Source: a virus. Taken from it: a stretch of DNA of 22,508 nt. The stretch covers positions 1 through 22,508 of IMG/VR virus record IMGVR_UViG_3300030105_002297. The stretch is one strand, 5' to 3'. This document shows, in pieces, positions 1 through 22,508 of this stretch (positions are counted from its first letter, which is position 1; each line of letters begins with the position of its first letter). The notes beneath the pieces are model-generated. The model searched no databases, was not told the DNA's origin, and worked only from the letters and a program-made list of their open reading frames with translations. Position numbers and translations under genes: made by a program.

Positions 1-2
1 AT

Positions 3-68
3 TTAGTAAAAGCAATTCAAGAAATGAAGTGTGAAATAGATGAACTCAAACTCAAAATAGGAGAATAA
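3..68 (+). CDS. Tail fibre/spike C-terminal end (S74 chaperone-like), 5' truncated
   Basis: Only the last 21 codons are inside the window, open at the left edge and ending in TAA at 66-68. The residues read LVKAIQEMKCEIDELKLKIG plus a final E. An 'LVKAIQE' start followed by an amphipathic helix is the usual end of the intramolecular chaperone (peptidase S74, endosialidase-type) domain of phage tail fibres and spikes. That domain trimerises the fibre and then cleaves itself off. The next gene starts two bases after the stop with SD AGGAG, so the two are probably co-transcribed. The family call rests on a short coiled-coil segment, so another coiled-coil-ending tail protein is possible. Confidence 0.6.
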   Translation, partial: LVKAIQEMKCEIDELKLKIGE

Positions 69-69
69 G

Positions 70-309
70 ATGGCTAAAGTAATAGCAGAAAAAGCAGTAG
101 CAGCAGGAGCATCAGTTAAGCAAGTTGAAATCAAACATACGAAAGTAATGAAAGATGCAGCAGGTAAAGATGTAACAGTAGTTGATTGGACTGAACAAAA
201 ACCAGTTGATGAAATGATTACAAGAGCAGAAGCAGAATTAGTAACTTGCGAAGCAAATGTAGTAGCATTAAAAGCAGACATTGTTGAATACAAAAAAATA
301 AAGGGATAG
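70..309 (+). CDS. Small conserved-type phage protein, coiled-coil
   Basis: 79 aa, ATG start 6 nt after an AGGAG SD, just behind the tail-fibre stop. I do not recognise a named family. The N-terminal third (residues 1-30) is Ala/Lys-rich and probably helical. The middle (31-45) looks like a short beta element with a TVVDWTEQKP segment. Residues 45-79 form a regular heptad-like helix ending in basic residues. It has no signal peptide or membrane segment and one cysteine. Its place between a tail fibre and a membrane-anchored coiled-coil protein suggests a late accessory protein, but no function is visible. Real-gene confidence comes from the SD, the spacing and the codon-like composition. Confidence 0.75.
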   Translation: MAKVIAEKAVAAGASVKQVEIKHTKVMKDAAGKDVTVVDWTEQKPVDEMITRAEAELVTCEANVVALKADIVEYKKIKG

Positions 310-313
310 TCTG

Positions 314-583
314 ATGGAAGTTAATAAACAGACTAAACTGACATTAAGTTTGGAAACAATCATAAGTGGGGTGGTAACCCTAGCGATGATTATTGGTATG
401 TGGTTCACACTACAAGCCGATATTGAAGAAGCGAAAAAGTTACCTCCACCATCAGTAAGTAGAACTGAATACGATTTAAAGGACCAAATGATTAGAGATG
501 CAGTATTAGATACACAAGAAGATGTTGAAGAGATTAAAAAAGATATTAAAAGTATTGAAACTTATATACTAAACAAAAAATAG
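314..583 (+). CDS. Small membrane-anchored coiled-coil protein
   Basis: 89 aa. A short N-terminal segment (about 1-12) precedes one hydrophobic membrane helix (about residues 13-33, TIISGVVTLAMIIGMWFTL). After a Pro-rich hinge (PPPS, about 44-47), a long charged coiled coil (about 50-89) follows. One N-terminal helix plus an alpha-helical tail is the layout of inner-membrane spanins (Rz-type) and some phage membrane anchors. However, it lies about 2 kb before the holin, and no lipoprotein partner with a lipobox is nearby. I therefore call only the topology. An AAGGGA SD lies about 7 nt before ATG, and four bases separate it from the previous gene. Confidence 0.75.
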   Translation: MEVNKQTKLTLSLETIISGVVTLAMIIGMWFTLQADIEEAKKLPPPSVSRTEYDLKDQMIRDAVLDTQEDVEEIKKDIKSIETYILNKK

Positions 584-591
584 GATGACAG

Positions 592-996
592 ATGAACAAA
601 TATATTATATTACTATGGTGTTGGCTTGGACTAGCTTTATTACCATCATCATTATACTCGCAGGATAATATAAGAAGCTTACAGCAAGTTCAACTGTTAA
701 GTCAGGATGAATGTGTTGTAGTGCAAGTAAATGCAGATTGGAATTTTTCTGCTAATATAGATTTAAGTAAATTAAAGAATTGTTCTGTATTTAATGCAAG
801 TATAGACAACCCAGCTTTTGGTGCTGCAATTAAAGATGAATGGAATATAAAGTCAGTACCAACAATAATTATGTTTGAATATGGTAAAGAAATTAAAAGG
901 TTTGAAGCAGGATTATCTTTTAAGTTAGATAAAGATACAATACTAAAACAAATCAATAATCAAATTGATGACATACAACTAAGGAAGTTTAGATGA
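592..996 (+). CDS. Exported thioredoxin-fold protein lacking the CxxC active site
   Basis: 134 aa. Residues 1-23 look like a signal peptide or anchor (MNKYIILLWCWLGLALLPSS). The rest follows a thioredoxin fold: strand VVVQVNADW (42-50), then the helix that should carry the redox site, strand around 65-70, then KSVPTIIMFEYGKEIKRFEAG (87-107 region). The cis-proline (P90), the beta-hairpin and the 'G-x-E-x-x-R-F' end are as in thioredoxins. Where thioredoxins read WCGPC this protein reads W50-N-F-S-A, so it cannot do dithiol exchange by the usual route. Similar CxxC-less proteins occur in marine phages (recalled, not searched). SD AGGATGACAG precedes ATG. Its stop overlaps the next start (ATGA), so the two genes are probably translationally coupled. 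Confidence 0.75.
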   Translation: MNKYIILLWCWLGLALLPSSLYSQDNIRSLQQVQLLSQDECVVVQVNADWNFSANIDLSKLKNCSVFNASIDNPAFGAAIKDEWNIKSVPTIIMFEYGKEIKRFEAGLSFKLDKDTILKQINNQIDDIQLRKFR

Positions 997-2078
997 AAAA
1001 AATATTATGTAGTTTATTGTTAATGGGAAGTTTGGCAGCACAAGACTTATTTAAGTTTAGCACTATATATGGTGCTTATAGCTTTACAAGTCCAGTAACT
1101 AAGGAACAACAGTTTACCGTATCAGGTGGACAGCTACAAGAAATACTAGATGAACGAGATGACCATTCTATTATGACGTTTGGTATTCGTAAGCTCGCCA
1201 GGTTCGGGTATGAGAACAAGCCTGAAGTTTGGTTCGATGGTTCCGAAGCTGCAATCAATGAAAGTGTTGCTATTGGTAACATTGCAAAAGGATGGGAATA
1301 TGTAGTTGAGTACTCAGACCACAAGGCATTTGAAGAAAATTTTACGGAACAAGAGGTAATGTTACGATACCTGGGAGACAAGTTTATAATAAAAACAAAC
1401 TACGATTACAGGGGATTAGAAGATTTAGAGTTTGCAGCCATCGATATGAGATACAGATTACACTTGGGAAGCTTAGACTTGTCACTTGGAGTTGCAGGTA
1501 GAAGTCATCCAGCATACTTAGACTTTCTACCAATAGATTTATATTGGGCAGAACAAGATATTAATCCAGATGAGTTTATTCCATTTTGGCTACTAGCGTG
1601 GGACGAAGCAGGATATGCAGATGGACCGTACAAAGATGAGTGGACACAACAATTTACTCAGTTTGGTTATGAGTTCTATGATTGGTACTGGACGGACGCT
1701 GAAGGTAATATTGTTGCTACGACCGACCAACAGTTTTATGAATTAGTATATGGTGACTTAGTAGAAGATTACAATGAGCAGTTTACCAAAGAATTAGGAT
1801 ATCAAAATGAGTTAAGTTTATCAGTTGGTATGGATTACTATAAATATAATCCTAAAAACTGGATACATATATGGGCTACGACATTTCCTATAACTAAAGG
1901 ATTATCAGATTATAGTTATAATTATGAAATAGCAGATAGCTTTGATTATGACTTAGGATTAGTATATGGTTGGAAACTTACTAATAAGTTTGGAGTATTT
2001 TTAGAAGGTCGTTACCTCAATATGTACGGAATTAAAAGTTATGAGGCTAAGACTGGATTGAATATACTAATATATTAA
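993..2078 (+). CDS. Secreted outer-membrane beta-barrel-like protein
   Basis: 361 aa. Residues 1-16 (MKKILCSLLLMGSLAA) are a clear signal peptide, cut probably before QDLF. The mature part is rich in Tyr, Trp, Phe and Asp and alternates hydrophobic and polar residues in many short strands, for example LSLSVGMDYYKY and WATTFPITKGL. The last residues are FLEGRYLNMYG...TGLNILIY, an aromatic end typical of outer-membrane barrel insertion signals. It starts inside the stop of the thioredoxin-fold gene (ATGA), with SD AAGGA 7 nt upstream. An exported barrel made late by a phage could alter the host surface, block superinfection, or aid release; none of these is shown by the sequence. An alternative is a virion protein with a cleaved leader. 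Confidence 0.7.
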   Translation: MKKILCSLLLMGSLAAQDLFKFSTIYGAYSFTSPVTKEQQFTVSGGQLQEILDERDDHSIMTFGIRKLARFGYENKPEVWFDGSEAAINESVAIGNIAKGWEYVVEYSDHKAFEENFTEQEVMLRYLGDKFIIKTNYDYRGLEDLEFAAIDMRYRLHLGSLDLSLGVAGRSHPAYLDFLPIDLYWAEQDINPDEFIPFWLLAWDEAGYADGPYKDEWTQQFTQFGYEFYDWYWTDAEGNIVATTDQQFYELVYGDLVEDYNEQFTKELGYQNELSLSVGMDYYKYNPKNWIHIWATTFPITKGLSDYSYNYEIADSFDYDLGLVYGWKLTNKFGVFLEGRYLNMYGIKSYEAKTGLNILIY

Positions 2079-2362
2079 TGGCTATAAGAAAAACTACTAC
2101 AGGTAAAAGCCCTAACTATAGAAAGACTAAAGATGGTGCAGGCATGACTAAAAAGGGTGTAGCTGCTTATAAAAGAGCAAACCCTGGAAGTAATTTACAA
2201 ACCGCTGTTACTGGTAAAGTAAAGCCAGGTAGTAAGAAAGCTAAAAGAAGAAAATCATATTGTGCTAGGTCTGCAGGACAACTAAGAGGTAGTTCTGCTG
2301 CAACTAGAAATGACCCTAATTCAAGGATTAGACAAGCACGCAGACGATGGAGATGTAGATAA
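2078..2362 (+). CDS. Small very basic Cys-containing phage protein (DUF6321-like)
   Basis: 94 aa, highly basic (Lys/Arg throughout). Motifs in order are TGKSPNYRKTKDGAGMT (8-24), Y-K-R-ANPGSNLQTAVTGKVKPGSKKAKRRKSYCARSAGQ (31-68 region), and the ending R-Q-ARRRW-R-C-R. The 'CARSxGQ ... ARRRWxC' pattern is what I recall for DUF6321, found in many marine phages with no established function. Basic charge and two cysteines could suit nucleic-acid binding or a structured zinc or disulfide site; this is inference. The start ATG overlaps the previous stop (TAATG) and has only a weak SD, so translation likely depends on re-initiation. Confidence 0.75.
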   Translation: MAIRKTTTGKSPNYRKTKDGAGMTKKGVAAYKRANPGSNLQTAVTGKVKPGSKKAKRRKSYCARSAGQLRGSSAATRNDPNSRIRQARRRWRCR

Positions 2363-2364
2363 AG

Positions 2365-2496
2365 ATGAGTTTATATAGAAACATTAATAAAAGAAAAAAA
2401 TCTGGAACAAGTAGAAGTAAGGCTAAGTCTACTATTACTTCTAAAGCATACGCTGCTATGAAAGCAGGGTTTCCTAAAAAGAAAAAAAAGAAATAG
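2365..2496 (+). CDS. Very small Lys-rich protein (43 aa)
   Basis: This reading frame starts 2 nt after the previous stop: MSLYRNINKRKKSGTSRSKA, then KSTITSKAYAAMKAGF and a PKKKKKK tail, ending TAG at 2494-2496. It is strongly basic and Ser/Thr-rich, like the gene before it. Small proteins of the pattern 'Y-x-N-I-x-x-R-K-x-x-G-x-S-x-x-K' are common in marine podoviruses and myoviruses near lysis or structural genes (recalled). Function unknown; a DNA-associated or packaging-associated role is only a guess from charge. A GGAGA lies about 13 nt upstream, so initiation may be coupled. Length is below usual gene-caller limits. Confidence 0.6.
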   Translation: MSLYRNINKRKKSGTSRSKAKSTITSKAYAAMKAGFPKKKKKK

Positions 2497-2497
2497 A

Positions 2498-2526
2498 TTG
2501 ACAAAAAGGCGATAACCAATTATCTT
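2498..2526 (+). promoter_or_regulatory. Sigma70-like promoter candidate before the lysis genes
   Basis: A perfect -35 hexamer TTGACA (2498-2503) is followed, after exactly 17 bases, by TATCTT (2521-2526), which matches TATAAT at 4 of 6 positions including the key first TA and last T. It lies in the largest gap of the late block (2497-2602), upstream of the small membrane protein, holin and lysin. This is a sequence match only. Confidence 0.45.
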
Positions 2527-2552
2527 TGAAGACTACTTCAAGGGACTGGTAT

Positions 2553-2575
2553 TAGGGTAACCCTATTAGGGTTCC
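2553..2575 (+). repeat. Short stem-loop with doubled ATTAGGGT
   Basis: AACCC (2559-2563) and GGGTT (2569-2573) form a 5-bp stem with loop TATTA. It can be lengthened by GG/CC across one bulged T. The same stretch contains ATTAGGGT twice (2551-2558 and 2565-2572). No T-run follows, so it is a poor intrinsic terminator. It could be an operator or an mRNA end-protecting stem between the promoter candidate and the lysis genes. Confidence 0.3.
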
Positions 2576-2602
2576 TTAACAAGAAAATAAATAGGAGGAT
2601 AT

Positions 2603-2752
2603 ATGAATTTTTTATTAGGATTAGGATTTGGGTTTGGGCTTCGTTATGCGTGGTGTAAGTATAAAGACAAGTGTGATTGCAAAGAATACTCAAACATAAT
2701 GAAGTTAAAAAAGAAATTAAATAAAATAAAGAAGAGTAAAAAAAATGCCTAA
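2603..2752 (+). CDS. Small hydrophobic-start protein upstream of holin (49 aa)
   Basis: ATG at 2603 follows a near-perfect SD (AGGAGG, 5-6 nt spacing), the strongest in this area. The protein begins with a Gly/Leu/Phe-rich stretch (MNFLLGLGFGFGLRYAWC, 1-18), long enough for a short membrane helix. A Cys-containing charged segment follows (KYKDKCDCKEYS, 19-30), then a Lys-rich tail. Its end overlaps the holin start by 8 nt (2745-2752). Position and topology suggest a lysis accessory or antiholin-like peptide, but I recognise no family. Below usual gene-caller length, yet supported by the SD and the overlap. Confidence 0.6.
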   Translation: MNFLLGLGFGFGLRYAWCKYKDKCDCKEYSNIMKLKKKLNKIKKSKKNA

Positions 2753-3116
2753 ATTAAATATGATTGCAAATATCATTGATAAAGTAGCTGGTCATGTAGA
2801 CAAGTTTACTTTAGATAAAGAAGAGAAAGCACAATTAATACAAGAGATAAACAAAGCTCAGATAGAAGTCAACAAGATAGAATCTGGTTCTTCCAGTCTA
2901 TTCAAGAGTGGTTGGCGTCCGTTTACAGGTTGGGTTTGTTCGGTAGCTTTATGTTATCACTTCGTATTGCAACCCTTCTTAATGTTTGTACTCTTGTCTA
3001 TTGGGAAACCTATGGAACTCCCAGTATTCGATATGAGCACACTAACGACAGTACTTTTTGGAATGTTAGGTCTTGGGGGGATGCGTTCTCTGGAAAAAGT
3101 AAAGAGGTCAGCTTAG
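2745..3116 (+). CDS. Holin (GTA/phage 3TM holin family-like)
   Basis: 123 aa. The soluble N-terminal part (1-48) is helical and charged. It is followed by the family signature SGWRPFTGWVCSVALCYHFV (about 54-73), a second hydrophobic stretch QPFLMFVLLSIG (about 74-86), and a third TTVLFGMLGLGGMRSLEK (about 101-118). The 'WRPFTGW' start of the first helix and the final 'LGGMRSLEK' are typical of the 3TM holins (GTA_holin_3TM). Holins pool in the inner membrane and open it at a set time so the lysin reaches the cell wall. The gene overlaps the upstream small ORF by 8 nt and the downstream lysin by one base (TAGTG), a compact lysis cassette. Confidence 0.85.
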   Translation: MPKLNMIANIIDKVAGHVDKFTLDKEEKAQLIQEINKAQIEVNKIESGSSSLFKSGWRPFTGWVCSVALCYHFVLQPFLMFVLLSIGKPMELPVFDMSTLTTVLFGMLGLGGMRSLEKVKRSA

Positions 3117-3604
3117 TGGTAAATCAACAACAAGTTAAAGAACTAATTTTTGAAGTATGTAGCAAGCTAGGAGAAAGATACTCTTCTGACGCTGCAGTTG
3201 AATTAGTATATAACACAGGATTGGTGGAAAGTAGATATGAATATATTAAACAAATTGGTCCAGGACCTGCTAAAAGTTTTTGGCAAGTTGAGCCAGAAAC
3301 AGCCGTTGATAATTGTAAAAACTTTATTGCAAACCGCCCTGAGCTGGTTGAAAAAGTTGCTTCAATTCTTAACATTGACCCTAGTAATATTACTGAGCCT
3401 GACCCTATATTTTGGGATTGGATGCTTCATAGTAATAACGCTGCTGGTATTTTACATTGTAGAATTAAGTATTGGAGGATTCAAGAACCTATACAACCAG
3501 GCGTTGATGGACTAGCTTATTACTGGAAAAAATATTATAACACAGAGCAAGGTGCTGGAACAGAACAACACTTTAAAGATATAGTTAGTAAACATAGTAA
3601 CTAA
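3116..3604 (+). CDS. Endolysin-like protein (lysozyme/transglycosylase-like)
   Basis: 162 aa when started at GTG 3116. I chose this start because AGAGG lies 8 nt upstream and GTG overlaps the holin stop; the longer frame from 2912 would run through the holin gene. After a helical N-terminus (1-30) comes GLVESRYEYIKQIG (35-48) with E38 as the likely catalytic acid, then GPAKSFWQVEP (50-60). This resembles the 'E-S ... G-x-x-Q' core of goose-type/SLT lysozyme folds. Later helices (N84-P110 and 117-135) end in LAYYWKKYYNT. Located directly after the holin, it most likely cuts peptidoglycan. No signal peptide, so it needs the holin. The fold assignment is moderate. Confidence 0.7.
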   Translation: MVNQQQVKELIFEVCSKLGERYSSDAAVELVYNTGLVESRYEYIKQIGPGPAKSFWQVEPETAVDNCKNFIANRPELVEKVASILNIDPSNITEPDPIFWDWMLHSNNAAGILHCRIKYWRIQEPIQPGVDGLAYYWKKYYNTEQGAGTEQHFKDIVSKHSN

Positions 3605-3605
3605 T

Positions 3606-5789
3606 ATGGCAAAGCAATCATTTAATATAAAAAGGTTTGATGCAGGTCTGAACAATAAAGACTCTCAAAAAGATTTAACAGATGGGTTTTTAGCAGAAGC
3701 TACTAATGTTAATGTAGGACACCTAGGTAAGATAATTACCACTGGAAAGCTTGCCAACCTTGGTAGTTCATATACCTTAACAGATGATGGTGACGCTGCA
3801 ATACAACCAGGATATGGATTGTTTAAGTTTAGTAGTGACATCACACCAGGTGGTGGAGCCGCAGCTGCAGAATATCTAGCTTATACATCTCCAAAGGGAG
3901 AAGTGTTCTTAGGCACTAGTGCTACATTTGGTAGTGCAGCAGTATTTGATTCTGCTACTTTACTAGCTTCAGGAAGTGCAACAGATGCACAACCAGTATA
4001 TTATTATGCTGATGGTGGATTACGCATAGCAGATTCAGACTTTGGTAATACAGGAAACGAACAGATAGTATTAGCTAGAATTGAAAGAACTAATGATGCA
4101 CACCCAGATGTTTATACAGCGGCAGTAACAGACCAAATGAAATTTTATAATGGAGGGTTGATAGCACCAGCTGCTGGAGACTTTACCTTAAACTCTGGAG
4201 CATTACACGCACCAGTAGACCCTGCTTCTAATGTAGAAGATGGAGTAGACCCTGCTTCTGGGGATGATTTTAGAATTGAAATGAGCTCTAGTAGTTCTAA
4301 AACGGATGGACTATGGCCAGAAGGAAATTATGCTGTTGGAGTTAGCTATGTATATTTTGGTGGACAAGAATCACTATTAACTAATATCTCATCTCCCATT
4401 GCTATTGCAGATGCTCAGTATTTTATAGCTAGTATGACTATTGCAGATGATGCCTTAAACTCTTTCTTACAGGGGATGAGAATATATGTAAAGAATTTTA
4501 ATAATCCAGAAGATGAATATAGATTGTTACTTGATGTTAACTTTGAGTTAGGTTCTAGAGTGTCATTAGCGGATGAATATGATGCCTTCATCGATGAAGG
4601 AGTCTATGTGGTAACCAATGACACCAATAACAGTGCTACCGACTCTAGAGCCTATGCTATCAAATCACCTGCACTGGATACTTATTCTACTATTAATGGA
4701 TTTCTACCAGAAGAAAAAGCAATTACATTTAATGGAGCTGAAGCATTTTCATATAAGACAGCTACTGTTGCTAATCAAAGAGCATTTGTAGGTAATGTAT
4801 TGTATGTGAATGACGAAGGAGTTCCAAAAGAAATGGGAGATAGAATACAATATACTCCTGTTAGAAAGTATGATACGTTTCCACAGACATACTACTTAGA
4901 TGTAGGAACAAACGATGGTGACGCTATTGTTAAAATTATAGAGTTTGGAGATAGACTCTTTGTATACAAAAAAAATAAATTATTTATTATTAACATTGCA
5001 TCTGGTTCTGATGCTGGTTGGTATGTAGAGGGAGAGTTTGAAAACAGAGGTATCAGTCACCCTGCTGCTGTGGCTAAATCAGACTTAGGATTAGTTTGGG
5101 TAAACGAAAATGGAATGTTTAGTTTTTCAGACACTGTGAACAAACTAAGCGGTGCTATAGATGAAGATAAGTGGGCAACTAATATAGTTGCTACAAGCTG
5201 TTCTGTTGGATTTATACCAAAAACAAATCAAATATTAGTTATAGGAGATTCTACTTCTACTGTTGATAAGGGATATATATATGATGTTGCAACAAAGTCT
5301 TTTGTTAATATAGATATTGCTAACACTTTAGTAAATAAAAAAACTACGAACTTAGTTACTTACAACCAAGAGCTAGTATGTATGGAATTAACCACAGGAA
5401 CAACCGCTGGAGCAGGTAGTAATGATGTCTATACCGTTAAAAGATTTGACACAGACCCAAAAGCACAAACAATAGATGTACAAACTGGAGAGATTGACTT
5501 AGGAGAACCTTCAGTAGATAAAAAGTTTTACGCAGTTTATGTGACACACAAGAATGCAGATGATTTAGTTATTACTGGTGGCTTTGAAGGTGCTGCACCA
5601 ACAACAAACATCTTTGATTCAAATACATTTTCTGATAGCAGTGCAATGGTAACTACAAAGTTTAAGGTAGCTAGTGGTTCTAGGGTTAAAAAGAAATCAA
5701 TACAGCTAAAGATATCAGGAGATTCACAAGCTGATTTTGAAATACAAGACATAACAATAGTTTTTAGGTCTAGAGGAGTAAGAGGATGA
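3606..5789 (+). CDS. Large tail protein, probable tail nozzle/tubular protein
   Basis: 727 aa. The N-terminus KQSFNIKRFDAGLNNKDS, then an 'A-T-N-V' segment near residue 36, is typical of podoviral tail nozzle/stabilisation proteins (T7 gp12 or P22 gp10 type). These start by listing where the mature tube contacts the rest of the tail. The body is beta-rich with many repeated short strands and Gly/Asp turns, as expected for a beta-propeller. Blocks such as RLFVYKKNKLFII and GLVWVNENGMFSFSD near 445-505 resemble propeller blades ('V-x-x-N-x-x-G-x-F'). ATG lies one base after the lysin stop with no clear SD. The next gene overlaps by ATGA. A generic structural protein is the main alternative. Confidence 0.6.
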   Translation: MAKQSFNIKRFDAGLNNKDSQKDLTDGFLAEATNVNVGHLGKIITTGKLANLGSSYTLTDDGDAAIQPGYGLFKFSSDITPGGGAAAAEYLAYTSPKGEVFLGTSATFGSAAVFDSATLLASGSATDAQPVYYYADGGLRIADSDFGNTGNEQIVLARIERTNDAHPDVYTAAVTDQMKFYNGGLIAPAAGDFTLNSGALHAPVDPASNVEDGVDPASGDDFRIEMSSSSSKTDGLWPEGNYAVGVSYVYFGGQESLLTNISSPIAIADAQYFIASMTIADDALNSFLQGMRIYVKNFNNPEDEYRLLLDVNFELGSRVSLADEYDAFIDEGVYVVTNDTNNSATDSRAYAIKSPALDTYSTINGFLPEEKAITFNGAEAFSYKTATVANQRAFVGNVLYVNDEGVPKEMGDRIQYTPVRKYDTFPQTYYLDVGTNDGDAIVKIIEFGDRLFVYKKNKLFIINIASGSDAGWYVEGEFENRGISHPAAVAKSDLGLVWVNENGMFSFSDTVNKLSGAIDEDKWATNIVATSCSVGFIPKTNQILVIGDSTSTVDKGYIYDVATKSFVNIDIANTLVNKKTTNLVTYNQELVCMELTTGTTAGAGSNDVYTVKRFDTDPKAQTIDVQTGEIDLGEPSVDKKFYAVYVTHKNADDLVITGGFEGAAPTTNIFDSNTFSDSSAMVTTKFKVASGSRVKKKSIQLKISGDSQADFEIQDITIVFRSRGVRG

Positions 5790-6160
5790 CATTAGTTAAA
5801 GGAAGAGCCGTAGCTGGAACAAGCAAACAAATTAAACGTGGACCTGTATCTGTTAATCAAATGAAAAATGGTGAAGAAATATTACAATACCACAAAGGAA
5901 GACTAAAAGTAATACGAAAAGAATTTGGTAAAATATTTGAACTAGAGTATAGTAGTCCAGAATTACAAGAATTAAAAACATTTGCAAAGTTTTCTGATAT
6001 AAAGAAACCAGCAAGAGATGCTATTAAGATATTTTCTGGTGGAGTTAGAGCTGGTACTGGTAAAAAGTTCTATGGTTCTGTACCTGCTGCTGGAGATTCA
6101 AATGTAGTAGGGGGAGAATTTGAAGTTGCTCCAGATGGAGAAAGCTTAATTTTAAAATAA
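5786..6160 (+). CDS. Unrecognised structural-block protein (124 aa)
   Basis: 124 aa, starting inside the stop of the tail protein (ATGA) with SD AGAGG directly before it. The sequence is basic and soluble. The first half has KGRLKVIRKEFGKIFELEYS (about 37-56). A helix follows at 57-80, then a Gly-rich end (SGGVRAGTGKKFYGS, about 83-97), and a beta-like C-terminus (GGEFEVAPDGESLIL). No signal peptide, membrane helix or known motif. Tight coupling to the nozzle-like gene suggests a minor tail or tail-assembly protein; this is from context only. Confidence 0.75.
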   Translation: MTLVKGRAVAGTSKQIKRGPVSVNQMKNGEEILQYHKGRLKVIRKEFGKIFELEYSSPELQELKTFAKFSDIKKPARDAIKIFSGGVRAGTGKKFYGSVPAAGDSNVVGGEFEVAPDGESLILK

Positions 6161-6161
6161 T

Positions 6162-6290
6162 ATGAATAATAATACACACACTAATAGCATATTTAATGGA
6201 GTAGTTCTTGCATTCATAGAGGATAAAGTGTTAAATTTATCCCAAAGGTTTATTAAAAAATATAGAGGGGAACACCTAGATGTCCTTTAG
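6162..6290 (+). CDS. Small ORF (42 aa) between structural genes
   Basis: The frame begins ATG at 6162, one base after the previous TAA, and ends TAG at 6288-6290, 11 nt inside the next gene. The peptide is MNNNTHTNSIFNGVVLAFIE followed by DKVLNLSQRFIKKYRGEHLDVL. It has a modestly hydrophobic centre and a basic amphipathic helix. There is no good SD (GGAG lies about 20 nt upstream), so translation would need coupling. The SD of the next gene (GAGGGG near 6265-6270) lies inside this frame. It fills an otherwise empty 119-base gap in a genome with almost no gaps, which is the main support. Confidence 0.4.
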   Translation: MNNNTHTNSIFNGVVLAFIEDKVLNLSQRFIKKYRGEHLDVL

Positions 6291-7605
6291 TCCTAGAGTT
6301 CATAAGACAAATAACATTAAGTACAGTAATTCTGCATCAAATGCACTTCTTAATTTAGCACAAACTAAAGCAGCTGAAACTATTATACTTGAGAATATGC
6401 TTCAATCAAGATTAGATAAGATTGAAAGGGCTAAGAAGAAGGGTAAGAAGTTTGGAATGTTTAAAAACATTGTTAGTAAAATTATTCCAGGCAAGATAGA
6501 TGATGCTATACTAAGCATTGCTGACGCTGCATATAAAGATAGGTTAAGGTCTTCCGCTTTTGGAGGTATCGATACAGGTGGAGTGACTTTATTAGCAGAC
6601 GCTGCAAGAGAGATTGACTCACAAGCTAGAGGATTTTCAAGAGAATTAATGAAAGATATGAAATTCTCTGCAAGTGCAAAGAACTTTGTGTCTGAAAAAA
6701 TGATGGCTCAACTAGCAGAGCTTCCTGAAATAAAAGAAGCCCAAGATAAGTTTAATAGTTTAGGCCTTAAAGAAAAATTTATACCTAAGAATATGTTAGA
6801 CTTTGTTAAGTCTGCCAGTGATACTAGTGCTAAGTTTATGAAAAATCCTGTAGGCTTTATGAAACGATATGAACGAGACCCAATTACAAAAGAATTAGTA
6901 TATGCGGGAACTACAGATTATGAAAAATATTTATCTGCAACAACAAGCAAAGAAAAGAACTCCTTTTATGAAAGTTATAAAAGAAAAAGAGATAAAGCTG
7001 GGTTATCTAGTGACCTTTTCCTTGAAGGAGAAGAATACGATTCAGGGATAGCTCCTGGCTCAATAAATCTAACCTCAGAAGTTGAAGATTTAGCAGACGA
7101 TTTTATAATAGATGAAATACCTATGACAGCATTAGATGTTATTACTCAAGAAAATGATGCAGGTAGTTTAATGTTGGACAATACTTTATTACAAGAGATG
7201 AAACAAGGGTCACCTGATGCTACTCCAGAAGCTATACAATTATCTCAAGAGATAGAAAGTATGGTGCCTGAACCATCTATTGATTTACTTAACCCTAATT
7301 TTAGTTCACAACTTTCAATGTCTTCTAGCACTAATTTACCAAAAAAAGTAAGAGAAGATATTTCAAATTTACCTTCAGGTCTTTTTTATAATGAAGATGA
7401 GCTGTCTAGAAATAGTGGAAAGTTACATAGACAAGGACAGTTGGGTGCAATGAGAGATTTTGTAGATAATTTTGGTACATACGGTCCAGGAGATAATGAC
7501 CCTAACGCTGTTGTAAAAATACAAGACGCTTTTAATGTTTTTAATAAAAAGTTTAATGAATCAAGAGGGTATAAACTTAACCCAGTTACAGGAAGATACG
7601 AATAA
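6280..7605 (+). CDS. Unrecognised virion-block protein (441 aa), helical
   Basis: 441 aa, with SD GAGGGG about 9 nt before ATG. The first 240 residues are Lys/Ala-rich and helical, with a short hydrophobic patch (GMFKNIVSKIIPGKIDDAIL, about 59-78). The middle (250-350) is acidic and Pro/Ser-rich and probably disordered. The C-terminus (390-441) again has short helices and a final NPVTGRYE. No enzyme motif was seen. It is the first of four consecutive large genes after the tail nozzle. In T7-like phages that slot holds internal core/ejection proteins, so an internal virion or scaffold-like role is plausible but unproven. The stop overlaps the next start (TAATG). Confidence 0.75.
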   Translation: MSFSPRVHKTNNIKYSNSASNALLNLAQTKAAETIILENMLQSRLDKIERAKKKGKKFGMFKNIVSKIIPGKIDDAILSIADAAYKDRLRSSAFGGIDTGGVTLLADAAREIDSQARGFSRELMKDMKFSASAKNFVSEKMMAQLAELPEIKEAQDKFNSLGLKEKFIPKNMLDFVKSASDTSAKFMKNPVGFMKRYERDPITKELVYAGTTDYEKYLSATTSKEKNSFYESYKRKRDKAGLSSDLFLEGEEYDSGIAPGSINLTSEVEDLADDFIIDEIPMTALDVITQENDAGSLMLDNTLLQEMKQGSPDATPEAIQLSQEIESMVPEPSIDLLNPNFSSQLSMSSSTNLPKKVREDISNLPSGLFYNEDELSRNSGKLHRQGQLGAMRDFVDNFGTYGPGDNDPNAVVKIQDAFNVFNKKFNESRGYKLNPVTGRYE

Positions 7606-8864
7606 TGGCCTCAAATTTAAATAGTCTGTTAGCATTAGGTAGTCTTGAGGGAGCACAAAATAATCTTAAGAAAAAGAAAAACCCTCAGTCTTTTTATAAT
7701 ACTCCTTTTGAAGAAATGAAACCTATCAATACAAACCTTGAAGGGAACATGGGAGGAAATAATTTTGGTGAACCTATACAACAACAACCATCTTTAAATA
7801 TTCAAAGCCCTTCACAAATGTCAGCGTCATTGCAAATAGATGCTATCGGTGGTCAGGCTCAAGGATTCTCAGGTATGTTTGGACCAGACCAAGCAGGAGA
7901 TAACTCTGGATATACAGGAGGCAGTGGATTTGGAGGTATTGACCCCAATGAAGGCTCAGGTATTATACCAGGAGCAGGTATGGGAGGATTTTCTGGAGGA
8001 GGTTCAGAAGGTGCAGGAGGGTTTAATGGATACCAACCTTTCTCAACTTCACAAGAATCTTTATTTGGTTCTTTCTTTGGTGGATTACAAGACCCTTATA
8101 AAAGCCAAATTACCTCAGCAACAGGAGCAGACAGTGAAGGTGGAACAGCACTATCATTAAAAGAATTAGCAGACTTAGCAGGATTTGACACAAGCAAGTT
8201 AAGTGCAAAAGATTATGAAGCCTTAAGAAAGGCAGGTATCTTACAGTTTTCAAATTATATGGAAGGTACTGGAGAAAAGTTACAAAACTTACAGTCTTAT
8301 AGAACTATGTTGTTAGATAAAGCAACAACCGAAGGAACATTTCAAGTAGGAGGACTATTGGGAATGGTAGAGGAAGAATCTGCTTCTGGACTTCAGTCAG
8401 GTAGACAATCAGGTAGAGGGAAGCAAGCACGTAAAAGTCTTAGAGATGCAATGAAGACTCAATTATTAGGAGGCGAAGAAGCCTATCAATCAGAGCTTGA
8501 TAGCTTGAGAGGTAGTGTTGTAGGAGGATTACAAGAAGGACTAGCTAATATCGCAGACAGTGTAATTGGATTGAATGCAGACTTAGGAACAAAATTAAAA
8601 GATTATAGTTATCAAGACCCTACTATGACAGGCGGAGCTACTACTCAAGATTATACAGGTGGAGTTCCAGGAAATTATCAAAGTGTATACAATCTTTATG
8701 ATATAAATAATCAAGACATGGGACAGATACAAGGATGGATTTCATCTCAGTTTGCTGCCAATGGTTCTTTCCCAACATCTGACGATGTTAAATCCTACAT
8801 AACTGGTACGCTAGGATATAGAAGTGGTTCAGACGAAGAGCAACAAGAAGGCGATAACTATTAA
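7605..8864 (+). CDS. Unrecognised Gly-rich virion-block protein (419 aa)
   Basis: 419 aa, start overlapping the previous stop (TAATG). Residues 1-80 are Gln/Asn/Pro-rich. Residues about 85-140 are a Gly-rich low-complexity region (for example GAGMGGFSGGGSEGAGGFNG). Residues about 170-330 are helical with a GLQSGRQSGRGKQARKS basic linker (about 261-277). Residues 335-419 are again Gly/Tyr/Gln-rich and end in an acidic, Glu-rich tail (SDEEQQEGDNY). No catalytic motif. The flexible ends and the place before two very large proteins fit an internal virion protein that unfolds during ejection; this is inference from position. Three internal reading frames here are shadows. Confidence 0.75.
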   Translation: MASNLNSLLALGSLEGAQNNLKKKKNPQSFYNTPFEEMKPINTNLEGNMGGNNFGEPIQQQPSLNIQSPSQMSASLQIDAIGGQAQGFSGMFGPDQAGDNSGYTGGSGFGGIDPNEGSGIIPGAGMGGFSGGGSEGAGGFNGYQPFSTSQESLFGSFFGGLQDPYKSQITSATGADSEGGTALSLKELADLAGFDTSKLSAKDYEALRKAGILQFSNYMEGTGEKLQNLQSYRTMLLDKATTEGTFQVGGLLGMVEEESASGLQSGRQSGRGKQARKSLRDAMKTQLLGGEEAYQSELDSLRGSVVGGLQEGLANIADSVIGLNADLGTKLKDYSYQDPTMTGGATTQDYTGGVPGNYQSVYNLYDINNQDMGQIQGWISSQFAANGSFPTSDDVKSYITGTLGYRSGSDEEQQEGDNY

Positions 8865-8875
8865 AGGAAAAAATT

Positions 8876-10885
8876 ATGGCAAGTAACCCACTAGCAGGAC
8901 TATCAAGATATATTAACGTAGAGTATGACGAACCAGAAACTAATGTTGTTGACTCTATCTTTGGTACATATGCACAAAGAATGGACCGTGATATTGCTAA
9001 AGCTAATGTTAGCTTAGAGAGAGATAGGCTAAGATATAATGCTGACTTAGCACAGACTCAGCAACAACAAAAACGTATAGATACAGCTAGAAGAGATTTA
9101 AGTTCCGATAAAATTTCTCTTCGTGCTGCAATGAAAGGGGAGCCTGCTTGGTATATTGACGAATTATCAAACAAGATAGACCTTTCATACGCTGAAATCT
9201 TAGGTCAAGAGGATATAGATGCAATAAACCTTCGTGTTAATCCAGCAGAAGCAGGTAAAGGTGATGGATATGTTGACAAATCAAAATCTAACTGGAGTTC
9301 TATAAAAGCTTTAAATAGTAATAAAGATTTTACTGCACAAGAATTAGTAAATGCAGCTGCACGATTTAATTATGATGCAGACCAAGGAGCTCAGTTTAAT
9401 CAATCTATTTCAGCTGCAGCAAAGAAAACAATCGTTAGTGATGGCCCTACGAATGAATTGTGGTTGACTGCTGGAGGAGAAAATTTAGACAATATAGCAC
9501 TATATACAAAAACACTTTCTCAAAAAAAGAACTTTGAAATGATGTTAGGTCGACACGAATCACAAGAAGGAATAAATTTTGAAGCAATAAACGATGATGG
9601 CCAACCTACTTTTGCAGAATTTGGAGGACAGAATATTACTAATGCAAGGAACGCTATATTAAAGATGGTTACCCTAGAACAAGGACCCCAAGCTAGTGGT
9701 ACTAAATTTACTCAAGAAGAGTGGAATAGTATGACAATGAACCAAAAACTTGACCTTAGTAATGAGGCTAAGGACATAGAAACTGCAACTGCAAAACTTA
9801 AAGACATTACTGGAAAAGTACAAAGATATGAAAGATATAAAAAAGAGCCTTGGTTATTTATAAAAGAAAATACAAAACTAGAACCAGATGTACTTGGAAA
9901 CTTTCCTGGCAGTGACCTTTCTGTAATTAAAGCTGTTCAAGAAATCAATCCTGACCTTAAATTCGATTTAAGTAAACTTATTACAGGAATAACTACAGAA
10001 GATAGTACAGAAGTATTAGATGTATTTACTTCTACTGATGCAGATAGCACAACTACTGCTACTCCAGATAGCACAACACTTACTGAAGAGCAGATTAATC
10101 AAAGAGAGGAATTAACAAAAAAATTAGAAGCCTTTGAATTTAATCCTGCAGCTAATCAAAGCGTTGTTAATGCAGATTCAGTTGTTGAGTATGGTAGCCG
10201 TGAAGAACTTATGAGTGGAATTTTTCCTAATACTTCAGACACTACAGAGGTAGCACAACCTGATAGTATGGTTACAGAGGTAGCACAACCTGATAGTATA
10301 ATGACTTATGACACATCTCCAAGCACAAACCTTTTAAGTCCTGAAAAAGTAGAGATACAAAGTGGTGTGTACCCTTCCCCAAAACAAATGTTTGATATAA
10401 TGTCAATAGCAGAATCATCTGGAGACCCAGATTCTACTAGGGTAAATGACAATGGAACACTAGACGCTGGTGCAGTACAAATTAATTCATCTAATGTTTT
10501 AGAGCCTGGTAATGAATTTGGAGGAAAATCAAATATGATAATTCCAGAAGGACTACCAGGTGCAGGTGAACCAGACCCTCTATGGGCAAAAGCACAAGCT
10601 ATGTTTAAAGAAGAGTTTGGTCCAGACTGGGATAAAATAGATGATGCTGGTAAAATGGAATTTGTAAAAAATATGACAGTCCAAAAGAAATTCTTTAATA
10701 TATGGTATCCAGTAAGGCCTACAGATTTTAGAGCATTACCAAGAGCAATGAAAATGTATAATGAAAAAAAACCACTTTCAAACATAGCTTCTTCTAAAGA
10801 GGATATGATAAGTTCTCAACTAGATAGCTTGGGTTTAACAGCTAATGCAACATACGATTTAGATGCTGCTAGCGTAGGAGATTAA
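8876..10885 (+). CDS. Internal virion-like protein with C-terminal transglycosylase-like domain
   Basis: 669 aa, with AAAGGA 7 nt before ATG. The N-terminal 120 residues are a charged helical region. The middle is soluble and helical. Residues about 385-490 are low-complexity, Asp/Ser/Thr-rich, and carry a 10-residue repeat TEVAQPDS(M/I)(V/M) twice. The C-terminal part from about 500 has SIAESSGDPD with E513 as the likely catalytic glutamate, then DAGAVQINSSN (G532). This is the E...G-x-x-Q-I-N pattern of lytic transglycosylases. T7 gp16 carries a similar domain for piercing the cell wall during ejection, but at its N-terminus. A role in opening the host wall at infection is likely. Confidence 0.7.
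   Translation: MASNPLAGLSRYINVEYDEPETNVVDSIFGTYAQRMDRDIAKANVSLERDRLRYNADLAQTQQQQKRIDTARRDLSSDKISLRAAMKGEPAWYIDELSNKIDLSYAEILGQEDIDAINLRVNPAEAGKGDGYVDKSKSNWSSIKALNSNKDFTAQELVNAAARFNYDADQGAQFNQSISAAAKKTIVSDGPTNELWLTAGGENLDNIALYTKTLSQKKNFEMMLGRHESQEGINFEAINDDGQPTFAEFGGQNITNARNAILKMVTLEQGPQASGTKFTQEEWNSMTMNQKLDLSNEAKDIETATAKLKDITGKVQRYERYKKEPWLFIKENTKLEPDVLGNFPGSDLSVIKAVQEINPDLKFDLSKLITGITTEDSTEVLDVFTSTDADSTTTATPDSTTLTEEQINQREELTKKLEAFEFNPAANQSVVNADSVVEYGSREELMSGIFPNTSDTTEVAQPDSMVTEVAQPDSIMTYDTSPSTNLLSPEKVEIQSGVYPSPKQMFDIMSIAESSGDPDSTRVNDNGTLDAGAVQINSSNVLEPGNEFGGKSNMIIPEGLPGAGEPDPLWAKAQAMFKEEFGPDWDKIDDAGKMEFVKNMTVQKKFFNIWYPVRPTDFRALPRAMKMYNEKKPLSNIASSKEDMISSQLDSLGLTANATYDLDAASVGD
10243..10299 (+). 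repeat. 27-bp exact direct repeat, period 30, inside the 669-aa gene
   Basis: Bases 10243-10269 and 10273-10299 are identical (27 bases each, starting TACAGAGGTAGC). They keep the reading frame and encode TEVAQPDS twice in the disordered linker before the transglycosylase-like domain. The identical codons suggest a recent slippage duplication rather than old protein repeats. Confidence 0.9.
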
Positions 10886-10886
10886 A

Positions 10887-13800
10887 TTGACTCAAACAAA
10901 TCTTTCTACAAAGAAGCCTGATTATCTTGGTCCTAGTGTAGTTCAAGGGCAAGAAGAAGACAACAATCCATACTTTCATATTCTTATGCCTAATTGGTGG
11001 GGAGATATTATAAAAGAAGGATACGGTACATCTTTAGTTGCAAACGCTATAGACTTAACTGCTCAAACAAACATACCAGATATTGACACTATTGATGCTA
11101 CTAAATTTGATAATTACGCTAGGGGTTTCAACGAAAATATGCCAGACTTTCTGAGAAAATCTAATGTATCAGAAGATTATAGTACATATAGTGACGATAT
11201 ATTGTTTGATATAGGAGCAACGGTATTAAGTATATTCGTTGATTATGCTCCTATTCATGTAGCTGGAGCTACAGGAAATTTGCCAGTATTGGCTGGTGGG
11301 TACGCTTCAAAAGGATTAAGGTTTGCAAAAATTGCAAATAAGATAAAAAAAAGACTTCCATCGGGTATCGAAACAATAAAAAAAGGATTTCAAAACAAGG
11401 GAGTTGTTCCACAAACAGTAAATAAAGTTACAAAATCTTTATATAACACCTTTAGTGACCCAGGCAAAATAATACAATCAGGAAATACATTAGGAATATA
11501 TGGAGCATCACACGATATAGTAAATCAAAAACTAGATAATGAAGATGGAGCTTCTTGGATGAATAAAATAGACGAAGCTCAAACCGTTGATGCTTTTGTA
11601 TCAAGCTGGAAAGCTGGAGCCGCATTCCCTATTGGTTCTGCTCTTGGAAAGCCTTTACTTGGCACTCCAACAAAACACTTAACAAATTATATGGGTGGTT
11701 CTGTTAGTAAATCAGCAGGTGGAAAAGCTCTACAAAAAGGTGCTCAAGAAGTTGGAGACTTAGTTGGTGGAGGATATGCATTTGTAGTACCAGAAGAAGG
11801 ATTTCTTCCTAGTATTGATGTTCTTGCTCATTCAATAGGAACTGTTGGTGGGTTAAAGGGTATTGGTGGACTAAAATCTTCTTTAAGAGAAAGGTCTACA
11901 CAAGTAAATAGAGCATTTCAAAGAAAAGATTTATCTGAAAACCAAATAGATGCTGCACAAGCAGAGATTGGTATGAGGATTAAACAAGAGGTTACAGACA
12001 ATACTTCGGTGTGGAGACGTGATGGGGTTGAACTTATTATTGAAGGTCAGACAGCTAAAGGACATATTAGATATAGAGAGTCTGGCTCTGATAAGATAAG
12101 TTGGATGAACGGAGATAAATTTTTTAAAGAAAACAAAGTAGAAAATATAGAAGCAGCACCAGAATCAATATTAAATTCTAGGATTGAAAGTTTCGCAGAC
12201 GCACTTGGAGCATTTAGTCCTAAAGCAAAAAGTGAACTCTATTATGATGGAGCTCCACCTAAATTAACAGAGGGTAAGAGTGGTCTTAGTAGATTTTCAA
12301 CAAAAGAAAAATATGAACTTGCTAAAAAATTACAAACACAAAAAATAGGTCGAGATGTATTGTTAGATTTATCTGTACAAACATTAGGCCCTAGAAGAAT
12401 TGGAAATGTAGTTAATAAAGCTGTTGATTTTTTAACCATTGATTTACTTAATAAATTTCCTCAAGGTACGGGAGATTATTTTAATATGAGAAGTATGCAG
12501 GCTAGAATATTTAAAAATTCAAATCCAAGTCCGCTTGCAAAAAGTGTTTGGAGAAAACTAAATGCATACCCATCTTTAGCGTCATCTTGGTTGGGTACTT
12601 TGTCTAGCAAAAATGGATTAAACTTGCATTTTAAAAACAAAAACTTAACAGCTGAAGCAAAAAATAAAACTACCGAAGACTTAGAACATGGTATTTTAGA
12701 CAATCAAATAGCAAAAGATTTAGATGCTTCATACAAGTACGTTGGTAGTCTTTTAAGAGAAAAGGGAATTATAGGAAAAGATGTTCCTTTAGAGTTAAAT
12801 TATTCTCCTCACTACTTAAGAGGACCTGTTAAGGAAGCATTGAATGAGCTGCAATCAAAGATGTCTGGAGAATATATTAATGGTAGAGAGGTTTTAGATT
12901 TTGTTGGAGAGTCAACAAGAAATAAAAACAACCCAGAACTAAGTGCTGCAGAGCAAGCACTTATAGAAAAAGCTACAGTAAAATGGCTTGAAACTACCAA
13001 ATCTCCAGGAGCTAAAAAACTTGTAGAACAATATTTAAAAAATAATACAGTAGATGGAAAAATAAACTGGACTAAATCTTTTGAACAATTAAATAAACAG
13101 CTTATTGCACTAAACAATAATCCATTTCACAACTTTAAAAAAGGAAGGTCAACCGATATTAAATGGGATAAAGAGCAAGGAAAGTTTGACGCAGATATTT
13201 TTGAAACTGATGCTATTCTTAATAAACAAAGATACCTTAAAGATGCCGCAGATGCTATAGCTATTCAAGAATCTTTTGGAAACAACATGGAGATATTTGG
13301 TAAGAACTTAGAAACTTTACAGTCACAAGGAAGAGACGCTGATGTTAGAACATTAAGACAGCTTATGGAAGTCCATACTGTTAATAAGAATTTTTTTAGT
13401 TCTCCTACTAGCAAAGAAAGTTTTAGATTTGGTATGGGTATCTTGAAAGGTGGTGTTAATGCTATAGAAGCGGTGAATAATATCTTTACTGGTTCTTTGG
13501 TTGCTTTCGGTCTGGGACCTGCAAATAATGCATTTCAAGCTTCGGTTTCTACTGCTATATTATCAGGCTATTTACCTCACTTCAAGAGTGGAATGGCTTG
13601 GTTTTCACCAAAAGGAATAAAAGAAAAAGAAAGGAGACTACAAGAATCTGGAGTAAAGTCTCTTAGAAAAGAAGATGTTTTTCAGTTAGCTTATAACTCT
13701 TCTTCTAACAAAGAATCTTGGCATAGAAAAGTTGCTGAAATATCTAGTAGGAGACCAGTTACAACACTTGGGATTGATTTTTCAGAAGTCCCTCTTTTGA

Positions 13801-14924
13801 GGAGGTTAAGTATGTCAGGCTCTACACAGGCTGTGCACGAACAATCTGTTCTTGCAGGGTTTGAGTCATTAAACTATCTAATGAACACCGCAAAGACTGG
13901 AAGAAAATTATTTCAATCAACTCTTTATTCAAAGAAAGTAAGAAAAGAAATGGAAGCTGATATATTTGGCAAAGAAGAAGCGGTTGGCTCTGCTAGGATA
14001 GAAAGAAATAAAGCTTGGGCAAGAGAAAAACTTCTTCAAGACTTTAATTTTACTTATACTGGGACAAAACCAACCAACAAGCAAGCAGGGGATGCTGCAA
14101 TATTTTATGCAGACTTGACACAATTAAAAAGAAACCCAGCTAGTGAAGCATATTATATGTCACACCCAGCAACTAAATCTTTGTTTAGACTTAAATCGTT
14201 TGTAATAAAACAAACAAAATTAATACATGACAACTTAGCATTAAATATGAAATACGGTAATCATGGAAGTTTACTTAGAATAGGACTAGCTGGAGCAATA
14301 GGACAACAATATAATAAATATAACAATGCATTAACAGAATATGTAACAGGGGAAGACCAAGTTCCACGATATGATGAAGACAGTTGGCTAGATGGAGCAC
14401 TTAGAGTAGGTCTTTTTGGACTCTCTGCAGACATTCTTGCTGAAGATGACAAAATGTATTCACTTAGGCAAAATATAAAACCATTTGCTTGGGCAATGGG
14501 AGAAAAATTAATAGACGATTTTCAAGCAAGGGTATCAGAAACAAGACAAGGAAGTTTTGCAGAGCAGGTACCTACTATCATTGGTAACGCATCAAAATAT
14601 TTTGGTGGTCCACTGGGAAAAGGTTTATCAAATTTTAAAAGCACTGAACAAAAGATAGATGGACTTACATTTAAAAAAGGTTTGCTAGAAGAGAAATTAT
14701 TTAAAGAGTATGAAAAAGCGTTTACTATGAAAAATGAGTATGATAGAGATATTATATTAAAAAGAATGGATGACAAGATAAACGAATGGAACATAGCTTA
14801 TGGACATTTAGTACCTCTTGATGGAAGTAGCAAAGGATTTAGAGTTAAATATTTTGAAAAATTGGTAAGGGAAAAACAAAAAGAAGATAGGAGTAAAGGT
14901 CTTAAGTCTAAGTATGTTCCTTAG
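10887..14924 (+). CDS. Very large ejection/internal virion-like protein (1345 aa)
   Basis: 1345 aa, the largest gene here. TTG at 10887 is the start: AGGAG lies 6 nt upstream and the previous stop one base before it. The N-terminal 30% has hydrophobic helical stretches (IGATVLSIFVDYAPIHVAGA at about 110-129; others near 285-320). The middle is charged and helical. A second hydrophobic zone (about 868-895, NIFTGSLVAFGLGPANNAFQ) and a third (LLRIGLAGAIGQQYNKY, about 1130-1146) follow, then basic helices to the C-terminus. Large size, alternating membrane-like and basic helices, and the position after a transglycosylase-like protein match the ejection channel proteins of podoviruses (T7 gp16-like role). 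No homologous motif can be named with certainty. Confidence 0.65.
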   Translation: MTQTNLSTKKPDYLGPSVVQGQEEDNNPYFHILMPNWWGDIIKEGYGTSLVANAIDLTAQTNIPDIDTIDATKFDNYARGFNENMPDFLRKSNVSEDYSTYSDDILFDIGATVLSIFVDYAPIHVAGATGNLPVLAGGYASKGLRFAKIANKIKKRLPSGIETIKKGFQNKGVVPQTVNKVTKSLYNTFSDPGKIIQSGNTLGIYGASHDIVNQKLDNEDGASWMNKIDEAQTVDAFVSSWKAGAAFPIGSALGKPLLGTPTKHLTNYMGGSVSKSAGGKALQKGAQEVGDLVGGGYAFVVPEEGFLPSIDVLAHSIGTVGGLKGIGGLKSSLRERSTQVNRAFQRKDLSENQIDAAQAEIGMRIKQEVTDNTSVWRRDGVELIIEGQTAKGHIRYRESGSDKISWMNGDKFFKENKVENIEAAPESILNSRIESFADALGAFSPKAKSELYYDGAPPKLTEGKSGLSRFSTKEKYELAKKLQTQKIGRDVLLDLSVQTLGPRRIGNVVNKAVDFLTIDLLNKFPQGTGDYFNMRSMQARIFKNSNPSPLAKSVWRKLNAYPSLASSWLGTLSSKNGLNLHFKNKNLTAEAKNKTTEDLEHGILDNQIAKDLDASYKYVGSLLREKGIIGKDVPLELNYSPHYLRGPVKEALNELQSKMSGEYINGREVLDFVGESTRNKNNPELSAAEQALIEKATVKWLETTKSPGAKKLVEQYLKNNTVDGKINWTKSFEQLNKQLIALNNNPFHNFKKGRSTDIKWDKEQGKFDADIFETDAILNKQRYLKDAADAIAIQESFGNNMEIFGKNLETLQSQGRDADVRTLRQLMEVHTVNKNFFSSPTSKESFRFGMGILKGGVNAIEAVNNIFTGSLVAFGLGPANNAFQASVSTAILSGYLPHFKSGMAWFSPKGIKEKERRLQESGVKSLRKEDVFQLAYNSSSNKESWHRKVAEISSRRPVTTLGIDFSEVPLLRRLSMSGSTQAVHEQSVLAGFESLNYLMNTAKTGRKLFQSTLYSKKVRKEMEADIFGKEEAVGSARIERNKAWAREKLLQDFNFTYTGTKPTNKQAGDAAIFYADLTQLKRNPASEAYYMSHPATKSLFRLKSFVIKQTKLIHDNLALNMKYGNHGSLLRIGLAGAIGQQYNKYNNALTEYVTGEDQVPRYDEDSWLDGALRVGLFGLSADILAEDDKMYSLRQNIKPFAWAMGEKLIDDFQARVSETRQGSFAEQVPTIIGNASKYFGGPLGKGLSNFKSTEQKIDGLTFKKGLLEEKLFKEYEKAFTMKNEYDRDIILKRMDDKINEWNIAYGHLVPLDGSSKGFRVKYFEKLVREKQKEDRSKGLKSKYVP

Positions 14925-14966
14925 AGTCTTTCTCTAGTTTTTGTACACTTTTATAAAATTCTCCTT

Positions 14967-15054
14967 ACGAGGATAGGCCTATACGGCCATAACTTTTTCT
15001 ATTGGATATAACTATCGAGTAAATATACTTAAGACTATAGAGATATAGCCTCGT
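14967..15054. terminator. Structured gap between converging gene blocks; possible terminator
   Basis: The gap 14925-15057 has no gene. TAGGCC (14974-14979), loop TATAC, GGCC (14985-14988) then a bulged A and TA form a stem, followed by ACTTTTTCT (14992-15000). This would serve as a rho-independent-like end for the + strand late block. CTATA (15035-15039)/TATAG (15044-15048) is a second hairpin with a GAGA (GNRA) loop. ACGAGG (14967-14972) pairs with CCTCGT (15049-15054) and encloses both. Shape and location fit termination between convergent transcripts; a regulatory RNA is an alternative. Confidence 0.4.
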
Positions 15055-15057
15055 GTA

Positions 15058-15252
15058 TCATTTATCATTTTCGTATTTTTCGTGCAATTCTAGCATGACA
15101 CCAGCTAAATAGACACACAAATCAAGAACTTCTTCTATGCCTTCCTTAAGATTGTCCCTACTTCCATCGATTGGAACTTGTTCACCATACTTTACAGCAC
15201 CGACATCTAGCCGCTGCTTAATCATACATAATATTTTATCGTTGTTCTTCAT
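15058..15252 (-). CDS. MazG-like nucleotide pyrophosphohydrolase, short
   Basis: 64 aa. Motif order is RLDVGAVKYGEQVPIDGSRD (14-33), then N-L-K-E37-G-I-E40-E41-V-L-D44-L-C-V-Y-L-A. The spaced acids E37, E40, E41 and D44 are the metal-binding set of all-alpha NTP pyrophosphohydrolases (MazG/dUTPase-2 superfamily), which cut NTP or dNTP to NMP and pyrophosphate. A second acidic helix is short or missing (about 52-62), so it is half the size of MazG and would need to dimerise. Phages often carry these small forms to clean nucleotide pools or damp the (p)ppGpp response. The start ATG has no SD; instead a large hairpin ends 9 nt before it. This is the last gene of the leftward block. Confidence 0.7.
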   Translation of the reverse strand: MKNNDKILCMIKQRLDVGAVKYGEQVPIDGSRDNLKEGIEEVLDLCVYLAGVMLELHEKYENDK

Positions 15253-15261
15253 AATTTTTTA

Positions 15262-15502
15262 TGGGGTAATGGTAGCCAACCTTAGTATTGCAAACAATTT
15301 TAAAAGTAATAGTATTCCTTTCACTTATTTAAATTGTTTATCTATATACTATATTACCCCAATGTTAGCTGTTAGACCAAAAGGAAAAACTAACTGATAA
15401 TCTCAATCAAAAAATCTAACAGCTGTTAAAGTTTTAGGCTAGGAATTAGCAATATGTTATTATGTTAATATATTTATACGGAAAATAACAAACCTAGCCT
15501 AA
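15262..15502. ncRNA. Candidate structured element: three tandem hairpins in a gene-free gap
   Basis: The 253-base gap 15253-15505 has no supported gene. Hairpin A nests three stems: TGGGGTAAT/ATTACCCCA (15262-15270/15353-15361), TAGTAT/ATACTA (15283-15288/15346-15351) and AAACAATTT/AAATTGTTT (15292-15300/15331-15339). Hairpin B is AGCTGTTAGA/TCTAACAGCT (15367-15376/15415-15424); its 3' arm lies in a 12-bp palindrome TAACAGCTGTTA (15417-15428). Hairpin C is TTAGGCTAGG/CCTAGCCTAA (15434-15443/15493-15502), nesting TGTTATT/AATAACA (15455-15461/15484-15490). All pairs are perfect, so the strand is undecided. It could be a non-coding RNA, a leader controlling the MazG-like gene, or a DNA site such as a replication origin. 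Confidence 0.45.
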
Positions 15503-15505
15503 GTA

Positions 15506-15778
15506 TTAAAATGGTACGTCAGAATCTTTTACTTGTGAAACTTCTTTAGGCTGTGGTTTTGCTCCACCTCGTTTAGATTCAAAAACTTCTTTGTCTTCAA
15601 AGACAATAGATATAAAATCATTTCCATTGCTTGCTTTCTTACTCCAACCTGAAACATATCCTTCAACTCCGTTGAAAGTTACTGTCCCTATTGTTTTCCA
15701 ATTAGGTCTTTTTGGATTGTCACCTACATCATTATGAAATAGGTTTGCTGTATTTGGTTTTGGTACATAATCACTCAT
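15506..15778 (-). CDS. Small SSB-like protein with DSDVPF C-terminal tip
   Basis: 90 aa. Residues 21-62 are a beta-rich block: NPKRPNWKTIGTVTFNGVEG then V-S-G-W-S-K-K...GNDFISIVFEDKE. This resembles short DUF736/OB-like proteins that phages and bacteria carry beside recombination genes. The linker (66-84) is basic and Gln/Pro-rich. The last residues are DSDVPF, ending right at the stop. Single-strand DNA-binding proteins end in D-D-D-I-P-F, the hook that recruits replication and recombination enzymes. The match suggests a phage ssDNA-binding protein acting with the ERF and nuclease genes. The start follows AAGGAG, with an 8-nt overlap with the upstream gene. A full OB fold is not provable by eye. 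Confidence 0.6.
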   Translation of the reverse strand: MSDYVPKPNTANLFHNDVGDNPKRPNWKTIGTVTFNGVEGYVSGWSKKASNGNDFISIVFEDKEVFESKRGGAKPQPKEVSQVKDSDVPF

Positions 15779-16037
15779 TTGTTCTCTCCTTTATGTGTTC
15801 AACAGAGGTAGGGTTAGCTGAAGATAATCTGATTTCTTCAGATGGCATTTTCTCTGCTTTTTCTTTTTGTATATTAATTTTTTCTTCTACTTTCATTCTT
15901 ATATTCCTTAAGTCGTGTCGTATATTATCTTCAAGCTCACTCTTGTGTGGCTGTCTAGTGTAAACTTCAATAATATTTTCTAACTCTTCAAGGGTAAACT
16001 TGAATGTAATTGATATGTTTTTAAAATCTATATTCAT
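15771..16037 (-). CDS. Unrecognised helical protein (88 aa)
   Basis: 88 aa. The N-terminus ITFKFTLEELENIIEVYTRQ (9-28) is a beta strand then a helix. A second charged helix (32-65) follows, then a polar tail. No cysteine cluster, membrane segment or catalytic motif was seen. It starts in the stop of the gene upstream (ATGA, SD AGAGGT 6 nt before) and overlaps the SSB-like gene by 8 nt, so all three are probably one transcript. Function unknown; an accessory of DNA replication or recombination by location only. Confidence 0.65.
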   Translation of the reverse strand: MNIDFKNISITFKFTLEELENIIEVYTRQPHKSELEDNIRHDLRNIRMKVEEKINIQKEKAEKMPSEEIRLSSANPTSVEHIKERTNE

Positions 16038-16216
16038 TTCTTTACCTCTATATATGAAAGCTTTCTTAATCTTTTATAAGACTTAGAGTCTGAAGATTGC
16101 ATTAGTCTATCTCTATACTTAGACACTAATTCATTATGTCTGATAATACCAGAACCTGTTATCTTACCCTTGTCATATAAATCTTTGTATAATTTAATCA
16201 AGCCTCTTATCTCCAT
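16034..16216 (-). CDS. Small helical protein (60 aa)
   Basis: 60 aa, basic and helical: MEIRGLIKLYKDLYDKGKIT (1-20), then G-S-G-I-I-R-H-N-E-L-V and a Tyr/Lys/Arg-rich end. SD GAGG about 6 nt before ATG lies inside the end of the resolvase-like gene, which it overlaps by 23 nt. Unknown family. The IIRHNELVSKY segment could be the second helix of a small DNA-binding protein, but I see no clear helix-turn-helix. Confidence 0.55.
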   Translation of the reverse strand: MEIRGLIKLYKDLYDKGKITGSGIIRHNELVSKYRDRLMQSSDSKSYKRLRKLSYIEVKK

Positions 16217-16544
16217 GTTCCGCCTCTTTCAAAATCTTTAGCATTAATAAATATCTTTCTAAGTCAATAACTATAACTGGTTTAATTCTATCTGCTCTTA
16301 CTACTACGCCTATCTCTTCTTTTTCTGGTAGCAAATAGGATGGTATAACTTTACGCATCTTACATCCATAATAATTTCCATCTATCAATACATCTCCCAA
16401 TGGATGACAGGCTCCACCTCTATCTCTATTGTGAGCATCAAGGTTAAAATCTCTAGCTAGGTTTACTGACAGCCTTTGTAGCTCTGCTCCCCTTTGCCTG
16501 TTCCTTCTTCCCATCTGTTGCGGTGTCATCTTCTTCTTTGGCAT
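16194..16544 (-). CDS. Resolvase-like PD-(D/E)xK protein with degenerate catalytic site
   Basis: 116 aa; ATG 16544 has a strong SD (AGGAG, 7 nt). The N-terminus is basic (KKKMTPQQMGRRNRQRGAEL). E21 fits the helix glutamate that opens phage Holliday-junction-resolvase-like nucleases. Next come G50-D51-V with the first metal-binding aspartate, and N-Y-Y-G60-C-K62-M-R-K. Active members have E-x-K where this has G60-C-K62, so one catalytic acid is missing while the lysine stays. The C-terminal half (GVVVRADRIKPVIVIDLERY, 79-98) matches the late strands of the fold. It may bind branched DNA without cutting, or use another residue. The family call is from pattern memory. Its first 92 nt overlap the next gene upstream. 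Confidence 0.5.
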   Translation of the reverse strand: MPKKKMTPQQMGRRNRQRGAELQRLSVNLARDFNLDAHNRDRGGACHPLGDVLIDGNYYGCKMRKVIPSYLLPEKEEIGVVVRADRIKPVIVIDLERYLLMLKILKEAEHGDKRLD

Positions 16545-16722
16545 TTACTTTCTCCTCTACATACTTTGTAAGTTTCTTTGTCTTTCCATCCATATCTAAT
16601 AAAGAATTAAATAAAAAAAACATACTCCTTACTTCATTGTTTAGTGCTTGAAACTCTTGCCTTGTCTTTACTATCATCGTTGCAAGTTGTTCATATGTTA
16701 ATTTAGTTTTTTTTCTCTTCAT
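16453..16722 (-). CDS. Helical phage protein (89 aa) overlapping the resolvase-like gene
   Basis: 89 aa. Residues 1-58 are a long helix with a hydrophobic centre (FQALNNEVRSMFFLFNSLLDM, about 24-44), then KKLTKYVEEK. This pattern I recall from small hypothetical phage proteins. The last 30 residues (NAKEEDDTATDGKKEQAKGS...) are low-complexity, charged, and lie in the 92-nt overlap with the resolvase-like gene. Both frames look real: this one has a family-like body, and the other has a strong SD placed inside this one's codons. ATG overlaps the small ORF at 16703-16870 by 20 nt; no strong SD is visible. Confidence 0.6.
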   Translation of the reverse strand: MKRKKTKLTYEQLATMIVKTRQEFQALNNEVRSMFFLFNSLLDMDGKTKKLTKYVEEKVNAKEEDDTATDGKKEQAKGSRATKAVSKPS

Positions 16723-16870
16723 ATTTTTTATTTGGTTTATAACAATCTTCTTCCCATCCTAAATAAGTTCTCATCCACCAATTATATTTACTATTGTAAA
16801 TACAATATTCCATATCAAATAAGTCTTCACTTTGTTTTTGGACTAAAGATTTTAACTTGGCTCTCTTCAC
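16703..16870 (-). CDS. Small Trp/Tyr-rich protein (55 aa)
   Basis: This frame runs on the minus strand from GTG 16870 (GGAG 5 nt upstream) to TAA at 16703-16705. Residues 1-19 are basic and helical (VKRAKLKSLVQKQSEDLFD). Residues 20-46 are unusually aromatic (MEYCIYNSKYNWWMRTYLGW, then EEDCYKPN), with two cysteines 20 residues apart. Another possible start is ATG at residue 20. It overlaps the upstream gene by 44 nt and the downstream gene by 20 nt, and fills what would otherwise be a 104-base gap. An aromatic-charged composition with no stop over 55 codons argues for a real gene. Family unknown. Confidence 0.5.
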   Translation of the reverse strand: MKRAKLKSLVQKQSEDLFDMEYCIYNSKYNWWMRTYLGWEEDCYKPNKKYEEKKN

Positions 16871-17165
16871 TCTTACTCCACTCAGATAAAGATAAACCTA
16901 CTTGGTTTCCAAATCCTCTATTAAAAGTGAACCCTCTGTTATTTAAGTTCACAATAGATGTATGGTATTCTAACCCAGTTCGTTTATCTTTCACTTTTAT
17001 TTTACTTGCTCCCATTTCTTTAGCTTTTGACAGAGCCAACTCATCAAATGCTATTGCAGGAGGGGTGCGTAAGAAATGCTTAGAAGAGTCTACAGTTTTA
17101 TGTAGAGTATCTCCTTCAACACGACCTACCACCTTCTTGTTTATCTTTACTTGTTTACTTCCCAT
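16827..17165 (-). CDS. Unrecognised conserved-type phage protein (112 aa)
   Basis: 112 aa. Motifs in order are KKVVGRVEGDTLHKTVDSSK (10-29), then HFLRTPPAIAFDELALSKAK (30-49), GASKIKVKDKRTGLEYHTSI (52-71), and a Gly/Phe/Asn-rich NNRGFTFNRGFGNQVGLSL (74-92). The 'K-x-V-x-x-S-K-H-x-L-R-x-P-P-A-I-A-F-D' box is a pattern I have seen in hypothetical proteins of phages and some bacteria, without a function. It looks like a compact alpha/beta domain. The start has only a weak SD, and a 14-bp palindrome lies just upstream. The ERF gene stops 31 nt before its start. Confidence 0.65.
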   Translation of the reverse strand: MGSKQVKINKKVVGRVEGDTLHKTVDSSKHFLRTPPAIAFDELALSKAKEMGASKIKVKDKRTGLEYHTSIVNLNNRGFTFNRGFGNQVGLSLSEWSKSEESQVKIFSPKTK

Positions 17166-17182
17166 TGATTTAACTTAAGGTT

Positions 17183-17196
17183 TTGTCTTAAGACAA
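17183..17196. repeat. 14-bp perfect palindrome between ERF and the next gene
   Basis: TTGTCTTAAGACAA reads the same on both strands. A second CTTAAG (17174-17179) gives an alternative stem with the CTTAAG inside the palindrome (17187-17192). It lies in the 31-base gap between the ERF gene and the 112-aa gene. It could be an operator or an mRNA hairpin. Confidence 0.5.
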
Positions 17197-17871
17197 TCAA
17201 CTGAAAACTTTCTCTACTTCTTCAGCACTTAAGCTAGTGTCTTGTGCATCAATCAATCCTTCTAACCATTTCTTTGTATCTTCAATGGTAGCTGCATTGA
17301 TACGATTACTTTCAAGTCCTTCTCTAACTTTTTCTTTTGTATCATCGCCTAAGCTTTGACACATACCACGCAATATTACTGCATCGGTAGCTGATATAGA
17401 TACACCTTCTACTTTCTCTACCTTCTTAGGTTTAGGTGTAGCTTTCTTTATAGGTTTATCATCAACCTCTATAGCCTTTACATCATTGTCTGCATCACTG
17501 GCAATACCAACGAATGCTGACAAGCTGTATCTTCTGAAGTAAGTGATAGCTGAACCTACAGACTGATATATATTCATCGACTTTGATTCTGCAATCGGTG
17601 TCATCATCCCACTTCGTACCCACTCTCCTGATGTGTGCATATACAAAGTCTCAACACCTATCTCAGCATCAGAGCCTACTGGCATCTGAACAAATGATAT
17701 TCCATGTTTGGTTAGCAATGGTCTAAGGTATTTAACTAATGCATCGTATGATGTATAGTTATATCCATAGCCTTTACTATCGTGTGCCATATCTTCTATT
17801 TCTTTCTGAACCTTGACCTGTGCTGATGCTAGGTTTTTAATTGATTCAGACATTGTTGTTTCTATTCTCAT
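17197..17871 (-). CDS. erf: ERF-family single-strand annealing protein
   Basis: 224 aa. Residues 14-140 carry the ERF pattern: A-x-A-x-V-K-V-Q-K-E-I, then YNYTSYDALVKYLRPLLTKH (38-57), G-I-S-F-V-Q, SGEWVRSGMMTPIA (80-93), and the signature VGSAITYFRRYSLSAFVGIA (105-124) ending SDADNDVKA. This family (P22 Erf type) anneals complementary single strands and drives phage recombination and genome circularisation or repair. The C-terminus after a KKATPKPKK linker (142-150) is a separate helical segment. SD GGAG lies 5 nt before ATG, and the start overlaps the GroES stop (TAATG). A start at M7 is possible. This is the best-supported identification in the left-going block. Confidence 0.9.
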   Translation of the reverse strand: MRIETTMSESIKNLASAQVKVQKEIEDMAHDSKGYGYNYTSYDALVKYLRPLLTKHGISFVQMPVGSDAEIGVETLYMHTSGEWVRSGMMTPIAESKSMNIYQSVGSAITYFRRYSLSAFVGIASDADNDVKAIEVDDKPIKKATPKPKKVEKVEGVSISATDAVILRGMCQSLGDDTKEKVREGLESNRINAATIEDTKKWLEGLIDAQDTSLSAEEVEKVFS

Positions 17872-18140
17872 TATTTCTCCTTTATTATTGCTAGTACTTC
17901 TGTTTCTTTTATTATTAGTATCTGCTCTTCATTCAAAACAACTGGTGTCCCAGAGTAGCTTGAATATAAAACTTTATCACCAATGTTAACATACTTAACT
18001 TCTAACCCTATTGACAAAACTTCTCCTCTGTTTTGCTTCTCTTGATTAGATGGTGCCAATACAATTCCGCTATTTGTTGTTTCTTTAACAGCATCTACTT
18101 TTACTACAATTCTACTTCCTAATGGTTTTATCTTACTCAT
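17871..18140 (-). CDS. groES: Phage GroES co-chaperonin
   Basis: 89 aa. It starts KIKPLGSRIVVKVDAVKE (3-20), the first GroES strand. Next is the mobile loop TTNSGIVLAPSNQEKQN (21-37) with the I-V-L contact residues for GroEL, then RGEVLSIGLEV (38-48), NIGDKVLYSSYSGTPV (52-67), NEEQILIIKETEVLAII (70-86). The 'K-P-L-x-x-R' start, 'G-I-V-L', 'R-G-E-V' and 'I-G-D-K-V' elements are all present. The protein is slightly shorter than bacterial GroES (about 95 aa). Some phages use their own co-chaperonin to fold capsid or other proteins in host GroEL. No GroEL gene is in the window. It is coupled to ERF downstream and overlaps the zinc-ribbon gene by 4 nt upstream. Confidence 0.9.
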   Translation of the reverse strand: MSKIKPLGSRIVVKVDAVKETTNSGIVLAPSNQEKQNRGEVLSIGLEVKYVNIGDKVLYSSYSGTPVVLNEEQILIIKETEVLAIIKEK

Positions 18141-18385
18141 TTTTCCTCCTCATCTGTTTCATATTCAAACGGAGCCCAATCTTTACACTTGCTACATAGG
18201 GCAATAATGTCATCTTCTTTGTTACCATTATCTCCTACTGGTTCACTAGCAGGACTCCAACCACAACAAGTAGATAATAGTTCTCCCTCATTATAGTCTT
18301 TTTCTTTCTTTTCTTTCTCTTGTTCCATTTGATTATCAATCAAGTGGTCTATATTTTCTTCTACATAATCTCTATTTGCACTCAT
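18137..18385 (-). CDS. Acidic zinc-ribbon-like protein (82 aa)
   Basis: 82 aa. The first 32 residues are a charged helix (NIDHLIDNQMEQEKEKKEKD). Then come C40-C41-G and, after 22 residues, C64-S-K-C67, a C-C...C-x-x-C set that could hold zinc. The end is acidic (FEYETDEEEK). Short zinc-ribbon proteins with the 'L-C-S-K-C' half are common in marine phages and bacteria. AAGGAG lies 8 nt before the start. It overlaps GroES by the ATGA pair. No enzyme domain; a protein- or nucleic-acid-contact role is likely but undefined. Confidence 0.65.
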   Translation of the reverse strand: MSANRDYVEENIDHLIDNQMEQEKEKKEKDYNEGELLSTCCGWSPASEPVGDNGNKEDDIIALCSKCKDWAPFEYETDEEEK

Positions 18386-18397
18386 TTATTTTTCTCC

Positions 18398-18604
18398 TTA
18401 TGCTTGTTGTATTTCTTTATCTTCTACTTCTTTTGACCATACATACGAATCGTCTAAACCTATTGACTTGCAATGGTAAAGACATTCATCATATGTTACA
18501 AACTCTAATGGCTTGTTATTTTTGTCTAACAAATACTCATTCCCATTTAATGAAGTATCATTGATTGGTCTTGCTATTAAGTATATTGTATCAGTTTGTT
18601 TCAT
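18398..18604 (-). CDS. Unrecognised small protein (68 aa)
   Basis: 68 aa: a beta-like start (TDTIYLIARPIND, 3-15), a turn, EYLLDKNNKPLEFVTYDECL (23-42), Y-H-C-K, then a charged end (SKEVEDKEIQQA). Two cysteines, no membrane segment. SD AAGGA about 8 nt before ATG, the same arrangement as the peptidase gene (AAGGAAAAACAAAATG in both). A GC-rich hairpin sits just upstream. Family unknown. Confidence 0.65.
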   Translation of the reverse strand: MKQTDTIYLIARPINDTSLNGNEYLLDKNNKPLEFVTYDECLYHCKSIGLDDSYVWSKEVEDKEIQQA

Positions 18605-18623
18605 TTTGTTTTTCCTTATTTTG

Positions 18624-18648
18624 TAGGCAGGGTATTACCCCTGCCCTA
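18624..18648. repeat. GC-rich intergenic hairpin with ATTACCCC
   Basis: GGCAGGG (18626-18632) and CCCTGCC (18639-18645) form a perfect 7-bp GC stem with a 6-base loop, extendable by TA/TA past one bulged C. On the + strand it is followed by CTATTTTTATTT. On the - strand, the transcribed one, no T-run follows. It lies between the peptidase stop and the next SD, so an mRNA stability or attenuation element is likely. The loop and 3' arm contain ATTACCCC (18634-18641). Confidence 0.5.
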
Positions 18649-18651
18649 TTT

Positions 18652-19083
18652 TTATTTAATAAACCTAGTTCCTCTAATTTCTTCTGGTTCTTTAATCCAG
18701 TATGAATTACCGCACCAACGTCTACAATCCCAAGAGTCATACAACACTCCATCTTTTATGCAGGTCAAATGCCTAGCAGTAAGAACTATGTATGTTCCTT
18801 CGGTCTTGTAGCTTTTCAAACGAACTTTTTTCTTGTGTCCGTTCTTCATAGGGCTATGTTTTGTCCAGCCTAGTGAAGAGAGGTATTGTCCGTAAGTCTT
18901 TTTATCGTTTGGAAGGTATCCAGTAGTAATTGCTAAATTACACAAATCCGTAAAGACTTCCATATAATCAAAACCTGTTCCGTGTGATATTGCTCTAATA
19001 ACGCAATCACCAGCTATGTCTTTTTTATATTTAGTAGAGAAATACTTTTCCCTACCACCATGCGATTTTACATATTTAACCAT
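18652..19083 (-). CDS. Papain-like cysteine peptidase
   Basis: 143 aa from ATG 19083, chosen because AAGGA lies 8 nt upstream; the in-frame ATG at 19119 has no SD and lies inside a hairpin. The order of motifs is GDC27VIRAISHGTG (C27 the nucleophile, on the first helix), LTARH105LTCIKDGVLYDSWD (H105, and D116 or D119 as third residue) and a Trp-rich end. This Cys-His-Asp order matches papain-fold peptidases. Similar small phage and plasmid proteins with 'D-C-V-x-R-A-I' and 'H-x-x-x-x-x-D-G-x-x-x-D-x-W-D' occur widely. The substrate is unknown; a deubiquitinase-like, host-protein or phage-maturation role are options. The gene has an intergenic hairpin on each side. Confidence 0.7.
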   Translation of the reverse strand: MVKYVKSHGGREKYFSTKYKKDIAGDCVIRAISHGTGFDYMEVFTDLCNLAITTGYLPNDKKTYGQYLSSLGWTKHSPMKNGHKKKVRLKSYKTEGTYIVLTARHLTCIKDGVLYDSWDCRRWCGNSYWIKEPEEIRGTRFIK

Positions 19084-19103
19084 TTTGTTTTTCCTTTTTG
19101 GTT

Positions 19104-19131
19104 TAAGCCAAGGCACCATTGCTTTGGCTTA
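19104..19131. repeat. 12-bp hairpin before the cysteine peptidase gene
   Basis: TAAGCCAA (19104-19111) pairs with TTGGCTTA (19124-19131). Inside are G-T, then GCA/TGC, and a 4-base loop. On the + strand sense the middle pair is a G-U wobble; on the - strand sense it is an A-C mismatch. It lies in the 91-base gap 19084-19174, 21 nt upstream of the peptidase start, with no T-run on either side. Regulatory role unknown. Confidence 0.5.
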
Positions 19132-19174
19132 CAACACTTATACGACACTAACTTTAAAAAGTTCCCAACTATTT

Positions 19175-19504
19175 TTAACTTCTTAAATGATATGTAGCAT
19201 AATTTCTACCTTCACCACCAGTAGTTTCAATCACATACCCTTGTTCTTTTAAGGTAAAGATGATACCTGACAATCTAGTTGCATTATATAATTGTATAGC
19301 ATCCCAACTTGTGATAGTCCCATGCTTCTCTAAATGTTTTAACACATATAAAGTTTTGCTTGGTCTACCTTTAGCTGAAGTTATTCTAGCTCTACCTGTC
19401 TTTAAGGTAGGTATGTTAGTATGTCTCTTTCTACCTGTTGCATAGGTTAATCTTTTTTTTCCCTTTGCGTGTTTCTTTCTTCCTGTTGCATATGTCTTAG
19501 CCAT
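19175..19504 (-). CDS. Winged-helix DNA-binding-like protein with basic N-terminal repeats
   Basis: 109 aa. Residues 1-48 are very basic and carry a tandem motif TYATGRKKH (4-12) and TYATGRKRH (20-28). Residues 49-107 are a helix-turn-helix with wing: SKTLYVLKHLEKHGTITSWD (helices), A-I-Q-L-Y-N-A-T-R-L-S-G-I-I-F-T-L-K-E-Q-G-Y (recognition helix and turn), then an R-N-Y-A-T-Y-H-L strand (wing). This 'A-I-x-L-Y-x-A-T-R-L-S-x-I-I-F-x-L' HTH is common in small phage proteins and could be a regulator. The tail may bind DNA backbone non-specifically. SD GGAG about 7-8 nt upstream (AGGAGTAATAATG). It is the only likely transcription factor in the window. Confidence 0.7.
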   Translation of the reverse strand: MAKTYATGRKKHAKGKKRLTYATGRKRHTNIPTLKTGRARITSAKGRPSKTLYVLKHLEKHGTITSWDAIQLYNATRLSGIIFTLKEQGYVIETTGGEGRNYATYHLRS

Positions 19505-19519
19505 TATTACTCCTTTGTT

Positions 19520-20254
19520 TTATCGTTTACTCCATTTACTTTGACCCTTCAATCCACCTCCGCAGTGGTTGAAATAGCCACAATATTTTACATTACACTC
19601 CCACTCATATACTGGTGCGGTGCCTAATGATACCTCTGGTATCCCAATTTTAAATCGTTCATTCACATCTTGCCAATACCTGTAAGCCTTATCAATAAAG
19701 GACTTAGGGACATTGACTTCCCTGATTAAAGAGTTATCTTTGTTGTAATAAACCAGTGCCAACTTCTCTAATTTTAAATTATATTTTTGTTCATACCAGT
19801 AAGCATAAGTGCCTAGCTGTAATGCATAGTTCTCCGCAGGTTCAGGGTCAGGTGTTCTACCAAACAAGTTTTTCCACTTAAAACTATTGCAAGTTTTTAT
19901 ATCATACATAGCATCATCATCCACTATACATATATCAAAGAACCCTCTAACGTTTATATCTTTTATTTGTATCTCTTCTTCAATTAAGATGTCAACCTTT
20001 TCTTTCTCTCCATGTAGGGTTAGTGCATCTTGTATATCTCCATGAACTAAATCACCAAGCCTAAACAATCGCATTGTATTATCATCAATAGGTGAGCTAT
20101 CTACTTGCTCTATACTATTATAATATATTTTACGCATACACATCCCGCTAGATGATGCATGGAACCAATGCTCCTTGTCCTCATATCTATTGATGCGGTT
20201 ATCTTCATTAAGTTTTTGAAGGTATACCCCATAAATATCTTTTATGTCAAGCAC
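19520..20254 (-). CDS. Cas4/RecB-like PD-(D/E)xK exonuclease with four Cys
   Basis: 244 aa. C39 in SSSGMCMRK, R65-L-G-D-L-V-H71 ('R-x-G-x-x-x-H' helix), G104-F-F-D107, D118-I-K120 (the D...DxK metal site), Q146-L-G-T-Y150 (QxxxY), and C220...C225...C231 at the C-terminus. C39 plus the three late cysteines match the 4Fe-4S arrangement of Cas4/AddB-type nucleases, and all catalytic elements are present. The activity is likely 5'-3' single-strand exonuclease making overhangs for ERF-type annealing. No cas genes or CRISPR array are here, so it is a phage recombination nuclease. It overlaps the next gene upstream by 8 nt. Confidence 0.85.
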   Translation of the reverse strand: MLDIKDIYGVYLQKLNEDNRINRYEDKEHWFHASSSGMCMRKIYYNSIEQVDSSPIDDNTMRLFRLGDLVHGDIQDALTLHGEKEKVDILIEEEIQIKDINVRGFFDICIVDDDAMYDIKTCNSFKWKNLFGRTPDPEPAENYALQLGTYAYWYEQKYNLKLEKLALVYYNKDNSLIREVNVPKSFIDKAYRYWQDVNERFKIGIPEVSLGTAPVYEWECNVKYCGYFNHCGGGLKGQSKWSKR

Positions 20255-20585
20255 TTGCCTCTCCTGACAAAAATAATCGTTCTTTGTCTATAAAGGTCAA
20301 GTCGTTTATCCTACATATTTTTTGTGTACAATTCTTTACTAAAGTCATAAACCTATTTGCTTTGGTATCTTCAGTTATGTTGTTCATTACTAATATCTCA
20401 AACTCTAATAGATTAATAACCTCTCTACAAAGTTCATCAGTATCTTCTCTATTCATGTTATCAAACCCCTCTATATAACATCCTATGTCTGTTCTATCCA
20501 GTGGTATAATTACTGAATAAGTTCCCAACTTTTCTATGTCTGCTCTATATTTTGATTCAATACTATCTGTCGTATAATCTCTCAC
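20247..20585 (-). CDS. Unrecognised alpha/beta protein (112 aa), GTG start
   Basis: 112 aa from GTG 20585, preceded by a GAGAG-rich SD. Motifs are YRADIEKLGTYSVIIPLDRT (13-32), then DIGCYIEGFDN (33-43), REDTDELCREVINLLEFEIL (46-65), and an end KNCTQKICRINDLTFIDKER. It has four cysteines scattered in the chain and no obvious signal peptide. It directly precedes the Cas4-like gene in transcription and overlaps it by 8 nt, so it may assist that nuclease. No family is recognised. Confidence 0.65.
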   Translation of the reverse strand: MRDYTTDSIESKYRADIEKLGTYSVIIPLDRTDIGCYIEGFDNMNREDTDELCREVINLLEFEILVMNNITEDTKANRFMTLVKNCTQKICRINDLTFIDKERLFLSGEASA

Positions 20586-20609
20586 TATTTCTCTCTCTTT
20601 CTTTTGTTT

Positions 20610-20649
20610 ATTATATATCTTATACGCATGAAACTAAATTAGGTTTCAT
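20610..20649 (-). promoter_or_regulatory. Hairpin and TATAAT-like box upstream of the 112-aa gene
   Basis: In the 60-base gap 20586-20645, ATGAAAC (20628-20634) pairs perfectly with GTTTCAT (20643-20649), a 7-bp stem around an 8-base loop that touches the stop of the 54-aa gene. Just downstream on the - strand is a TATAAT box (plus strand ATTATA at 20610-20615). The -35 region is poor (TTTAGT at 17 nt). This may be a terminator/promoter pair or only AT-rich sequence. Confidence 0.3.
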
Positions 20650-20810
20650 AGTATTTCATTTTCTAAAACTTTTCTTGTGTCTCTATTTTTCTTTGCACGC
20701 TCTTCCATATGATTCACTGAAAGTTTTAAATCTTTAATAGAATCCTCTATCTCTTGAATTTTCTTAAAGACATTGGTTACTGATTCGTCTAGTTGATTAT
20801 CTTTACTCAT
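20646..20810 (-). CDS. Coiled-coil protein (54 aa)
   Basis: 54 aa from ATG 20810, which has GGAG 7 nt upstream; the longer frame begins in the previous gene with no SD. It is one long heptad helix (NVFKKIQEIEDSIKDLKLSV, then N-H-M-E-E-R-A...), ideal for a dimeric coiled coil. It overlaps the upstream gene by 8 nt (ATGAGTAA). No family recognised. Confidence 0.65.
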   Translation of the reverse strand: MSKDNQLDESVTNVFKKIQEIEDSIKDLKLSVNHMEERAKKNRDTRKVLENEIL

Positions 20811-21009
20811 TGTTTTTCTCCATATACTCTTTGTCATTATTTTTATGTACATAGCTTAAGTCCCATACAACTGATATATAGTAAGCAAGTTCATTTTTAA
20901 TCTCGTGAATTTTTTTATCTTTACATATCATCTCAAGAAACTTATCTAGCTTAACCATTTCAGTATCTCTGTCTTGTTTTTCTTGTTCCCATTTATTGTA
21001 TCTCATCAT
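20803..21009 (-). CDS. Small charged helical protein (68 aa)
   Basis: 68 aa. Two ATGs in a row (21009 and 21006) and GAGG upstream decide the start. Charged helix 4-30 (KWEQEKQDRDTEMVKLDKFL), then a more hydrophobic stretch (ELAYYISVVWDLSYVHK, about 40-56), then acidic ends. It belongs to a run of four short helical proteins with tail-to-head overlaps (ATGGGTAA, TAATG, ATGAGTAA). Function unknown. Confidence 0.6.
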   Translation of the reverse strand: MMRYNKWEQEKQDRDTEMVKLDKFLEMICKDKKIHEIKNELAYYISVVWDLSYVHKNNDKEYMEKNNE

Positions 21010-21200
21010 TACTCATCCTCACAGGTTTTATTATCTAACGCATAGTCTTTCTTCTTATCTTCTATTGCGTCTATCTTATCTTGTTCATCTACATCTTTAA
21101 ACTTCTTGCTCATCTCTTTACGCTCTAAGTTCATCGATTCTATGATTTCGAATAATTCAATCTCTTGTCTTATTAAATCTAACTCACTCATCTTACCCAT
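21009..21200 (-). CDS. Small helical protein (63 aa)
   Basis: 63 aa, with a strong SD AAGGAG 7 nt before ATG 21200, which overlaps the upstream gene by 8 nt (ATGGGTAA). Sequence: MSELDLIRQEIELFEIIESM (4-23) makes an amphipathic helix, then a Lys/Glu/Asp-rich helix. One cysteine near the end. Probably a coiled-coil partner in the same run. Family unknown. Confidence 0.6.
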   Translation of the reverse strand: MGKMSELDLIRQEIELFEIIESMNLERKEMSKKFKDVDEQDKIDAIEDKKKDYALDNKTCEDE

Positions 21201-21396
21201 TATCTTTCTCCTTTGTTATTATGTTTTCAGGAAATCTCTCCCATGTATCTATCTTTTCTAGCATAGAAACTGCTAGCTCTTTTCTACCATACACTATATC
21301 GTGTGTCCCATCTGATATGTCATTGATTTCATCATCAGTTACTATATTATCTGCTAACCACTCTTTGATTGCCTGTATTATTTTTTTGTTATTCAT
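21193..21396 (-). CDS. Small acidic helical protein (67 aa), first gene after the structured gap
   Basis: 67 aa from ATG 21396 (AAGGAG about 10 nt upstream). The longer frame from 21432 has no SD. Sequence: NNKKIIQAIKEWLADNIVTD (2-21), then a D-E-I-N-D...GTHDIVYGRKELAVSML helix and ITKEKDNG. This looks like a compact all-helical protein; the family is unknown. It is the first gene of the next transcript segment and comes right after the 400-base gap, whose RNA might control it. Confidence 0.6.
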   Translation of the reverse strand: MNNKKIIQAIKEWLADNIVTDDEINDISDGTHDIVYGRKELAVSMLEKIDTWERFPENIITKEKDNG

Positions 21397-21443
21397 ACTA
21401 CTTATACTCCTTTTGTTAATTAAAGTTCCCATAAATCTTTTGA

Positions 21444-21771
21444 GGCTTTGTTTATAATCTCGTTTGATACTATCGGCGTCTTGCTAAAAAAAGCGTTGGC
21501 GTCCCAGTAGAGCACAGGTATTATTTAATAGCTTACCTCTTCTATATGCTAACCTCAAATCTAGCGGGGGTTTCTGAATATAATTGCTATGCAATAACTA
21601 GTAAGATATTCTTATTAGCATCGTAAAGACGCACATATAACATTTTCTCTCACTACTTACTACCCTAACAAATACTCTCTCGCAAAGAGTAGCGACAATA
21701 TCCACCACCCCCAAGCTTTTTAAGGTAAGTCATTCGCCCTATTATGTTGCAACTTAATGCTAAACAAAGCC
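21444..21771. ncRNA. Candidate structured RNA in the 400-base gap
   Basis: The gap 21397-21797 has no supported gene. Properly nested inverted repeats are: GGCTTTGTTTA/TAAACAAAGCC (21444-21454/21761-21771, 11 bp perfect); GCTTACCT/AGGTAAGT (21531-21538/21723-21730, 8 bp with one G-U in + sense); AGCGGGGGT/ACCCCCaaGCT (21572-21580/21707-21717, 9 bp with a 2-base bulge). Inside are the local hairpins ATTGC/GCAAT (21583-21595), CTAGTAAGA/TCTTATTAG (21598-21618, one G-U in + sense) and TACTCT/AGAGTA (21673-21691). No pair crosses another. It may be a regulatory RNA, a long leader for the gene downstream, or a DNA site; a fold and comparison are needed. Confidence 0.4.
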
Positions 21772-21792
21772 CTATCTTCCACCTACCTTAAA
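21719..21792. repeat. 9-bp inverted repeat next to the 151-aa gene stop
   Basis: TTTAAGGTA (21719-21727) and TACCTTAAA (21784-21792) are perfect complements enclosing 56 bases. The 3' arm is 5 bases from the stop of the 151-aa gene. The 5' arm overlaps the AGGTAAGT arm of the larger structure, so both cannot form at once. Confidence 0.5.
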
Positions 21793-21797
21793 TTCTT

Positions 21798-22253
21798 TTA
21801 CATTGTTGGTATAAATGCTATCCAATCCCCATCAAGATTTTTAAATACAATCTCTCCGCTATCAGTATAGTCCAACTCAAAATCTTCTTTAAATGTTTTC
21901 GTCTTATATCCACTACCCATAGGCAGTTCACTTTTATTCTTTATCATAACGCAACCTAATGTTCCGCTATCTACATGAAGTTTTCCTATGTTGTTATCTT
22001 TCATATTCTTTATCTGGTATGTCCCATCTCCATGTTCTGTTCCATACAAAGATATAATCTTTCCATTTTTTAATGTAAATCTACCGCCAAGCTCTACACT
22101 AGCTACATCTTTGTGCTTATTTTGATTAAAGGGAAATGTTAAATCACATACCTCACTCCAATCTTTATCATCTAAGATATAACATAAATCTCCTATGTAA
22201 TATCTACCTGCTTTCATAATTTCTTTCTTGTGGTTTTTTCTATATACTTTCAT
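21798..22253 (-). CDS. Unrecognised phage protein (151 aa) of a 'YIGDLCY' type
   Basis: 151 aa. The N-terminus is basic (MKVYRKNHKKEIM), then AGRYYIGDLCYILDDKDWSE (15-34), a pattern I recall from small hypothetical phage and bacterial proteins. Next come GGRFTLKNGKIISLYGTEHG, then DGTYQI and a DSGTLGCVMI strand, and the end GDWIAFIPTM. It is beta-rich, with two cysteines and no membrane segment. SD AGGAG 5 nt before ATG (AGGAGAACAAATG). It overlaps the upstream gene by 14 nt. Function unknown. Confidence 0.7.
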   Translation of the reverse strand: MKVYRKNHKKEIMKAGRYYIGDLCYILDDKDWSEVCDLTFPFNQNKHKDVASVELGGRFTLKNGKIISLYGTEHGDGTYQIKNMKDNNIGKLHVDSGTLGCVMIKNKSELPMGSGYKTKTFKEDFELDYTDSGEIVFKNLDGDWIAFIPTM

Positions 22254-22491
22254 TTGTTCTCCTCTCCCAATTAGAGTAGTTAATTTGATTTATAGGTTGT
22301 ATTAGAAAATCATCTATAGGAAGTTCGTCCTCTTTATCTCTTTGACTATTCCAATCCTTAATCCATTTTTTAGGATTGTTTGTAGTGCAGAAATATTCAT
22401 CTTCATATACTTTAATGTCTGGACATTTTTTTAAATACACATTAAATAGTCCTGTGTTTAAATCCACATCTGCTTTTTCTAAATATCTCAT
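22240..22491 (-). CDS. Unrecognised small protein (83 aa)
   Basis: 83 aa: MRYLEKADVDLNTGLFNVYL (1-20), K-K-C-P-D-I, a Trp-rich middle (KKWIKDWNSQRDKEDELPID, about 41-60), then NQINYSNWERRTNESI. No named family. Its SD context AGGAGAACAAATGA is identical to that of the gene after it and close to the one before the SSB-like gene (AAGGAGAGAACAAATGA), suggesting a shared initiation signal. Only 17 bases of the window lie upstream, so its own promoter is out of view. Confidence 0.65.
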   Translation of the reverse strand: MRYLEKADVDLNTGLFNVYLKKCPDIKVYEDEYFCTTNNPKKWIKDWNSQRDKEDELPIDDFLIQPINQINYSNWERRTNESI

Positions 22492-22508
22492 TTGTTCTCC
22501 TGTAACTT

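Follow-up and report, generated by a model that had tools for sequence, protein, structure and literature searches.

What does a gene-free gap in an early phage operon contain, set directly behind the gene for a single-strand DNA-binding protein (SSB), and what might it do for the gene that follows? The window analysed here is a stretch of 22,508 nt (22.5 kb) out of an AT-rich virus record of 41,872 bp. It carries plus-strand genes up to position 14924 and early genes on the minus strand, among them those for SSB, an Erf-like annealing protein, a Cas4-like exonuclease and GroES. A Shine-Dalgarno sequence (SD) is present in 13 of the 20 early genes of the window. The gap, 15253–15505, lies without any gene between ssb and a 64-aa gene, and on the minus strand it is occupied by three hairpins, here called C, B and A in the order of the early transcript.

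15506–15778, minus strand: ssb gene, 90 aa, C-terminus ..DSDVPF; PHROG single-strand DNA binding protein, E 7e-5
15431–15505, minus strand: hairpin C; covariance model R3, 81.7 bits, and covariation
15364–15430, minus strand: hairpin B; covariance model R2, 68.8 bits, and both-sided changes
15262–15362, minus strand: element (hairpin) A, a three-way junction; covariance model R1, 76.6 bits, single match in the genome, and covariation
15253–15261, minus strand: AU-rich 9-nt linker UAAAAAAUU from A to the SD-less start codon
15058–15252, minus strand: downstream 64-aa gene, MKNNDKIL..; PHROG matches of unknown function

The acidic ..PF tail of SSB is kept in relatives. The product of the 64-aa gene, which we take to be MazG-like, has homologues that share its N-terminus and are preceded by their own SD.

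The fold of the gap

Hairpin C consists of an outer stem of 10 bp (15493–15502 with 15434–15443) and an inner stem of 7 bp (15484–15490 with 15455–15461), with the conserved UUUUCCGUAU at 15476–15485. The stem of hairpin B is a perfect 10 bp (15367–15376/15415–15424), or 12 bp when G-U is admitted (15413–15424 with 15367–15378), and the hairpin carries the pyrimidine motif UUCCUUU at 15380–15386. Element A is closed by the 9-bp stem P1 (15353–15361 with 15262–15270), inside which the 6-bp stem P2 (15346–15351 with 15283–15288) leads into an arm of about 10 bp. P3, GGUUGGCUACC, lies at 15271–15281, AAAGGAA lies at 15315–15321, and a 12-nt arm pair is found at 92%. The loop motifs AGGA and GGUUGGCUAC are invariant, apart from a few variants of GGUUGGCUAC.

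The first-pass annotation had described three tandem stem-loops with nested arms in this gene-free gap, and every arm that it listed was recovered in place. It was also correct in placing the end of A 9 nt upstream of a gene start (the ATG at 15252) that has no SD. Its judgement that such repeats are improbable by chance is borne out on the minus strand by folding against shuffled controls, which covered both strands. As RNA, the minus strand has a folding energy of -67.4 kcal/mol (z -5.3), which 0 of 200 shuffles equal, and the plus strand reaches z -2.2. The single hairpins on the minus strand give z -3.9 for C, -4.6 for B and -4.9 for A. After correction for GC, the minus strand of the gap is the best fold among 892 windows tiled over both strands of the 22.5 kb, and 10-bp perfect inverted repeats with loops of up to 60 nt occur twice in the gap and in no other of 86 tiles.

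The second-best GC-corrected fold in the window is another gene-free gap, 21433–21797 (minus strand, 365 nt; z -2.9). One 12-bp stem there (21792/21719) starts about 5–6 nt past the stop codon of the upstream gene, and a second one, also of 12 bp (21772/21443), covers nearly the whole gap. Of 13 relatives tested, 9 gave nucleotide matches to this gap, one match being weak. It was rejected as a second SD-less case, since an SD and an ATG lie slightly further on. Separately, the stretch 14925–15057 is the junction of the two convergent gene blocks; it includes a palindromic AGGCCT, the sign of the GC skew switches near 15.0 kb, and a simple scan of it found no terminator-like site.

Covariation, strand and distribution

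Relatives were obtained by searching viral contigs with SSB together with the downstream protein, and their gaps hold the same hairpins with arms that are changed yet complementary. In MAFFT alignments made without use of the structure, both-sided changes occur in 5 pairs of P1 of A (starting set), in 9 of the 12 pairs of B and in 4 of the 16 pairs of C, the latter being weak by count, as 28 of 500 shuffles reach it. In wider sets, P1 has such changes in 6/9 and 7/9 pairs. The covariation scores of A, B and C each exceed all 500 shuffles, which keep the relatedness of the sequences, and every slid control; these statistics rest on related, non-independent sequences, and the E-values of the covariance models built here are rough. 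Compensatory changes in related phages accordingly accompany all three stems that had been proposed from one sequence.

Over all stems, pairs read on the minus strand include 55 G-U against 2 A-C, a count that comes partly (A4, A7) from alignments fitted to the P1 model, those of B and C not being so fitted. This excess points to the minus-strand (early) transcript as the functional molecule, and its one-sidedness is unlike the expectation for a DNA cruciform or a plus-strand RNA. We consider the RNA family of A well supported by these comparisons. A hidden small protein within A was rejected, because no conserved reading frame is present: 45 of 58 copies lack an open sense frame, and their lengths fall in all three mod-3 classes. 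Rfam 15 gave no match at the gathering score for the window and 31 related loci, and a search of the region at E up to 5 returned SNORD72 only (21 bits; gathering 43). A search for tRNA found none. No intrinsic terminator, i.e., a GC-rich hairpin followed by a U run, was found at A, B or C, and the sole one in 14800–16300 lies inside ssb.

The covariance models find a single confident copy of A in its own record and in most related records, with weak second matches in two remote records only. B and C occur at most once each per record, nearly always in the same gap; in one relative (G028), C stands behind ssb and A about 2 kb away. B and C are limited to near relatives, and A is much wider. 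Among 73 loci fetched by SSB protein alignment rather than by RNA, 41 hold A, in every case in the orientation of ssb and immediately behind it, and B and C are absent. The loci without A that were inspected belong mostly to phages of 40–56% GC in which the next gene follows closely behind ssb. The first-pass annotation could not show what this distribution makes clear, namely that A is the conserved core and that B and C are clade-specific additions. P1 varies widely by group (GGGGUAAC, GGGCUAAC, AGGGCAAC, GGGGUAGU, UGAGGUAG, CUGGAGU), and GGUUGGCUAC and AGGA stay constant. The cultured phages searched gave no nucleotide match, the six named phage records had no A behind their ssb, and the exact motif was not found in bacterial genomes. 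A is a conserved folded RNA in a diverse, poorly known group of uncultivated phages, absent from Rfam.

Several variant elements were also seen. A remote group (G013, G016, G017) gives weak matches to A with a different P1 and GGUUGGCGCC, and these elements are likely, though not proven, relatives of A. A remote version of A stands behind an amidoligase-like gene rather than ssb (L120:2664–2774, L122:2294–2404, L123:493–603, all minus strand), with a quite different P1, AUGGCAGACA/UGUCUGCCAU. Three AT-rich loci (L204, L217, L218) have behind ssb a shorter hairpin, AAUGGGU..AGUAGCCCAUU, in place of A, which is perhaps a reduced A. A naturally short A of 60 nt occurs in L038/L094 and L032/L093, where the AGGA arm is absent and P1, P3 and hairpin B are kept.

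Spacing to stop and start codons, and candidate functions

Among 58 distinct copies, A begins 4–5 nt after the ssb stop codon in 36, 69–78 nt after it in 12 and 124–149 nt after it in 6. A lies 3' of ssb in these 54, and 4 copies have no ssb stop in the searched upstream stretch. The exceptions are L046/L127, the only copy with A before ssb; L060, with A behind an Erf-like gene; L068, where an exonuclease-like gene follows A; and L079, which the end of its contig truncates. The longer distances are filled by B, C, both or look-alikes, so the hairpins tile the space. Anchoring of the array is shared between the stop codon of ssb and the downstream start, a further feature that the first-pass annotation could not see.

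The next ATG stands 7–10 nt after A in 29 copies including the window, with an SD in 0/29 and with all linkers ending in AUU, and it stands 14–25 nt after A in 16 copies, of which 15 have an SD (Fisher p 5e-11, uncorrected for relatedness). A downstream gene without its own SD, as coupling or reinitiation would have it, is thus found for the window gene and 28 other copies. These cases are not independent, because 21 of the 29 belong to one downstream family; three other families show the same state. Both states occur with the same N-terminus in a DNA methyltransferase family (MTase MKTLELFAGSRSFSK) and in the 64-aa gene of the window (MKNNDKIL). The copies compared show a mutually exclusive downstream choice, either A plus 7–10 nt without SD or A plus a longer linker with SD. 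A is also retained ahead of genes that carry an SD themselves and in copies with a further hairpin behind it, which means that replacement of the SD cannot be its sole use. This fourth hairpin, D, GGCAAGAUGAAAUUCACGAUAAGCGAAAGC..UCUUGCC (GGCAAGA..UCUUGCC), is found downstream of A in some relatives, where the start codon behind it mostly has no SD (L016:1340–1430 and L059:1850–1925; also L156, L159, L166, L172, L175 and L189), and has no Rfam match.

Comparison among the copies shows an RNA structure on the sense strand, in single copy and at a fixed spacing of 4–5 nt when A comes first. We favour, at close to an even chance, the reading that A is a cis-acting intercistronic RNA that replaces the SD of the gene behind ssb, probably through structure-bridged termination-reinitiation. 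The mechanism is one that we infer from sequence. A, the conserved core behind the extra hairpins C and B, would act in cis as a translation element. Through P1, the stop codon of ssb and the AUG that follows would lie within about 11–14 unpaired nt of each other, or about 26 in the window with its three hairpins, and a ribosome or 30S subunit ending ssb could start again at the SD-less AUG, with the AGGA(G) motif and the invariant GGUUGGCUAC loop perhaps retaining it. Alternatively, A itself may retain the 30S subunit. Either way, the output of the exchangeable gene behind ssb would be tied to translation of ssb. According to the account of Chemla et al. given in PMC12548453, strong structure immediately behind a stop codon went with weaker coupling of genes in a synthetic operon, and for this reason a specific ribosome contact is considered here, against a simple scanning view. 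A bolder version, in which A is a folded element that recruits or retains ribosomes without a linear SD, much as a transferable IRES or TURBS of bacterial type might do, is conceivable but doubtful. Pairing of the invariant loop with 16S rRNA was rejected, as its longest complementarity to E. coli 16S is 6 nt and none is convincing. In the window, UUCCUUU of B could kiss AAAGGAA of A; such kissing would not be the sole reason for AGGA, because A keeps AGGA where B is absent. Kissing of the P3-loop UUGG with YCAA was likewise rejected, being possible in the class I inner loop and absent in class II.

Among the other explanations, it is unlikely, though not strongly so, that A, B and C instead mark or protect the 3' end of an ssb mRNA segment, a nuclease cut in or near the array, comparable to that at T7 RNase III sites, and folds that block 3'-5' exonucleases giving a long-lived ssb mRNA; a cut after P1 would also give the next gene an mRNA with a short leader and no SD. 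The position just behind ssb whatever gene comes next, the tiling of several hairpins and the short AU linker before SD-less starts, which would suit a processed short-leader mRNA, all agree with this, as does the unusual stability of T4 gene 32 mRNA (PMC3014915). A simple stabiliser, however, would have no need of a 10-nt invariant loop, AGGA and GCAAAUAC that persist through complete changes of P1, nor of a position exactly 4 nt from a stop codon. Invariant loops within variable stems, a single confident copy per record and the presence of A in a few other gene contexts would also fit a trans-acting small RNA from the ssb 3' region, whose AGGAG and GGUUGGCUAC loops would bind a ribosome, protein or mRNA; we hold this improbable, as A is almost always locked to the ssb stop codon, has no clear promoter or terminator of its own and meets no long complement of its invariant loop elsewhere in the phage genome. 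The only extra loop-complementary sites in its own genome, AAAGGAAUAC repeats at 24.6 and 24.8 kb, look like coding and ribosome-binding sequence and were rejected as targets.

The constant link to ssb might suggest an operator through which SSB regulates itself or a ligand is sensed, similar to the T4 gp32 pseudoknot but placed 3' of the gene. T4 SSB represses itself via structured RNA (PMC3014915), and class I copies of A could form competing helices around GGCAUU. Since A lies behind, not before, the ssb ribosome-binding site, we give this slightly less credence than a trans-acting RNA. The first-pass annotation had offered three options, a non-coding RNA, translation control, and a replication or packaging DNA site. 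The first is strongly supported by covariation and the G-U excess, the second is supported by the ssb-stop spacing and the replacement of the SD, and the third is not supported. DNA elements, whether a G4-type primase site, an origin, a recombination or packaging site or PeSL-like recombination borders, could draw on the ability of both DNA strands to fold, on the exchange of genes behind A while A stays, and on the nearby SSB, Erf and exonuclease genes. Against this, G-U tolerance is confined to the early strand, A is always sense to ssb and to the early operon, no confident promoter lies alongside, and cumulative GC skew places the gap near the maximum, where convergent transcription also switches. 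We regard a DNA role as very improbable.

Taken together, the RNA family shows strong covariation and an unusually precise layout of stop codon, 4–5 nt, fold, 7–10 nt and SD-less start. The same genes with and without an SD form a natural comparison, through which structure-driven reinitiation, usually hard to isolate in bacteria, becomes directly testable. The array is also an example of how conserved RNA can lie in gene-free gaps of phage early operons, where annotation built on proteins overlooks it.

Comparison with known systems

G4-type single-strand DNA origins use hairpins as DNA, under a Watson-Crick constraint and with no tie to the transcribed strand, whereas the G-U to A-C ratio of 55:2 and the constant sense orientation set the array apart. 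PeSL cassettes (promoter early plus stem-loop) of T4-type phages are repeated within one genome, each carrying a promoter. They resemble the array in having stem-loops beside exchangeable genes, but A occurs as one confident copy per record, with only weak promoter-like matches. The RNase III sites of T7 early mRNA, cleaved by that enzyme in vivo, likewise place hairpins between early genes on a polycistronic transcript; A differs in its invariant loop motifs and fixed stop-codon spacing.

T4 gene 32, with its autoregulatory pseudoknot and RNase E-processed stable mRNA, likewise links conserved RNA structure to the message of a phage SSB. In T4 the structure precedes the gene, on its 5' side, and mediates autorepression, and the mRNA is unusually stable (PMC3014915). 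A has another fold and, rather than lying upstream of the ssb ribosome-binding site, stands 3' of ssb in 54/58 copies, 4–5 nt after the stop when it comes first.

Coat-lysis coupling in MS2 and GA offers a likeness in the SD-less downstream start and in the dependence on upstream translation, which for A is predicted. Classic termination-reinitiation coupling requires an overlap or a very short intercistronic gap, whereas here a conserved RNA of 100–250 nt fills the gap. Caliciviral TURBS are eukaryotic elements that lie upstream of the stop codon and pair with 18S rRNA. A would resemble them as an RNA element that holds a post-termination ribosome for reinitiation, with the SD-like AGGAG as its candidate for rRNA pairing. 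If the likeness to an IRES or TURBS is real, a phage could swap genes behind ssb without supplying a ribosome-binding site.

Follow-up and report, generated by a model that had tools for sequence, protein, structure and literature searches.

Does the gap between two early genes of this uncultured phage specify an RNA and, if so, where does that RNA begin and end, and what may it do? The gap lies in the 22,508-nt stretch analyzed here (i.e., the window, positions 1 to 22,508 of IMG/VR record IMGVR_UViG_3300030105_002297, which is 41,872 bp in full). It is bordered upstream by a gene for a 151-aa protein (21798 to 22253; phrog_20074) and downstream by a gene for a 67-aa protein (21193 to 21396; no Pfam match); these and all other genes and elements of the window described below are on the minus strand. 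An earlier note on this DNA had taken positions 21444 to 21771 for a nested structure closed by an inverted repeat, possibly an undescribed phage RNA, in the longest gap of the genome. The gap between the flanking ORFs is the longest in the window but not in the whole record, where a 428-nt gap occurs at record positions 27104 to 27531. The stretch does contain an RNA that is conserved, shows covariation, and matches no Rfam family, and its real extent is 21560 to 21717 (here called core A), not 21444 to 21771.

The repeat itself is present as described, with GGCTTTGTTTA (21444 to 21454) and TAAACAAAGCC (21761 to 21771) forming a perfect 11-bp inverted repeat around 306 bases. Its role as a closing feature did not hold up. 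The window contains 7 perfect inverted repeats of ≥11 bp with a spacing of ≤400, compared with 2 to 8 (mean, 4.7) in 10 whole-window shuffles, and an 11-bp repeat fell within the 365-nt gap in 2% of shuffles. The left arm is part of module B, a conserved element described below, and the arm sequence GGCTTTGTTTA was found in no relative. The right arm lies in insert U (21718 to 21797), an 80-nt segment with its own terminal stem that was absent from the 21 other genomes and from the viral contigs searched; four matches to an 18-mer of the insert were unrelated. Because no relative carries insert U, the enclosing stem is private to this genome. A single 328-nt RNA closed by the repeat would agree with the single-sequence fold of the minus strand, which has the repeat as its outermost stem, but the confinement of the right arm to an insert without relatives and the chance-level number of such repeats make that reading extremely unlikely. 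On the same two grounds, sequence comparison indicates that the repeat is due to chance and peculiar to this one genome.

Relatives were collected through the proteins of both flanking genes, and their gaps share a block with the window. This block is core A, a conserved structured RNA of about 158 nt, for which the window copy gave a full-length match to covariance model R1 (177.9 bits). Homologues were sought by an exact scan for GGGGGTGGTGGATATTG, two further patterns, and the covariance model, and they were found in 15 other viral records, making 16 records with one copy each; some copies are near-identical (G004, G006, and G009; also G028 and G029). All records are metagenome assemblies. 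The copies are 145, 146, 157, 158, 177, or 226 nt long, with indels that are not multiples of three, and no open frame common to them was found. This rules out a conserved protein gene in the gap, the alternative that the earlier note had raised. Two further viral contig matches (L027 and L177) were dismissed as chance, as were 26 genome-contig matches to the core 18-mer in a collection of 84,980 species; the motif does not continue in the latter, which thus supply no host or prophage homologues. GenBank phages gave no DNA match, and no cultured phage relative was found at the DNA level.

In minus-strand orientation, which is that of the flanking genes and of early-gene direction, the consensus of core A is a closed three-way junction composed of a P1-P2 trunk, a short hairpin (P3), and a long arm (P4-P6). 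The 5′ strand of P1 (21707 to 21713) contains GGGGG and its 3′ strand (21565 to 21571) contains CCCCC, so the G-rich and C-rich patches that the earlier note had pointed out are the two strands of this helix. Five of the seven P1 pairs are invariant, and the others show G-U/A-U exchanges. P2 (21698 to 21704 with 21575 to 21581) is paired in 100% of alignment cells, and P3 (21673 to 21691) has eight pairs, one of which changes from C-G to U-A, and a GCG loop. The trunk sequence CUUGGGGGUGGUGGAUAUUGUCGC is invariant. In the long arm, the 5′ strands (21652 to 21671) pair with the 3′ strands (21584 to 21602), with five double-change pairs in alignment A1 and six in alignment A2. The apical part of the arm (21603 to 21651) contains GAGAAAATG and AATNAGAATATC, both conserved in alignment A1, on either side of a variable stretch into which insertions have been made in L020 and L024.

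None of the 38 predicted pairs is lost in the window copy, and 98.2 to 98.4% of cells are paired across the family. When partners were slid, pairing fell to 41 to 56%, and the number of pairs with double compensatory changes fell from 6 or 7 to between 0 and 3. Among the nine distinct sequences, 98.2% of pair cells held standard pairs, compared with 41 to 55% for slid partners, and six pairs had double changes; the covariation score was 0.253, compared with 0.144 in shuffles, none of 500 of which reached the observed value. The diverged copy of G029 (L159), which had no part in building the model, kept 36 of 36 scorable pairs. Taken alone, the double-change count was unremarkable by comparison with column shuffles (97/500 and 54/500), and the support for P1, P2, and P3 comes mostly from one-sided changes, much of the trunk being invariant; hence, P4-P6 bears most of the proof. 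Folding was also more stable than that of shuffled sequences, both for the 158-nt core (z scores of −4.7 on the minus strand and −2.4 on the plus strand) and for the whole gap (−2.9 and −3.1, respectively), and in this respect the nested folding described in the earlier note was borne out on either strand. Thus, of the spacing and pairing that the earlier note had asked of homologues, neither survives for the outer repeat, but pairing is retained in the inner core. Compensatory changes in homologues keep the pairing of core A, the pattern by which a conserved structured RNA is recognized from sequence.

The same alignment bears on the possibility that the element is a folded single-stranded DNA signal, for instance one for replication, recombination, or packaging. 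The single copy, fixed orientation, and strong hairpins would suit such a signal, as would the many replication genes of the arm. The alignment, however, contains 49 G-U cells and no A-C cells, which means that pairing is kept as RNA and on this strand only, and that selection acts on the minus-strand RNA. Moreover, the likely replication origin is elsewhere, in gaps outside the window that are rich in iterons or contain DnaA-box-like sites, and we consider a DNA signal unlikely. Two long gaps fall into this class, at record positions 27104 to 27531 (L026 4705 to 5132) and 25836 to 26201 (L026 3437 to 3802); one is rich in ATTAGGGTA-type iterons, and one lies at divergent genes and has GTTATCCACA-like DnaA boxes. 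A run of N is located within another intergenic gap (L026 about 4303 to 4316; record about 26702 to 26715).

Core A was found in every terminase-selected record of the close clade (i.e., terminase identity of ≥84%) that reaches the region (G002, G007, G010, G011, G028, and G029). The other close-clade records stop short of it, as their landmark genes are missing, and the apparent lack of core A there is explained by these records ending before the region. Core A is accordingly less likely to be an optional element that moves about. In relatives with about 72% terminase identity, a search with filters off gave nothing convincing (best E value, 0.64). Long gaps in that clade (G045 and G052) were considered as RNAs and rejected, since those that we read include missed genes (e.g., HNH-type ORFs); gene calls outside the window missed some genes. 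From the sequences searched, core A appears to be restricted to one clade of uncultured marine phages. The terminase, portal, and capsid proteins of the phage have distant PHROGs matches and match cultured phages at about 22 to 28% identity, and relatives of the terminase are very common in IMG/VR.

This distribution, together with the type of terminase, also bears on a packaging RNA like the pRNA of phi29, that is, an early-region three-way-junction RNA that would assemble on the terminase motor. The size, the closed junction, and the early location of core A are similar, and every clade member covering the region has one copy. In addition, an invariant UCGC before P3 is complementary to GCGA of the P3 loop, so that contacts between core A copies are possible. 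However, no Rfam model, that for phage pRNA included, matches core A, relatives with about 72% terminase identity show no copy, and the terminase is not of the phi29 ATPase type, as it matches phrog_38 and adjoins a small-subunit-like gene. We therefore regard a role in packaging as very unlikely.

The minus-strand arm of the window is the early, DNA-metabolism arm; on the same strand as core A and downstream of it are genes for an Erf-like annealing protein, a Cas4-like exonuclease, and GroES. The Erf-like gene (17197 to 17871) is near the gene for the Cas4-like PD-(D/E)XK exonuclease (19520 to 20254), and a phage-encoded GroES cochaperonin (phrog_3188) is specified by 17871 to 18140. In most genomes, no more than about 10 nt separate core A from the stop codon of the upstream gene, and core A is always in the operon direction. 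The gene contexts around it number at least five upstream and at least eight downstream. Because flanking genes vary among relatives while core A stays, action in trans is suggested rather than action in cis, and the persistence of this single-copy element while surrounding genes are replaced points to a real function.

The assignment of core A to an undescribed structured RNA family is well supported by sequence comparison; its function we infer. With moderate confidence, we favor a structured RNA of the early arm that acts in trans by binding protein. Core A would be transcribed from early promoters within a message, would fold alone into the closed three-way junction (P1-P2 trunk, P3, and P4-P6), and would survive, or be trimmed out, as a stable small RNA. 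It may then bind a phage or host protein through the invariant trunk (CUUGGGGGUGGUGGAUAUUGUCGC and P3) and the conserved apical sequence. A role in taking over a host machine or in countering host defense would agree with its location among early genes. No promoter was detected immediately upstream of core A, which counts against an independent transcript.

The main rival, to which we give clearly less credence, is that core A acts in cis where a transcription unit ends. It would then be an mRNA element marking the close of an early transcription unit ahead of the next internal promoter. It might protect a 3′ end, limit read-through, or load an antitermination complex onto RNA polymerase in the manner of the HK022 put RNA. 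The proximity to the upstream stop codon and the constant orientation suit such an element, as does a promoter-like motif located after core A, or after core A plus module B, in 9 of 13 distinct contexts (near-identical records being counted once); this placement thus counts against the trans reading as well. In the window, the motif (TGGGAAC-N18-TATAAG; 21401 to 21431) overlaps the ribosome-binding site of the next gene, and in the relatives checked, the motif TTGGGAACYTTWATT...GTATAAGTAGTA has many intergenic copies per genome. The motif (TTGGGAACYTTWATT-N-GTATAAGTAGTA) is phage-wide, and the GGAACYT within it is similar to the −35 element that ECF sigma factors use. Against a boundary element, a ribosome-binding site follows core A immediately, with no promoter, in G007, G012, and G028/G029, and element C takes that place in G002. 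No terminator-like site or intrinsic terminator was found at core A on the minus strand, an antiterminator would be expected near the operon start whereas core A is up to about 4 kb in, and the long conserved sequence exceeds the needs of a stability hairpin.

Core A is accompanied by further elements in several genomes. Module B (21439 to 21559) is an optional second structured element that is closed by TTTGAGG/CCTCAAA and follows core A in six relatives (L018, L022, L011, L009, L017, and L020). Its terminal stem varies yet remains complementary (UUUGAGG/CCUCAAA, UUACAGG/CCUGUAA, and UUUGAGG/CCUUAAA). L015 and L024 lack it cleanly, and at that place the filled copies have short direct repeats (AGATTT and TAATT); core A thus stands alone. 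Under the trans reading, module B would be an optional extension of core A.

Other noncoding elements were seen in relatives. Element C (360 to 400 nt; L010:149-508, minus strand; L011:2263-2620; L018:2516-2911) lies beside core A, has a 12-bp terminal stem (ATTGGAGATTAT/ATAATCTCCAAT), and showed 13 pairs changed on both sides in a two-sequence comparison. Element D is intergenic and about 700 nt long (L025:5200-5900, minus strand), is placed directly after core A between two promoter-like motifs, and folds very stably (−196 kcal/mol for 705 nt). Neither C nor D had an Rfam match above chance. Elements E1 and E2 are in G009 at 17095 to 17470 (L061) and 21050 to 21305 (L062 2050 to 2305), respectively. 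The leader AAAGATATTTGAAA is common to E1, E2, C, and D, and E2 ends with a module-B-like part (ATTAAGGTTCGG...AATGCCTTAAT). In the record studied here, a short leader element with a long stem (ATTTAATTAAGATGAG/CTCATCTTGATTAAAT) follows a promoter-like motif at record positions 23228 to 23370 (L026 829 to 971), and the same start occurs in G011.

A speculative and rather doubtful extension is that the clade has a modular early-region RNA toolkit directed against host machinery or defenses, with universal core A and exchangeable B, C, D, and E (C to E of 250 to 700 nt). If true, it would parallel, at the RNA level, the variable islands that encode small early proteins directed against the host. 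Early-region biology of phages has mostly been sought in small proteins, and clade-wide structured phage RNAs without a known family are rare. To judge from the adjoining elements B, C, D, and E, noncoding RNA may be used by these phages more than is usually assumed, and the alignment and covariance model of core A provide a defined object for testing.

Searches for known RNAs gave no family. At the gathering cutoff, Rfam 15 (4227 models) matched nothing in the window or in ten relatives; no match up to an E value of 5 was obtained for window positions 21350 to 21900, and permissive searches of three relatives returned chance-level matches only, among them a lone miRNA match (E value, 4.1). 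ARAGORN detected no tRNA or tmRNA in the window. The Rfam check proposed in the earlier note, and its remark that tmRNA, RNase P, and tRNA motifs are lacking, thus lead to the same result. Models for phi29-type pRNA and for GOLLD and ROOL gave no match.

Among known systems, the pRNA of phi29 is encoded in the early region and forms a three-way junction with closed ends. Core A is alike in size range, junction, and region but is matched by no pRNA model and accompanies a terminase of another type, so that a packaging role is conceivable by analogy only. The put RNA of HK022 and similar antitermination RNAs are structured and lie within early phage transcripts. Core A is likewise structured and on the strand of early genes, but it is much larger, is present as a single copy in midoperon rather than at the operon start, and shows no link to a terminator. 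Candidate structured RNAs are known from bacterial and marine metagenomes (PMC2864571); like them, core A came from comparing intergenic regions of uncultured sequence and has no known function, and no Rfam model matches it. GOLLD and ROOL are large ornate RNAs of phages and prophages (PMC12286853). Core A differs from them in size (about 158 nt versus several hundred), in sequence and fold, and in its confinement to one marine clade, but it resembles them in having no assigned biochemical function and in being noncoding, structured, phage carried, intergenic, and modular in look.
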